From: an uncultured Rhizobiaceae group bacterium
Lineage (GTDB): Bacteria; Pseudomonadota; Alphaproteobacteria; Rhizobiales; Rhizobiaceae
Reading direction: 5' to 3'
NCBI GenBank assembly: GCA_938010435.1
Contig: CALLUS010000005.1
Span: 62,001-126,000 of the forward strand
Length of the DNA stretch: 64,000 nucleotides
The first letter of the stretch is position 1. Every line of letters begins with the position of its first letter. The notes beneath the pieces were generated by a model that was given only the letters and a program-made list of their open reading frames with translations, ran no database searches and had not been told where the DNA came from. The translations under genes and the position numbers were made by a program. This document shows positions 1 through 64,000 of this stretch, piece by piece.

Positions 1-840
1 AACACAATTCGCGCTATAGGTTTTCACGGACAAACGGTGCTCCATAGGCCAGAACAAGGCTTGACCGTTCAACTTGGTGATGGGCAAGCCTTGGCAAATG
101 CTGTTGGTGTGGACGTAATCTACGACATGCGTGCCAAAGACATGACGGTCGGCGGACAAGGTGCGCCACTCGTCCCAATCTACCATCAAGCCTTGGCTGA
201 AAAGATTGCATCTGATTTGCCCGTCGTCTTCGTGAATATCGGTGGTATTTCCAACATCACTTATGTTGGGGCGGACGGTGAATTGTTGGCCTTTGATACG
301 GGGCCGGGCAATGCGTTGATTGATCAATGGGTCCAAGCAAAAGCTGGAATTCCGTTTGATCAAGGTGGCAAGATTGCATCTGAAGGTGTGTTTCTCGCTC
401 CAATCGTTGATCAATATATGAAATCAGACTTCTTTCAGCGCAGTGGGCCGAAGTCTCTTGATCGTAATGATTTCAAACCGTTAGATCCGGGTGCTGCCGA
501 ACTCAGCGACGGCGCGCGATCATTGGCGCGCATCACTGCGCAATCGATCATCCGCTCAACAGATCTCATGCCGGAATTACCAGTGCAATGGATCATCAGT
601 GGCGGCGGGCGATTGAATGAAACGATTATGAATGACCTGGCATTGCTGGCTCAACAACAAGGCGCAAGTGTTGTGACATCTGACAGTCATGACTTAAATG
701 GCGACATGATGGAAGCGGAAGCTTTTGCGTATTTGGCAGTCAGAAGTTTGCGCGACCTGCCATTAACGTTCCCGACGACAACAGGCTGCAAGCAACCCAT
801 ATCGGGCGGGTTGCACGCCAAATCCGATTCTATCCTGTAA
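1..840 (+). CDS. anmK: Anhydro-N-acetylmuramic acid kinase, 5'-truncated by window edge
   Basis: The frame is open from base 1 ([13 protein letters not shown]) and ends at TAA 838-840, so about 279 C-terminal residues are visible and the start lies outside the window. AnmK phosphorylates and opens 1,6-anhydro-MurNAc to MurNAc-6-phosphate in cytosolic cell-wall recycling. Family hallmarks are the GFHGQTV segment, the nucleotide-binding NIGGISN segment followed by FDTGPGN, and a late SGGGRLN loop before the EAFAYLA segment. A GTG at 37 is not the true start because the conserved GFHGQT lies upstream of it. The gene overlaps the tail of the convergent TSUP gene by 11 bases. Identification is confident. 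Confidence 0.93.
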
Positions 841-1603
841 TCAAATATCCGTAGGCGCGCCATAAATAGACGACGCTCACGATGAGACCGAATGAGATCA
901 CAAGCGCACGCATCACTTTTTGTGAAAGTTTCTTGGAAAAACTACCACCAAAAGCGCCACCCAAAGTTGCGCCCACCATCATGGCAATCGCATAAGGCCA
1001 ATCCACCAAACCGCTTGATGCCACAACGACAATACTCACAAGGCTGATCACGGTTCCCGCAGCATTTTTGATCGCATTGGCCAAATGGGCGTTTGTGTAT
1101 CCGGCAATTGTGAAAGACGCTAAAAGAATCACACCAAGGCCAGCGCCGAAATAACCGCCATAGATCGAGAAAAAGAACAGTAAAACGCGCCCAAGGACAT
1201 CGCTGCCATTGGTGCTAAAAATACTTTGAATGAAAGACCGCACTTGATTGCCCAGTGCATAGATCGTGACAGCAACGAGCATCAACCATGGAATGAGAGT
1301 TGTGAAAGTTGATTCGCCCAACTGCAGAAGCAAGAACACACCCACGATGCCACCAGCAGCGCAAATCGATAGGTCAACCCAGAGGCGTCGGCCGAGGCTC
1401 AGCAATTCATCTTTAAAAGCTGGTACGGCCGCCGCATTGCTGGGCAGTAGAGCCACAAAGTTTGTGGCATTGGCAACCAATGGTGGTAGGCCAACTGCCA
1501 TCAAAACGGGAAAGGAAATGAATGTCGCGCCGCCTGCAATTGAATTGAACACACCAGCAACGATGCCAGTGGCAAACAAAAAAGCGAGCGTCGCGTAATC
1601 CAT
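830..1603 (-). CDS. TSUP (TauE/SafE) family membrane transporter
   Basis: A 257-residue polytopic inner-membrane protein with about seven or eight hydrophobic segments, the normal size for the TSUP family (sulfite, sulfonate or other organic-anion export and import). The N-terminal [22 protein letters not shown] is cut here to its key part: a G-x-x-x-G-x-x-N-S-I-A-G-G-G-like loop and FPVL, repeated in weaker form in the second half ([13 protein letters not shown]), as expected for the two-fold inverted TSUP repeat. The start is ATG at 1601-1603. It may share a transcript with the hydrolase gene 24 bases upstream. The substrate cannot be inferred from sequence; no sulfur-oxidation genes are adjacent. 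Confidence 0.85.
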
Positions 1604-1627
1604 ATTCGGCTTTCAGATCAGAAGCGC

Positions 1628-2311
1628 TTAACGCTCCAGCATAGTTTCTTCGACGCCACCTTCAATCAAGCCAAGACGTTTGTCGAGGTAGATTTGGCAT
1701 TCGTCGAGCAACTCATCTTGATGTTCGCTGAAGAAGTGGTTGGCTTCAGGCATTGTGATTTGTGTCGTCGTAATGCCTTTTTGACTGCGCAATTTATCAA
1801 CCAATGTTTGCACATGCTCTGGTTTCGACACGCGATCATCTTCGCCGTGGATAATCAATCCGGAAGAAGGGCAGGGTGCAAGAAACGCAAAATCATAAAT
1901 ATTCGGCTGAGGGGCAATCGAAATATAACCTTCAATCTCAGGGCGACGCATCAAAAGCTGCATACCAATCCATGATCCGAAGGAGAAACCGGCAACCCAG
2001 CAACCGCTTGAATCCGGATGAAGTGTTTGTATCCAATCGAGCGCAGCTGCCGCATCTGATAATTCACCAGCACCGTGATCGAACTCTCCTTGGCTGCGAC
2101 CAACACCGCGGAAATTAAACCGCAATGTTGTAAAGCCACGTTCTTGGAACATGTAGAACAACTTATAGACGATTGGATTGTTCATGGTGCCGCCAAATTG
2201 TGGATGCGGATGCGGATGAAGGATAATCGCAATTGGTGCGTTTTTGTCTTCTGCAGGTTGGTAACGGCCTTCAAGGCGACCTTCGGGGCCAGTAAAAATA
2301 ACTTCAGGCAT
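1628..2311 (-). CDS. Alpha/beta hydrolase (COG2945-like serine hydrolase)
   Basis: 227 residues, cytosolic, no signal peptide. The nucleophile elbow G-F-S-F-G places the serine near residue 110. The later GEDDRVSKPE supplies the likely acid and EANHFF the likely histidine, so the catalytic triad is complete. The N-terminal H-P-H-P-x-F-G-G-T-M-x-N segment followed by FNFRGVGRS is typical of the COG2945 group of small hydrolases with unknown substrates. Start ATG 2309-2311. This gene commonly neighbours the suf operon in Hyphomicrobiales, which is a context link only. The substrate is unknown. Confidence 0.82.
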   Translation of the reverse strand: MPEVIFTGPEGRLEGRYQPAEDKNAPIAIILHPHPHPQFGGTMNNPIVYKLFYMFQERGFTTLRFNFRGVGRSQGEFDHGAGELSDAAAALDWIQTLHPDSSGCWVAGFSFGSWIGMQLLMRRPEIEGYISIAPQPNIYDFAFLAPCPSSGLIIHGEDDRVSKPEHVQTLVDKLRSQKGITTTQITMPEANHFFSEHQDELLDECQIYLDKRLGLIEGGVEETMLER

Positions 2312-2421
2312 TTAATGCTCCTATTGCACCGGGTTGGAAGCCGCAGGACGAAACCGCGTCAATTGGCGCGTCAATCTCTGTCCAAAAATCCAACACTTGG
2401 CTTGACGTTTGGACGGGCAAT

Positions 2422-2449
2422 TTCTAACCTAGTTTAGAATTATTCAAAA
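2422..2449. promoter_or_regulatory. Candidate Irr iron-control element (ICE) before suf operon
   Basis: TTTAGAA-tta-TTCAAAA at 2433-2449 differs at one base from the symmetric form TTTAGAA-N3-TTCTAAA, the iron-control element bound by the Fur-family haem sensor Irr in rhizobia. A further half site, TTCTAA at 2422-2427, forms a second palindrome with TTTAGAA, giving three half sites in 28 bases. It lies about 155 bases before the first suf gene. Irr control of suf operons is established in Agrobacterium; use of this site here is inference. Confidence 0.5.
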
Positions 2450-2509
2450 GTTGCGATTTGGTCTCAGTTTGAGTCTGTCACCGCGAAGTCCAGTACATAG
2501 GCCATTTGG

Positions 2510-2526
2510 TTCTTGAAATTCAAGAA
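2510..2526. promoter_or_regulatory. Perfect 17-bp palindrome in suf promoter region
   Basis: TTCTTGAA-A-TTCAAGAA is a perfect inverted repeat with a one-base centre, 76 bases before the first suf gene. This is the size and symmetry of a dimeric regulator's operator. I cannot assign it to a regulator; RirA or another Rrf2-type iron-sulfur regulator is possible given the operon. No T-run follows, so it is not a terminator. Confidence 0.4.
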
Positions 2527-2602
2527 AATTGGCAGGTTTCTTTGCGAATAGATAATAAAGTACCGGATCAAAGCCATTAGCACAGTTTTAGAGAGCAGAA
2601 TT

Positions 2603-3805
2603 ATGACGGGCAACCGCGCCTATCTCGATCACAATGCTACGTCCGTTCTGCGCCCCGCAGCACGGGATGCAATGATTGATGCGATAGAAAGCAGCGGCAA
2701 TCCTTCATCAGTGCATGGCGAAGGGCGCAATGCGCGCCGTTTGGTTGAGAAAGCCAGAAGCGAAGTTGCTGCTCTGGTCAACGTGGACACTGATTCTGTC
2801 ACGTTCACATCAGGTGCAACTGAGGCCGCGCATTTGGCATTGACCCCGCACATTCGCAATAGCGGTATCTTACAACCTGCAGGCGTTTTATATGTGCTGG
2901 AAACTGAACATCCATGCGTTTTGGCAGGCGGTCGGTTCGACCAAGAGCAAATTGTTTCGATTCCCGTGTTGGGCAATGGTGTGATCGACTTTGACGCATT
3001 TGATAAATTGTTGAATGACCATAAAGAAACAAACGGTCGACCCTATGTGGCTGTTCAATTGGTCAACAGTGAAACGGGCGTCATTCAACCTATTACTGAA
3101 ATAGCAAAGAGAACACGCTTCAAAGGCGGCTACACACTTTGTGATGCTGTTCAGGCTGTCGGGCGCATTGCAGTCGATGCCAAAGACCTTGGTGTGGATT
3201 TCATGATCTTGTCCGCGCACAAGATTGGTGGTCCGCAAGGCGTGGGGGCTTTTATCAATGTCCACTCCATATTAGATGTTACACCCGCTGTGCGAGGCGG
3301 AAGCCAAGAGACGAACAAGCGCGCCGGAACAGAAAACGTGCCTGCGATTGCTGGCTTTGGCGCGGCCGCAACCGAAGCTGCAAAAGATATAGCCGATTAC
3401 AGCAAGATAACTGTCCTTCGGGACTCGATTATCAACCAACTCGCCCCTATATGTTCGGCAAATGGTTTGATGGACAATTTAGCAGTGTTTGGCGCCGACG
3501 TAGAATGCGTGGGTAATACGTTATTGTTTGGCTTGAGTGGATTGAAAGCAGAAACGGCTTTGATTGCCTTTGATCTTGATGGCGTGGCGGTTTCCAGTGG
3601 TTCCGCATGTTCATCAGGCAAAGTAGGCAAAAGCCATGTGTTGGAAGCCATGAATGCGGACGCGGACATGGCAAGAGGCGCCATTCGGGTAAGCCTTGGA
3701 TGGAATTCAACCCAAGAAGACGTAGAGAAATTCATCACATCATTTAAGCGCATCGCGAAGCGTTTGAGTGACATGACAAAATCAAAATTATCCGGCGCAG
3801 CATAA
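2603..3805 (+). CDS. Cysteine desulfurase, NifS/IscS-type (first gene of suf operon)
   Basis: A 400-residue PLP enzyme that takes sulfur from L-cysteine as an enzyme persulfide for Fe-S assembly. Visible features: N-terminal YLDHNATS, the PLP lysine in SAHK at about Lys207, and the mobile active-site loop SSGSACSSG with nucleophile Cys336. The long Cys loop marks it as class I (IscS/NifS) rather than class II SufS. Start ATG 2603 has GAGAGCAGAA upstream. It heads the operon 34 bases before sufB. Hyphomicrobiales suf operons often carry this second desulfurase as well as SufS. It could alternatively supply sulfur for tRNA thiolation. No Rrf2 regulator gene sits between it and the hydrolase gene. 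Confidence 0.92.
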
Positions 3806-3839
3806 TGCGTCAGAAAACCGGAAGTTTGGAGACACCAAA

Positions 3840-5399
3840 ATGGTAGCTGTTCAGGAAACCATCGACACCGTTAAAACGCTGGATATCGACCAGTATAAAT
3901 ACGGGTTCTCGACAGATATTGAATCTGAAAAAGCACCCAAAGGTTTGGATGAAAACACCATTCGCTTCATTTCGGCGAAAAAAGATGAACCAGAGTGGAT
4001 GCTGCAATGGCGTTTGGATGCGTTCGAGCGTTGGAAAACCATGACTGAGCCTGATTGGGCGCGGGTTGCCTACGACAAGATCGACTATCAAGACATCTAC
4101 TACTATGCCGCTCCGAAGAATTTCGAAGATGGACCGAAGTCACTTGATGAGGTTGATCCGGAGCTTCTGCGCACTTACGAAAAGCTGGGTATTCCGTTGC
4201 AAGAGCAAGAAGTTCTGGCTGGCGTGACCAAAACAAAAGAAGCGTTGGCGAAGAAAGAAGCAGCTGAGCGTGACGAAGACCCCGATGCGTTTGGGGGGAG
4301 TGACAACATTTATAAGTCAGGCCGTGTTGCGGTTGATGCTGTGTTTGATTCCGTTTCCGTGGTGACGACATTTCGTGAAGAGCTGGCCAAATCCGGTGTG
4401 ATTTTCTGCTCAATTTCGGATGCGATCAAAGAATATCCGGACCTCATCAAAAAATACATGGCGTCCGTTGTACCAGTCACGGACAATTATTTCGCCACGT
4501 TGAACTGCGCTGTTTTTACCGATGGATCGTTCGTATACATTCCAAAGGGCGTTCGTTGCCCCATGGAACTGTCCACCTATTTCCGTATCAACGAGGAAAA
4601 CACAGGTCAGTTCGAACGCACGTTGATCATCGCGGAAGAAGGGTCTTACGTTTCATATCTTGAAGGTTGCACAGCGCCACAACGGGACGAAAACCAACTT
4701 CACGCAGCCGTTGTTGAACTGATCGCGATGGATGATGCAGAAATCAAATACTCCACCGTTCAAAACTGGTATCCCGGTGATGAAAACGGCAAGGGCGGCA
4801 TCTATAACTTCGTGACCAAACGCGCCGATTGCCGTGGCAAGAATTCCAAAGTGTCATGGACACAGGTTGAAACCGGTTCTGCCGTCACATGGAAATACCC
4901 AAGTTGTATTTTGCGCGGCGATGGCTCTCGTGGTGAATTCTATTCAATCGCGGTGTCCAACGGCATGCAACAAGTGGATAGCGGCACGAAAATGCTGCAT
5001 CTCGGCAAAAACACAACAAGTCGCATCATCTCCAAAGGCATTTCTGCAGGGCGTTCGCAAAACACCTATCGCGGGCAGGTGAGCATTGGCCGCAAGGCCG
5101 ATACGGCTCGAAACTTCACCCAGTGTGACAGCCTGTTGATCGGCAACCAATGTGGTGCGCACACAGTGCCGTACATCGAAGCCAAGAACAAAGACGCACA
5201 ATTGGAACACGAGGCCACAACCTCAAAAATTTCCGACGACCAACTCTTCTACTGTCTCCAACGCGGCATCCCAGAAGAAGAAGCGATTGCGCTCATCGTG
5301 AATGGCTTTGTGAAAGAAGTGATCCAAGAACTCCCAATGGAATTCGCCGTCGAAGCGCAAAAGCTGATTGGGATTAGTTTGGAAGGGAGTGTTGGTTAA
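3840..5399 (+). CDS. sufB: Fe-S cluster scaffold subunit SufB
   Basis: 519 residues, slightly longer than the usual 480-500. SufB is the scaffold core of the SufBC2D complex, on which nascent Fe-S clusters are built in the cytosol. The long beta-helix region contains the conserved stretches [19 protein letters not shown] (cut), SYLEGCTAP with a cluster-relevant Cys, and the C-terminal [19 protein letters not shown] region (cut), followed by the helical [14 protein letters not shown]. The start at ATG 3840 follows GGAGACACCAAA. The sufB-sufC pair, normally adjacent, is separated here by about 1 kb holding two small genes and a GIY-YIG unit. Confidence 0.96.
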
Positions 5400-5687
5400 G
5401 TGTTATCGGGTGGCGACAATTCAAATGCTGACTTAGCTATTGCTGTGGCTCGGAGTAAAACTCTTGATCCAGAAACAAACGCTAAACTTTATGCATCTGA
5501 TGCAAGATACACGTTAGTATTTGCGGTTCTCGCGATCTTCATTTTCTCAGCGCTACTGAGCTACATCGAACCGATTTTTCTTTGGGCAGCGATGCCTGCA
5601 GCGGTCACTTTGGTTTTTGTCCTGCTGAGACAAATCCAACGACAGTTGAATCGTAAGAGGATGATGGACGAGGTCGCGAAAAAATGA
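5400..5687 (+). CDS. Small two-helix membrane protein in suf operon
   Basis: 95 residues, not recognised. A soluble N-terminal part of about 40 residues (Asn/Asp/Ala-rich) is followed by two predicted membrane helices at about 41-60 and 62-80 and a basic tail (RQIQRQLNRKRMMDEVAKK). The start is GTG directly after the sufB stop (TAA-GTG) with GGGAG about 10 bases upstream, and the stop overlaps the next ATG by four bases (ATGA). Both junctions suggest translational coupling and support a real gene. Function unknown; its position inside a suf operon is the only clue. Confidence 0.62.
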   Translation: MLSGGDNSNADLAIAVARSKTLDPETNAKLYASDARYTLVFAVLAIFIFSALLSYIEPIFLWAAMPAAVTLVFVLLRQIQRQLNRKRMMDEVAKK

Positions 5688-5899
5688 CCCCGCGCGAACT
5701 CTTATCCAAACCATGGGTGCGCATAGTCGCATTTCTTTGGGGCATTGTGTTTCCCATCGTGTTCGTCGGCTTGCCATTGATGAAAGTGGTGACAGGCGAG
5801 GCCGAGTTTTCGATGGGGCCGATTTGGGCGCTGGTATTGTGGGTGATCAGTCCATTCGCAGTGTCGATTGTTTTGAAATATGCGCGGGGTGGAAATTGA
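5684..5899 (+). CDS. Small two-helix membrane protein in suf operon
   Basis: 71 residues with a short N-terminal cytosolic arm (MTPRELLSKPWVR) and two strong hydrophobic segments at about 14-34 and 45-63, then a short basic end. The start ATG overlaps the previous gene's stop (ATGA), a sign of co-translation. The next element, a REP-like palindrome, starts 19 bases after the stop. I do not recognise a family. It and its partner could be a pair of interacting membrane proteins, but nothing in the sequence shows what they do. Confidence 0.6.
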   Translation: MTPRELLSKPWVRIVAFLWGIVFPIVFVGLPLMKVVTGEAEFSMGPIWALVLWVISPFAVSIVLKYARGGN

Positions 5900-5917
5900 T
5901 AGCTGAATGCACTCCAC

Positions 5918-6001
5918 GTCATTCCGGGGCGCATACTATGCGAACCCGGAAACCAGAGCAGAAAGTTGACCATGCTAAGTGCTGGGTTCTTATGGAGTGA
6001 C
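5918..6001. repeat. REP-like palindromic element, copy 1 (left of GIY-YIG gene)
   Basis: It begins GTCATTCCGGGGCG and holds a hairpin at 5922-5951: arms TTCCGGG / CCCGGAA and, inside, CGCATA / TATGCG around a single base. Downstream it keeps the CTGGGTTC block and a degenerate right end (GGAGTGAC). The GTCATTCCGG / CCCGGAA / CTGGGTTC layout matches the dispersed palindromic repeats found in many alphaproteobacteria beside small GIY-YIG genes. It shares this layout with copy 2 at 6336-6431. Confidence 0.7.
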
Positions 6002-6003
6002 CG

Positions 6004-6330
6004 TTGAGCGGTTGGGTCTACATCATGGCGTCGCGCCGCAACGGAACAATCTACTGTGGGGTGACAAGCGATCTACAAAGCAGAGTATTTGAACACAGAA
6101 ATGAACTGAAACCTGGATTTACAAACAAATATGGCTGCAAGACACTGGTTTGGTATGAACGACACGACAACATCGTTGAAGCCATTCAACGGGAAAAGAA
6201 ATTGAAAAAATACAGACGGGACTGGAAATTGGTACTGATTGAAGGATTTAACCCAGATTGGAACGATTTGTTTGAATCGTGTCTTGAACGGGACAATCCG
6301 AGCGATGTTATAAGAATGAGAAAATCATAA
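6004..6330 (+). CDS. Small GIY-YIG nuclease family protein (COG2827/UPF0213-like)
   Basis: 108 residues, a single GIY-YIG domain with no added DNA-binding domain. The first motif is WVYIM (residues 4-8), the second YCGVT (17-21), then Arg27 in QSRVFEHR and a helix YERHDNIVEAIQREKKLKK carrying the likely metal-binding Glu. The start is TTG at 6004: the in-frame ATG at 6025 would remove the first motif. It is flanked on both sides by the same kind of palindromic repeat, an arrangement typical of these genes, which suggests the gene and repeats travel or persist together. Its insertion separates sufB from sufC. Whether it acts on the flanking palindromes is inference. Confidence 0.85.
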   Translation: MSGWVYIMASRRNGTIYCGVTSDLQSRVFEHRNELKPGFTNKYGCKTLVWYERHDNIVEAIQREKKLKKYRRDWKLVLIEGFNPDWNDLFESCLERDNPSDVIRMRKS

Positions 6331-6335
6331 AATCC

Positions 6336-6431
6336 GTCATTCCGGAGCGCGTTCAAGGCGAACCCGGAATCTAGGACAGAGAATTCTCGGTGCTGGGTTT
6401 CGGGTTCATACTTCGTATGCCCCGAAATGAC
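6336..6431. repeat. REP-like palindromic element, copy 2 (right of GIY-YIG gene)
   Basis: A 96-base element with terminal inverted repeats: GTCATTCCGG on the left and CCCCGAAATGAC on the right. Internal blocks AACCCGGAATCTAG and CTGGGTTTCGGG are also shared with copy 1. The right half folds as TTCGGG ... CCCGAA with an inner perfect CATAC-TTC-GTATG stem. This copy is better preserved at its right end than copy 1. It ends 29 bases before sufC, so it lies in the sufC leader. Confidence 0.72.
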
Positions 6432-6460
6432 GAAACAAAGATGGAAAAGAAGAAGTAAAA

Positions 6461-7216
6461 ATGTTAGAAATTAAAAACCTTCATGTCCGTATTGAAGAAG
6501 ACGGAACTGAAATCATCAAAGGTCTGAACTTGTCCGTCGCGGCGGGTGAAGTGGCTGCGATTATGGGGCCGAACGGGTCTGGTAAATCCACATTGTCTTA
6601 CGTGCTGTCTGGCAAGGAAGATTACGAAGTGACCGAAGGGTCCATCACGTACAATGGCCAAGATCTGTTGGAACTTGATGTGGCTGAACGTGCTGCCGCT
6701 GGCGTATTCCTTGCGTTCCAATATCCCGTAGAAATTCCCGGTGTCCCAACCATGACTTTCCTTAAAGAAGCCATGAACGCACAGCGCAAAGAGCGCGGTG
6801 AAGCTGAATTGACCACACCTGATTTCATCAAACGTGTTCGCGCTGCGGCTGGCGATTTGAAAATCGATTTCAACATGTTGAAGCGTCCAGTGAACGTTGG
6901 CTTCTCCGGTGGCGAAAAGAAACGTGCAGAAATTCTACAAATGTCATTGCTGGAACCAAAGCTCTGTATCTTGGATGAAACAGATTCAGGTCTCGATATT
7001 GATGCGCTGAAAATCGTATCCGATGGTGTGAACCATCTGCGTGACCCGAACCGCGCAGTCATCGTGATCACCCACTACCAGCGTTTGCTCGATCATATCG
7101 TTCCAGACAGCGTGCATGTTTTGTCCAACGGCCAAATCGTCAAATCTGGCGATAAATCTTTGGCGATAGAACTGGAAGAAAAAGGCTACGCCGACATCAT
7201 CGCGGCAGCAGCATAA
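6461..7216 (+). CDS. sufC: Fe-S assembly ATPase SufC
   Basis: 251 residues, the normal SufC length. SufC is the ABC-type ATPase that binds SufB and SufD and drives the conformational change for cluster assembly. Walker A is GPNGSGKS at 36-43. The signature motif is the SufC-specific FSGGEKKRAEILQM, followed by Walker B CILDETDSGLDIDAL with the usual SufC aspartate in place of the commoner proline-rich D-loop, and an ITHYQRLL H-loop. The start ATG lies just after the second REP element with AAGAAGAAG upstream. It is followed 12 bases later by sufD. Confidence 0.97.
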   Translation: MLEIKNLHVRIEEDGTEIIKGLNLSVAAGEVAAIMGPNGSGKSTLSYVLSGKEDYEVTEGSITYNGQDLLELDVAERAAAGVFLAFQYPVEIPGVPTMTFLKEAMNAQRKERGEAELTTPDFIKRVRAAAGDLKIDFNMLKRPVNVGFSGGEKKRAEILQMSLLEPKLCILDETDSGLDIDALKIVSDGVNHLRDPNRAVIVITHYQRLLDHIVPDSVHVLSNGQIVKSGDKSLAIELEEKGYADIIAAAA

Positions 7217-7228
7217 GGCAACACGACC

Positions 7229-8494
7229 ATGACAGCCCACACACCGCGCATCCTCACCGATGCGGAAACATCATTGCTCGACGCTTACGTCGCTGCCGGA
7301 AACACCAATGCTGCGCGCGATGCAGCCATTGCGCAACTGAAAGACAATGGCTTGCCAACACGCCGTGTTGAAGCATTCCATTACACTGATCTGCGCGCAT
7401 TGTTGAAAGCTGGTTACTCAGTCGCCTCGCGTCCAACAGAAGAGCTTGCGAAAACAGTCGGTGCGCAATTTCCGCGTCTGGTGACAGGTGCATCCGTTCA
7501 GCATTTCCGCGATGGTCACTTCTTCGATTTTGGAGAAGCTCTGCCAAAAGGCGCAACTGTTGTTGCGGAATTGCCGGAAGCGAAGCCGCTCGGTGGAAAT
7601 GAAGATGCAACAGCACTCATCAACACAGCGTTTGCTCAGGATGGTTTGACCCTCTCCATCGCCGAAGGTGCTGAGATCGAACAGACAATTGGTTTGGCCT
7701 ATGCCCATACGGGCAGCGCGAACACGATTGCGGCCCAACGTTTTGCAATTAACGCTGCTGCGAACTCCACCAGCACGATTGTCTATCGCGCAGTTGGTCT
7801 GGAAGATGTGCAATATTTGTCATCATCTGTTGTCGATTTGGACATTGCTGATGGTGCGACTGTCACGTTCACGATGTCCATCGAAGAAGGCAACTTGGCC
7901 CAACGTTTGGGACGGTTGAACGTCTCCCTTGGCAATGGTGCGAAGCTCAACCTGTTCATTCTCAATGTGGGCGGCAAGCTCGTGCGTCAAGAAGTGAATT
8001 TTGATGTTGTTGGCGAAAATGTCGATTTGAACATTTCAGGCGTCAATCTCATCGGTGGCGAATCTCATATTGATGTCACATCGCGCATAACCCATCACAC
8101 GCCCAACACCAATTCGACTGAGACTTTCCGCAACGTGGCAACAGGCCGTGGACGCGGTGTGTTCCAAGGACAAATCAATGTGCGCCAAGCAGCTCAACTG
8201 ACCGATGCACGCATGGCTTGCAACACATTGTTGTTGTCAGATGATTGTGATTTTTCCGCCAAGCCAGAACTCGAAATCTTCGCCGATGACGTGCAATGTG
8301 CCCACGGTGCAACGGTGACTGATCTTGAAGACAGCTATATGTTCTATCTCATGGCGCGAGGCATTTCGGAAACGAATGCCCGCCGCATGTTGATCAAAGC
8401 ATTCGTCGCTGAAATCGTTGAAGATCTGGAAGACAAAGGTCTTGCAGAAGGTTTGGAAGGTCGCATCGACACTTGGATGGAAAAACATGTCTGA
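7229..8494 (+). CDS. sufD: Fe-S assembly subunit SufD
   Basis: 421 residues, a SufB paralogue and third member of SufBC2D, needed for iron delivery to the scaffold. The helical N-terminus has the PTRRVEAFHYTDLR motif seen in SufD. The beta-helix core follows, and the C-terminal domain contains DDVQCAHGATVTDLEDSYMFYLMARG (cut), with the conserved Cys and His next to each other, and the helical end ARRMLIKAFVAEIVEDL. Start ATG 7229. The 3' end overlaps sufS by eight bases, which suggests coupled translation. Confidence 0.95.
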   Translation: MTAHTPRILTDAETSLLDAYVAAGNTNAARDAAIAQLKDNGLPTRRVEAFHYTDLRALLKAGYSVASRPTEELAKTVGAQFPRLVTGASVQHFRDGHFFDFGEALPKGATVVAELPEAKPLGGNEDATALINTAFAQDGLTLSIAEGAEIEQTIGLAYAHTGSANTIAAQRFAINAAANSTSTIVYRAVGLEDVQYLSSSVVDLDIADGATVTFTMSIEEGNLAQRLGRLNVSLGNGAKLNLFILNVGGKLVRQEVNFDVVGENVDLNISGVNLIGGESHIDVTSRITHHTPNTNSTETFRNVATGRGRGVFQGQINVRQAAQLTDARMACNTLLLSDDCDFSAKPELEIFADDVQCAHGATVTDLEDSYMFYLMARGISETNARRMLIKAFVAEIVEDLEDKGLAEGLEGRIDTWMEKHV

Positions 8495-9710
8495 TTACAA
8501 CGTCGAGGCCATTCGGGCAGACTTTCCAATTCTGCACCGTGATGTGCATGGAAAGCCGCTGGTTTATCTCGACAATGGTGCATCGGCTCAAAAGCCGCGT
8601 CAGGTCATTGATGCGGTTTCTCATGCTTATGAGAACGAATATGCCAACGTCCATCGCGGCCTGCATTTCCTCTCAAATGCGGCGACAGATGCGTATGAAG
8701 CGGCGCGGGGCAAGGTTCGTAAGTTCCTGAATGCCCCAAGTGACGAGAACATCGTTTTCACCAAAGGCACAACGGAAGCGATCAATTTGGTCGCGTACGG
8801 TTACGCCATGCCAAAATTTGAGGCGGGTGACGAGATTGTTCTCTCGATCATGGAACACCACTCCAACATCGTCCCATGGCATTTTTTGCGCGAACGCCAA
8901 GGCGCTGTTCTAAAATGGGTGGATGTGGACGAGCAGGGCGGTTTATCGCTTGAAGCTGTCGAAGCGCAGATCACGGACAAAACCAAACTCATTGCCATCA
9001 CGCAGATGTCTAATGTGCTCGGCACTGTGGTTCGTGTGAAAGAAATTTGCGCCATGGCCCATGCGCGCGGCATCAAAGTGCTGGTGGATGGTTCCCAAGG
9101 GGCGGTTCACATGCCCGTTGACGTGCAAGACATTGGTTGCGATTTCTACTGCATCACAGGCCATAAACTCTATGGCCCCTCGGGCATTGGTGTTCTCTAC
9201 GGCACCAAAGAAGCACTTGAAGAGATGATCCCATTCCAAGGTGGTGGAGAGATGATTTTGGATGTGACGCTTGATGGCGTCACTTACAATGATCCTCCGC
9301 ACCGCTTTGAGGCAGGCACGCCACCGATTGTTCAAGCCATTGGTCTTGGTGCTGCCATTGATTACATGGAAAGTGTTGGTCGTGAAAATATTGCAACTCA
9401 TGAGATAGAGTTGCGCGATTACGCAAATGAAAAATTACGCGAAATCAATGCATTGCGTATTATTGGTGATACACCAGATAAAGGTGCAATATTTTCGTTT
9501 GAAATCGAAGGCATTCATGCCCACGATATATCTATGGTAATTGATCGATCTGGTGTAGCCGTTCGAGCAGGCACCCACTGCGCACAACCCTTGATGCAAC
9601 GCTTCGGCGTCACATCCACCTGCCGAGCCAGCTTCGGCATGTACAACACAAAACAAGAGGTGGATGCTTTGGTGGAAGCTCTAGAAAAGGCGAGGAAGTT
9701 TTTCGGATGA
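8487..9710 (+). CDS. sufS: Cysteine desulfurase SufS (class II)
   Basis: 407 residues from ATG 8487, inside the sufD end; the frame runs open 23 codons further up but those lie within sufD. The enzyme makes persulfide from cysteine and passes it to the SufBCD scaffold. Visible features: PLP lysine in ITGHKLYGPSG at Lys227, the class II short active-site loop RAGTHCAQP with Cys365, and early YLDNGASAQKP. No sufE or sufU gene is present in the operon, although SufS enzymes usually need such an acceptor. It overlaps sufT by four bases. Confidence 0.96.
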   Translation: MSDYNVEAIRADFPILHRDVHGKPLVYLDNGASAQKPRQVIDAVSHAYENEYANVHRGLHFLSNAATDAYEAARGKVRKFLNAPSDENIVFTKGTTEAINLVAYGYAMPKFEAGDEIVLSIMEHHSNIVPWHFLRERQGAVLKWVDVDEQGGLSLEAVEAQITDKTKLIAITQMSNVLGTVVRVKEICAMAHARGIKVLVDGSQGAVHMPVDVQDIGCDFYCITGHKLYGPSGIGVLYGTKEALEEMIPFQGGGEMILDVTLDGVTYNDPPHRFEAGTPPIVQAIGLGAAIDYMESVGRENIATHEIELRDYANEKLREINALRIIGDTPDKGAIFSFEIEGIHAHDISMVIDRSGVAVRAGTHCAQPLMQRFGVTSTCRASFGMYNTKQEVDALVEALEKARKFFG

Positions 9711-10114
9711 CTGAAAATACAGAACTCACTGCTGCTGACATGGAAACGGGGCCGAATGCGGCTTCGATTGGTGAGAATACACCAAGTTCCATTCCTCAAC
9801 ATGAACTGGATCGTCTAACGGTCGACATTATTGCGGCAATCAAGACCGTCTATGACCCTGAAATTCCATCGGACATCTACGAAATTGGTCTGATCTATCG
9901 CATTGATATGGATGACAACCGCATGGTTGATATCGATATGACAGTGACAGCGCCCGGTTGCCCTGTTGCTGGTGAGATGCCCGGTTGGGTTGAAAATGCG
10001 GTCAGTTCTGTTGAAGGCGTGTCCGGTGTAACAGTAAACATGGTGTTCGACCCGCCATGGACACCGGAGCGTTTGAGCGAAGAAGCGCAAATCGCACTTG
10101 GCTGGTATGTTTAA
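9707..10114 (+). CDS. SUF-associated MIP18/DUF59 protein (SufT-like)
   Basis: 135 residues. The first 35 residues are a polar, probably disordered extension; the rest is a DUF59 domain with YDPEIPSDIYEIGLIY, TAPGCPVAG with the conserved Cys, and the terminal PPWTPERLSEEA-LGWY. Proteins of this family act in maturation and delivery of Fe-S clusters. The start overlaps the sufS stop (ATGA), so it is co-translated with SufS. It is a regular member of alphaproteobacterial suf operons. Confidence 0.92.
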   Translation: MTENTELTAADMETGPNAASIGENTPSSIPQHELDRLTVDIIAAIKTVYDPEIPSDIYEIGLIYRIDMDDNRMVDIDMTVTAPGCPVAGEMPGWVENAVSSVEGVSGVTVNMVFDPPWTPERLSEEAQIALGWYV

Positions 10115-10187
10115 TCGTCACAGGCAAGACAATTGTAATGGTTGGCATGGATGATTACATTAAGGGCAACGCAATAAGGACTAGACC

Positions 10188-10571
10188 ATGAGTCGCTTCG
10201 CCGTAATGACATTGACCGACGCCGCCATTGAGCGGGTCGATGAGATCGTTTCCAACTCCGCTGAAACGCCTTTGGGCATTCGCGTGGGTGTGAAAAACGG
10301 CGGCTGTGCCGGCATGGAATACACTGTTGAATTGGTGTCCGAAGCAGACCCCAAAGACGATGCGGTTCAGGCAGGCGACCATACGGTCTATATCGCACCA
10401 CAAGCTGTCTTGTTTTTGTTGGGTACGCAGATGGACTTTGAAGTGACCAAGCTGCGCAGCGGTTTCGTTTTTAACAACCCAAATCAAACATCAGCATGCG
10501 GGTGCGGAGAAAGTGTTACTTTGACCCCCGCTTCACCAGAAGCGTTGGCAAACGCTAATTCTATTCAATAA
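10188..10571 (+). CDS. sufA: A-type Fe-S carrier protein SufA/IscA family
   Basis: 127 residues with the three invariant cysteines of A-type carriers: one in GGCAGMEY (about Cys40) and two in the C-terminal C-G-C of SACGCGES. The protein binds an Fe-S cluster and passes it to apo-enzymes. The start ATG 10188 is preceded by AAGGACTAGACC. A 73-base gap separates it from sufT; the gap holds nothing I can assign. It is the last recognisable suf gene. SufA and IscA cannot be told apart by sequence alone; the operon context favours SufA. Confidence 0.92.
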   Translation: MSRFAVMTLTDAAIERVDEIVSNSAETPLGIRVGVKNGGCAGMEYTVELVSEADPKDDAVQAGDHTVYIAPQAVLFLLGTQMDFEVTKLRSGFVFNNPNQTSACGCGESVTLTPASPEALANANSIQ

Positions 10572-10587
10572 CAGGGGGGCGGGTTCT

Positions 10588-10833
10588 ATGGGTTGGTTTA
10601 TGACAATAATCATCGGTGGTTTGGCGGGCTATATCGCCGAGCGCATCATGAAAGCTGATATGGGTATTTTCGGAAATATCGGGATCGGTATTGTGGGCGC
10701 GATGGCCGCAAATTTTGTTCTCAGCCTGTTAGGCTTTTACACAAGCGGCGGTTTGATCACACAAGGTATCGTAGCCGTGGCTGGAGCTTGTGCATTGATT
10801 TACATTTATCGCGCTATCAAAGCACGCGGTTAA
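10588..10833 (+). CDS. GlsB/YeaQ/YmgE family membrane protein
   Basis: 81 residues, three hydrophobic segments (about 2-15, 26-47 and 57-76) rich in glycine. The pattern I-I-G-G-L-A-G-Y-I-A-E-R-I-M-K followed by GNIGIGIVGA is characteristic of this transglycosylase-associated family of small inner-membrane proteins, often stress-induced in other bacteria. Start ATG 10588 follows AGGGGGGCGGG, a strong ribosome binding site. It lies between sufA and lipA with short gaps, so it is likely in the same transcript. Molecular function unknown. Confidence 0.85.
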   Translation: MGWFMTIIIGGLAGYIAERIMKADMGIFGNIGIGIVGAMAANFVLSLLGFYTSGGLITQGIVAVAGACALIYIYRAIKARG

Positions 10834-10857
10834 ACTAAAACACGAGGAAGCGCGACA

Positions 10858-11817
10858 TTGGTCACACTGCTCAATACGATTGACGAGAAACGTCCGCGTC
10901 ATCCAGAAAAAGAACATAAGCCAGACCAACCTGTTTTAAAGAAACCGGACTGGATTCGCGTTCGTGCATCCTCTTCTCCGGTGTTCACAGAAACGAAAGA
11001 AATCGTCAAAGAAAACAACCTTGTGACGGTTTGCGAAGAGGCTGGCTGCCCCAATATTGGCGAATGCTGGTCGAAAAAACACGCAACCATGATGATCATG
11101 GGCGACACGTGCACGCGCGCATGCGCGTTCTGCAATGTGCGTACGGGCAGGCCAGAAGCATTAGACACGGCTGAACCCGAAAATGTCGCCACAGCTGTTG
11201 CTAAACTGGGCCTGCGTCACGTGGTGATTACATCAGTCGACCGCGACGATCTGGACGATGGTGGTGCACAACATATTGCAGATACGATATATGCCATTCG
11301 CGCAGCATCACCGGACACCACAATTGAAGTTCTGACGCCGGATTTCCTGCGCAAAGACGGTGCATTGGAAATTGTGGTTAAAGCCAGACCGGACGTGTTC
11401 AATCACAATGTTGAAACGGTTCCCGGTCACTATCTTACTGTTCGCCCCGGCGCACGTTACTACCATTCCATCCGCTTGTTGGAACGGGTAAAAGAGCTAG
11501 ACCCGACCATGTTCACAAAATCCGGCCTTATGGTGGGGTTTGGCGAAACCCGCAATGAAGTGTTGCAATTGATGGATGACCTGCGTGTTGCTCACGTGGA
11601 CTTCCTGACAATCGGTCAATACTTACAGCCGACGAAAAAACATCATCGAATTGAAGAGTTTGTGACGCCTGAACAGTTCAAGAGCTATGAGACCACTGCC
11701 TATTCAAAAGGTTTTTTGCTGGTGTCCTCCAGCCCGCTCACACGTTCTTCATATCATGCGGATGAAGATTTTGCCCGATTGAAAGAAGCGCGTGACAAAC
11801 AAATTGCCGCGGCCTGA
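10858..11817 (+). CDS. lipA: Lipoyl synthase
   Basis: 319 residues. LipA is a radical-SAM enzyme that inserts two sulfurs into protein-bound octanoyl groups, sacrificing an auxiliary 4Fe-4S cluster. The auxiliary cluster motif is [12 protein letters not shown] and the radical-SAM motif CTRACAFC. The C-terminal [11 protein letters not shown] holds the third family signature (R-S-S-Y). The start is TTG at 10858, supported by GAGGAAG upstream and by the normal N-terminus that follows. Because each turnover consumes a cluster, its place directly after the suf genes makes biochemical sense. It is followed three bases later by the COQ10-like gene. Confidence 0.96.
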
Positions 11818-11820
11818 TTA

Positions 11821-12282
11821 ATGCCACACTTTGAGAAAGTTCATCCTGTTCAGCACCATGCTTTGAATATGTTTGATCTTGTTGCTGACATTGAACGCTA
11901 TCCCGAATTTGTCCCGCTGTGCCAAGCGCTGACCATTCGATCAGAACGCGAAAAGTCTGGCAGAAACATATTATTGGCCGACATGACTGTAGGGTATAAA
12001 GCCATCCGCGAAACCTTCACCTGTCAGGTCGTGCTCAATCGCGAAGTCAACGAGATCGTCGCCAGTTATATTGATGGCCCATTTAAATATCTGGAAAACA
12101 AATGGCATTTTGAGCAAACGGGCGAGGGCCGTTGCGATATTCATTTCGAGTTGGATTACGAGTTTAAAAGCACGGCTTTAGCATTGTTGATGGGTTCAAT
12201 GTTCGATCGCGCTTTCGCCAAGTTTACCGAGGCTTTTGAAGAACGTGCAAATGCACTTTACGGAGTAGAAGACGTTGCTTGA
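11821..12282 (+). CDS. COQ10/RatA-like START-domain protein
   Basis: 153 residues, a single START/polyketide-cyclase-like domain. The opening H-x-A-x-x-M-F-D-L-V-A-D-I-E-R-Y-P-E-F-V-P is the family signature, and the C-terminal MFDRAFAKFTEAFEERA helix is also typical. Mitochondrial COQ10 homologues bind ubiquinone and aid respiration; the E. coli homologue RatA was described as a ribosome-associated toxin. In alphaproteobacteria next to lipA the COQ10 role seems more likely. It overlaps the convergent cinA-domain gene by 25 bases. Confidence 0.88.
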   Translation: MPHFEKVHPVQHHALNMFDLVADIERYPEFVPLCQALTIRSEREKSGRNILLADMTVGYKAIRETFTCQVVLNREVNEIVASYIDGPFKYLENKWHFEQTGEGRCDIHFELDYEFKSTALALLMGSMFDRAFAKFTEAFEERANALYGVEDVA

Positions 12283-12767
12283 TCTAATTCAGATTTCAAC
12301 ATCGTAAGCGCAACGTCTACGGCAGCATTGCGAACGTTTTCACGCGTAAGCACTGTGAGTTCATTGCCGAAGAAACATTCACGCACAGTCGCCAAGCCGT
12401 CTCTCGTTTGTGAGGCAATATAAACCAAACCGACAGGTTTGGTTTCGGTGCCCCCCGTTGGGCCTGCGACACCTGTGATTGCCACAGCAGCATCGGCACG
12501 GGAGTTTTCCAAAGCACCTGCGACCATGGCGCGTGCGACGATATCTGATACAGCCCCTTGTGATTCAATGGCGCCTAGAGGCACACCAAGCATCTCAACT
12601 TTGGCATCATTGGAATAGGTGACAAAACCGCGATCTACCGCGACAGAAGAACCAGAAATATCAGTCAAAACAGCACTTACCAATCCGCCTGTACAGCTTT
12701 CAGCTGCAGCCACCATCAGGCCTTTTGATGTGGCGATTTGAATGATTTCAGAAGCAAGTTCAGACAT
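12258..12767 (-). CDS. CinA-domain protein, nicotinamide-nucleotide amidohydrolase
   Basis: 169 residues from ATG 12765-12767; an upstream in-frame ATG would add 15 residues from inside ispDF. It is a stand-alone CinA C-terminal domain (PncC-like), which hydrolyses nicotinamide mononucleotide to nicotinate mononucleotide in NAD recycling. Seen: AAAESCTGGLVSA near the start, G-A-V-S-D-I-V-A, and ITGVAGPTGGTETKPVGLVY. The N-terminal MoaB-like domain of full CinA is absent, as is usual for this form. It overlaps the ispDF stop by eight bases (ATGTCTGA). Confidence 0.92.
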   Translation of the reverse strand: MSELASEIIQIATSKGLMVAAAESCTGGLVSAVLTDISGSSVAVDRGFVTYSNDAKVEMLGVPLGAIESQGAVSDIVARAMVAGALENSRADAAVAITGVAGPTGGTETKPVGLVYIASQTRDGLATVRECFFGNELTVLTRENVRNAAVDVALTMLKSELDQATSSTP

Positions 12768-13959
12768 TAAGCGAATTCTCCATAACAACAGTGGCCGTGG
12801 CTGTGGCAACAATACCTTCTTCGCGACCTATAAATCCAATGCGTTCATTCGTGGTCGCCTTCACCGCGATACGTCCGATTTCCATATTGGCAACATCAGC
12901 AATGGTTTGACGCATTTTATCTCTCTGTGGGCCAATTTTCGGGGCTTCGCAGATGAGTGTAACGTCCATGTGCGTGATTGTGCCACCGGCTTTGCGAACG
13001 CGATCCACAGCGTATTCTAAAAATTGGCTGGAACGCGCGCCTTTCCACTTCGGGTCCGTTGGCGGGAAATGACTGCCTATATCTCCGTCCGCAATGGTGG
13101 CCAACAAGGCATCGGTCAAAGCATGTAAACCAACATCAGCATCAGAATGTCCACTGAGAGCCGCCGTATGGGGAATACGAATGCCGCATAGCCAAACATG
13201 ATCACCTTCCACCAATTGGTGTGTGTCGTATCCGTGACCTACCCGAACATCTGGAACAACAGTGTTCATACGTTTTTCCATTTCAGCAAAGTCTTCTCGT
13301 GTGGTGAGTTTGATATTGGCAGGACCCCCTTCAACGGGCAAAACATTCAATCCGACCCATTCCGCCACCGAACTGTCGTCTGTGAGGTCGCTCATACCTT
13401 CTTCCGTAGCTGCGTTGTGCGCGTTCAAAATCGCTTGAAAATGAAACCCCTGTGGAGTCTGAGCCGTAAATAGATCATCGCGGGGAACTGTTTGACCAAC
13501 GAACCCGTCGGCTCCAATTTGTTTAACAGTATCCACAACTGCCAACCCTGGTAAAACCGCTAAATGGGTTTTTAATCCGTCCATAACCCGATCAATCAAT
13601 TCTGCATCTACAAAAGGCCGCGCTGCATCGTGAATGAGAACAAGGTCATAACCACTGTTAGACAAAGCTTGTAATCCAGCAAGAACGGATGCCTGTCGGG
13701 TCGCACCTCCTTTCACAGGTTCAAGCAATTTAGAAGAACTCGTAACAGCATCTTCAAACAGTGCACCATCATCGGGATGAATGACCACTTGCACAGCATC
13801 AATCGCGCTGTGAGTGACAAACGAGTTCACCGTGCGTAGCAACACAGACTGTCCGCCCAGTATGCGGTATTGTTTTGGCCCGTCCTCTGAGCCCGCACGT
13901 TCACCACGGCCAGCGGCAACGATTAGCGCAACAGTCTTTGGGTGGTCGAGAGTGTTCAT
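12760..13959 (-). CDS. ispDF: Bifunctional IspD/IspF (MEP isoprenoid pathway)
   Basis: 399 residues from ATG 13957-13959; the open frame extends 17 codons further but the family N-terminus is VALIVAAGRGERAG close to this ATG. Residues 1-235 form the CDP-ME synthetase (IspD) with the CTP-binding AAGRGERAG loop and HDAARPFV. Residues from about 240 form MECDP synthase (IspF) with metal ligands in VGHGYDTH and GHSDADVGLHA and the later KATTNERIGFIGR. The fusion is a hallmark of alphaproteobacteria and catalyses two non-consecutive steps. Divergent to dusB across 80 bases. Confidence 0.96.
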   Translation of the reverse strand: MNTLDHPKTVALIVAAGRGERAGSEDGPKQYRILGGQSVLLRTVNSFVTHSAIDAVQVVIHPDDGALFEDAVTSSSKLLEPVKGGATRQASVLAGLQALSNSGYDLVLIHDAARPFVDAELIDRVMDGLKTHLAVLPGLAVVDTVKQIGADGFVGQTVPRDDLFTAQTPQGFHFQAILNAHNAATEEGMSDLTDDSSVAEWVGLNVLPVEGGPANIKLTTREDFAEMEKRMNTVVPDVRVGHGYDTHQLVEGDHVWLCGIRIPHTAALSGHSDADVGLHALTDALLATIADGDIGSHFPPTDPKWKGARSSQFLEYAVDRVRKAGGTITHMDVTLICEAPKIGPQRDKMRQTIADVANMEIGRIAVKATTNERIGFIGREEGIVATATATVVMENSLNV

Positions 13960-14039
13960 GTGATGGAACTGCCATGAAGACCAGATATGCGCAACACGTT
14001 TTACTTGCACTCCTCAATGGCCATGCTTAGAAAAGCGCC

Positions 14040-15065
14040 ATGGATAAAAATTGCACAAAAAACGCGCAAAAACAGATCAGCATTGGCAAACACACATTGC
14101 GAAACAATGTGCTGTTGGCGCCAATGTCTGGCGTGACCGATGTGCCTTTTCGAAAGCTTGCCTGGAAACATGGCGCAGGCATGGTGGTCTCAGAAATGGT
14201 GGCCAGCGAAGCCTTAACCACCGGCCAAGAAGAGATGCGTTTGAAGTCAGAATCAGCGGGTTTGCCCGTCCACATGGTACAATTGGCAGGGCGGCAGCCA
14301 AAGTGGATGGCGGAGGCCACGCGTATTGCGTTGGAGTCTGGTGCGGATATCATCGATATCAACATGGGTTGCCCCTCAAAGCGTGTGACCAACGGATATT
14401 CAGGTTCCGCATTGATGCGCGATCTTGATCATGCACTGACACTCATTGACGCAGTCGTTGAGACGTCTTCTGTGCCTGTCACACTCAAAATGCGCCTCGG
14501 TTGGGATCAACAATCTATCAATGCGCCTGAACTTGCCAAACGCGCAGAAGATGCTGGCGTTCACTTGATAACAGTACACGGCCGTACGCGAGATCAATTT
14601 TACAAAGGTGAAGCCAATTGGGAATTGGTTCAACACGTTCGTGACAATACGAAATTACCGTTGGTGATCAATGGAGATATCACGTCCGCTCAAAAAGCCC
14701 GCAATGCAATGTCCGTAAGTGGCGCCGATGCCGTCATGGTCGGGCGCGGCACTTATGGTACGCCTTGGTTGTGTGGCCAAATTGCGAGCGAATTGGATGA
14801 AGTAAAACCAATAAAAACACCGCAGGGCGCAGAGCTTGGTGAACTCGTTGCTACCCACCATGAAGAAATATTGTCGCTCTACGGGTTTGAACTCGGTATT
14901 CGCAATGCACGAAAACACATTGATTGGTATCTCGGTCATTTAGGGCCAAGCGAAGCGCTTACCCAAACGCGCTTAAAATTGATGCAAAGTAGAGACCCAA
15001 ATGAAGTTCAACGATTGGTCGCCGGCTTGTTTGGTTCAGAACCTTCTGAAATGGCAGCAGCATGA
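14040..15065 (+). CDS. dusB: tRNA-dihydrouridine synthase DusB (NifR3)
   Basis: 341 residues, FMN-dependent TIM barrel reducing uridines in the tRNA D-loop. N-terminal [17 protein letters not shown] binds FMN. The catalytic cysteine is in [11 protein letters not shown] at Cys111, followed by [24 protein letters not shown] and [13 protein letters not shown] complete the barrel motifs. As in rhizobia, where the gene was named nifR3, it precedes ntrBC; its stop overlaps the ntrB start by four bases, so all three are likely co-transcribed from a promoter in the 80-base gap with ispDF. Confidence 0.95.
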
Positions 15066-16174
15066 TGCTGAACGGCAACGACATTTCTGTATCAGTGCTC
15101 GCGGCATTGCCACATCCGGTTTTTGTTGTGGGAGAGGATGGCTGTTTTACATTTGCCAATTCCGCCGCTGAAGCATTCTTCCGTTCCAGTTTCAATGTGA
15201 TACAGAAACGTCAATTCAATTGGTATCTGCCAAGCAGTACACCAATGACAAATCTTATCGAGCAGGTGAGGACCACCCGCTCACCAGTCAGTGAATATCG
15301 GGTTGATATATCGTCTCCACGTTTGGGCGAAGAAAATTGGGTTGATGTATATGTAGGGCCATTGAACGAAGACCCGAGCAATGTGATCGTCATGTTGCAA
15401 GTTAAATCCATGGCAGAAACCATGGACCGTCAATTGACCCACCGTGGAGCAGCACGCACGGTGACAGGTTTGGCTGCTATGCTGGCCCATGAAATCAAAA
15501 ACCCGTTGGCTGGAATTCGCGGCGCGGCGCAATTGTTGGAAACACACAGCGACGAAGATGATCGTGCGTTGACTAAATTGATCACCGATGAAACTGATCG
15601 CATTGTGCGTTTGGTGGATCGGATGGAAGTATTCTCCGACGAACGGCCAATCGAGCGTGATCCAGTGAACATTCATTCGGTGTTGGAACATGTGAAAATT
15701 CTAGCGACCAACAGTTTTGCTAAATCAGTAAAGTTCCAAGAACTGTACGACCCATCATTGCCGCCCGTCATGGGCAATCGTGATCAACTTATACAAGTTG
15801 TCTTGAATTTGATTAAGAATGCTTGTGAAGCCATGGCTGGAACAAGTGATGCGAAACTGTCCATAACAACTGCATTTCGGCCAGGTATGCGCATAGCCGC
15901 TGCAGGGTCAAAACAGCGCGTGTCGTTGCCCATCTCGCTTACATTGCAGGACAACGGAACAGGTGTTCCAGAAGATATTCGCTCATACATGTTCGACCCG
16001 TTTGTGACCACGAAACAAAACGGCTCAGGATTAGGCTTGGCGCTTGTTGCTAAAATAGTCGGCGATCATGGCGGTGTCGTATCCTGCGAGAGTTCGCCCA
16101 AAGGCACTACGTTCGAAATTTTGTTGCCCATGTGGAAGATGCAGAACCACCCGGAAGAGGACACCCATGCCTGA
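15062..16174 (+). CDS. ntrB: Nitrogen regulation sensor kinase/phosphatase NtrB
   Basis: 370 residues, soluble. A PAS domain fills roughly residues 10-115. The phospho-acceptor is His143 in [15 protein letters not shown], and the ATPase domain has the N box [13 protein letters not shown], the G1 box [11 protein letters not shown] and G2 box [13 protein letters not shown]. NtrB phosphorylates NtrC under nitrogen limitation and dephosphorylates it when PII signals sufficiency. ATG codons at 15062 and 15065 are both possible. It overlaps ntrC by eight bases. Confidence 0.95.
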
Positions 16175-17606
16175 AGTTTTAATTGCCGATGATGATGCCG
16201 CAATACGCACCGTGTTGTCTCAAGCTTTATCCCGGGAGGGCTATGAAGTGAGGGTCACATCCAATGTCGCGACGCTTTGGCGATGGGTTTCAGCTGGTGA
16301 TGGTGATGTGATCGTTACTGACGTTGTTATGCCTGACGAAAACATTTTTGACGTTTTGCCGCGAATCAAGCGGGCACGCCCGGAAATTCCAGTGATCGTC
16401 ATGAGCGCGCAAAACACATTCATGACTGCCATCACGGCCACTGAAAAAGGTGCCTATGATTATCTACCCAAGCCATTTGATTTAAAGGAACTCATCAACA
16501 CTGTTGAACGCGCATTAGCTCAATCCACCATAGTGGAAGAAGAGCCTGATGAGGACAATGGATTGTCGATGCCTTTGGTGGGTCGTTCGCAGGCCATGCA
16601 AGAAATCTACCGCGTGATCGCACGAATGACGCAGACGGACTTGACCGTCATGATCAACGGAGAAAGTGGCACAGGCAAAGAGTTGGTCGCCAAAGCCCTG
16701 CATCAGTTTGGCAAACGTAAAAACGGCCCATTTGTTGCCATCAATATGGCAGCCATTCCAAAAGATCTGATTGAGAGTGAATTGTTTGGTCACGAAAAAG
16801 GCGCGTTCACCGGCGCAAACTCCCGTTCATCAGGTCGTTTTGAGCAAGCAAATGGTGGAACGCTGTTCCTCGACGAAATCGGTGATATGCCAATGGAAGC
16901 GCAAACAAGACTGCTGCGTGTGCTTCAAGAGGGCGAATATACGACCGTCGGCGGACGTACACCCATATCAACAGATGTCCGTATTGTTGCAGCCACCCAC
17001 CAAGATTTGGGAGAACTCATCAGTAAGGGGTTGTTCAGAGAGGATCTCTTCTACCGCCTCAATGTCGTACCGCTTCGTTTGCCACCTCTGCGTGAACGAG
17101 GGCAAGATATTCCTGACCTCGCACGCCATTTCTTCAATGAAAATGTTGCCCAAGGTCTTCCCAATAAAAAGTTGGATAAAGCAGCAATTGACCGACTGAA
17201 AGAACATTCTTGGCCGGGAAATGTTCGGGAATTGGAAAACTTGGTACAACGGCTCAGCGCGCTTTATCCGCAAGATGCGATTACCGCTGAATTGATCGAC
17301 GGTGAGTTATTTGCCAGTCAACCGAACCGATCCGCAAACGAACAATCAAGTGTGTCCAATCACAGTCTTCAAACGTCGGTCGCATTGCTGGCCTCTCAAC
17401 TGCTTGAACAGCACACGCCTGACACACCACTCAATGACCTCTATCAAACTGTGTTGCGGGAAATGGAAGAACCATTGCTTATAACCACATTGAAGGCGAC
17501 CAGGGGCAATCAAATTCAAGCTGCTAAAGTTTTAGGTCTCAATCGCAATACATTGCGCAAGAAGATCAAAGATCTCGATTTGGGTATCACAAAAGGTTTG
17601 GGCTGA
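16167..17606 (+). CDS. ntrC: Sigma-54-dependent nitrogen regulator NtrC
   Basis: 479 residues from ATG 16167; the frame continues upstream within ntrB but the receiver domain begins at [10 protein letters not shown]. Domains: receiver with Asp52 in [11 protein letters not shown]+ domain with Walker A GESGTGKE and the sigma-54 contact loop GAFTGA, Walker [10 protein letters not shown], and a C-terminal Fis-type helix-turn-helix ([20 protein letters not shown]). It activates nitrogen-assimilation promoters. Gene order ntrB-ntrC-ntrY-ntrX is typical of Hyphomicrobiales. Confidence 0.96.
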
Positions 17607-17677
17607 TAGACCCAAATTATTTTCACTCAAAAATGTGATTTCGATAGCCAAACCAAATGTTGCATTTAAGCCACAAT

Positions 17678-17702
17678 TTGTTGCATAATCGCAACAATAT
17701 TG
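17678..17702. promoter_or_regulatory. Perfect inverted repeat just upstream of ntrY
   Basis: TTGTTGC-ATAATC-GCAACAA at 17678-17697 is a perfect 7+7 inverted repeat ending 23 bases before the ntrY ATG. It runs into CAATATTG (17695-17702), itself a palindrome of the CAA-Nx-TTG form reported as an NtrX recognition motif in Sinorhizobium. The position, between a likely promoter and the start codon, suits autoregulation of ntrYX. It does not resemble the NtrC site TGCACC-N5-GGTGCA. Confidence 0.4.
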
Positions 17703-17720
17703 AATCCAGACTCGTTTTGA

Positions 17721-19988
17721 ATGGTCGCACTAGACATTTCTGATCATCAGGAATTGAACGTCGCTAAACCGGATGGTTCGGCGACGCTGCCTTATGCACG
17801 TCGATTTGGCGTTGTCATCGTTCTTTTGGCGATTGTTTTTGGTGCTGTATCGTTTCTTCTGTTGCTTGGACTCACGCCAATAGAGCCATCTGAAACTGTC
17901 ATTTACATTGTTCTTGGAATCAACGCCTGCTTCATCTGTCTCATGCTGTTTTTGGTGGGCCGTGAAGTGCGCGCCCTTGTGCAAGCTCGCCAAAGAGGGA
18001 GAGCTGCAGCACGTATGCATATTCGCATAGTCGGTCTGTTTGGAATTGTTGCAGCGTTCCCCGCAATCATTGTTGCAATTGTGGCAGGTATCACGCTCGA
18101 TCTCGGGTTGGACCGGATTTTTGATGCGCGAACACGCACAATTGTCGACAGTTCAATAAGCGTGGCTGAATCCTACGTCAAAGAAGCAACCACCACTTTG
18201 AATGCACATACGGTGAATATGGGCATATTTCTCAATCGCAATAGAGCTCTGTTTAATCTGGACCAACAGGGGTTTCAGAACATAATGACCGGGCAGGCCA
18301 AAGCTCGTGGTTTGGCCGGGGCCAGCATCGTGCGCCAAGATGCTTCGGAACTCATATCTGCACAGGTTTCTAATAGGCAGCGATTGCCCGATGCTCCGTT
18401 AGACCTGTTAGAATCGGCAAGTGATGGCAGACCATCTTGTCTGACGCCTAAAACCCAAAACCTTGCCGTTTGTGCATTCAAGTTGAAAAATTTTGGCGAC
18501 AATATCTATTTCTATGCACTGACACAGGTCGACCCAACAGTTTTGAACTCGATCCAACTGATGTCAGAAATCACGGATGAATACCAAAGTTTGGAAAGTG
18601 GCAGACTACCTTTGCAAATTGCTTTTGCACTTTTGTACGTGGGTATCTGCCTCACGATTCTTTTGTCAGCTATTTGGATGGGAATTGCGGTTGCTGACAG
18701 ACTTGTGGAGCCAATTCGGCGCCTTATCACAGCGGCCGATGAAGTCTCCACAGGCAATCTATCTGTCGTCGTTCCATCATCGAAGTCTGAGGGTGATCTG
18801 CGTTCACTCACGGAAACCTTCAATTCCATGACAAGCGAATTGAGAACACAGCGTGATGAAATTCTCGACAACCAAGAGCAAACAGACAAACGACGAAGAT
18901 TTACGGAAGCCGTGCTATCGGGTGTCACAGCAGGTGTCATCGGGGTAAGTGCACAAGGTCGGTTGTCCATCGCCAATTCATCTGCGGTCACACTTCTAGG
19001 CGCTTCAGAAGATGATCTTGTCGGCAAACCTTTGTCAGAGGTCACCCCAGAACTCATGGACGTTGTAAATGAAGCTGCAAAAAGTGGCCGAAGCACATTC
19101 CATAAACAGATATCTCTCGTGAAAGAAGGGCAACAATCCACGCTCAACGTTCAAGTTTCATCGGATGATGATCTGACAATTGAAGATCGTTCGTTTGTAG
19201 TAACGATAGATGACATCACTGATCTCGTAACGGCTCAAAGAAGTTCTGCATGGGCAGACGTTGCTCGCCGAATTGCCCATGAGATCAAGAACCCGCTCAC
19301 GCCAATTCAACTGTCTGCAGAACGCATTCGTCGGCGCTACGGAAAGGTCATCACGGAAGATCGAGAGGTTTTCGATCAATGTACGGATACAATTATCAGG
19401 CAAGTGTCAGATATCGGGCGTATGGTTGATGAATTCTCGTCGTTTGCCCGCATGCCAAAACCTCAAATTGCATCTGGCGACCTTCGCGAACCTATCAACG
19501 AAGCCGTTTTCTTGTTGAAAGTTGCCCATCCGGAAATTGAGTTCAATGTCGATTTGGGCAACGAACCAATCCAAGCGATGTTCGACGGTCGTTTGCTCGG
19601 ACAGGCTTTTGGCAATGTTATCAAGAACGCCACCGAAGCTATTGAAGGTGTTTCTTATACCGATGATGAGAAACCAAAAATTGAAATAAGTTATCGCAAT
19701 ACAAACTCGGCCCATGTTGTGGAAATAACCGATAATGGCAAAGGGCTGCCTGAAGAGAACCGTCAACGTTTGCTTGAACCATACATGACCACCCGAGAAA
19801 AAGGGACTGGATTGGGTTTAGCAATCGTTGGAAAGATTTTGGAAGAACACAAAGGACGAATTGAGCTGTTGGACGCACCAGCCGTTGCTGAAGGCGGCAG
19901 AGGTGCAATGATGAGAATTACCATTCCTCAAGCATCTCAAACTGCATTCGTTGAACCAATTGGTGAGGACCCGCACAATGGCATCTGA
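17721..19988 (+). CDS. ntrY: Membrane sensor kinase NtrY
   Basis: 755 residues. The N-terminal part has several membrane segments (about 25-45, 55-75 and 95-115) around loops, then a large periplasmic domain and another helix near 300-320. A HAMP domain (DRLVEPIRRLITAADEVSTGNL region), a PAS domain and the kinase core follow, with the phospho-His in [20 protein letters not shown] and ATP boxes VIKNATEAI and TREKGTGLGLAIVGK. NtrY with NtrX responds to nitrogen and, in some species, redox or envelope state. ntrX starts inside its last codons (11-base overlap). Confidence 0.95.
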   Translation: MVALDISDHQELNVAKPDGSATLPYARRFGVVIVLLAIVFGAVSFLLLLGLTPIEPSETVIYIVLGINACFICLMLFLVGREVRALVQARQRGRAAARMHIRIVGLFGIVAAFPAIIVAIVAGITLDLGLDRIFDARTRTIVDSSISVAESYVKEATTTLNAHTVNMGIFLNRNRALFNLDQQGFQNIMTGQAKARGLAGASIVRQDASELISAQVSNRQRLPDAPLDLLESASDGRPSCLTPKTQNLAVCAFKLKNFGDNIYFYALTQVDPTVLNSIQLMSEITDEYQSLESGRLPLQIAFALLYVGICLTILLSAIWMGIAVADRLVEPIRRLITAADEVSTGNLSVVVPSSKSEGDLRSLTETFNSMTSELRTQRDEILDNQEQTDKRRRFTEAVLSGVTAGVIGVSAQGRLSIANSSAVTLLGASEDDLVGKPLSEVTPELMDVVNEAAKSGRSTFHKQISLVKEGQQSTLNVQVSSDDDLTIEDRSFVVTIDDITDLVTAQRSSAWADVARRIAHEIKNPLTPIQLSAERIRRRYGKVITEDREVFDQCTDTIIRQVSDIGRMVDEFSSFARMPKPQIASGDLREPINEAVFLLKVAHPEIEFNVDLGNEPIQAMFDGRLLGQAFGNVIKNATEAIEGVSYTDDEKPKIEISYRNTNSAHVVEITDNGKGLPEENRQRLLEPYMTTREKGTGLGLAIVGKILEEHKGRIELLDAPAVAEGGRGAMMRITIPQASQTAFVEPIGEDPHNGI

Positions 19989-21339
19989 TATTCTCGTCGT
20001 TGATGATGAAATCGATATTCGAAATCTGGTGGCAGGCTTGCTCGAAGACGAAGGTCATACAACCAGAACAGCGCAAAACAGCGACGCTGCTTTAGCTGAA
20101 ATCTCAGATCGCCGACCGTCAATGATTTTTTTGGATATCTGGTTGCAGGGCAGCAAGTTGGATGGTCTTGAACTTCTCGATGTTATTCAAGAACAACACC
20201 CAGGTCTGCCAGTAGTCGTTATTTCTGGTCATGGTAACATTGAAACCGCAGTGTCGGCGATCAGGCGTGGAGCCTATGACTATATCGAAAAACCATTCAA
20301 AGCTGATCGCCTTATTCTGATTGCAGAGCGTGCTTTGGAAACGGCAGGACTTCGAAAACAAGTCAAAGAGCTAGAGCGCAAAACACCTGACATGCCTGAT
20401 ATGTTGGGAATCTCGCCGGCTATGTCACAGTTGCGCTCAAATATCGAAAAGGTTGCTCAAACCAACTCCCGCATCATGGTCATTGGGCCTTCCGGTTCTG
20501 GCAAAGAAATGGTTGCACGCGCCATCCATCAACAATCAAACAGAGCCAATGGGCCGTTTGTTGTCATCAATGCTGCAGCCATCACTGCAGACAATATGGA
20601 AACGGAACTGTTTGGTATTGAAGCTGCAAATGGCAAAGAAGCCAAAGTGGGAGCGCTTGAAGAAGCGCATCTGGGGACATTGCTTCTTGATGAAGTTGGT
20701 GAAATGCCAAAAGACACTCAAAACAAGATTTTAAGGGTATTGGTTGAACAAAAATTTGAACGAGTAGGCGGGAACAAGAAAGTCGCTGTTGATGTGCGTG
20801 TTTTATCCTCCACATCAATCGACCTTGAAGAACGCATTGCAGAGAACGAGTTTCGCGAAGATTTGTTCCACCGGTTAGCGGTTGTGCCTATTCAAGTGCC
20901 ATCATTATCTGATCGTAGAGAAGATATTCGACCGTTAATTGAAGCCTTTATGTCCCAGATCGAAGCTCAAACAGGTGTGAAGACTTGTGCAATTGGCGAA
21001 GACGCTATGGCGGTGTTGGAAGCTCATTCATGGCCGGGAAACCTTCGCCAACTGCGCAACAATGTTGAGCGTTTGATGATTCTAAACCGGGGCGATGATG
21101 AAGAAGCCGTAACAGCTGATATGCTACCGGGTGAAATCAGTGATATGCTGCCCAAAACGCCGGGTATGGGTGACGATCACATCATGTCCATGCCTTTGCG
21201 CGAAGCGAGAGAAGTGTTTGAGAGAGACTATTTGCTAGCTCAAATAACACGTTTTGGCGGCAATATTTCCAAAACCGCCGCTTTCGTGGGGATGGAAAGA
21301 TCTGCTCTCCATCGCAAATTGAAATCTCTTGGGTTATAA
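19978..21339 (+). CDS. ntrX: Response regulator NtrX
   Basis: 453 residues from ATG 19978, overlapping ntrY; the nine codons upstream are ntrY sequence. Receiver domain with phospho-acceptor Asp in MIFLDIWLQGSKLDG, AAA+ domain with Walker A GPSGSGKE and Walker B TLLLDEVGEMP, and a C-terminal Fis-type helix-turn-helix (GGNISKTAAFVGMERSALHRKL, cut). The GAFTGA loop present in the neighbouring NtrC is missing: after ELFG the sequence reads IEAANGKEAKVGALEEA. This fits the alphaproteobacterial NtrX type that does not work as a classical sigma-54 activator. Confidence 0.95.
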   Translation: MASDILVVDDEIDIRNLVAGLLEDEGHTTRTAQNSDAALAEISDRRPSMIFLDIWLQGSKLDGLELLDVIQEQHPGLPVVVISGHGNIETAVSAIRRGAYDYIEKPFKADRLILIAERALETAGLRKQVKELERKTPDMPDMLGISPAMSQLRSNIEKVAQTNSRIMVIGPSGSGKEMVARAIHQQSNRANGPFVVINAAAITADNMETELFGIEAANGKEAKVGALEEAHLGTLLLDEVGEMPKDTQNKILRVLVEQKFERVGGNKKVAVDVRVLSSTSIDLEERIAENEFREDLFHRLAVVPIQVPSLSDRREDIRPLIEAFMSQIEAQTGVKTCAIGEDAMAVLEAHSWPGNLRQLRNNVERLMILNRGDDEEAVTADMLPGEISDMLPKTPGMGDDHIMSMPLREAREVFERDYLLAQITRFGGNISKTAAFVGMERSALHRKLKSLGL

Positions 21340-21385
21340 CTCTGGCCCAACGAAACGCTGATTTGCCGAGCAGGACGAAAATAGA

Positions 21386-22762
21386 ATGAAAGTAATCATC
21401 TGCGGAGCAGGGCAAGTTGGCTACGGCATTGCTGAACGTCTGGCCAATGAAGGCAACGACGTCACTGTCATCGACAATTCACCGCAACTGGTTCAAGCGA
21501 TTCGAGATCAATTGGATGTTCGCGGCTTCGTAGGCCATGGGTCACAGCCTGACGTCTTACAAACAGCTGGCGCAGAAAACGCAGATATGATCATCGCAGT
21601 GACGCTGTATGATGAAGTCAACATGGTGGCTTGTCAGGTCGCTCACTCCCTATTCGGAGTCCCAACCAAAGTCGCTCGCATTCGGGCGCAGAATTACCTT
21701 CAATCTCACTATCGGGACTTGTTTACGCGGGACCACATGCCGATTGATGTGATTATTTCGCCAGAAATCGAAGTTGGTGAAATGATCCTACGGCGTATCG
21801 CCTTACCGGGGGCCACAGATGTGGTGCGTTTTGCAGATGAAGATGTGGCAATGATCGCCATTGAATGTCTTGAAGATTGCCCGGTCATCGATACGCCCTT
21901 GGGACAATTGAGCGAATTGTTTCCCGATTTATCTGCGGTCGTTGTTGGCGTGTGGCGGGCAGGGCTGTTGTTTGTTCCCCATTCCAGCGATGCAATGATA
22001 GCTGGCGATTTAGCCTATGTTATTGTGCGCAGCGATCGTGTGCGAAGAACGCTCAATATTTTTGGCCACGAAGAACCAACCGCAAGCCGTATTCTAATTG
22101 GTGGCGGCGGCAATATTGGCTTGTACGTGGCTTCAGAATTGGAAAAACGTCAATCAGAAGCGCGCATAAAAATCATCGATAGTTCCCGCGAAAGGGCTAT
22201 CGCAGTTGCTGATGAATTAACACGCACAGTCGTCTTACACGGCAGTGTGCTTGACCAACAAATTTTATTGGAAGCTGATATTGAACACTGCGATCTCATG
22301 GTTGCACTCACAAACGATGATCAGGTGAATATTCTATCCAGCGTTATGGCCAAACGATTGGGTGCTAAAAGCAATATGACGTTGCTGAACAACACCAGTT
22401 ATTACGAGTTTACAAAAACACTTGGTATTGATGCCCACTTAAACCCGCGTTCGGTGACGATATCAAAGATTCTGCAACATGTGCGTCGAGGCCGAATTAG
22501 AGGTGTGCACTCAGTTCAAAATGGCGCCGCGGAAGTGATCGAAGCTGAGGCATTGGAAACATCGACAATGGTTGGCATTCCATTGCGCGAACTTAACCTG
22601 CCAGACGGGATCAGAATCGGGGCTGTATATCGCGACAAAGAGATCATCATGCCAAATGGTGATACGGTTGTGAAAGCGAAAGACCGTATTGTAATTTTTG
22701 CAACGTCAGAACGTGTGACACAAGTTGAGCAGATGTTTCGGGTCAGCCTGGAATTCTTCTAA
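21386..22762 (+). CDS. trkA: Trk potassium uptake regulator TrkA
   Basis: 458 residues, cytosolic gating subunit of the Trk K+ channel. It has the expected duplicated RCK architecture: two Rossmann NAD(H)-binding modules (KVIICGAGQVGYGIAERL, and RILIGGGGNIGLYVASEL in the second half), each followed by a TrkA-C domain. Start ATG 21386 follows AGGACGAAAATAG. In many rhizobia trkA sits between ntrX and hfq; here the trkH pore gene follows directly, its ATG sharing one base with the trkA stop. Confidence 0.95.
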   Translation: MKVIICGAGQVGYGIAERLANEGNDVTVIDNSPQLVQAIRDQLDVRGFVGHGSQPDVLQTAGAENADMIIAVTLYDEVNMVACQVAHSLFGVPTKVARIRAQNYLQSHYRDLFTRDHMPIDVIISPEIEVGEMILRRIALPGATDVVRFADEDVAMIAIECLEDCPVIDTPLGQLSELFPDLSAVVVGVWRAGLLFVPHSSDAMIAGDLAYVIVRSDRVRRTLNIFGHEEPTASRILIGGGGNIGLYVASELEKRQSEARIKIIDSSRERAIAVADELTRTVVLHGSVLDQQILLEADIEHCDLMVALTNDDQVNILSSVMAKRLGAKSNMTLLNNTSYYEFTKTLGIDAHLNPRSVTISKILQHVRRGRIRGVHSVQNGAAEVIEAEALETSTMVGIPLRELNLPDGIRIGAVYRDKEIIMPNGDTVVKAKDRIVIFATSERVTQVEQMFRVSLEFF

Positions 22763-24231
22763 TGCTCCTTGTTCTACTCTATTTTGGAACAGTCGGGTTG
22801 GTCCTCAGCCTATCAATGATAGGCGCGGTGCTGGTCAGCCTTCTTGCTGGCGAATACGTCGTTGCGCAAAGATTAGGCGTCTATCTGCTGTTGGGATCAT
22901 TTGTATTCGGCAGCTTAGTTTTAGCTGTCATGAACAGAAAAAGCAGGCTGCCTGATGTCGGGAAACTGGTGCTTTTGGCAGCTGTGTGGATAATTTTACC
23001 AATCTTTGCTGCTCTTCCCATTGCGGACATCTCAAATTTGAGTGTCCTAGATAGTATTTTTGAATCAGTTTCGGGGATATCCACAGCTGGAGGCAGTATT
23101 CTCAAAACGGTTGAGTCTTGGCCACAAGGTTTGTTGTTCTGGCGTATACAGTTGCAGTGGTTTGGTGGTTTTTTGGCATTGTTGACTGTGCTTCTAATTA
23201 TCGCTCCCATGCGTATTGGCGGGCTTACAAGCGGGTCTTCGATTTACCTTGGCAATCTGGATCGCGGTGGCACACAACGTCGCGCCATATCAATTGTTTT
23301 GAAAATATTTGCCATTTATGCGTCGATGACGATGCTTTGCACGATTGTATTGTTTATGTCCGGAACAAGGGCATTCTACGCCGTAACATTGGCGATGACT
23401 GCTGTTTCAACAGGTGGCTTCCTGCCATTCGATGGCGCAATTGATACCTATGTTTCGCCTGTCGGCCTATTTACGATTTCGTTGTTTTTGTTGGTTGGAG
23501 CAACAAGCGTATTTTGGCAACGCATGTTACTAGACCGCCGTGTCGCAGGCTTGGCAACTCATAGGGAGAGCTATTCTGTCATGGCATTGATTGCGATCTT
23601 GTCTTTGATTTACATGTTTATCATCGTCTCAATAAGCGCACCGTCAGCTAACGCCATTGGACACGCGTTGCTCGAAGGTTTTTTCGTGGCCACATCCTTG
23701 GTGGCAACAAGCGGAATTGAGGCGCGCCCGGGCACCATTGCACTGATTCCATTGATCATCGTTCTTTTCATTATTTTGGTTGGCGGAAGCGCTTATTCCA
23801 CAACCGGTGGATTAAAACATTACCGCATGGGTGGAATGTTGGTTCAGTCGTGGAGCGAAATCGAAAGATTGATCTATCCACATAATGTCAAACCATCAAA
23901 ATTCGGTTCTCAAGATTACGATATGAATTTGATGAAAGCGATTTGGAGTTTCTTCACGGTCATGATCCTGACAATTGCTTTTTTCTCGATTATCATCGCC
24001 GCATCTGGCATTCCATTTGAAGCAGCGTTGACCGCAACCATTTCAGCGTTTGCAACAGCAGGACCTGTTTATGAAGCAGGATGGGCAGCGCCCGGGGCCG
24101 AGACATGGCCAACATATAATAATTTCACAGAAACGGGGAAAATTGCATTGATTTGCACGATGATCTTGGGCCGCTTGGAGGTTCTCGTATTGCTGTCCAT
24201 GTTGAGTACAAAATATTGGTTTAACCGTTGA
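22762..24231 (+). CDS. trkH: Trk potassium uptake pore protein TrkH/KtrB family
   Basis: 489 residues, polytopic, with the four-fold M1-P-M2 repeat of the SKT superfamily. Selectivity-filter glycines can be seen in SGISTAGGSI, MTAVSTGGFLP, VATSGIEARPG and AFATAGPVYEAGW. The GSAYSTTGGLKHYR loop is a TrkH landmark. One-base overlap with trkA (TAATG) indicates tight coupling, so pore and gate are made together. Length is close to E. coli TrkH (483). Confidence 0.94.
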   Translation: MLLVLLYFGTVGLVLSLSMIGAVLVSLLAGEYVVAQRLGVYLLLGSFVFGSLVLAVMNRKSRLPDVGKLVLLAAVWIILPIFAALPIADISNLSVLDSIFESVSGISTAGGSILKTVESWPQGLLFWRIQLQWFGGFLALLTVLLIIAPMRIGGLTSGSSIYLGNLDRGGTQRRAISIVLKIFAIYASMTMLCTIVLFMSGTRAFYAVTLAMTAVSTGGFLPFDGAIDTYVSPVGLFTISLFLLVGATSVFWQRMLLDRRVAGLATHRESYSVMALIAILSLIYMFIIVSISAPSANAIGHALLEGFFVATSLVATSGIEARPGTIALIPLIIVLFIILVGGSAYSTTGGLKHYRMGGMLVQSWSEIERLIYPHNVKPSKFGSQDYDMNLMKAIWSFFTVMILTIAFFSIIIAASGIPFEAALTATISAFATAGPVYEAGWAAPGAETWPTYNNFTETGKIALICTMILGRLEVLVLLSMLSTKYWFNR

Positions 24232-24316
24232 AGTCGGGAAAACACACAATTTGTCGTTGAGGCGATCAAAATGAAGCTATAGGCTTCTGCTATTGTGCGG
24301 TAAAAGGAATAACGGC

Positions 24317-24559
24317 ATGGCCGAAAAACAACAAAATCTGCAAGATGCATTTCTGAACGATGTTAGAAAAAATAAGATTTCTTTGACAATATTTTTGGTC
24401 AATGGTGTGAAATTGACTGGAATTGTCACGTGGTTTGATAACTTTTGTCTTTTGTTGCGCCGCGATGGTCACTCTCAGTTGGTATATAAACATGCCATTT
24501 CAACCATCATGCCGTCGGAACCCGTTTTGATGTTTGAGGATGACGGGTCTGGCAGTTGA
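24317..24559 (+). CDS. hfq: RNA chaperone Hfq
   Basis: 80 residues from ATG 24317; an in-frame GTG eight codons earlier is less likely. The Sm1 motif is [26 protein letters not shown] and the Sm2 motif is YKHAIST, cut here only by quoting. QNLQDAFLN at the N-terminus carries the proximal-face uridine-binding residues. The C-terminal tail is short, as in other alphaproteobacteria. Hfq assists small RNA-mRNA pairing and could act on the hairpin RNA near 52.4 kb. The usual rhizobial neighbour hflX is absent; a lipid-transport operon follows. Confidence 0.97.
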
Positions 24560-24619
24560 TTGGGCCGTTCACCAATCTTAAGAAGTTCTGATTGAAGCCG
24601 GAAATGAAAGCCATCCCAA

Positions 24620-25744
24620 ATGCCCGGTCCCACTGACATACAGATCGTTAAAAGCAATGCTGTATGGACGTTGAATGCATCTGGCGATTGGTCAGTTAAG
24701 GCGATTGATCAAATAGACGATAAATTGCGTTCGATTGAAGACAGCAACTTTCCAGCCATTATAATCGACACCACCAACGTTTCTTCTTTTGATACCGGTG
24801 GTGCGTGGTTGGTGGAAAGATTGCGCGAAAGAGCGACAAGAAAGGGGTGTTCATTTGAACACCGCGACACCAACAAAAAGCGCGTTGAATTGGCAAAAGT
24901 CGTACAACTGTCTTCTGGTTTAGTTCCAGCGGCACAAACACGGCCATTTCAAAACCCGCTCGAACTGGTCGGAAAGGCTGTGAGCAGTGCTTGGCAAGAC
25001 TTTGTCACAGGCTGCTACCTCATTGGTTCTTCATTAAAAGGATCAAAATCCAGGTCCCGCCATGGCGGAATGCGGCGGGTAACCTCCTTAGTCAACCAAA
25101 TGGACCGCATGGGTTTGCGGGCAGTGCCTGTGATTGCGCTCATGTCTTTTTTGATAGGCGCAATTATTGCCCAACAAGGCGCTTACCAGTTAAAGTTCTA
25201 TGGTGAAGAACTGTTGACGGTTTATTTGGTCGCAATATTGCATTTTCGGGAAATTGCGGTTCTTTTAACATCGGTCATGGTGGCCGGTCGTACGGGAAGT
25301 GCCATCACTGCTGAAATAGGCACGATGAAGATGCGCGAAGAAATCGATGCATTGGATGTCATTGGTTTGAATCCTGTTGGAGTGTTGATTTTTCCCCGTT
25401 TGCTTGCATTGATCATTGTTTTGCCCATCCTCACATTGATCTCGGACATTGCAGGTATCGCCGGCGCGATATTTATAAGTGACATTTATATCGACATCAG
25501 CCCCACGCAGTTTTTGTATGCATTGAATACGGAAGTAGAAATTGTACATTTGTATGTGGGATTAGCGAAAGCACCCTTTATGGCGGTCCTGATTGGTTTG
25601 ATTGCAGCAATTGAAGGTCTCAAGGTTGGTGGAAGTGCGGAATCTCTGGGCCAAAGGACAACTTCAGCAGTTGTGAAGTCCATTTTTGCCGTTATTTTAG
25701 TTGATGGTCTATTCTCGATTTTCTTCTCAGTAATTGATATCTAA
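24620..25744 (+). CDS. mlaE: MlaE-type ABC permease with N-terminal STAS-like domain
   Basis: 374 residues. The first 110 or so form a soluble STAS-like domain (LNASGDWSVKAIDQIDD, then IIDTTNVSSFDTGGAWLVERL, cut). The remainder is the MlaE/YrbE permease with about five or six membrane helices and the family segments VPVIALMSFLIGAIIAQQGAYQL and GRTGSAITAEIGTMKMREEIDAL (both cut). It is the inner-membrane permease of the transporter that moves phospholipids between outer and inner membranes. Fused STAS-MlaE proteins are common in alphaproteobacteria; E. coli uses a separate MlaB. Confidence 0.92.
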   Translation: MPGPTDIQIVKSNAVWTLNASGDWSVKAIDQIDDKLRSIEDSNFPAIIIDTTNVSSFDTGGAWLVERLRERATRKGCSFEHRDTNKKRVELAKVVQLSSGLVPAAQTRPFQNPLELVGKAVSSAWQDFVTGCYLIGSSLKGSKSRSRHGGMRRVTSLVNQMDRMGLRAVPVIALMSFLIGAIIAQQGAYQLKFYGEELLTVYLVAILHFREIAVLLTSVMVAGRTGSAITAEIGTMKMREEIDALDVIGLNPVGVLIFPRLLALIIVLPILTLISDIAGIAGAIFISDIYIDISPTQFLYALNTEVEIVHLYVGLAKAPFMAVLIGLIAAIEGLKVGGSAESLGQRTTSAVVKSIFAVILVDGLFSIFFSVIDI

Positions 25745-25746
25745 GC

Positions 25747-26583
25747 GTGGCTCAAAAAAACAAACGGACTCATAAAAACATCGTTCTTTCTGTGCGGGAC
25801 ATAAACGTCTCGTTCGGCAGTCATCATGTTTTGAAAGGTCTCAATCTGGATGTCTTCGAAGGTGAGATATTAGGGTTTGTTGGAGGGTCCGGTTCAGGCA
25901 AGTCCGTTCTTATGAGAACCATTTTAGATTTGGCCCAAAAGCAAAGTGGCAACATTCAAATTTTGGGTGAAGACTACGACACCGTAAGCGTAGAAAATCG
26001 AATTAGTCTGGATCGGCGCATGGGAGTGTTGTTTCAACATGGCGCTCTGTTCTCTTCTTTGACAGTGAAAGAAAATATCCAGGTTCCCATGCGCGAATAT
26101 TTGAACCTATCGTTGCAACTGATGGATGAACTGGCACAAGTTAAAATTGAGATGGTGGGTCTGCCAGCATTAGCGGCTGATAAATATCCCTCTGAATTAT
26201 CTGGTGGTATGATCAAGAGAGTGGCTCTTGCAAGGGCTTTGGCTCTCGACCCAGAGCTTGTGTTTCTGGATGAGCCTACATCAGGACTGGACCCAATTGG
26301 CGCTGCGGAGTTTGATGATTTAATTGCATCTCTGCGCGACACACTTGGATTGACAGTCATGATGGTAACACACGACCTCGATAGTCTTCATGCAGTTTGT
26401 GATCGTATTGCTGTGCTTCGAGATGGTGTCGTGCTCACGACAGGAACGATGCGAGATATGTTGAAAGAAACCGATCCATGGATTGTTTCATATTTCCAAG
26501 GAAAACGAGCAAGAGCAGCTTTGGATCAAAAGCCTGATATGCGGAAAACACGTAGCCATTCACAACACGCGGCGGTAGAATAG
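25747..26583 (+). CDS. mlaF: MlaF-type ABC ATPase
   Basis: 278 residues; the start is GTG at 25747, two bases after the mlaE stop. Walker A GGSGSGKS, Q-loop in VLFQHGALFSSLTVKENI, signature LSGGMIKRVALARAL and Walker B LVFLDEPTSGLDP are all intact, followed by MMVTHDLDSL (H-loop). The FQ-x-G-A-L-F-S-S-L-T-V pattern is characteristic of MlaF. It powers the MlaE permease. A basic C-terminal tail of about 25 residues (KRARAALDQKPDMRKTRSHSQH) extends beyond the usual end. Confidence 0.93.
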   Translation: MAQKNKRTHKNIVLSVRDINVSFGSHHVLKGLNLDVFEGEILGFVGGSGSGKSVLMRTILDLAQKQSGNIQILGEDYDTVSVENRISLDRRMGVLFQHGALFSSLTVKENIQVPMREYLNLSLQLMDELAQVKIEMVGLPALAADKYPSELSGGMIKRVALARALALDPELVFLDEPTSGLDPIGAAEFDDLIASLRDTLGLTVMMVTHDLDSLHAVCDRIAVLRDGVVLTTGTMRDMLKETDPWIVSYFQGKRARAALDQKPDMRKTRSHSQHAAVE

Positions 26584-26586
26584 CGC

Positions 26587-28200
26587 ATGGAGACTCGCGC
26601 CAATTACATTGCTGTTGGATTTTTCACGCTGGTTGCGCTGATTGCCGCACTATCCGTGGTCTTCTGGTTTGGGCGGTTCACTGAAAACGACAATTCAGTG
26701 CCCATCGAAATACGCATCCAGGGTTCAGTATCTGGTCTTGCTAAGGGTAGTCTGGTTCAGTTCAACGGCATCGATGTAGGTCGCGTGGAAAGTTTGCGTC
26801 TAGATCCCGATGATCCGCGTTTTGTGGTTGTTGCTGCCAGTGTTAATCAAAGTACACCATTGCGTTCAGATACAAGAGCAACAATCGGCATTCGCGGATT
26901 GTCAGGCGGTGCATTTATTCAATTGGAAGGTGGAACACCAACAGCGACAAAATTGCTCGATATAGACACTTCTAATGGAGCAACGCCCCAGTTAGAGGGT
27001 GATCCCGCAGCACTTGCAGATCTGTTGGATCGTGTGAACAGTATTGCCAACAGAACAGAACGCATCATGGCATCTATGGAGCGGGTGGTCGAGAACAGCG
27101 AAGGCAGTATCAATAAGACCGTAAAAAACATCGAAACATTTTCCACAGCATTGGCTAACAACAGCGAAGGTCTCAAACAATTCATGGGCAGTGCAGGAGA
27201 GATTGCAAAGTCGCTCGATGGATTGTCTGGTAAACTCAGTGGTACCATATCCCGCGCGGAAGAAATCCTACAAGCAGTAGATCCAAAAAAGGTTGGCAAT
27301 ACGATATCCAATGTGGAATCGTTTTCGAATACATTGACCGAACAGCGTGCCGAAATTTCAAACATCGTCAAAAACGTCAACACCACAGTTGATCAATTGG
27401 CTGTCGCTACACAAACGCTCAACAGCACATTGACGAAGGTCAACGGTGTTGTGGACGGTATTTCGCCAGAACAGATTTCTCGGGTCATTAACGAACTTGA
27501 AATCACGTCGAAACGAGCCAGTGACATAGTGATTTCAATTGATCCCAAAACTGTTCAGCAGACAATGAATGATATTTCCCAAACGGTATCCAATGCACGC
27601 GGAATTGTTTCTGCAATTGATAAAACGGCTGTTAATTCTTTGATTGCGGATCTCAACTCAGCCAGCAAGAATGTAACCACTCTACTTGCAGCTCTTGATG
27701 CCGGTAAGATCAACACTGCCGTTGAAGATATTTCTGGTGCTGCAAAAGGCGCGAAGACCGTCATCGATGATGTTTCAAAGGTAACGTCAAACTTCTCAAC
27801 AAGAGAAGATGATATAAATCAAATCATAACTGACGCCTCGGAATTGACGGCGCAACTTAACAAAACTTCGAAGAAGATAGACGAAGCAGCCAGCCGCGTG
27901 AATGCTCTGCTCGGAAGTGGTACTGGAGATGGTTTAATGGCTGATGCGAGAGAAACTTTGGCCACGTTCAGACAAGCCGCACAGAGCCTGGACCGTCAGA
28001 TTGGAAATATTGGTCGCGGAATTAACAAGTTCACAGACCGTGGCTTAAGAGACACACAGAACCTGATAAACAATGCCGGCCAATCGCTAAATCGAATAGA
28101 CCGTGTTATTCGAAATCTTGAACGAAACCCATCGTCGATTATCACAGGGGCAGGTGGCAGTCGCATTCGCGAAACCGGCACCAGACGACCTCGACGTTGA
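26587..28200 (+). CDS. MlaD-type MCE-domain lipid transport protein, long form
   Basis: 537 residues. A single N-terminal membrane anchor (about 9-28) is followed by one MCE domain (about 40-120; VSGLAKGSLVQFNGIDVGRVESL, cut) that forms the substrate ring. The remaining 400 residues are largely helical, with recurring I-x-N-V-x-x-F-S-N / D-I-S-x-x-x-S heptad-like repeats, suggesting a long coiled coil that might span the periplasm. The end is basic (RETGTRRPRR). E. coli MlaD is only 183 residues; this long form resembles those of alphaproteobacteria. It lies three bases after mlaF. Confidence 0.9.
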   Translation: METRANYIAVGFFTLVALIAALSVVFWFGRFTENDNSVPIEIRIQGSVSGLAKGSLVQFNGIDVGRVESLRLDPDDPRFVVVAASVNQSTPLRSDTRATIGIRGLSGGAFIQLEGGTPTATKLLDIDTSNGATPQLEGDPAALADLLDRVNSIANRTERIMASMERVVENSEGSINKTVKNIETFSTALANNSEGLKQFMGSAGEIAKSLDGLSGKLSGTISRAEEILQAVDPKKVGNTISNVESFSNTLTEQRAEISNIVKNVNTTVDQLAVATQTLNSTLTKVNGVVDGISPEQISRVINELEITSKRASDIVISIDPKTVQQTMNDISQTVSNARGIVSAIDKTAVNSLIADLNSASKNVTTLLAALDAGKINTAVEDISGAAKGAKTVIDDVSKVTSNFSTREDDINQIITDASELTAQLNKTSKKIDEAASRVNALLGSGTGDGLMADARETLATFRQAAQSLDRQIGNIGRGINKFTDRGLRDTQNLINNAGQSLNRIDRVIRNLERNPSSIITGAGGSRIRETGTRRPRR

Positions 28201-28218
28201 TGGATTGGTTTTTTGGGA

Positions 28219-28866
28219 ATGAGGCGGGTATCTGTGCAAAGAGCTGATTGTAAATTCAGATTAGATAAGATCTGTCTTGGACGATACGGGCAGGTTGCAT
28301 TTGCACTGGTGGTGGTGCTGCAATTATCAGCTTGTGCGCTCGTGAAAAAACAAGAAACGCCTCGCGAAACGTATGAAATTTCGGCGCCGCAAAGTTTCTC
28401 CGGCTTGCGCGCCAGCACCAATTCTCAAATATTGGTCAAACTTCCGACTTCACTCGACGCCATTAATTCTGAACGCATCATTGTCCGCCCTTCACCACGG
28501 GTTATTACTTATCTTGAAGGGGCGCAGTGGTCTGACACCGTGCCCAAAATGATGCAATCCAAACTGGTAGAAGCATTTGAAAATTCTGCTTCCACAGGCG
28601 CCACAGCAAAGCCCGGCGATGGTTTGGTGATCGACTTTCAACTCGTTAGCGATATCAGACGCTTCGAAGTTATAAATAGCCAAGCCACAATTGAGATTTC
28701 TATCAAACTCTTGGCTGATGGGTCAGGTAAAGTGGTGGAAACCAGAATATTTGAAGTAACGGCTGGCGCGTCAAGCCAAACCGCTGACGGCTACGTTAAT
28801 GCTTTTGATGAAGCATTTGACCGTTTATCGCGCGACATTATCAAATGGGTGCTGAGCAGAGCCTAG
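28219..28866 (+). CDS. ABC-type transport auxiliary lipoprotein (PqiC/YmbA-like)
   Basis: 215 residues from ATG 28219; a TTG at 28213 is possible but less likely. A long n-region (about 30 residues, basic) precedes a hydrophobic stretch and the lipobox L-S-A-C, so the mature protein is probably a lipoprotein anchored at the first Cys. The rest matches the ABC_trans_aux fold: VKLPTSLDAINSERIIVRP, then AQWSDTVPKMMQSKLVEAFE. Such proteins partner MCE/Mla systems. The stop codon TAG is also the first three bases of a palindromic repeat. Confidence 0.88.
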   Translation: MRRVSVQRADCKFRLDKICLGRYGQVAFALVVVLQLSACALVKKQETPRETYEISAPQSFSGLRASTNSQILVKLPTSLDAINSERIIVRPSPRVITYLEGAQWSDTVPKMMQSKLVEAFENSASTGATAKPGDGLVIDFQLVSDIRRFEVINSQATIEISIKLLADGSGKVVETRIFEVTAGASSQTADGYVNAFDEAFDRLSRDIIKWVLSRA

Positions 28867-28960
28867 AGCAATGCGCCTTAAATCCGCACTGCAATTAGTT
28901 GCTCCAAGATTGAGCATTAGCCGGACTTCTTATGATTCTGATGAAAGGCGCTATGCTCTA
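28864..28960. repeat. RIME-like palindromic repeat between convergent genes
   Basis: Arms TAGAGCAATGCGCCTT (28864-28879) and AAGGCGCTATGCTCTA (28945-28960) are inverted repeats of 16 bases with only two mismatched central positions, enclosing 65 bases. The TAGAGCA...TGCTCTA ends are typical of the dispersed palindromic repeats of Hyphomicrobiales. The left arm supplies the TAG stop of the lipoprotein gene. Lying between convergent genes, it may also act in transcription termination for both. Confidence 0.6.
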
Positions 28961-28997
28961 ATCGGCTCTGCTGTGATTTTCACGATAGATTCGACTA

Positions 28998-30287
28998 CTA
29001 TCTTTTATCAAGTGAAACGTAAGAACGTTTAGTTGGTCCGGTGTAAAGCTGACGTGGACGACCAATTTTCTGTTTCGGGTCCTCAATCATTTCTTTCCAC
29101 TGGGCAATCCAGCCGACCGTACGGGCCAATGAGAAGAGCACTGTGAACATTTCAGGCGGGAAACCGAGCGCTTTCAAAGTGATGCCTGAGTAGAAGTCGA
29201 TGTTCGGATAGAGACCGCGGCTTTTGAAATATTCGTCTTCCAGAGCGATTTTTTCAAGCTCCATCGCAACGTCCAATACCGGATCATCTGTTTTACCCAA
29301 TACGCCCAAAACTTCATGGGTTGTTTGCTGCATAATTTTTGCGCGAGGGTCGTAATTTTTGTAAACGCGGTGACCGAAGCCCATCAAACGGAAAGGATCA
29401 TTCTTATCTTTTGCACGTTCCAAGAATTCAGGAATACGGTCGGGCGTGCCGATTTCTGTCAACATATTGAGTGCAGCCTCGTTGGCACCACCGTGTGCTG
29501 GCCCCCAAAGACAAGCAATGCCGGCAGCGATACATGCAAACGGGTTTGCACCTGATGAACCGGCAAGACGCACTGTTGATGTTGACGCATTTTGCTCATG
29601 ATCTGCATGAAGTGTGAAAATCCGATCCATGGCGCGGGCCAGAACAGGATTAACCTGATAATCTTCAGCGGGAACCGCAAAACACATGTGTAGGAAGTTC
29701 GACGCATAATCGAGATCATTGCGTGGATAAACAAACGGCTGTCCAACTGAGTATTTATAAGCCATCGCCGCAATTGTTGGCATTTTCGCAATCATGCGCA
29801 TGGAGGCAACCATACGTTGGCTTTCGTCCGTGATATCAGTTGAATCATGATAGAACGCAGACAAAGCACCAACGACGCCAACCATAACAGCCATAGGGTG
29901 CGCATCGCGACGAAAGCCTGAAAACAGCTTTATCATCTGGTCATGCAACATGGTGTGGTTTGTTACACGATGAACAAAGTCATCTTTCTGCGTTTTGTTT
30001 GGCAATTCGCCATAGAGCAACAAGTAACAAGTTTCCAAGAAGTCGCCGTTTTCTGCCAATTCATCAATGGGATATCCGCGATGAAGCAAAATGCCCGCAT
30101 CACCATCAATGTAGGTGATTGCACTTTCACATGATGCTGTTGAGGTGAAGCCCGGATCAAACGTGAAACGATCTGATTGCTTGTAAAGAGAAGAAATGTC
30201 GATCACATCAGGCCCAACAGATCCTTGACGCACCTCGAACTCGTAGCTTTCTTCGCCAATATTCAGTGTCGCTTTTTGATCCGTCAT
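28998..30287 (-). CDS. gltA: Citrate synthase (type II, hexameric)
   Basis: 429 residues from ATG 30285-30287, preceded by AAAGGGAA; the frame is open 19 codons further up without a better start. Condenses acetyl-CoA and oxaloacetate at the entry to the TCA cycle. Catalytic residues are in [14 protein letters not shown] (His), [10 protein letters not shown] (His) and [22 protein letters not shown] (cut), and late NIDFYSG (Asp). Length and motifs match the NADH-sensitive Gram-negative form. gltX lies upstream on the same strand, 232 bases away. Confidence 0.97.
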
Positions 30288-30422
30288 GAAATTCCCTTTC
30301 AAATGTCGAGCGCAATTCGAAGGAGAATGTCCGCCGAAGCTCACAGTTTTCTATCAGTTGCTGAAGCGCAACGGCCGGTCTGCAAATGCAGTCGCCAATG
30401 GAGCGCGCAATGTAGTGAGAAC

Positions 30423-30451
30423 TTATTAGAAGATTTATCGTGTGCAAACAA
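30423..30451 (-). promoter_or_regulatory. Candidate sigma-70 promoter for gltA
   Basis: On the minus strand TTGTTT (30451-30446) and TAATAA (30428-30423) are separated by exactly 17 bases, 136 bases before the gltA start. This is the best -35/-10 pair I could find by eye in the gltX-gltA gap. It is a visual match only. Confidence 0.3.
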
Positions 30452-30519
30452 GGTGTAGGCCGACAACCTCATGCACAATTGAGCACAAACGGCCTTATCT
30501 CTTCGTCTAAGTTCACAGG

Positions 30520-31950
30520 TTAAACCGTTTGTGACCGTATCCTTGAAATGCATTCTTGTTTTCCAAGAACATGCATGATTTCAAAGACGCCGGGTGCTGT
30601 TGTGGTCCCGGTTGCGGCAACCCGGATAGGCTGCATTACTTTTCCCATTTTCAAATCATTGTCTGCAATAAAATCACGCACTGTTTGATCGATGACCTCA
30701 AGTGACCATGTTTCAATGGATTCCAAAGTTGGGATAAGATCAGCCAACATTTTTCGCGCTTCGCCATCCTCTTTATCCAATACTGACAAGGCTTTTTCTT
30801 CAACAGTAACGGGAAGGTCGGCAAACAGGAACCGGGCACCGGACAGCAAATCCAAAAGCGTTTTTGCACGTTCCTTCAAGGCTGGCATGAGGGTGACAAA
30901 CTGCGCACGGCATTCGTCGTTCCAACGTTTCTGATACCATTCACCATCTTCGATTTCAGGAAGAATGTTCTCAATAGCGGCAACAAGATCGTCGCTCTTA
31001 GCTTCACGAATATAGTGGCTATTCATATTTTCAAGCTTTGCGAAATCAAAGCGCGAAGGGCTTCTACCCATGCCCTTTGTTGAAAACACAGACAGCAGTT
31101 CTTCTGCCGTAAAAAACTCTTGATCACCGTTCGACCAACCAAGGCGAACAAGATAATTCCGCAATGCATCCGGCAAATACCCCATGGCGCGATAGGCTTC
31201 CGCGCCAGTTGCACCATGGCGCTTCGAGAGTTTTGCACCATCCGGCCCGTAAATCAGCGGAATATGCGCCATTTTGGGAACACCCCAACCGAGTGCATCA
31301 TAAATATTGACCTGCCGAGCCGCATTGGTGAGGTGATCATCGCCTCGAATGATGTCAGTCACCCCCATATCGTGATCGTCCACCACAACGGCCAGCATAT
31401 ATGTCGGTGTTCCGTCTGAGCGCAGCAATATCAGATCATCCAAATCATCATTTGGAAAACGAACTTGCCCTTGAACCATATCTTCAATGACTGTTTCACC
31501 TGTCATTGGCGTTTTCAAACGGATAACAGGGGACACACCTTCCGGTGCTTCAGATGGGTCACGATCTCGCCAACGACCATCATATCGTGGAGAGCGTTTT
31601 TCTTGCCGTGCCAGTTCGCGCATTTCTTCCAACTCTGCCTGTGATGCATAGCATTTGTAAGCATTGCCGCTGTTGAGCAGCATATTTGCCACCTCTTGAT
31701 GGCGTTCCACCCGTAAGAACTGTGAAATTGGGTCTCCATCCCAATCGAGACCCAACCAATTGAGGCCATCTACAAGCGCATTAACGGCTTCGGTTGTTGA
31801 TCGTGCCCTGTCCGTATCTTCAATACGCAAAAGCATTTTGCCGCCATTTGCTTTGGCATAAAGCCAATTGAACAAAGCCGTGCGCGCGCCACCGATGTGT
31901 AAATAGCCGGTGGGAGAAGGGGCAAAGCGGGTGACGACTGGTTGAGACAT
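30520..31950 (-). CDS. gltX: Glutamyl-tRNA synthetase
   Basis: 476 residues from ATG 31948-31950; an open frame continues 76 codons upstream, but family members begin just before [18 protein letters not shown], the class I HIGH region. The second class I motif is KLSKRHGA (KMSKS equivalent). It charges tRNA-Glu for translation and probably for tetrapyrrole synthesis through glutamyl-tRNA. The start is divergent from comEC across 145 bases. The gltX-gltA pair on one strand is common in Hyphomicrobiales, which often carry two gltX genes. Confidence 0.96.
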
Positions 31951-32095
31951 ACAAATAAAGCCTGAAATGTTTGGGCGCTCCGCGGCGCGCAAAGGAGAAC
32001 AAAAGGAGACGTTGCTCCTGTAGCACAAGCAGGCCATCATACAAGCAGGACTGCTGGTCGGTCTTATCCGTATGAGGAACGGGTGATCTGCGACA

Positions 32096-34483
32096 ATGAG
32101 AAACAAAGAAGAAAAATCATTGCAAAATATCCAACGGTTTGCTGAACCGAATGAAGACGTGTGGCTTCCTGTGGCCACTGAAAATTTTGGTAATTCCGAA
32201 ATTCAGGAATTCGAGCAACCGCAATACGTACCAATCGATGAAACCTCCGGCGTCGACGCTTTTGATCTTATCAAGTCAGATCTCGTTAAAAAACCCACTC
32301 GATTTCAGAAATGGCGATTCAAAACAGAACTGCAGTTTTTGGGCGTGGTCGACTGGATCAAGTGTGAAGTCGAAAAAGAACGTGAACTGGGCATCGCATT
32401 TCTGCTGATACCCGTATTCTTTGGTCTGGGATGCATCATATATTTTAATTTACCAAGAGAACCATTGATGGGCGCCTTTGCATTTTTGGCACTTATAAGT
32501 TTCGTCTTGATGCGGAAGGCGCAGGCAGGTGGAACAACACGGGCAATGCTTTCATCACTTTGTATAGTGGCCACAGGTGTGGCAATTGCACAACTTCAAA
32601 CATCTCTAAACGGTACAAAAGCCCTTTCCAAAACCATTTTTGCCGATGTCACCGGTGTGATCGAAAAAGTGGAACAACGTGCAAATGGGTCCCATCGCTA
32701 TACGATCAACACATCAGAAAAATTCGGTTCGTTGAATGTTAAAAAGAAGTCGTACGACATCGATCGTATTCGTTTAACGGCACGAGCAAGCGCGCCAAAT
32801 TTTAAATTAAACCAAACCATTATGGGACGAGCGAGGGTAGGGCCAGCTTCAGGGCCGGCCTATCCGGGTGGATATGATTTCGGCTTTCAGAACTGGTTCA
32901 ATGGCATCGGAGGTTCGGGCTTTTTCTTAGGGGCACCTAAACAAGCTGCCCAGCAGATCGATATTGTATTCTCGTTCAAATCCGCAATTGCAGACCTACG
33001 GTTCAGTGTCGGACAGATTATTAGATCATCACTATCAGGTAATTCTAGCGGTCTTGCGGCTGCGCTGATTGTCGGAGATCGCAGTGGAATATCGAAGTCC
33101 ATGGCGGAAGATCTGCGAAAATCCGGTCTGGCTCATATTCTCGCAATATCGGGACTGCACATGGCGTTGATTTCCGCGACAGTAATCTTAAGCTTGAGGG
33201 CTGTGTTTTCACTGGCACCAGGGATTGTTTTGCACAAGCCTGTCAAAAAATGGGCCAGTTGCACTGCACTATTTGTATCAGCCATCTACTTACTTCTGTC
33301 AGGAGCAGGGGTTTCGACCCAACGCGCCTTCATCATGATCTCCATTATGCTGTTGGCTGTGTTGTTCGACCGACGAGCATTGACAATGCGCAATGTGGCA
33401 ATTGCTGCGATTGTTGTTTTAGTCCTTGCGCCTGAAGCTATATTGTCCCCCGGTTTTCAAATGAGTTTCTCGGCAGTTGCTGCCCTTATCGCCAGTTACG
33501 AGGCGATGAAGCGAAGGCGTGAAGGCAAGTATGCTGTAAGTGACAATAAGAGTCTTAGTCGACTTCGCAAATGGATCGTGCGTGACATAGGCGGGCTGGC
33601 CATGACATCTGTAATTGCTGGTGCGGCAACCGGACTGTTTGCGGCTTATCATTTCCAACGGGTGGCTACACTTGGTTTGGTGGCAAATGTTTTAGCAATG
33701 CCATTTGTTTCACTTATGGTTATGCCTCTGGCGTTGTTGAGCGTCGTAGCTATGCCATTTGGATTGGAATCTTATCCGCTTCAATGGATGTCTGCGGCCA
33801 TTGAACCTGTCACGGCTATTGCCAATTGGGTGGCCAATCTGGGGCTTGTGGGAAATACAGGCATTTTGAGTGCGTCAAGCTTGCTGGTTGGTTCGCTGGC
33901 AATCATCATCATGACAATATTCCAATCTCGTTTGCGTTTTATCGCGCTTGGCCTGGTGCCTATTGTCGTTTTTTTGACGGTTTCATCCCCAAAACCAAAC
34001 ATCCTGATTCTTGAAAATGCACAGCAAATTGCCGTTCGGGATGAATCAGGGCGACTTCAAATACTTCGACCAAACGCTGAAAAATTTAACACGGATATTT
34101 GGCTGCGTGCATTTGCGCCTCATCGGCTAACCACTGATCAGAAAATCAAGAAGCCAACTTTCAACCCTTACTACGGGTGCGATGATTTCGGCTGCTCGGT
34201 ACAGGTTAAGGGCAAAACGGTGTCGTGGCTCAAATCGACAGCACAGCTACAAAGAGATTGCAGACAGTCTGATATTTTGATTGTTCCATTTGCCATTGAA
34301 AACGCCTGTTCATTTCTGGAAAAATCAGAAAGACCAATTGTTTTGGAAACCAACCGTCTAAAAACGCTTGGCTCCCATGCGATCTACGTTACGGCGGATC
34401 AAAACAACTCCACTGCTATGCTGACAATCAAAACAGCTTTTGTGGAAAATAATAGGCCATGGCTAATTCATAAAAATCAATGA
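32096..34483 (+). CDS. comEC: ComEC/Rec2-family DNA-uptake channel, degenerate C-terminus
   Basis: 795 residues. An N-terminal soluble segment of about 95 residues is followed by membrane helices flanking the ComEC N-terminal domain (about 130-270, with [11 protein letters not shown] and [20 protein letters not shown], cut). The competence domain then starts with [11 protein letters not shown] and [14 protein letters not shown] and spans about eight helices. The last 150 or so residues occupy the place of the metallo-beta-lactamase domain, but no HxHxDH motif is visible. This suggests a channel without the nuclease function. It overlaps lexA tail-to-tail by seven bases. Confidence 0.9.
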
Positions 34484-35187
34484 TAAGAACGAACTAATCC
34501 CACAAGTTTACCTTGTACATTAACACGCTCTGCGCCCAATACGCGTGTTTCATAAGCGGGATTGGCTGCTTCCAGCGCAATATTTTGCCCATCCCTTTGA
34601 AAACGTTTCAAAGTCGCTTCTTCATCATCCACCAATGCCACAACAATGTCGCCAAGTTCGCATGTATTGGATTTCTTTATCAAAACGGTATCTCCATCAA
34701 GGATTCCAGCTTCGATCATTGAATCACCTTTAACTTCCAAAGCGTAATGTTCGCCACCGCCTAGCATTTCAGGTGAAACAGAAATGGAATGGGTGTGTTC
34801 TTGGATCGCGGAGATCGGCGTACCAGCTGCAATTCGTCCCATAACAGGAACAGAAGCGATTTCAGGCGCATCATCATTCGCCGCTTGAACAGGAGCATGT
34901 ATCTGCATTGAAGCTTTGAAAGAGGGCGTTACTTGAGCTTCGGGTACAGAACCAGTTGTCTTCGTGGCATAAGACTCCGGTAATTTAAGAACTTCCAACG
35001 CACGCGCTCTGTTCGGAAGACGGCGTATAAACCCACGCTCTTCCAACGCTGTGATCAAGCGGTGAATACCCGATTTGGATTTCAGGTCCAGTGCATCTTT
35101 CATTTCATCAAAAGAAGGGGGCACGCCCACCTCTTGCAAGCGCGTATGTATAAACATCAGCAAGTCGTGCTGTTTACGTGTCAACAT
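34477..35187 (-). CDS. lexA: SOS repressor LexA
   Basis: 236 residues from ATG 35185-35187. An ATG three codons upstream is also in frame, but AAGGA sits eight bases before 35187 and abuts the earlier ATG, and LexA proteins of the group begin MLTRKQ. The winged helix-turn-helix (1-65) contains [22 protein letters not shown], cut. The peptidase domain has the Ala121-Gly122 self-cleavage site in GRIAAGTP, Ser156 in KGDSMIEAG and Lys194 in EATLKRF. RecA-stimulated cleavage de-represses DNA-repair genes. A GTTC-N7-GTTC operator lies upstream, so it is autoregulated. Confidence 0.96.
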
Positions 35188-35242
35188 GAGTTCCATCCTT
35201 CAAAACGAAATGTGAGTCGCTTGTCACAAGTGATACAAAACA

Positions 35243-35262
35243 GGAACATTCTTACATGTTCC
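35243..35262. promoter_or_regulatory. Palindrome overlapping the lexA SOS box
   Basis: GGAACATTCTTACATGTTCC has perfect seven-base arms around six bases. Its right arm includes the first GTTC of the SOS box at 35258-35272, so the two sites overlap. The GAAC...GTTC symmetry recalls palindromic LexA operators of Gram-positive bacteria, but the spacing (10) differs. It may provide a second binding geometry or belong to another regulator. Confidence 0.4.
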
Positions 35263-35272
35263 TAATGTGTTC
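35258..35272. promoter_or_regulatory. LexA binding site (SOS box) of lexA
   Basis: GTTC-CTAATGT-GTTC is an exact match to the alphaproteobacterial SOS box GTTC-N7-GTTC. It lies about 70 bases before the lexA start and fits autoregulation. Confidence 0.82.
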
Positions 35273-35305
35273 TGCAAGTATTCTCTTTTCATTCACAAAT
35301 TTTCG

Positions 35306-36520
35306 TCAAAGCATCAAAATTTCACACCGTTCACCTTTGGCGGCGGCGGTGGCATTTGCCGGGCGAATGACAAGGCAATCGGCTTTTACGAGATTGGAAA
35401 GGATAGAACTGTCCTGATTGGCAAACGGTGAGACATTCAATTGGCCGTTTTGCTTATCCGCGGACGCCCGCATATATTCCTGTCTTGGGCCACTTGCAGG
35501 CATATCGCAGGCCAAAACGGCTTGTTGAAGATCTAAATCAGTGGCTAGACCCAACATTTTACGAATGAGCGGTGCTACGAAGACTATCGCGCACACCAAA
35601 CTGGACACCGGATTGCCGGGTAAACCCAGATAGATTTGTGTACGGCCAGCCCGCTTCAATGTTCCAAACATCACTGGTTTGCCAGGCTTCATGGCCAGTG
35701 ACCAGAAATTCAGCTGAACACCGGCATTTTTCAGGGCCTGCTGCACCAAATCATGGTCACCAACCGATGCGCCACCCAATGTAATGACGACATCGCAATC
35801 TTGAGCCTGAAGGATTTTATCGTCTAATGCCACCAGCGTATCTCTCGCGATTCCAAGATCAATAGGATTGCCACCTGCTGATTCAACAATTCCCAAAACA
35901 CCAAAACTGTTGGAGGAAACGATCTGGTCTTGATCAAGTTCACCGCCGGGTGAAACCAATTCATCTCCAGAAGAAATAATCGCCACACGAGGCTTTTGCC
36001 GAACAGGAACTTCGGCATAATTCATAGAGGCCGCAAGAGATACTTCTGCAGAACCAATCCGTGTGTTGGATTGGAGGCCGATATCACCTTCGCGAAAGTC
36101 CAATCCGGCAGGGCGCACAAAACGTCCTTCGGGTTCACTTTGCTGTATTACGACGAAAGCACCATCGTCATCAGCAGAGACGTTCTCTTGAATAGCAATT
36201 GTGTCTGCGCCTTCCGGGACCGGCGCGCCGGTGAATATGCGAATGGTTTCACCTTTTGAAACCTTACCGCGATACCCGTGACCTGCTGCTGATTCTCCAA
36301 TTAACTTCAGTCGCGACGGTGCATTGGAAATATCTGATGCCCGAACGGCATATCCATCCATCGCAGAGGCAGAAAAGGGAGGCTGTGTGCGTTTGGCAAC
36401 AAGGTCTTGAGATAACACACGCCCATAGGCGTCCGAGAGCGAAACCGTTTTGCTGGTTGATGGTTCGGCACTTGCCAAAATACGGGCGAGGGCATCGTCA
36501 ACGGTGAGAAGATTGCTCAT
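35306..36520 (-). CDS. moeA: Molybdopterin molybdenumtransferase MoeA
   Basis: 404 residues. MoeA inserts molybdate into adenylylated molybdopterin in the cytosol. Seen in order: [11 protein letters not shown], the [13 protein letters not shown] substrate loop, [18 protein letters not shown], the MoaB-like GEPHI domain with SSGDEL and [11 protein letters not shown], and [11 protein letters not shown]. The small C-terminal domain is also present. The start overlaps the moaC stop by four bases, and the order trpC-moaC-moeA-lexA is the usual one in the order. Confidence 0.95.
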
Positions 36521-37005
36521 GTCTCACCGTCAACAAACCACTCTCCAGATTTGCCACCACTCTTTTGAGTAAGCTTTGTTGGCCCGATCGTCATGCCACG
36601 GTCCACAGCCTTCGCCATATCGTATATCGTCAATCCGGCGACGGAAGCTGCTGTCAGCGCTTCCATTTCAACGCCCGTATTGCCAACGACTTTCGTCATT
36701 GTTCTAATCTGTAATCCGGGTAGATCATGATCGGCAGTGATATCAACGGACACTTTCGTCAATGCCAACGGGTGGCAAAGTGGAATTAGGTCGTGGGTTT
36801 TTTTGGCAGCCATAATTCCGGCAATACGAGCGGTAGCCAACACATCGCCCTTTTTGGAATTACCGGACAATATAAGTTCCAACGTCTCTAATTTCATTGC
36901 GACAGCGCTTTCAGCAACAGCAACGCGTTCTGTTAGCGCTTTACCCGCCACATCAACCATGTGTGCCGCGCCACTTTCGTCCAAATGAGTAAGCTTATCA
37001 CCCAT
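36517..37005 (-). CDS. moaC: Cyclic pyranopterin monophosphate synthase MoaC
   Basis: 162 residues from ATG 37003-37005; a GTG at 37012-37014 would add three residues and overlap the trpC end by eight bases. MoaC converts the MoaA product to cyclic pyranopterin monophosphate, the first stable intermediate of molybdenum cofactor. Motifs: [34 protein letters not shown], and [20 protein letters not shown] (the last with the catalytic Glu), and TKKS-like KSGGKSG at the end. Length is close to E. coli MoaC (161). Confidence 0.94.
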
Positions 37006-37006
37006 G

Positions 37007-37819
37007 TTAAGCACCGACAGTCTGGGATGTTTTAGTCAAAAGCGACCGCGTGGCAGTTTCAACATCATCCTGACGCATCAGACTTTCACCGATCAAAAAC
37101 GTATTCACATCAATTGCAGACATGCGTAACAAGTCATCTCGGGTGAACAAACCTGATTCACCTACGATAATGCGATCGTCAGGAATCATCGGCGCAAGTT
37201 TTTCAGTCGTAGTGAGCGACACTTCGAATGTCTTGAGGTTCCTATTGTTGATCCCAAGCAATGGCGACTTCAATTTTAACGCGCGATGTAACTCTTCTTC
37301 GTTGTGAACCTCCAGCAGCACATCCATGCCAAGCCCAAACGCTTCGTTTTCCAAACGAACAGCAGCATCATCATCCAACGCTGCCAGAATGATCAATATG
37401 CAATCAGCACCCCATGCGCGCGCTTCGTGCACTTGATAGGTGTCGTACATAAAGTCTTTTCGCAAACACGGAATTGAGACCGCAGCCCGTGCATTTGTTA
37501 GAAATTCAGGAGCACCTTGAAACGACGGATTGTCAGTCAAAATGGAAAGACAAGCAGCACCGCCTTGCTCATAGGCCTGCGCCAGAACCGGTGGGGCAAA
37601 GTCTTCGCGTATCAAACCTTTCGAGGGGCTGGCCTTTTTGATTTCAGCTATTAACGCATATTGGTTTGCATCCAATTTGGCTTGAATGGATTTTACAAAC
37701 CCCCGAGGTGCAGAAACGTCTGCGCATTTGGCCTTGAGATCCACCAACGGCAAACTTGTTTTGGCAGCTTCAATTTCATCACGCTTATAAGCACCAATCT
37801 TTTCCAGAATATCGCTCAC
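37007..37819 (-). CDS. trpC: Indole-3-glycerol phosphate synthase
   Basis: 270 residues, stand-alone TIM-barrel IGPS without the PRAI (TrpF) domain. Motifs: [16 protein letters not shown] with the catalytic lysine, [41 protein letters not shown] and [12 protein letters not shown]. Closes the indole ring in tryptophan synthesis. Its start overlaps the trpD stop by four bases (ATGA), so the two are co-translated. No trp leader peptide or attenuator is visible upstream. Confidence 0.95.
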
Positions 37820-38835
37820 AGCATCCCACCATTTGAAACAGCCACAAGATTACTCAGCGTTTGTTTGGCTTTGCCGCTATCGATGCTTTCTGCTGCGATC
37901 TTTGCGCCTTCTTTGAGGTCGGATGCCAATCCACCCACCAGCATTCCAGCTCCTGCATTCATCAACACCATGTCGCGATAGGCGTTTTTATCTCCGTTCA
38001 GAACACCTTTCAGCGCTGCAGCATTGTAAGCTGCATTGCCACCTTTCAGGTCTTCAACAGAGTGTATAGCGACGCCAGCATCAGCAGGTTCGATTTCAAA
38101 TTCTGAAACCATGCCATCTTTCAGTTCAACGACTTTGGTTGTGCCGGTGACAGTGATTTCATCCATACCGTCACCATGAGTAAGCCATGCGTGTTCGGAG
38201 CCCAAGTTTTTCAGTACATGCGCCATGGGCAACAACCAATCGGGTGAAAAAGCACCCGAAATTTGTCGTGTCACACCAGCAGGATTCGACAGTGGGCCTA
38301 ATAGATTGAATATGGTCCGTGTTCCAAGTTCGACACGGCTTGGCCCCACAAAGCGCATCGCAGAATGGTGCATGGGTGCAAACATAAAACCAAGCCCAAC
38401 CTGTTCGATACAGCGCTCGATACCGGTCACATCATTTTCAAGATTCAGCCCCAGAGCTTCCAAAGTGTCGGCAGTGCCCGTCTTGGAAGAAAGAGCACGG
38501 TTGCCATGCTTGGCCACTTTTAACCCAGCGCCAGCCATAACGAATGCGGAACAAGTGGATATGCTGTAAGTGCCTGTCTGCGTGCCACCCGTACCAACAA
38601 TGTCGATAGCATCACCGGGCGCGTCAACCGTCAGCATCTTTGATCGCATTACGGAAACAGCACCCGTCAATTCATCGACTGTCTCACCGCGCACACGCAA
38701 CGCCATAAGAAAGCCACCAATCTGACTTGGTGTAGCATCGCCTGACATCATAATTTCAAAAGCGTGTTCTGCTTGCAGACGGCTTAAACTTTCGCCGTTC
38801 GCTACAATACCAATGAGTTCTTTAAAATCAGTCAA
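37816..38835 (-). CDS. trpD: Anthranilate phosphoribosyltransferase
   Basis: 339 residues. Transfers phosphoribose from PRPP to anthranilate. The PRPP loop is [15 protein letters not shown], followed by [21 protein letters not shown] (cut), and [18 protein letters not shown] with the anthranilate-binding residues. It follows ppiD by 14 bases. The glutamine amidotransferase gene trpG, which often precedes trpD, is absent here, so TrpE/TrpG (perhaps fused) must be encoded elsewhere. Confidence 0.95.
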
Positions 38836-38849
38836 AACAGACCCTAAAC

Positions 38850-40739
38850 CTAATTCGATTCTTGGATGAGACGTGCCGCTACTGCAGGGTTTTGCGTAAT
38901 TTCAAAACGGTTGCGCAAATTGTTGATCAACTGGTTCAACATATCATCAGCCGCACCACCGTTTGCAACTCGCAATTGCTCATCGGTTACCTTCACTTCA
39001 GCAGCGCTTGTGCCCTTGCTGTCGGTTGGAACAATCACCAAGACTTCTTCTTTGGCAGGAACAGGTGCTGTTGTTGCGGAGTTGAGCTTCACCTGAAAAC
39101 CCGCCTGAACAGATGTTCTGGTGAACTCAGGGGTTTCAGTACTGCGTTTGATAAACGGGGTGGTTTCGCCCAATGTATCCAAAGACAAAGCAAGAGCATT
39201 CAACGTTTCACCGCTGTTAATCTTCTTTTGCAACTCTTCTGCTTTTGCATTCAACAATCTTTGTTGTTCAGCAGCAGTCCAATCAGCGTCAACACGGGTT
39301 TTAACTTCATCAAATGTGCGGTCGCGGGCAGGGTTGATAGACACCACATCGTACCAAACCAATCCGGTTTGACCGATATCCAGAGGACTGGCTTGTGCGC
39401 CAACTTCTGTTTGGAATGCTTGTCGCAGCAAGCTGGAACTTTCGGGAATGTCACTGATCAAGACATCTTTGTCAGTGTTGCCACGTTCATCAACGGCATC
39501 GATTGTTCGAGATTTCAGTTTAAGCTTGGCAGCGATATCAGCCAAAGATGTCCCACCAGCGCGCATGTCCTCAATCTGTTCTTGCACACTATTTAAATCT
39601 TCAGCGGCCTTCCGAAATGCCAGTTCACGTTTGATCTCGCCTTTGACCTCATCGAGAGGGGTTGTCTTCGATTCTTCAATTTCTGTCACCCGAACAAGGG
39701 TAGAACCAAACGGGCCTTCAATCACATTGCTCACATTGTTGAGTTCAAGTTTGAAGACAATGTCACGCAACGCTTCGGGGACACTGGATTTAACAAGAAA
39801 GCCCAGGTCAGCGTCTGTCAGTTTCGTGCCATTTTCTTCCAGTACAGTTTCAAACGTTGCACCTTCTGACAAAGACTTTTTGGCAGCCTCGGCAGTCGCC
39901 TTGTCTTTGAAAATCACCTGTTGAACACGACGCTTTTCGGTTGTTACATAAGATTGCTTACGGGCTTCGTAATCAGCGGCAACGTCTTCATCAGTAACTT
40001 TGCTCTCATCAGCCAGATCTTTTGGTTCAAGTGAAAGAATCGCTAATTTGCGATATTCGGGCGCAGCATAAGACGTTTTGTTGTCTTCAAAATGCTTTTC
40101 CAATTGTTCATCTGTAGCAGTCGCAGGTTTTCCGGCCTGCGTTGGAGTGACACGAATATATGAGAATTTACGTTCTTCATTCAAAAATTGGCCCATGCCG
40201 TTTTTGAAGACATTCGGCACCACATCACCATTTGCCACGGCTTCTGTAATTTGTTGACGAATGGCTGTAGCGTTTTGTAAATTCACGAAGTCCGTCTCTC
40301 TCATACGCGCATTGCGCAACGCATCTGTGAAACGGGTAGAACTGAAAGCACCGGTACTGTCTTGGAAGGCTTCATTGTCAGAGATCATTCGCGCCAGCAT
40401 TGATTCTGAAAGAGACATGGAATTAACGCGGGCAAATTCATCCAGAGTCGCAAAAGACACCGCCGTACCCAAAGCTTGGGCAGGGATACCAAATGCTTGT
40501 GCTTCAGTTTGGCTAAAGCGTCGTCCAAAGCGTTGTTGCATTGAACTTAGGCTTTGATTGTAAGTTGACAAAAAATCGATAGCAGAAACTGTCGTACCGC
40601 CAACTTCTGCCACCGTATAGCCGCCACCGCCATGACTGCCTTGATCTGCCGTTCCCCAAAGCGCAAAACTGCCGACCAAAAGCAAGAAGAGAATTTTGGC
40701 GGTCCAGCCTTTGATGAAAGAGCGAAGTAGTGAAAGCAT
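38850..40739 (-). CDS. ppiD: Periplasmic peptidyl-prolyl isomerase PpiD/SurA family
   Basis: 629 residues. An N-terminal anchor (about 13-30, [14 protein letters not shown]) is followed by the SurA-N-like chaperone region, a parvulin-type PPIase domain at roughly 265-355 ([21 protein letters not shown] ... [13 protein letters not shown]), and a long C-terminal chaperone part. It folds newly exported proteins at the inner membrane. The gene heads the minus-strand run ppiD-trpD-trpC-moaC-moeA-lexA. Its promoter lies in the 161-base gap with tpiA, which holds two perfect palindromes. Confidence 0.92.
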
Positions 40740-40766
40740 GAATGCGTATCCTGTGGAACGTAAAAG

Positions 40767-40836
40767 CGAGACGTCTCGAATGAACGCAACATAAAGATGC
40801 GCACTACAAGCGGCAAGCGCATTTGTTATCGATAAC
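40767..40836. promoter_or_regulatory. Two perfect 12-bp palindromes between ppiD and tpiA
   Basis: CGAGACGTCTCG (40767-40778) and GTTATCGATAAC (40825-40836) are each fully self-complementary and lie 46 bases apart in the divergent promoter region. The first is on the ppiD side. They may be operators; I cannot name a regulator. Confidence 0.3.
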
Positions 40837-40900
40837 GTTGATTTTAAGCCTCCAGCGGCTTAGGCACGGCGTATATCAAATTATCTTGGAAGAACTCCCA

Positions 40901-41665
40901 ATGACGCCCGACATTAAACCACTCGTTGCAGGCAACTGGAAAATGAATGGACAGCGCGATCAACTCGATCAATTAGCACTGATGTCCAAAGGGGCTGATC
41001 AGGAACTCTCGCAAAAATTAGACATGGTGGTTTGTCCGCCAGCCACTCTCTTATATGTAGCCACAGCCTTGGCAGAGGACACAGGCTTGAAAGTGGGCGC
41101 TCAAGACTGTCATGCAAACACTTCGGGCGCTCACACGGGCGATGTAGCTGCCGAGATGATAGCAGACTGCTTTGCTGAATATTGTATTGTGGGCCATTCC
41201 GAACGCCGCTCCGATCACGGCGAGAGTAGTTCAGATATTCTGGAGAAAGCTCAAGCGTGCTGGAGAGCAGGGCTCACAGCGATTGTCTGTATTGGTGAGA
41301 CAGAAGCCGAATATGATGCAGGGCAAGCGGAAACCGTGTTGGCGGAGCAATTGAAATCGTCGATTCCCGAAGGTGCAACGGACCGAAACACAATCATTGC
41401 CTATGAACCGGTTTGGGCGATTGGCACTGGAAAAACCCCAAGCCCTGAAGACATTAAGTCGATTCACGCATTCTTACGCAATGAGTTGATAGAACGGTTG
41501 CAAGGGCCGGGTGAGCGTATGCGAATTCTCTATGGCGGGTCCGTAAAACCATCCAATGCGACTGAGATTTTGATGATTGAAAATGTGGATGGCGCTTTAG
41601 TGGGCGGCGCCAGCTTGAAAGCAGAAGACTTTCTCTCCATATGCGAAGTCTATCGCAAGGTTTAG
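40901..41665 (+). CDS. tpiA: Triosephosphate isomerase
   Basis: 254 residues from ATG 40901; an upstream in-frame start at 40823 has no family support. Interconverts dihydroxyacetone phosphate and glyceraldehyde-3-phosphate. Catalytic residues: Lys in VAGNWKMNG, His in IVGHSERR, Glu in AYEPVWAIGTGKTP; phosphate loop YGGSVKPSNA and DGALVGGASLK. The tpiA-secG-pyrG order is a conserved alphaproteobacterial cluster. Confidence 0.97.
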   Translation: MTPDIKPLVAGNWKMNGQRDQLDQLALMSKGADQELSQKLDMVVCPPATLLYVATALAEDTGLKVGAQDCHANTSGAHTGDVAAEMIADCFAEYCIVGHSERRSDHGESSSDILEKAQACWRAGLTAIVCIGETEAEYDAGQAETVLAEQLKSSIPEGATDRNTIIAYEPVWAIGTGKTPSPEDIKSIHAFLRNELIERLQGPGERMRILYGGSVKPSNATEILMIENVDGALVGGASLKAEDFLSICEVYRKV

Positions 41666-41797
41666 AACAACGTTCCCAACCTAAATTCAACAGCCGCGCA
41701 CGTCCTCACACTTGGCAAAAAAACATGTTTGCGTTAGGACACGCCAAATCAGTTTCCTGAACCCACCAGTGTTCAAGGAATTATCAGGAAGTTTTCT

Positions 41798-42196
41798 ATG
41801 ACCACCGTATTGATCGTCGTTCACATAATGTTGGTGCTTGCACTGATCGTGTTGGTGCTTTTGCAGCGTTCTGAGGGCGGTGCTTTGGGTATCGGCGGTG
41901 GTGGTGGTGGTGGCGGTGGCTTTATGTCTGCCAGAGGCGCTGCAAACGCACTGACGAAGACCACCACAATTTTGGCAGCTGGTTTTTTCGCAACTTCTAT
42001 CGCCCTTGGTGTCATTTCCCAAGGCGAAAGCCGCACGGGCAATGTGATCGAACAGTTGGGCAACCAGACGGGTGTGCCAACGGGTGAAGGTTCAGACACA
42101 GGAACGGCAGCACCAGCTGCAGGCAATTTGCTTGAAGACTTGGAAAAAGAAGGCCAACCAATCGCTCCGACCACAGGCGTTCCAAGCACAGAATAA
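41798..42196 (+). CDS. secG: Protein translocase subunit SecG
   Basis: 132 residues, two membrane helices (about 3-22 and 53-73) joined by a loop with LLQRSEGGALGIGG and an unusually long glycine run of nine. The C-terminal 55 residues are an acidic, Pro/Thr-rich cytosolic tail of the kind seen in alphaproteobacterial SecG. SecG assists SecA cycling at the SecYEG channel. Start ATG 41798 follows CAGGAAG. Confidence 0.93.
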   Translation: MTTVLIVVHIMLVLALIVLVLLQRSEGGALGIGGGGGGGGGFMSARGAANALTKTTTILAAGFFATSIALGVISQGESRTGNVIEQLGNQTGVPTGEGSDTGTAAPAAGNLLEDLEKEGQPIAPTTGVPSTE

Positions 42197-42294
42197 TCTC
42201 CTTAAGGTCAAATTTGCGCGCGGATGCAAAATATCCGTGTGCATAAACTATTGTTTTGCAAAATTTGGTTTGTGAAATTCGCATTTGGCGTTAA

Positions 42295-43941
<1,647 letters not shown>

Positions 43942-43963
43942 ACGTTTATTGTATAGGTTTTGT

Positions 43964-43987
43964 ACCCGAGATCTAAAACTCTCGGGT
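43964..43987. terminator. Hairpin between convergent pyrG and small membrane gene
   Basis: ACCCGAGA-N8-TCTCGGGT is a perfect eight-base stem 22 bases after the pyrG stop, overlapping the last codons of the convergent gene. No T-run follows on either strand, so intrinsic termination is uncertain. Confidence 0.4.
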
Positions 43988-44245
43988 CGCACCAGCGATA
44001 GCAAAACGTTTCTTGGCGGTTTCGGGCTTATAAAACACCGTGTGCCAAGCGCCGCGCAACATAAAGAAACAAAGGGTCGCTAAAAGTGCCACCCATAACC
44101 ACTGATATTCCATATATTTTGTTGTGTTGGCCAATTTGTAGCAATAATAGCCCGCAACTGTACCAATGCTGGCCAAAATAATTCCAACAAAGAAAACAAT
44201 GACTTTTGCAATAAAGCCGCCTGATTGTGTTTGTTCCTGTGTCAT
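43973..44245 (-). CDS. Small two-helix membrane protein, unknown
   Basis: 90 residues: a polar N-terminus (MTQEQTQSGG), two hydrophobic segments at about 12-32 and 46-63, and a basic C-terminus (YKPETAKKRFAIAGATREF). No signal peptide or motif beyond the membrane helices. Start ATG 44243-44245 with AGGCAGGACAG upstream. It is convergent with pyrG and 101 bases downstream of the DUF815 ATPase gene on the same strand. I do not recognise the family. Confidence 0.65.
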   Translation of the reverse strand: MTQEQTQSGGFIAKVIVFFVGIILASIGTVAGYYCYKLANTTKYMEYQWLWVALLATLCFFMLRGAWHTVFYKPETAKKRFAIAGATREF

Positions 44246-44346
44246 CTGTCCTGCCTCTACAAAGCTGTTAGATCAAACCGCCCGATAAGACTTGTATCAA
44301 AATTCAAAAAAATAGTAGTTAACAGATCGACAGACCTCAGTTTAGG

Positions 44347-45234
44347 TTAATTGTTAAGCGTCCGGTTCAAGCGCCCTGCAAGTTCCGTGACAAACTGCCA
44401 TGCGACACGCCCGGAGCGACTGCCACGTGTTGTAGACCATTCGAGCGCGTCTGCTCGAACATCATCCATACTCACTTTGAGATCATAGTGCGTGATATAC
44501 CCCCTTATCATAGCCAGATATTCGTCTTGGGTGCATTTGTGAAAACCAAGCCAAAGACCAAAGCGATCAGACAGGGATACTTTCTCCTCCACAGCTTCAC
44601 TTGGCGAGATGGCTGTTGAGCGTTCGTTTTCAATCATATCGCGTGGCATCAAATGTCTACGGTTCGACGTGGCATAGAACACGCAATTTTCCGGGCGACC
44701 TCCAACACCACCATCAAGAGCAGCCTTTAGAGCTTTATAGCTGGTATCATCATGGTCGAATGACAAATCATCACAAAACAATATGAATCGATATTCCGTA
44801 TCGCGAATATGAGAGAGAAGTTCAGGCAAACTATCAATATCTTCGCGGTGAATTTCAACCAGTTTGAGCGAAGCTTTGCCCGTTCCGGAATTACTGTTGA
44901 TCGTCGCATGTGCTGCTTTGACCAGTGAGGATTTGCCCATTCCCCGCGCGCCCCAAAGCAACGCATTGTTTGCGGCCAAGCCATTTGCAAACCTTTTGGT
45001 GTTGTCGAGCAAGATATCACGCACCTGATCTATACCCTGAAGCAAAACCATATCCACACGATTGACCTTCTTGACTGGCTGCAACCAGTTTTTTGAGGCG
45101 TTCCAAACAAAAGCATCCGCAGTGGTTAAATCTGAAACCAACGGTTTGGCCGGGACGGCACGTTCTACCAACACCAACAATGCATCCATTTTTGCGTTGA
45201 GTTGAACAATTGAGTCGTTTGTTTGATCGGCCAT
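44347..45234 (-). CDS. DUF815 AAA+-type ATPase
   Basis: 295 residues, cytosolic. Walker A is GARGMGKSS in the middle of the protein after WGARGMGKSSLVKA, and a Walker B-like ILFCDDLSF follows about 65 residues later. A conserved TSNRRHLMPRDM segment and SLSDRFGLWLGF mark the DUF815 family of AAA-like ATPases, which is widespread but poorly characterised. The gene is divergent from yajC across 188 bases. The role is unknown; some family members are associated with protein-export loci only by position. Confidence 0.88.
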   Translation of the reverse strand: MADQTNDSIVQLNAKMDALLVLVERAVPAKPLVSDLTTADAFVWNASKNWLQPVKKVNRVDMVLLQGIDQVRDILLDNTKRFANGLAANNALLWGARGMGKSSLVKAAHATINSNSGTGKASLKLVEIHREDIDSLPELLSHIRDTEYRFILFCDDLSFDHDDTSYKALKAALDGGVGGRPENCVFYATSNRRHLMPRDMIENERSTAISPSEAVEEKVSLSDRFGLWLGFHKCTQDEYLAMIRGYITHYDLKVSMDDVRADALEWSTTRGSRSGRVAWQFVTELAGRLNRTLNN

Positions 45235-45331
45235 TTCGATGGTCTCTCGGTATCAATTTGCAATCGCCGTATCATGGCCCGACATTTTTTAAAAGAAACG
45301 CATTCAAAGCCCGTCAATTGTAGGGATTGTG

Positions 45332-45359
45332 TTGCATTGCTGCAGCCAAACACTATATT
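45332..45359 (+). promoter_or_regulatory. Candidate promoter for yajC-secDF
   Basis: TTGCAT (45332-45337), a 16-base spacer and TATATT (45354-45359) form a plausible sigma-70 pair 64 bases before yajC, in the divergent gap with the DUF815 gene. Visual match only. Confidence 0.33.
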
Positions 45360-45422
45360 CCAGCGAACACTTACAGAGGCTCCGTTCAACGGTTTCGAGT
45401 CCGAAAATTATTGAGGTATTCC

Positions 45423-45782
45423 ATGTTTATCACACCAGCATACGCACAGTCGGCAGGTGGCGCAGGCGGCGGCATTATCGAACTTCTATTTCCGCTGATT
45501 TTGGTTGGTGGTATCATGTGGTTTCTAGTTCTGCGCCCACAACGCCAACAACAAAAAAAGCGTGAAGAAATGCTGAGCAACGTTCGCCGCAACGACACGG
45601 TCGTAACTGGTGGTGGCATCGTTGGCAAAGTGACAAAAGTCATCGACGAAACGGAAGTAGAAGTGCAAATCGCACCGGACACCAAAGTTAAAGTCTTACG
45701 CTCAATGTTGGCTGATGTTCGCGTGAAGGGCGAACCTGTTAAGGCTGAGAAAGCAGAAAAATCTACCAAGAAAACCAAATAA
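45423..45782 (+). CDS. yajC: Preprotein translocase subunit YajC
   Basis: 119 residues from ATG 45423; the open frame extends 32 codons upstream but FITPAYAQ begins the family. One membrane helix (about 24-42; PLILVGGIMWFLVLRPQRQQQK) leads to a small cytosolic domain with RNDTVVTGGGIVGKV. YajC forms the SecDF-YajC subcomplex of the Sec holo-translocon. The Lys-rich C-terminus is typical. secDF follows 47 bases later. Confidence 0.95.
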   Translation: MFITPAYAQSAGGAGGGIIELLFPLILVGGIMWFLVLRPQRQQQKKREEMLSNVRRNDTVVTGGGIVGKVTKVIDETEVEVQIAPDTKVKVLRSMLADVRVKGEPVKAEKAEKSTKKTK

Positions 45783-45829
45783 TACGCAGTCTCAAGACCG
45801 AGCGGACAATCAAACAGAAAGCCTGATAA

Positions 45830-48409
45830 ATGTTGCACTTCTCCACGACGAAAATGGTTGGAATACTATTTATCGTTTTATTCGGATTTCTGTTAGCTGC
45901 ACCCAATTTATTTTCCCAATCCACTTTGGATACTCTGCCGGATTGGATGCCAAAGAAACAAATATCGCTGGGTCTTGATTTGCAAGGTGGGGTGCATCTG
46001 CAGGTCAAAATTGAGACGGAAGATATTCTCAAAGAACGTCTTGCCACGTTGGTTGATGATGTGCGCTCACTCATGCGGGATCGTATCCAAGGTCCACTAG
46101 GCTATGGCGGTATTCGCGGGCAGGACAATAAAGTAACTCTGCGCCTGCTGAAGTCAGAGGATGCCGAGGGTGCAAAAGCACGATTAATCTCGCTCATGGA
46201 ACCATACGTAGCTTCAGATTCACTTCTTGGTGGCTTGGGCATTGTTGAGGTTAATCAAACACAACCATCTCCAACAGTCTTGGAATACACTTTGACAGAC
46301 GATGGGATTGACGAGCGCCTTCGCGCTGCTGTGACCCAGTCAATCGAAGTAATTCGTCGTCGTGTGGATGAATTGGGAACCACCGAACCAATTATTCAGC
46401 GCCAAGGCACTGATCGTATCATTGTTCAGGTTCCCGGTTTTAACGACCCTGAACAATTGAAAGACCTCATTGGAACAACGGCCAAACTTAATTTCCATGA
46501 AGTGAACTCAACTGCTAACGCCAATGACGTACTGCAAGGTGCACGCGCACCCGTGGGTTTCAAATTGATTGAAACATCTGATGCAGATAGCGGTGAGTCT
46601 CACATTTTAGTCCGTTCAGCGATTAAAATTAAGGGGGATGATCTTGCCGATGCACAGCAAGGTTTTGACCAACAAACCAATGAACCATTGGTGACGTTCA
46701 GGTTTAACAACAAGGCCGCTCGGATCTTCTGCCAGTATTCAACGCAAAATATAGGCCAACGCTTTGCGATTGTGCTGGATGATGTGTCCATTTCGGCTCC
46801 TGTCATCCAGTCATCAATCTGTGGTGGATCAGGACAGATTTCCGGTAACTTCACGCCCCAGCAAGCTGCTGACCTTTCAATTCTGATGCGTGCAGGTGCT
46901 TTACCTGCAGATATTACATTTGTCGAAGAGCGCACAGTGGGTTCCAGTCTCGGTGCAGATTCTATTCAAGCGGGCCAAAACGCATCAATCATTGCCGGTA
47001 TTCTCGTGATCGTATTTATGCTGCTCGCTTACGGAATACTCGGTATCATTGCGACTATCGCATTGTCGGTGAACATGATTCTGATTATGGGGTTATTGTC
47101 GTTCATCGGGGCAACCCTTACCCTGCCAGGCATTGCGGGTATTGTTTTGACCATGGGTATGGCGGTGGACGCCAACGTGCTGATTTATGAACGTATCCGC
47201 GAAGAGCGGCGCAATGGTCGTTCCTTGGTCCAAGCTATCGATATCGGATTCAAACAAGCAATGGGCACTATCTTGGATGCCAACATCACAACACTGATTG
47301 CCGCATTCATTCTGTTCTATCTAGGCTCAGGCCCTATCAAAGGTTTCGCGGTAACATTGGCCATTGGTATCGTAACCTCGGTCTTCACAGCGTTTACACT
47401 CACACGTCTTGTTGTCTCGCTTTGGTTGCGTTGGAAACGCCCAACGGAACTGCCAAAAGGCCTGTTCACTCTGGTTCCGGCCGGTACAAAACTCATATTT
47501 ATGGTGTACCGGAAACTGTCATTCCCATTCTCAGCCTTTCTCTTGGTTGGGTCTTTGGCAATGTTCGTAATCGCCAACTTGAACTACGGCATTGACTTTA
47601 AAGGCGGCACGCTCGTTGAATATCAATCGAAAACTGTTGTGGCTGATATTGCCGATGTACGCAGTCGATTGTCTGATTTGAACCTTGGCGATGTTCAAGT
47701 GCAAGAATTCGGCCAGCCCAATGAGTTGTTGATCCGAATAGAAAGCCAACAAGGCGGGGACAATGCGGAACAAAGCGCATTGGCAAAGGTTCGTTCAGTG
47801 ATGGACGAAGATCACGAGTTTAGGCGTCAGGAAGTTGTTGGCCCAACTGTGTCTGGTGAACTTGCGCGGGCAGGGACGATCGCTGTTATTGCCTCTCTCT
47901 TGGCGATCATGGTCTATATTTGGTTCCGCTTCGAATGGCAATTTGCATTAGGTGCCGTTATCGCAACCGCCCACGATGTTATTCTCACAATCGGGATGTT
48001 TGCTCTGTTGCAGATCGAATTCTCACTCTCATCGATTGCGGCCATCCTAACCATTGTGGGCTATTCGTTGAACGATACCGTGGTGGTCTATGACAGGATC
48101 AGGGAGAACTTGCGGAAATTTAAGAAGAAACCGATCAATGATCTGCTCGATTTGTCGATCAACGAAACATTGTCGCGTACTGTGATGACATCGGTTACCA
48201 CATTGCTTGCATTGCTGGCTCTCTATTTCCTGGGCGGCGAAGTTCTCAGCGGATTCACATTCGCAATGATCTTCGGTGTATTAATCGGTACATATTCATC
48301 GATCTTCATCGCAGCTCCGGTGCTCATCTTGTTTAATCTCCGCCCCGGTGCAATGGATCGTGACGACCCGTCCCCGTACAGTGGTCAAGAATCGCAGGAA
48401 CTCGCTTAA
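45830..48409 (+). CDS. secDF: Protein export membrane protein SecDF (fused)
   Basis: 859 residues; SecD and SecF are one polypeptide with twelve predicted membrane helices. The SecD half has the D1-type motif ISLGLDLQGGVHL, a large periplasmic domain, and the membrane segment GMAVDANVLIYERIREE with the proton-conducting Asp. The SecF half repeats this with YGIDFKGGTLVE and IVGYSLNDTVVVYDRIRE. It uses the proton gradient to pull exported proteins into the periplasm. Next to yajC, with the Mth938-like gene directly following. Confidence 0.96.
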   Translation: MLHFSTTKMVGILFIVLFGFLLAAPNLFSQSTLDTLPDWMPKKQISLGLDLQGGVHLQVKIETEDILKERLATLVDDVRSLMRDRIQGPLGYGGIRGQDNKVTLRLLKSEDAEGAKARLISLMEPYVASDSLLGGLGIVEVNQTQPSPTVLEYTLTDDGIDERLRAAVTQSIEVIRRRVDELGTTEPIIQRQGTDRIIVQVPGFNDPEQLKDLIGTTAKLNFHEVNSTANANDVLQGARAPVGFKLIETSDADSGESHILVRSAIKIKGDDLADAQQGFDQQTNEPLVTFRFNNKAARIFCQYSTQNIGQRFAIVLDDVSISAPVIQSSICGGSGQISGNFTPQQAADLSILMRAGALPADITFVEERTVGSSLGADSIQAGQNASIIAGILVIVFMLLAYGILGIIATIALSVNMILIMGLLSFIGATLTLPGIAGIVLTMGMAVDANVLIYERIREERRNGRSLVQAIDIGFKQAMGTILDANITTLIAAFILFYLGSGPIKGFAVTLAIGIVTSVFTAFTLTRLVVSLWLRWKRPTELPKGLFTLVPAGTKLIFMVYRKLSFPFSAFLLVGSLAMFVIANLNYGIDFKGGTLVEYQSKTVVADIADVRSRLSDLNLGDVQVQEFGQPNELLIRIESQQGGDNAEQSALAKVRSVMDEDHEFRRQEVVGPTVSGELARAGTIAVIASLLAIMVYIWFRFEWQFALGAVIATAHDVILTIGMFALLQIEFSLSSIAAILTIVGYSLNDTVVVYDRIRENLRKFKKKPINDLLDLSINETLSRTVMTSVTTLLALLALYFLGGEVLSGFTFAMIFGVLIGTYSSIFIAAPVLILFNLRPGAMDRDDPSPYSGQESQELA

Positions 48410-48817
48410 TTGGCTGAACCAAGTTCGTCATCCCATGCAGGACTTGAAATAAAGGCAGCCCATTTCCCGGGCCGTCCGCCTGTTGACACCTATGGCAACG
48501 GTGGGTTTCGCTTTGCCGATATGTCTCACCGCGGAAGTATCTTGTGTTTGCCAACCGGAATTTATGGATGGGAAGGCACAGAAACCGCCGATGTAACGAA
48601 ATCGAAGTTAAAGCGACTGTTCGACGAAGACGGTATTGAAATCGTTCTTGTTGGAACGGGCAGGGATCTTATTCCGTTGAGCAAATCATTCCGCGATGCT
48701 CTTGCCAAAAAAGGTATGCGTGCAGACCCTATGAGCACCGGGGCTGCCGCGCGAACTTACAATGTTCTGTTGGCTGAAGGCCGTGCTGTTGCGGCCATAT
48801 TGTTGGCTGTTGAGTGA
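48410..48817 (+). CDS. Mth938-like domain protein (DUF498/NDUFAF3-like)
   Basis: 135 residues, one compact domain. The start is TTG at 48410, immediately after the secDF stop, with GGAACTCGC just upstream. Motifs: FPGRPPVDTYGNGGFRFADM, GSILCLPTGIYGWE, EIVLVGTGRDLIPL and DPMSTGAAARTYNVLLAEGR (last cut in spirit to the key STGAAARTYNVL). Related mitochondrial NDUFAF3 is a complex I assembly factor. Interestingly, the next gene resembles NDUFAF6, another complex I assembly factor. Confidence 0.88.
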   Translation: MAEPSSSSHAGLEIKAAHFPGRPPVDTYGNGGFRFADMSHRGSILCLPTGIYGWEGTETADVTKSKLKRLFDEDGIEIVLVGTGRDLIPLSKSFRDALAKKGMRADPMSTGAAARTYNVLLAEGRAVAAILLAVE

Positions 48818-48830
48818 TAGGTATGATAAA

Positions 48831-49679
48831 ATGACCGAGAACGGTCAATTCGATACCGAAGATTTAGATTACTGCGCGCGCCTCGTTCGCGAAAATGCGA
48901 GAGATATGTATCTGGCCGATTTGCTGTTGCCAGAAAGCGCCCGACATAAAGCAAATATTCTGCACGCATTTCATGTGGAAATTACAAACATAACTCTTGG
49001 ACATGGCGATCCATTGGCCAGTGAAGTGCGTCTTCAATGGTGGTCAGATGTGGTTGCAGGAAATCGTGGAGAAGAAGCAAAAGGACACCCGGTAGCACGC
49101 CCGCTGTTGGTTTTGATGGAACGCGAACCAATTGTTGCACCTGCATTGTCAGTCAAAATAGAGGCGCATATATTTGATATCTACCAAGATCCGATGCCCG
49201 ACCGAACCTCCCTTGAAGGTTGGTGCGGCGAAACACGCTCAATACTCTACAATTTAGTCGCTCGGTTTTGTGGGGTTGAGCAAAGCACTGAACTGGCCGA
49301 TGTGGCCGGTCATGTCGGGTGCTGTATGGGCATTATAGGCATTCTAGAAAACATGCCGTTGTTGCGAAGCAAAAACCAAGTTTATATTCCATCTGATCTT
49401 CTGCAATCCGTTGCTCTAACACCTGAATCCTTTCTTACCACTCCAAGAGAACAACATGCCTTTGCAATAGAAGGCATGGCGTCTTTGGCTCGTGAACATC
49501 AATCAAAGGCAAAATCTGCAATCAAACTTTTGGATTCTACCGCTATGCCAGCGGTTAGGCCATTGGCATTGGCAGACCTCTATTTAAAGCGTTTCGAGAA
49601 GGCACCCATATTAGCTTTTTCTTCGCAAACCACTCCAGCAGCACTGCGCGTTCAATGGAAGCTATTACGCGGATTGTGA
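48831..49679 (+). CDS. Squalene/phytoene synthase-like protein (NDUFAF6 type)
   Basis: 282 residues from ATG 48831; an open frame runs back into the previous gene. All-alpha trans-prenyltransferase fold: YCARLVRENARDMYLADLLLP at the start, AFHVEITNI, SEVRLQWW, and AGHVGCCMGIIGILENMPLL. The DxxxD metal-binding motifs of true squalene synthases are not visible, which suggests an inactive member like mitochondrial NDUFAF6. Adjacency to the NDUFAF3-like gene strengthens that reading. An enzymatic role in hopanoid or carotenoid synthesis is less likely. Confidence 0.82.
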   Translation: MTENGQFDTEDLDYCARLVRENARDMYLADLLLPESARHKANILHAFHVEITNITLGHGDPLASEVRLQWWSDVVAGNRGEEAKGHPVARPLLVLMEREPIVAPALSVKIEAHIFDIYQDPMPDRTSLEGWCGETRSILYNLVARFCGVEQSTELADVAGHVGCCMGIIGILENMPLLRSKNQVYIPSDLLQSVALTPESFLTTPREQHAFAIEGMASLAREHQSKAKSAIKLLDSTAMPAVRPLALADLYLKRFEKAPILAFSSQTTPAALRVQWKLLRGL

Positions 49680-49770
49680 CGCTTCAAATTTACGCATCAT
49701 AATTTTCAAATTCTTTACATTTTCTATCTAAGATTATCTACTGACGTATTTTTTGTGCGTGGAGCGGGTG

Positions 49771-50160
49771 ATGGACAGATCTGTATCGGAATGGCAGCGA
49801 AGACTTCGTGGTATGGAGCCCACGCCGTTAACAGAATCTTGGAAAGCCAAAGCGAATAACGAGTTTTCGTGGACGGATGAATCCAACTATCATCTGGCTG
49901 TGGCAGAGCGCATGAAACAATTGGGCTATCTGGCCATTGACTTGGATGATGAGGTCAGAACGACGCTCTGCCGTCAGGCCAATGATATCATCAATCGATT
50001 GCGCCGGCATTTGGCCGAAGATATCGATAAATTAGAAGAAATCGAGAACGTGACTGAAAGTTCAAACGTTTATTATGAGAAATTCGGTAAACGCACTGCA
50101 CGGTACTATATGTACGAACAAGGTGTGATCGACATTCTTGGTGACCGCTTGGTTGGTTAA
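49771..50160 (+). CDS. Uncharacterised 129-residue protein
   Basis: Start ATG 49771 has GGAGCGG seven bases upstream; a GTG at 49753 is an alternative. The protein is soluble, Arg/Glu-rich and mostly helical: SEWQRRLRGMEP, then a long central helix CRQANDIINRLRRHLAEDIDKLEEIENV with coiled-coil character, then YYEKFGKRTARYYMYEQGVIDIL. No signal peptide or known motif. It is convergent with trmFO, nine bases apart. I do not recognise it. The coding frame is free of stops in a dense region, so it is probably real. Confidence 0.6.
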   Translation: MDRSVSEWQRRLRGMEPTPLTESWKAKANNEFSWTDESNYHLAVAERMKQLGYLAIDLDDEVRTTLCRQANDIINRLRRHLAEDIDKLEEIENVTESSNVYYEKFGKRTARYYMYEQGVIDILGDRLVG

Positions 50161-50169
50161 GCTGAGAAT

Positions 50170-51585
50170 TTATTCTGCAGCTTGAAGACTGGCATCATTC
50201 CCCAACCATTTTTCTAAATCTGACAACGCACGCTTACTGACGGCCAGCTTTTTCGCGGCCCCTTTGTCTTTACCGCGCCATCGTCCCACATGTCCTTCAG
50301 GTTTTTCTATCTGTACAGGTGGAAACAATCCAAAATTGACGTTCATCGGTTGAAATGACTTCTTCCCCATTTCTTCCTCATAGGCGATATGCCCCTTTGT
50401 TATATGGTTCAGCAATGCACCGAATGCCGTCGTTTCTGGTGGAACTGACGGCGTGTTTCCTTGCAATTCCTCCGCCAAAAAGCGTCCGGTCAACAGGCCA
50501 ATAGCTGCAGATTCCACGTATCCTTCACAACCGGTGATTTGCCCTGCGAACCGCAAACCATCCCGTGACTTTAGGCGCAGTGTTTCGTCCAACAATGATG
50601 GAGAGTTCAAATATGTATTACGGTGCAAACCACCCAACCGGGCAAATTCCGCATTTTCAAGGCCGGGTATCGTTCTAAAAATCTCAGCTTGCGCCCCGTA
50701 TTTCAACTTGGTCTGAAATCCGACCATATTGTAAAGAGTGCCCAATGCATTGTCTTGGCGAAGCTGTACAATTGCATACGCTTTGATATCGGGTTGATGA
50801 ACATTTGTCAGCCCCATTGGCTTCATGGGGCCATGTCGCAATGTCTCGCGCCCGCGCTCTGCCATCACTTCAATTGGCAAACATCCGTCGAAATAAGGAA
50901 CATTTTCCCATTGTTTGAAAGCAGCTTGATCTCCAGCGATAAGACCATCGATAAATGCTTCATATTGATCACGATCTAACGGACAATTGATATAATCTTT
51001 GCCATTGCCACCAGGGCCAACTTTGTCATAGCGGCTCTGGAACCAAGCTTTATCGAAGTCGATTGAATCGTAATGCACGATTGGTGCGATGGCATCGAAA
51101 AACGAAAGTGCTTCTTGACCTGTCTCTTTGGCAATATCTGCGGCCAAAGCCGGAGCGGTCAATGGACCGGTCGCCACAATCGTGGGGCCCCAACTCTCGT
51201 CTGGCAACCCATGCACTTCTTCACGGCTCACAGTGATCAATGGTTCAGAATCGATGGCGTGTGTCACAGCTTGGGAAAAGCCGTCGCGATCCACAGCCAA
51301 TGCCGTACCAGCAGGCACTTTATGTGCATCAGCGCATTTTAGAATGATCGATCCGGCACGGCGCATTTCTTCATGCAGCAAACCGACAGCATTGGCATTA
51401 TGGTCGTCAGAACGAAACGAGTTGGAACAGACAAGTTCCGCCAACCCGTCCGTCTGGTGAGCCTCCGTTTCACGAACGGGACGCATTTCGTGAAGCGTTA
51501 CCGCAACGCCGCGTTTGGCCAATTGCCATGCGGCCTCGCAACCGGCAAGACCACCACCAACTACATGTGCTTTTTTATCTGTCAT
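50170..51585 (-). CDS. trmFO: tRNA (uracil-54)-methyltransferase TrmFO (Gid)
   Basis: 471 residues from ATG 51583-51585; upstream frame is not family sequence. FAD- and folate-dependent enzyme that makes ribothymidine at U54 of tRNA. Near the N-terminus [21 protein letters not shown] is the FAD dinucleotide fold, followed by [13 protein letters not shown] with the conserved Cys. Later [25 protein letters not shown] and [18 protein letters not shown] (conserved Cys) are all in place. This enzyme replaces TrmA in this lineage. Confidence 0.95.
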
Positions 51586-51737
51586 GGCCAACGCATAGAA
51601 CGCCCATGCGATGGTTTCAACTTGAAATAGAGTGGAACCGCCAGCGAATGACAAAATTGTCAGCCACTTTCGGGTTCTGTCGAAAACCAGTTTGATATAT
51701 AGGCTAAGCCAGTCGTGGGAAGGTTGTGGAGATCGGA

Positions 51738-52340
51738 ATGAAACTCAAAATAGCAGGTTCCTTTGCCTTTATGACCATGCTGCTGTTTGGCTCTGGACAC
51801 AATCTCTCGTCAGTAGCCCATGCAGCATCAACCAATGTGATCAAGGTATGTTCTGGATATGGTTGTATTATCAGCGACCACTTCTCTTTTACTGCTACTG
51901 ACAATGAAGAACTCATCAAATCTATGACCAGTTCGGTAGGATCAGCCGCGAGTGAACGGGCAGCTATTGCCCAAACAATCGGGTTGATGGAACGCAAAGC
52001 AAGATCAAAGCTCCGCTACCGCCCTGATATTCGCAAAGCCTATATTAAAAACAGTGCGAAACGCGGTCAGATGGATTGCGTTGATGAATCACTCAACACG
52101 ACTGCCTATCTATATCACCTTTATGGCCTTGGCCTGTTGAAGTTCCACAAGCCAAAAAGACACTATGCTGAGCGCGGGTTTATTCTCGACGGCAGATACC
52201 CGCATAAGTCAGCGGTTATAACAGATCAATCAGGGAAACGTTGGACGGTTGACAGTTGGTATGGTGACGACGGTCAACCAGCGCAGGTGATGGAACACGC
52301 CAAATGGCGAAAAGTTCGCGACAGTTTCAATCCCGACTAA
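51738..52340 (+). CDS. Secreted protein with Cys/His/Asp arrangement, unknown
   Basis: 200 residues from ATG 51738 with GGAG seven bases upstream. An N-terminal signal peptide of about 29 residues ends at AHA-AS. The mature part has a Cys pair VCSGYGC (38, 43) and then Cys114 in [10 protein letters not shown], His156 in YPHKSAV and Asp172 in TVDSWY. The Cys-His-Asp order and spacing resemble transglutaminase-like or papain-like proteases, but I cannot place it in a named family. Transcribed alone, convergent with the DUF1127 gene region. Confidence 0.72.
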
Positions 52341-52374
52341 AGAAAAATCACTTTAACCTAAGACCAGAATCAGA

Positions 52375-52406
52375 AACGCCTGCCGGGGGAGGATCCGACA
52401 GGCGTT
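52375..52406 (-). terminator. Third hairpin of the small RNA; likely terminator
   Basis: Minus strand: stem AACGCCTG / CAGGCGTT, extended inwards by CGG/CCG past one mismatched pair, with loop ATCCTCCC. A modest T-rich tail (TTTCTGATTCT) follows. It fits the 3' terminator of the DUF1127-small RNA transcript while keeping an anti-Shine-Dalgarno loop. Confidence 0.55.
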
Positions 52407-52412
52407 CTATGT

Positions 52413-52443
52413 GTTCAACTTTGGGAGGAGGATAAAGTTGAAC
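52413..52443 (-). other. Second small-RNA hairpin, loop ATCCTCCTCCC
   Basis: Perfect ten-base stem GTTCAACTTT / AAAGTTGAAC with an 11-base loop containing CCTCCTCCC on the minus strand. Confidence 0.75.
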
Positions 52444-52448
52444 TCGTC

Positions 52449-52478
52449 AACTGAACTTGGGAGGAGGTAAGTTCAGTT
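52449..52478 (-). other. First small-RNA hairpin, loop ACCTCCTCCC
   Basis: Perfect ten-base stem AACTGAACTT / AAGTTCAGTT with a ten-base loop ACCTCCTCCC on the minus strand, beginning 12 bases after the DUF1127 stop. Its stem sequence differs from the second hairpin but the loop is the same, so the loop is what is conserved. Confidence 0.75.
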
Positions 52479-52489
52479 AAACCAAATGA

Positions 52490-52636
52490 TTACGTGCGCG
52501 CAGCGCGTTTTGCGATGAACGGGATGTCGCCACGAGCGATGCCAAGGTCGTTCAATTCACGGTTAGACAAGCCATAAAGCTCGTTACGTGTTTGACGTAC
52601 GCGGTTCCAAGTGCGGATGTTTCCAAGAAGGTTCAT
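52490..52636 (-). CDS. DUF1127 (YjiS-like) small protein
   Basis: 48 residues, too short for most ORF calls but clearly conserved. It starts MNLLGNIRTWNRVRQTRNEL and continues LSNRELNDLGIARGDIPFIAK, the DUF1127 signature (L-s-x-R-e-L-x-D-I/L-G-I-x-R-x-x-I). Highly basic, including an Arg-rich C-terminus. The R. sphaeroides homologue CcaF1 lies upstream of CcsR1-4 and is reported to influence RNA turnover; other DUF1127 proteins affect stress and phosphate or carbon metabolism. It very likely shares a transcript with the three-hairpin RNA that begins right after its stop codon. Start ATG 52634-52636, preceded by the purine-rich AAGGACTAGAG. Confidence 0.9.
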   Translation of the reverse strand: MNLLGNIRTWNRVRQTRNELYGLSNRELNDLGIARGDIPFIAKRAART

Positions 52637-52688
52637 ATCTCTAGTCCTTAAGTGCTGTCAGCACTATTTGGCTGACCGGTTTCATATC

Positions 52689-52713
52689 ATCGTCAGGAAC
52701 GTTGTTGTGTTCC
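52689..52713 (-). promoter_or_regulatory. Candidate EcfG-type stress promoter for DUF1127-small RNA
   Basis: On the minus strand GGAAC (52713-52709), 16 bases, then CGAT (52692-52689) resembles the general stress sigma factor EcfG consensus GGAAC-N16/17-CGTT with one mismatch, about 52 bases before the DUF1127 start. The GGAAC also forms an inverted repeat with GTTCC eight bases away. Weak evidence. Confidence 0.3.
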
Positions 52714-52911
52714 GTTGAGTAACAAATAGAATTTTGGTCGAAAATTACGAGCGCAAAGGTTGCAACTGAGCCATGCGTTTAGTGCATGAAGCGCCACGTT
52801 TTCGTCACATAGATTGAAGTTTCGTTACCAAAAGCAACAGATCACAAACCATCGCCCATGAATCCACGGGCAAAGTTTATTGAAGTCTTAAAGGTGTCTT
52901 TCAAATTGGAC

Positions 52912-55845
52912 CTATTTATCCGTTCGTCGAGCCAACAATTCTTTCAAAAAATGTCCTGTATGGGACCGTTTTTCCTTTGCAATGTCCTCTGGCGTGCCAG
53001 AAGCCACCATTTCCCCACCACCATCGCCGCCTTCAGGTCCCAGATCGAGAACCCAATCCGCCGTTTTTATGACTTCCAGATTATGTTCGATTACAGCAAC
53101 TGTGTTTCCACTATCCACCAGCTCGTGGAGCACTTCCAACAGTTTGGCCACATCGTGGAAGTGAAGACCTGTTGTAGGTTCATCCAAGATATAAAGTGTT
53201 CGACCTGTAGCGCGCTTTGAAAGCTCTTTCGAAAGCTTCACACGTTGTGCTTCACCGCCAGACAATGTGGTCGCTTGTTGACCAATTTTTATATAGTCGA
53301 GGCCAACACGTTTGAGAGTTTCCATTTTGTCGCGAACTGAGGGAACCGCTGAGAAAAACACGCACCCCTCTTCGACAGTCATGTCGAGAATATCGGCAAT
53401 GGATTTGCCCTTGAACTGCACTTCTAATGTTTCACGGTTGTAACGTTTGCCGCTACAGACGTCGCAGGTGACATAAACATCAGGGAGAAAGTGCATTTCA
53501 ATTTTGATAACACCATCACCTTGGCAGGCTTCGCAGCGACCGCCTTTCACATTGAATGAGAAGCGACCGGGGTTGTAACCGCGCACTTTTGATTCAGGCA
53601 GTCCTGCAAACCATTCACGGATAGGCGTGAAAGCACCCGTATAAGTGGCAGGGTTGGAACGCGGCGTTCTGCCGATTGGAGATTGATCAATATCTATAAT
53701 TTTGTCGAGATGTTCCAACCCTTCAATGTGGTCATGTGGGGCAGGGATGGCGCGCGACTTATTGATGTGACGGGATGCGGCTTTGTAGAGGGTTTCGATC
53801 AGGAATGTTGATTTTCCACCGCCGGACACACCAGTGACAGCAGTAAATGTACCCAGTGGAATTTCACCAGACACACTTTTCAAATTGTTGCCACGTGCAC
53901 CAACAACTTTGATCTTGCGAGCCTTGTTGATCTTGCGGCGTTCTTTGGGGACAGCCACTTCAAGCTTGCCTGATAGATATTGTCCGGTCAGAGACTTCTT
54001 AGACTTCATAATGTCTTTGGGAGAGCCCTGAGCGATGATTTCACCACCGTGAATGCCAGCTTTCGGCCCGATATCCACCACATGGTCGGCCGTTAAAATG
54101 GCGTCTTCATCATGTTCAACAACGATCACTGTATTGCCGAGGTCACGAAGATGACGCAACGTTTCCAACAATCTTGCATTGTCACGTTGGTGAAGGCCAA
54201 TTGATGGCTCGTCCAAGACATAAAGAACGCCCGTCAGGCCTGAACCAATTTGTGAGGCCAGCCGAATGCGTTGGCTTTCTCCGCCAGACAAAGTGCCTGA
54301 GTTCCGCGAAAGAGACAGGTAATCAAGTCCCACATCATTCAAGAATTGAAGACGCTCACGAATTTCTTTCAAGATACGAACAGCAATTTCGTTCTGTTTG
54401 TCGTTCAGCTTTGCCGGTAGGTCTGCAAACCAAATATTGGCATGTTTGATCGACATCTCGGCCACTTGGCTCACATGCATTTTATCGAGTTTAACAGCCA
54501 AAGCTTCAGGCTTCAGACGATAACCTTCGCAGACCATGCACGGCATCCGAGACATGAATTTTTCAATTTCTTCGCGCATCCAAGAGCTGTCGGTCTCACG
54601 CCAGCGGCGTTCAAGATTGCCGATCACTCCTTCAAACGGTTTTTCAGTCTCATATTTGCGCAATCCATCATCGTAAACAAATTTGATAGATTTCTTGCCA
54701 GTGCCATACAGAACAGCGGTTTGCGCATCTGCTGATAAATCTTCCCATTTACTCGAAATCTTGAATTTAAAAACTTTGCCCAATGCCTCCAACGTTTGCG
54801 CATAGTAAGGTGAAGGATTGCTCGATTTAGACCACGGAACAATCGCCCCTTTGTTGAGCGCCAAAGATGCATCAGGTACGACTAGGTTCTCATCAATCTT
54901 CTGTTGTGTCCCAAGACCATCGCAAGAAGGGCAGGCCCCGAACGGGTTGTTGAACGAAAACAGTCTCGGTTCGATTTCCGGGATCGTGAAACCAGAAACC
55001 GGACAAGCAAACTTCTCAGAAAAGATAAGACGCTCGTGCGTTTCATTTTTGGATTTGTTTTTAGAGCCACCTGCTGCAGTTTCACTCTCCGGCAAGGGTT
55101 TGTCCGCAAGTTCCGCGACCGCCATTCCATCAGTCAGGCGCAATGCAGTTTCAATGGAATCAGCCAGTCGTGTGCCCACATCGTCACGCACAACAATTCG
55201 ATCCACAACCACATCGATATCGTGTTTGAATTTCTTGTCGAGTGCCGGAACATCTGCGATCTCGTAGAACTCACCATCCACTTTGACCCGCTGAAATCCC
55301 TTCTTCATGAGTTCAGCAAATTCTTTGCGGTACTCCCCCTTTCGTCCCTGAACGATAGGCGCCAATAGGTAGAGGCGTGCACCTTCTTCTAACTCCATCA
55401 CCCGATCGACCATCTGGCTCACCGTTTGGCTTTCAATCGGCAATCCTGTGGCTGGAGAATAGGGAACGCCCACACGCGCAAACAGAAGGCGCATGTAATC
55501 GTAAATTTCGGTGACGGTTCCCACGGTTGAACGCGGGTTTTTTGACGTGGTTTTCTGCTCAATGGAAATCGCAGGAGACAAACCATCAATTTGGTCCACA
55601 TCCGGTTTTTGCATCATTTCCAAAAACTGGCGGGCATACGCAGATAAGGACTCCACATAACGCCGCTGACCTTCTGCATAAATCGTATCAAATGCCAAAG
55701 ACGATTTGCCCGAGCCTGAAAGCCCTGTCATCACAATTAAACTGTCCCGTGGCAGATCAATATCCACATTCTTTAAATTATGTTCACGCGCTCCTCGAAC
55801 AGAGATCATTTTGTCATCAGGACGTTTTTTGGTTTTAGCGGCCAT
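52912..55845 (-). CDS. uvrA: Excinuclease ABC subunit A
   Basis: 977 residues, damage-recognition ATPase of nucleotide excision repair. Two ABC modules: Walker [11 protein letters not shown] near the N-terminus and [10 protein letters not shown] in the second half, with [12 protein letters not shown] and [12 protein letters not shown] signatures. Zinc-finger cysteines are visible in CPVSG ... [11 protein letters not shown] and [11 protein letters not shown] ... [10 protein letters not shown]. It is divergent from ssb, with an SOS box in the shared 290-base promoter region, so LexA control of both is likely. Confidence 0.97.
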
Positions 55846-55995
55846 AAAGTGAGGCTTTCGATATCGAGCTGTTATGCAGTTTGAGAACGACTTATGTGTC
55901 GATCAATAATTCAGTGTCCATACCCAAATTCACAATCTTTCCAGTCATTCACGCGCCAGTTGTCGCAAACTTGCATTTGAGTCGGAATGTAAATA

Positions 55996-56010
55996 GAACA
56001 ATACAGGAAC
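55996..56010. promoter_or_regulatory. LexA binding site (SOS box) between uvrA and ssb
   Basis: GAAC-AATACAG-GAAC is an exact GTTC-N7-GTTC SOS box read on the minus strand. It is 151 bases from the uvrA start and 126 from the ssb start. A possible ssb -10 element TATAGT (56012-56017) abuts the box, which would let LexA block it. uvrA and ssb are both classical SOS genes. Confidence 0.78.
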
Positions 56011-56135
56011 ATATAGTTTAAAAACAACTGGTGATAACCCAAAATGTGCGCGTCTAACACTGCACATCATAAGCCAGTGGTTCTATGAAGAAGAAAATAT
56101 GCAACGCCCACAAAGCAGGGCGCAAGGAGTGACAC

Positions 56136-56654
56136 ATGGCAGGCAGTGTAAACAAAGTCATTTTGGTGGGAAATCTTGGTGCGGATCCAGAAATCCGCCG
56201 CACACAAGATGGCAAAGCAATCGCCAATATGTCCATCGCGACAAGCGAAACATGGCGCGATAAGAACTCCGGCGAACGCCGCGAAAAAACAGAATGGCAC
56301 CGTGTTGTTTGCTTTAATGATGGTCTCAACAAAGTCATTGAACAATACGTCAAAAAAGGCACAACTGTTTACATTGAAGGCAACCTTCAAACCCGCAAAT
56401 GGCAGGACAATGAAGGCAAAGACCGTTACACAACTGAAGTTGTTCTTCAGCCATATACAGGCGTGTTGACCATGCTTGGCGGCCGCAATTCAAATGACGG
56501 CGGCGGAGGCGGCGGTTATGGTGGTGGCCAAATGGGCGGCAGCGGCGATTATGGTGGCGGTAGCGGTGGCCAAATCAGCGGTCAATCTGGCGGCGGTGGT
56601 GGCGGTGGTTTCCCATCCGGTGGCGGTGACATGGATGATGAAATCCCGTTCTAA
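56136..56654 (+). CDS. ssb: Single-stranded DNA-binding protein
   Basis: 172 residues. The N-terminal OB fold (about 1-110) begins [21 protein letters not shown] and has [18 protein letters not shown] and TEWHRVVCF, cut. The linker is Gly-rich with repeated GGG-Y-GGG units, and the protein ends with the acidic DDEIPF tip, the binding site for partner proteins. Coats single-stranded DNA in replication, recombination and repair. The start follows GCAAGGAGTG, a good ribosome binding site. Confidence 0.97.
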
Positions 56655-56677
56655 ATCCGGGCTTGGGATTTTAGAAA

Positions 56678-57334
56678 ATGAGCCTGTTCCAACGTTTGAA
56701 AACAGATTGCCGGCAAGACTGGCAATCCTACGTTGATCATGAGTTTGTGCGTGGTATGGGAGATAGAAGTCTCCCGCAAACTGCGTTTAAAGACTACCTG
56801 GTTCAAGATTATCTTTTCCTCATCCAATTTGCCCGTGCTTACGCTCTGGCAATTTACAAAGGGCGTACGCTTGCGGAAATGCGCGGTGCGCTTGAAGGGT
56901 TGAAAGCGATTTTGGATGTGGAAATGGATCTCCACATCAGGCTTTGTGACCGTTGGGGCCTGTCTGCAGAACAATTGGAAGCCACACCTGAAAAGGGTGA
57001 AACGGTCGCTTATACGCGGTTTGTGCTGGATGCTGGCAATGCAGGTGACCTTTTAGACCTCTACGTCGCTCTTGCACCTTGCATGATAGGCTATGGCGAA
57101 ATCGGTGCAGCGCTTGCCAATAAAGCCACGAAAGACAATCCATATTCAGAATGGATCAATGAATATGCGTCAGCGGACTATCAAGATCTTACCAAAGCGA
57201 CGATAGAAAACCTCGATACTCTGGCATCTGAAATGATGACCGAAGCAAGGTACCCGCGCCTCAAAACACTGTTCGGGGCGGCTACACGTCTCGAAGCCGA
57301 TTTCTGGCAAATGGGTATGAATGCGGTAAAATGA
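56678..57334 (+). CDS. tenA: TenA-type aminopyrimidine aminohydrolase (thiaminase II)
   Basis: 218 residues, all-helical TenA/PqqC fold. Active-site residues fit the Bacillus TenA numbering: Asp44 in YLVQDYLFL, Cys135 in ALAPCMIGYGE, and Glu206 in RLEADFW. It hydrolyses degraded thiamin to recover the aminopyrimidine (HMP) for thiamin salvage. No THI-box riboswitch precedes it; only 23 bases separate it from ssb, so it may be read through from that gene. Its stop overlaps the next start (ATGA). Confidence 0.9.
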   Translation: MSLFQRLKTDCRQDWQSYVDHEFVRGMGDRSLPQTAFKDYLVQDYLFLIQFARAYALAIYKGRTLAEMRGALEGLKAILDVEMDLHIRLCDRWGLSAEQLEATPEKGETVAYTRFVLDAGNAGDLLDLYVALAPCMIGYGEIGAALANKATKDNPYSEWINEYASADYQDLTKATIENLDTLASEMMTEARYPRLKTLFGAATRLEADFWQMGMNAVK

Positions 57335-57747
57335 AACAATCGATCGCTCATATTTCATTGGTCGTCAGAGATTATGACGAGGCGATTGATTTCTATTGCA
57401 ATAAGTTAAAATTCGATCTGGTCGAGGACACCTACCAACCAGAACAAGATAAACGATGGGTTGTTGTGCGGCCAAAGGGCGGGAGCGGCACAACGCTTTT
57501 ACTGGCCAAGGCCTCTAAACCTGAGCAAGAACGGTTCATAGGCGACCAAGCTGGCGGACGCGTGTTCCTATTTCTTAGCACAGATGATTTCGAGCGCGAC
57601 TACAAAGACATGCAGGCCCAAAACATCAAGTTTGTTCGCGATCCGAAAACGATGGATTATGGAACGGTTGCCGTGTTTGAAGACTTGTACGGAAACAGAT
57701 GGGATCTGGTTCAGTTTTCAGATGATCACCCAATGGCTGCGCACTAA
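57331..57747 (+). CDS. VOC-superfamily (glyoxalase/bleomycin resistance-like) protein
   Basis: 138 residues, one VOC domain with the two babab repeats. The N-terminal IAHISLVVRDYDEAIDFYCNKLKF (cut) is the metal-ligand His and YDEAIDFY segment; the second half ends with FEDLYGNRWDLVQ, with Glu as a likely ligand. Coupled to tenA by a four-base overlap. Substrate unknown. Members include glyoxalase I, dioxygenases and antibiotic-binding proteins, and no choice between them is possible here. Confidence 0.85.
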   Translation: MKQSIAHISLVVRDYDEAIDFYCNKLKFDLVEDTYQPEQDKRWVVVRPKGGSGTTLLLAKASKPEQERFIGDQAGGRVFLFLSTDDFERDYKDMQAQNIKFVRDPKTMDYGTVAVFEDLYGNRWDLVQFSDDHPMAAH

Positions 57748-57754
57748 GTCTCTT

Positions 57755-58717
57755 TTAAGCTTTGCTTTCTCTTGCACGAAGTTCGTCGGCACGCTTCAAT
57801 TCATCCGCGTGGTGTTGCGCACTTTGAACCTCAATGAATAGGCGCTTCACCACCGGGAACCGTTCCTTGATCGCCAATTCCAATTCCGTGTTGGTGCGTT
57901 CCACAACGCCCGCGGGAATTTCATCTTCATAATCAACAGACAATGCCAACAACACGTCGTTCGGACCACGGTGCAGTGTTCGAATTTCGTTCAAAGCAAC
58001 GATGGCGGGCTGCGCATGAATGAGCGCTTTGATTTCTTCTACGATTTCAGGCGCTGCAGCTTCGCCGATGAGCAACCCTTTGGTCTCCAGAGCCAGCACA
58101 AGTGCTGTGCCGGCTAGAATGACACCAATCAATATGGATGCAGCTCCATCAAACACAGGCATATCGAACGTGACAGCAATCCAAATGCCGAGCATAGCAA
58201 CCACGAGGCCGAGCATAGCAGCTGTGTCTTCAAACAGCACTGTAAAGACAGTGGGGTCTTTCGATTCTTGTACAGCTTGGAACAAGCTCTTCTTTCCCTT
58301 GGTCGTTGAAAACTCTTTAAACGCGACCCACCACGCAACACCTTCAAAAACCATCGCGAGAGCTAAGATGATATAGTTGATTGTTGGGTCTTCAACAGCG
58401 TGAGGATGAAGGACTTTCTCAACACCGTGATAGATCGAGATACCTGAACCGATCGAAAAAATCAGAATCGCAACGATAAACGCCCAGAAATATATCTCAC
58501 TGGCATAGCCAAAAGGGTGTTTTTCGTCAGCAGGCCGATTTGAACGGGCCATTCCGTAAAGCAGCAACCCCTGATTACCCGTATCCACCACAGAGTGAAT
58601 ACCCTCGGACATCATAGCCGATGATCCCGTGATAAAGGCACCGACGAACTTAGCTATTGCTATAAGCCCGTTACCAATCATTGCGGCATAGATTACTTTT
58701 TTTGAACCGGAGGCCAT
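57755..58717 (-). CDS. Cation diffusion facilitator (CDF) efflux transporter
   Basis: 320 residues, six predicted membrane helices then a cytoplasmic dimerisation domain. Metal-site residues are in MSEGIHSVVDTGNQGLLLYG (His/Asp pair, cut) and near FGYASEIYFWAFIVA and VFDGAASILIG (second Asp pair position partly changed). The HPFGYASE motif is typical of CDF. Likely exports Zn2+, Co2+, Fe2+ or Mn2+ with proton antiport. The subfamily resembles ZnT9-like proteins. It ends eight bases after the VOC gene, convergent. Confidence 0.88.
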   Translation of the reverse strand: MASGSKKVIYAAMIGNGLIAIAKFVGAFITGSSAMMSEGIHSVVDTGNQGLLLYGMARSNRPADEKHPFGYASEIYFWAFIVAILIFSIGSGISIYHGVEKVLHPHAVEDPTINYIILALAMVFEGVAWWVAFKEFSTTKGKKSLFQAVQESKDPTVFTVLFEDTAAMLGLVVAMLGIWIAVTFDMPVFDGAASILIGVILAGTALVLALETKGLLIGEAAAPEIVEEIKALIHAQPAIVALNEIRTLHRGPNDVLLALSVDYEDEIPAGVVERTNTELELAIKERFPVVKRLFIEVQSAQHHADELKRADELRARESKA

Positions 58718-58806
58718 TGATCACCTGTCTTTGAAATGAATTATCACAAACACCGTGCTATGCATTCTTTGATTGAAAATTTCAACATTCACTTATTGCC
58801 CAACAA

Positions 58807-59181
58807 ATGAGATATCCCATGATGAAATCTGCCTTAGCTGCTTTACTACTGTTCGCATCGGCCCAGCCTACACTTGCTGGAGAAGCAGACGTGTTGAACG
58901 TCAAAGTCCAAAAATCTGCAAATGGTACGTACAACTTTAGCGTCACCGTGAAACATGCTGATGCTGGATGGGATCACTATGCCAATAAGTGGGAAGTGGT
59001 CACGCCGGATGGACAAGTGATTGCAACGCGGGTTTTAGCGCACCCGCACGACAACGAACAACCATTCACGCGCTCAAAGAGCGGTGTAAAAGTGCCCGAG
59101 GGTATAACAGAGGTTGTTGTGCGTGCAGGAGACAGCGTTCATGGCTTGGGTGGTAAAGAAATGAAGGTGAAGCTGGATTAA
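58807..59181 (+). CDS. Small secreted protein of unknown function
   Basis: 124 residues if started at ATG 58807, or 120 at ATG 58819; both leave a clean signal peptide ending TLA-GEA. The mature part is mostly beta, with NVKVQKSANGTYNFSVTVKHADAGWDHYANKWEVV (cut), a His-rich stretch AHPHDNEQPF and a KVPEGITEVVVRA strand. It looks like a small immunoglobulin-like periplasmic domain. It is convergent with marC, sharing four bases. I recognise no named family. Confidence 0.72.
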   Translation: MRYPMMKSALAALLLFASAQPTLAGEADVLNVKVQKSANGTYNFSVTVKHADAGWDHYANKWEVVTPDGQVIATRVLAHPHDNEQPFTRSKSGVKVPEGITEVVVRAGDSVHGLGGKEMKVKLD

Positions 59182-59831
59182 CGCGTTCCTGCAAGCGCCA
59201 GCACACCGTCTGCCACAAATTGGATTGAAAGCGCGGCCAGCAATATGCCGAGCAGACGGGTCAGCACAATCTGGCTGGTCTCACCGATATATTTGTTAAG
59301 ACGATCTGCCAGAATAAGAGCCAGATACAGTATCAATCCCACCAAAAGCAAAACACCTATCAAAACGAGGCGGTCCAGAGGCCACAGGAAATCTTCTGCC
59401 AATAATATGGATGCTGAGATTGCGCCCGGACCGGCGATCAGTGGAATGGCCAAAGGGAAGACCGCGATCGATTGTAACTCCTTCTTTGATATGATCCGTT
59501 CTGCGGATTCGCCTTTGCGCTCCACACGCTTTTCAAAAACCATCTCAAAGGCTGTGTAGAACAACAACAAACCACCGGCCACACGGAATGCCGGCATGGA
59601 TATCCCAAGTGCTGTGAGCAAAGAACCACCGATCATCATGAATGCTAATATGATGCCGATTCCGATGAGTGTGCCCCGCAAAGCAACATGACGGCGTTCA
59701 GCACTTGTCATTCCGGCAGTGAGGCCGATGAAGATCGCCAATTGACCGGGAGGATCAATGGTCACAAAGAAGGTCGCAAATGCGTTTAAAAGCGCGTCAA
59801 CTGTAATCACTTTCACCACCTCTAATTGCAA
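59178..59831 (-). CDS. MarC family (UPF0056) membrane protein
   Basis: 217 residues with six predicted membrane helices. FFVTIDPPGQLAIFIGLTAG near the N-terminus, ALRGTLIGIGIILAF, and the central AIPLIAGPGAISASILLA are family segments. MarC proteins are inner-membrane proteins once linked to antibiotic resistance and now of uncertain role, sometimes annotated as amino-acid transporters. A separate transcript, divergent from gyrA. Confidence 0.9.
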   Translation of the reverse strand: MQLEVVKVITVDALLNAFATFFVTIDPPGQLAIFIGLTAGMTSAERRHVALRGTLIGIGIILAFMMIGGSLLTALGISMPAFRVAGGLLLFYTAFEMVFEKRVERKGESAERIISKKELQSIAVFPLAIPLIAGPGAISASILLAEDFLWPLDRLVLIGVLLLVGLILYLALILADRLNKYIGETSQIVLTRLLGILLAALSIQFVADGVLALAGTR

Positions 59832-60088
59832 AATAATGACTTGAGCATAGACCTCAACAATTAAGCGACAAGGCTGTAATCAGGATTGTTAACCGCTAAA
59901 ATATGCGCTTTTCATCCAATACCGCGCACCGATGAAGTTCGATATTTTTTATACCTTGTATCTTATTGATAAATATAGGAAAATATAAGTTCATAACTAT
60001 CTGAAAATTTGAGAATGAATACAAATTCCTGTAGGTTAGCTGCATCCGGTGGAAGTGATTCCTCTGATCTCAAAGCAAGGCGCATTCC

Positions 60089-62989
60089 GTGGCTGACGAC
60101 GAACATCCAAAAGACGAAAACGAATCCGTAAAACCATCTGAATCCGAAGCAAGTGCATCTGCAGATGGTGGTGATGGAAATACGTCCACGGGTGGCTCTG
60201 AAATAGTACCTGCGCCTGAACAGCATGAGACGATTTCGATTGTCGCTGAGATGCAGAAATCCTATCTCGATTATGCGATGAGCGTGATTGTCAGTCGTGC
60301 TTTGCCAGACGTTCGCGACGGATTGAAACCTGTTCACCGTCGTATTCTATATGCGATGCACGAAATGGGGCTGGACAGCTCTAAAGGTTATCGTAAGTCC
60401 GCTGGCGTCATTGGCGAGGTGATGGGTAAATTCCACCCCCACGGCGATGCGTCGATCTATGATGCGTTGGTCCGTATGGCTCAAGATTTCGCAATGCGTG
60501 TTCCACTTGTAGACGGGCAGGGCAACTTTGGCTCCATTGATGGCGATAAGCCCGCTGCTATGCGCTACACAGAATGTAAGCTTGAAAAAGTGGCAAACAT
60601 GCTGCTGGCGGATATCGACAAGGAAACTGTCGATTTTCAAGCAAACTATGATGGTCGCGAACGCGAACCTATGGTTCTACCCGCCCGTTACCCGAACCTT
60701 TTGGTCAATGGGGCAGGTGGTATCGCTGTGGGTATGGCGACCAACATCCCACCTCACAATCTTGGTGAAGTGATTGATGCTTGTTTGGCCATGATCGACA
60801 ATCCAGCCATCACCATGGACGAATTGCTGGAGATCGTGCCCGGACCTGATTTTCCAACTGGCGGCAAAATACTGGGACGTGCCGGCATCCGCTCGGCTTA
60901 TGAAACGGGTCGTGGTTCCGTTATGATGCGTGGCCATGTTGAAATTGAGAAATTTAAAGGGGACCGTGAGGCAATTGTTGTTTCCGAGATACCTTATCAA
61001 GTGAACAAAGCCTCAATGGTTGAGAAGATTGCTGAACTCGTTCGCGACAAACGCGTCGAAGGTATCACCGATATTCGAGACGAAAGTGATCGCCAAGGTT
61101 ATCGTGTCGTTGTAGAACTGCGCCGCGATGCCGTCGCTGATGTGGTTTTGAATCAATTATACCGCTTCACGCCTTTACAGAACTCGTTCGGGTGCAACAT
61201 TGTTGCTTTGAACGGTGGTAAACCAGAACAGATGAATTTGTTCGACCTTCTGCGCGCCTTTGTAAGCTTCCGCGAAGAAGTTGTGACCCGCCGCACCAAA
61301 TTCCTACTCACCAAAGCCCGCACACGCGCGCATGTGTTGGTTGGCTTAGCGATTGCAGTTGCCAATATTGATGAAATCATTGCGTTCATTCGTTCCGCTC
61401 CTGATCCGGCGACAGCCCGTGCTGGCCTGATGGAACGTCGCTGGCCCGCAAAAGATGTGGCACCATTGATCGCATTAATTGATGATCCGCGTCACCGCGT
61501 GAATGAAGATGGAACTTACCTTCTCTCTGAAGAGCAGGCACGTGCGATTCTTGATTTACGCTTGCAACGCTTAACAGCGCTTGGTCGTGATGAAATTGCC
61601 GATGAATTGAATATAATCGGCGAAGAAATCAAAGACTATCTCGATATTTTGTCCTCGCGCGCCCGTGTTTACGACATCGTGAAAGCGGAAATGATCGAAG
61701 TGCGCGACGAGTTCGCAACACCACGCCGCACTGAAATTTTGGACGGCGGTTACGAACACGACGATGAAGACCTGATTGCCCGTGAAGACATGGTCGTGAC
61801 AGTGAGCCATGGCGGCTATATTAAACGCGTTCCACTGGCGACTTATCGTGCGCAGCGCCGCGGCGGCAAAGGCCGTTCTGGCATGAGTACGAAAGACGAG
61901 GATTTCGTCACACGCTTGTTTGTCGTGAACACGCACACGCCAGTGGTGTTCTTCTCGTCCCGTGGCATCGCTTACAAGATGAAAGTCTGGAAACTGCCGC
62001 TGGCAGCCCCACAAGCGCGCGGCAAAGCATTGATAAACCTGCTTCCTTTGGAACAGGGCGAGACAATCACGACCATTATGCCACTCCCAGAGGATGAAGA
62101 TTCTTGGGATACACTAGACGTCATGTTCGCCACTCAAAAAGGCACCGTACGTCGCAACAAACTGTCCGATTTCGTTCAAGTGAACCGAAATGGCAAGATT
62201 GCCATGAAATTGGATGATGATGACGGTATTATCGGTGTGGAAACCTGTTCAAGCACCGATGATGTGTTGTTGACCAGTTCAGCAGGGCAAACTATCCGCT
62301 TCCGCGTCGAAGACGTGCGTGTATTCTCAAGCCGGAACTCTGTGGGTGTCCGCGGCATCAAAATGAGTGGAGACGACTCAGTCATCTCTATGGCAATTAT
62401 GAGTGGTTTTGAAGCCACGCCTGCTGAACGAACCGCTTACCTAAAGCGTGCTTCAGCTGAACGTCGCGCATTGGCGGGCGAAGGTGAAGAAGACGCTGAC
62501 ATTGATGTGGTCAACGACGAAGAAGAGACTTCGGAAACAACCGAACTTGCTGACGACCGTTACACGACCATGTCCGAGTCAGAAGAGTTCATTCTTACTC
62601 TTACTGATCAAGGGTTTGGAAAGCGTTCTTCAAGCTATGATTTCAGAGTGTCCGGCCGCGGCGGCAAAGGCTTAAAAGCGACTGATCAAACCAAGAAGAA
62701 AGAAATTGGTCAGCTGGTTGCAGCATTCCCTGTGGAAGACAATGACCAAATTATGCTGGTCTCAAACGCGGGACAATTGATCCGTGTGCCCGTTGATAAC
62801 ATTCGTTTTGCCAGCCGTGCCAGCAAAGGCGTTCGCGTGTTTAGAACCGCTGATGATGAAGCGGTGGTTTCCGTTGAACGCATTAGCGATGCAGACGACG
62901 ACAGCAATGAAGACGATGTGGAAGCTGTTGAAGTTGAAACGGATGCTGCTGCGGCAACTGAAACTGGTGACGCAGACACCACCGAATAA
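60089..62989 (+). CDS. gyrA: DNA gyrase subunit A
   Basis: 966 residues, longer than E. coli GyrA (875). The start is GTG at 60089. About 45 acidic residues precede [24 protein letters not shown] (cut). The catalytic Tyr is in AMRYTECKL, and the quinolone-determining region [17 protein letters not shown] reads Ser at the first position (susceptible type) and Tyr-Asp at the second. The GyrA-box QRRGGKG is in the C-terminal wrap domain. Extra acidic insertions ([18 protein letters not shown]) and an acidic tail add length, common in alphaproteobacteria. Confidence 0.97.
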
Positions 62990-63003
62990 CCTTCAATCAA
63001 AGG

Positions 63004-63132
63004 CTATTTCCAGTTTTGATAAGGATATTGTCCAACTAACTCTTTTTTGGGCTGTTGCGCATTGCGAACAGATATCAAGGCGGCAACCATCATGGAAATC
63101 CCCATGATCAGTGCGAAAATTGTGATTGTCAT
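63004..63132 (-). CDS. Possible 42-residue single-helix membrane protein
   Basis: An ORF of 42 residues on the minus strand: a hydrophobic helix MTITIFALIMGISMMVAALI, then SVRNAQQPKKELVGQYPYQNWK. Start ATG 63130-63132 preceded by GGAAGGAATGCTC, a good ribosome binding site. It ends 14 bases after the convergent gyrA stop. The helix, site and length suit a small membrane protein, but there is no family match in memory and the frame could be chance. Confidence 0.45.
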   Translation of the reverse strand: MTITIFALIMGISMMVAALISVRNAQQPKKELVGQYPYQNWK

Positions 63133-63263
63133 CTGAGCATTCCTTCCTTGTGACCTTAAAAGTTGAATTCGTTGGTGAACTCACTTCAGTTAATCTAAGA
63201 GTAGGGTATCATTTGGAATTGCCTAGTGCATTCGCGCACACATCCGTTCAACTGAGTTAAACA

Positions 63264-63878
63264 ATGTTTGATCAAACGTCATTACTCACCTTCATTTTAG
63301 CAAGCATTGCAATTCTGGTGGTGCCGGGCCCGACAGTCACGGTGATTATCGCAAACAGCCTCAAACATGGAACCCGAGCTGGATTGTTGAACATTGCAGG
63401 AACGCAAGTTGGTTTGGTGATCTTACTTGGATTATTGGCTTTGGGGTTAGAAGCAATCACATCAACATTGGCATGGTTGTTCGACTGGCTGCGCTTGGCA
63501 GGCGCGGCTTACATCATTTGGCTGGGATATAAGTTGCTCACGTCTGACGGGCGGCTCGAAGCATCAGCCAGCACGTCAACGGGTGATGGATCGTATTTCT
63601 GGCAAGGATTTGTCGTTATATTGTCCAACCCGAAGATCCTTGTTTTCTTTGGTGCTTTTTTACCTCAGTTTATAACGACTGGTACGAATACGGCTTATCA
63701 AACCATGGTTCTTGGATTGGTTTTCATGGCATTAACAACCATTTTAGACAGTCTTTACGCAATCGCGGCAGGAAAAGCAGGATCATTGTTGACCCAAAGG
63801 AACGTTCGCAACGTTGAAGTCGCCGGTGGATCACTCATGGTTGCCGGTGGTCTATGGCTGGCACTTAGCCGAAATTGA
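63264..63878 (+). CDS. LysE/RhtB family exporter
   Basis: 204 residues, six hydrophobic segments. The amino-acid exporter signature is present: VVPGPTVTVIIANSLKHGTRAGLLNIAGTQVG (cut), then LAGAAYIIWLGYKLL and FVVILSNPKILVFFGAFLPQF. Family members export amino acids or homoserine lactones; the substrate cannot be inferred. It lies between gyrA and coaD, which are closer neighbours in many relatives. Confidence 0.9.
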   Translation: MFDQTSLLTFILASIAILVVPGPTVTVIIANSLKHGTRAGLLNIAGTQVGLVILLGLLALGLEAITSTLAWLFDWLRLAGAAYIIWLGYKLLTSDGRLEASASTSTGDGSYFWQGFVVILSNPKILVFFGAFLPQFITTGTNTAYQTMVLGLVFMALTTILDSLYAIAAGKAGSLLTQRNVRNVEVAGGSLMVAGGLWLALSRN

Positions 63879-63929
63879 GAGCCACACCAAACATTGCCAT
63901 AAAGCCAAGAAACACCTAACTGGTATTTA

Positions 63930-64000
63930 TGAAAAAGATTGCACTTTACCCCGGTTCATTTGACCCGTTCACCAATGGCCATTTAGACATTTTGCTGCAG
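63930..64000 (+). CDS. coaD: Phosphopantetheine adenylyltransferase, 3'-truncated by window edge
   Basis: The first 23 codons are visible from ATG 63930: KKIALYPGSFDPFTNGHLDI, the nucleotidyltransferase T/HxGH motif region typical of CoaD. This enzyme makes dephospho-CoA in coenzyme A synthesis. The frame runs off the window. gyrA followed by coaD is a known order in Hyphomicrobiales. Confidence 0.88.

Follow-up and report, generated by a model that had tools for sequence, protein, structure and literature searches.

A three-hairpin anti-Shine-Dalgarno RNA of the ar14 family in the 3' region of a small DUF1127 gene of a Rhizobiaceae bacterium

What kind of RNA is formed by three hairpins that stand directly behind a small DUF1127 gene, which regulator would drive it, and on what would it act? 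The locus lies in a 64,000-nucleotide stretch of DNA (the window) from an uncultured Rhizobiaceae group bacterium, and its features are collected in Table 1. We propose the following model, to which we assign a probability of about 0.8: the locus would be a two-product transcription unit of the ar14/NfeR1 kind (a cuckoo RNA in the CIN1 layout), activated by a LysR-type regulator and silencing uptake genes in trans. One promoter would lie some 80 nt ahead of the DUF1127 start codon and would probably be activated by a regulator of the LsrB/VtlR type. Its transcript would carry the small DUF1127 protein and, right past the stop, the three hairpins, with its end near the last of them. Either within this transcript or after release from it, the hairpin portion may then act in trans; in Rhodobacter sphaeroides, the CcsR RNAs are freed by RNase E with the help of the DUF1127 protein CcaF1 (PMC10253847). 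Each loop would expose UCCUCCC or CCUCCUCCC for pairing with Shine-Dalgarno sites of the GGGAGGA type, and such pairing would block the translation of uptake genes, above all those for solute-binding proteins.

Table 1. Features of the locus and its surroundings, in window coordinates.
Feature	Position	Strand	Basis or remark
uvrA			upstream of the DUF1127 gene, same direction
Candidate LsrB/VtlR (LysR-type) operator, TGCA-N6-GCAT	52773..52786	minus	block conserved in 11 aligned genus members
Candidate -10 element, CTATTT	52724..52729	minus	CTAT in 9 and CTATTT in 7 of 11 rows
DUF1127 gene, 48 aa	52490..52636	minus	Pfam PF06568, 46.9 bits (cut-off 23.3)
DUF1127 stop, TAA	52492-52490	minus	read from sequence
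Spacer from stop to hairpin 1, 11 bases	52489-52479	minus	read from sequence
ar14-family (NfeR1-type) anti-Shine-Dalgarno RNA, three hairpins	52371..52486	minus	RF02344, model 1-123 of 123
Hairpin 1	52449..52478	minus	10 perfect pairs, loop ACCUCCUCCC; sequence, fold, covariation helix 1
Hairpin 1, first arm AACTGAACTT	52478-52469	minus
Hairpin 1, loop ACCTCCTCCC	52468-52459	minus
Hairpin 1, second arm AAGTTCAGTT	52458-52449	minus
Hairpin 2	52413..52443	minus	10 perfect pairs, loop AUCCUCCUCCC; sequence, fold, covariation helix 2
Hairpin 2, first arm GTTCAACTTT	52443-52434	minus
Hairpin 2, loop ATCCTCCTCCC	52433-52423	minus
Hairpin 2, second arm AAAGTTGAAC	52422-52413	minus
Hairpin 3, probable terminator	52375..52406	minus	12 pairs, one G-U, loop AUCCUCCC; sequence, fold, covariation helix 3
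Hairpin 3, first arm AACGCCTGTCGG	52406-52395	minus
Hairpin 3, loop ATCCTCCC	52394-52387	minus
Hairpin 3, second arm CCGGCAGGCGTT	52386-52375	minus
Convergent gene, 204 aa	51726-52340	plus	downstream of the DUF1127 gene and hairpins

The arrangement is the one that the original prediction had described: past the stop of the DUF1127 gene come three hairpins with shared loops and differing stems, and the stem counts given then (10, 10 and at least 8 perfect pairs) hold, the eight outer pairs of hairpin 3 being perfect. Loop 3 has the shorter form of the motif, UCCUCCC, in this genome. Chance repeats were considered as a source of the loops and ruled out. The window holds CCTCCTCCC twice, both times at the hairpins, against 0.15 occurrences expected, and none of 100 shuffles held two; the fold of 52340-52490 has a z-score of -5.57, equalled by none of 200 shuffles. 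Over both strands of the window, hairpins with a CTCC loop and a stem of at least 8 pairs comprise the three at the locus and one elsewhere; in 20 Markov copies (one strand each), there was never more than one within 100 nt. That hairpin 3 doubles as the terminator is plausible and had been slightly overstated, given its poor T-tract (TTTCTGATTCT) and its absence from the output of a terminator scan at the locus; in the alignment, the T-tracts after hairpin 3 are longer in several relatives.

To which family does the RNA belong? A search of the whole window with Rfam 15 returned ar14 (RF02344) at the hairpins as the sole match over the cut-off, full length and with 79.5 bits against a gathering threshold of 58.8. 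Across the genome of 3.57 Mb, this is also the single ar14 match over the cut-off, and the gene before it is the single DUF1127 match over its own. The original prediction had used the label cuckoo or CcsR type and had called for a covariance search with a cuckoo model. At relaxed thresholds, CcsR1 (RF02791) matched hairpins 1 and 2 with 37.9 bits, below its cut-off of 65.3, and CcsR membership was rejected because the ar14 cut-off is reached and that of CcsR1 is not; what stands of the label is a multi-hairpin RNA with anti-Shine-Dalgarno loops that belongs with the cuckoo RNAs and lies in the 3' region of a DUF1127 gene.

Published descriptions agree with this placement. The ar14 RNAs have three hairpins, each with an identical CCUCCUCCC anti-Shine-Dalgarno motif, and highly divergent stems (PMC10746234), and two RNA families of Sinorhizobium, one with three hairpins and one with four, are described in much the same way (PMC3927594). 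The RNA here likewise has three hairpins with divergent stems and unpaired CCUCCUCCC loops, the third in its short form. In alphaproteobacteria, short DUF1127 proteins often accompany CcsR-like RNAs in what has been labelled the CIN1 locus (PMC10253847); a short DUF1127 gene with a CcsR-like anti-Shine-Dalgarno RNA, as described in that source, is also what we find. Since these papers describe both, the kind of hairpin RNA and the DUF1127 layout are each in print. The locus is genuine and conserved, and its RNA family and gene layout are both known from earlier descriptions; taken alone, it is ordinary.

The comparison can be sharpened on both sides. With ar14/NfeR1 of S. meliloti (RF02344), the locus shares three hairpins, CCUCCUCCC loops, variable stems, an upstream TGCA-N6-GCAT and predicted uptake-gene targets. 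NfeR1 is described as trans-acting with its own promoter, whereas here the DUF1127 ORF lies between the promoter-like block and the hairpins. With ccaF1-CcsR1-4, the CIN1 locus of R. sphaeroides, it shares a small DUF1127 gene followed by co-directional anti-Shine-Dalgarno hairpins; that system differs in its four RNAs, its RpoHI/RpoHII promoter and its protein of 71 aa, compared with 48 aa here, and the CcsR1 cut-off is not reached. The locus is thus a clean, conserved example between the Rfam families ar14 and CcsR1, with the RNA and promoter motif of the first and the gene layout of the second. The union of an ar14 RNA, a DUF1127 gene 5' of it and an LsrB-type site was not found stated in the accessible text of the literature searched, where a Greek-letter spelling of ar14 would escape the search, and we make no claim of novelty.

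How firmly are the gene and the hairpins linked? A scan with the gene next to the locus gave 80 named loci, including Phyllobacterium, Mesorhizobium, Aminobacter and one metagenome-assembled Ahrensia sp.; 10 of the 80 lie on contigs equal in length to contigs of the genus genomes among G001-G013, so the two sets overlap. With a DUF1127 profile built from the fetched loci, the gene was found in 53 of the 80 and was absent from the fetched stretch in 27, some of them on short contigs. Of the 53 loci with the gene, 48 hold two exact copies of CCTCCTCCC inside a 130-nt span; of the 27 without it, one does, and a contig end cuts that locus. In the named loci, gene and hairpins therefore come and go together. 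The original prediction had named, as the outcome that would count against it, relatives that keep the DUF1127 gene and lose the loops. Such an outcome did not appear in the close group, where 52 of the 53 loci have at least three CTCC-type clusters within 200 nt of a DUF1127 stop (43 of 4000 random 200-nt stretches of these loci do). More widely, in a sample of 30 loci (29 relatives with one locus each, and our own) drawn from a longer match list, 27 could be placed; 19 of these have at least two anti-Shine-Dalgarno clusters (background, 219 of 4000 random stretches), 15 have both the clusters and the upstream motif discussed below, and 8 have fewer than two clusters. One genus member with a 0.9-Mb genome (L256) keeps the DUF1127 gene and the motif and has no hairpins. 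Among the matches listed, several loci, mostly from Mesorhizobium and Aminobacter, have two DUF1127 genes and at least four hairpins, and one (L028/L132, G031:C130) has a tandem of four DUF1127 genes, three of them each followed by two anti-Shine-Dalgarno hairpins.

The RNA also occurs outside this layout. Among 41 genomes (own, genus, family and order), ar14 was found at E 0.01 or better in 31 and over the cut-off in 21. The matches over the cut-off number 34: a DUF1127 gene stands no more than 300 nt upstream of 18, and the remaining 16, one of which sits at a contig edge, lack one there. In a class-wide draw, ar14 passed the cut-off in at least one of 289 genomes (the source genome) and E 1e-6 in at least five, these counts being lower bounds with at most 11 candidates scored per genome.

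Covariation was analysed in an alignment of 29 of 30 hand-picked three-hairpin loci (L022 fell out); the picking script required three C[CT]TCC clusters close to the stop, and the genus loci L023, L027 and L029, with a degenerate or shifted hairpin, were left out. The loop cores, of 8, 6 and 6 columns, are invariant, a constancy that is partly built in because the rows were chosen by the loop motif; the covariation of the stems is not built in. In the RNAalifold structure, with 26 stem pairs and 748 cells, 95.3% of cells are paired (86.7% in helix 1, 93.0% in helix 2 and 99.5% in helix 3), compared with 36-55% after the partners had been shifted by 1-3 columns. Taking the structure from this very alignment gives it an advantage over the shifted versions, but the margin is large. 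Two-sided changes were seen in 20 of the 26 pairs and in 137 cells, against shuffle means of 13.3 and 42.4, and none of 500 shuffles was as high for either. The original prediction had taken variable stems and shared loops in a single genome to point to selection on the loop as RNA; the stems covary around constant loop cores, which indicates that selection acts on an RNA with exposed loops. A plus-strand ORF of 43 aa that spans the hairpins (52304-52435) was set aside because the compensatory stem changes account for the conservation.

It is conceivable that the hairpins work in cis only, ending the transcript and protecting the DUF1127 mRNA, with the CCUCC loops as a by-product. The terminator-like shape of hairpin 3 and the place of the hairpins directly past the stop would suit such a role. 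Yet the loop cores stay constant where the stem letters vary (in rows chosen by loop motif), the 16 unlinked copies noted above have no preceding DUF1127 gene, and NfeR1 acts in trans (PMC10746234). We regard a purely cis-acting role as very improbable and retain the trans-acting RNA of our model.

Under which regulator might the unit stand? An upstream alignment of 11 genus members shows one conserved block, consisting of TGCA-N6-GCAT or a near form of it, a TTTGCG-CTCGTA stretch and then CTAT. Of the 53 named loci, 50 have TGCA-N6-GCA[TA] no more than 250 nt from the start codon, compared with 135 of 4000 random 250-nt stretches; the strict form is missing upstream in L037, L038 and L041. 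The motif also precedes 14 of the 18 DUF1127-linked ar14 matches (two pairs share one gene) and, in strict form, 5 of the 16 unlinked ones over the cut-off, so that a LysR-type site shared by the free-standing copies is only partly borne out. Within the window, TGCA-N6-GCAT occurs at chance level (6 matches, 6.16 expected); because the motif is not rare there, the evidence for the site is its conservation and its place. A scan of the upstream region for sigma-70 consensus promoters found none. Nor was there any match near or upstream of the DUF1127 gene to the loose RpoH-like consensus CTTG-N14-20-CCAT; this is a weak test, and an RpoH promoter was held less likely on this ground.

The block resembles the NfeR1 promoter, in which TGCA-N6-GCAT at -72 to -60 is bound by LsrB, with activation, and the -10 element is CTATAT (PMC10746234). 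From that layout, we predict a transcription start near 52717, which would place the candidate operator at about -69 to -56. For Agrobacterium, a VtlR box GCAT-N3-TG-N3-T has been proposed (PMC7486931), and all but one base of it fits at this locus (GCATGGCTCAGTT). In Brucella, where LsrB goes by the name VtlR, it has been reported to activate abcR2 together with three DUF1127 genes (PMC12595884). The VtlR of Agrobacterium binds at the abcR1 promoter and at that of atu1667, which encodes a small protein and has two of Brucella's three genes as orthologues (PMC7486931). Like the gene here in our model, these genes encode small proteins under a LysR-type regulator that also drives an anti-Shine-Dalgarno RNA (AbcR); in the accessible portions of those papers, they are described as protein genes, with hairpins after them unmentioned.

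These upstream features bear on a further possibility, that the locus is genuinely of the CcsR (cuckoo) kind known from R. sphaeroides, with an RpoHI/RpoHII promoter, induction by heat or singlet oxygen, and release of the RNAs by RNase E and CcaF1. The order of parts is identical, a DUF1127 gene and then CCUCCUCCC hairpins, the CcsR1 model gave E 9e-8 in a narrow search, and the ccaF1-CcsR unit and the CIN1 label are described in print (PMC10253847). Against this stand the Rfam scores, with the cut-off reached by ar14 and missed by CcsR1, and the single three-hairpin unit here in place of the four CcsR RNAs of R. sphaeroides. In addition, what is conserved upstream looks like the LsrB-activated promoter of NfeR1 rather than like the RpoH-driven one of ccaF1-CcsR. 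Since the block is of the NfeR1/LsrB kind and no CTTG-N14-20-CCAT site was found, LysR-type control appears likelier than the heat or singlet-oxygen setting put forward in the original prediction, which is not supported. We consider a CcsR locus unlikely and hold to an ar14-type unit under a LysR-type activator.

What might the exposed loops bind? They pair best with GGGAGGA(GG). In this genome, GGGAGGA-N4-10-ATG occurs at 36 sites, compared with 6 for the reversed pattern, and HGGAGGA-N4-10-ATG, which differs only in the first base, at 66 compared with 11. Because the forward counts far exceed the reversed ones, both sets are mostly true Shine-Dalgarno sites; GGGAGGA is not over-represented relative to HGGAGGA, 36:66 being the same ratio as the reversed control of 6:11. 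ORFs of at least 50 aa stand behind 30 and 42 of the sites, respectively. Among the 36 GGGAGGA sites, 6 with ORFs below 50 aa were dropped, one of which (L163) is the antisense of a hairpin on contig C6; among the 66 HGGAGGA control sites, 24 with ORFs below 50 aa were dropped, and L244 and L245 of the remaining 42 were left unscanned. L168 and L231, alternative starts of a single gene that has no Pfam hit, were counted as non-binding. Solute-binding proteins, defined by the Pfam families Peripla_BP_4/6, SBP_bac_1/8, DctP, TctC, NMT1_3 and OpuAC, make up 17 of 30 ORFs behind GGGAGGA and 7 of 40 behind HGGAGGA (Fisher p 0.0009), a class chosen after the first set had been seen and with the published expectation known beforehand. 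Restricting the count to ORFs with any Pfam hit gives 17 of 26 against 7 of 30 (p 0.0026), and further removal of six control ORFs whose start lies within a gene leaves 17 of 26 against 7 of 24 (p 0.013).

The published expectation concerns the same class of genes. Target candidates of NfeR1 are mostly ABC transport genes, its three motifs are redundant, and an ntrB reporter is no longer lowered in a triple-loop mutant (PMC10746234). Both NfeR1 and AbcR1 are described in print as acting chiefly on transport genes (PMC10746234, PMC7486931), and in an Agrobacterium mutant of abcR1, transport or membrane genes account for 56% of those changed (PMC7486931). Pairing of the loops with ribosome binding sites, as originally predicted, is in line with the bias of GGGAGGA start sites towards uptake genes, and the most likely function of the RNA would be to silence such genes by blocking ribosome binding. 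The bias points to a regulon of the anti-Shine-Dalgarno RNAs of this genome and not of the ar14 RNA alone, because a second RNA, on contig C6, carries the same loop. One may also think of a buffer at the level of the ribosome, in which the loops would bind accessible Shine-Dalgarno sites globally and would have no defined target set: the loops match any GGAGG, and GGGAGGA is not enriched over HGGAGGA. The solute-binding bias suggests a defined regulon instead, though the RNA on contig C6 could own it. To such a buffer we give very little credence, and silencing of a set of uptake genes remains our reading.

The RNA on contig C6 (C6:41592-41717; L216:3593-3718) has a terminator and two hairpins, whose loops carry CCTCCTCCC and TTCCTCCC. 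In a row on that contig lie a Pyr_redox_2 (pyridine-nucleotide oxidoreductase) gene, a LysR gene and the RNA. Its matches to ar14 (22.2 bits) and suhB/mmgR (20.3 bits) are weak, and the label AbcR therefore rests on layout and neighbours. AbcR1 and AbcR2 resemble the RNA at the DUF1127 locus in their anti-Shine-Dalgarno loops and in their uptake-gene targets and LsrB/VtlR control, the latter two predicted for the RNA here; they differ in being free-standing, with another order of hairpins, and the AbcR-like candidate of this genome is the RNA on C6. The trxB-vtlR-abcR2 area of Brucella is similar to the C6 row, with two further genes described there (PMC12595884).

What would be the role of the small protein? 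CcaF1 of R. sphaeroides binds RNA and acts with RNase E in the maturation of the CcsR RNAs (PMC10253847). In Agrobacterium, the partner bound by small DUF1127 proteins is the PhoR kinase (PMC12501420), and given this partner, the 48-aa protein here need not bind RNA. For a Sinorhizobium DUF1127 gene, another control is in print, attenuation in the leader (PMC12218461). We speculate, tentatively and at somewhat less than even odds, that free-standing NfeR1-type RNAs and those led by a DUF1127 gene are two forms of a single transcription unit, one lacking and one including the ORF, and that the same LsrB/VtlR-type site runs both. In that case, those LsrB/VtlR-activated DUF1127 'small protein' genes of Rhizobiales that are followed by hairpins would serve as host transcripts for RNAs that silence uptake, and the small protein would be a processing or stability partner of its co-transcribed RNA. 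The locus makes two points testable in a laboratory rhizobium: whether the RNA depends on the DUF1127 protein encoded by the same transcript, and whether a LysR-type regulator acts on uptake genes through such RNAs.

Several minor observations concern the surroundings and the remainder of the genome. The convergent gene downstream of the hairpins matched no Pfam family at E 0.01 and has relatives in Phyllobacterium, Mesorhizobium, Aminobacter, the Brucella group and Microvirga. On contig C13 (C13:1131-1245; L147), the end of a sigma-70 region-4 gene that looks like RpoH is followed by a terminator with one CCUCC (TTCCTCCC) loop, a weak ar14 match of 22.9 bits that may be due to chance. The same contig has a match resembling a TPP riboswitch on the minus strand (L147:3108-3225; 47.1 bits, under the cut-off of 54.3).

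Anti-Shine-Dalgarno motifs also recur behind phasin genes. In 8 of 10 genus cases, a Phasin_2 gene whose product has a C-terminus like LAYSKGFAV has CTCCTCCC or TTCCTCCC right past the stop: our own (G000:C2:286160-286426; L281) and L280, L282, L283 and L285-L288, and not L284 or L291. The phasin terminator loop carries the motif as well in four (G001, G002, G004 and G011), and 5 of 18 phasin matches overall have two or more anti-Shine-Dalgarno motifs. At L121 and L128, an ar14 match over the Rfam cut-off follows a gene whose end, by eye, is phasin-like.
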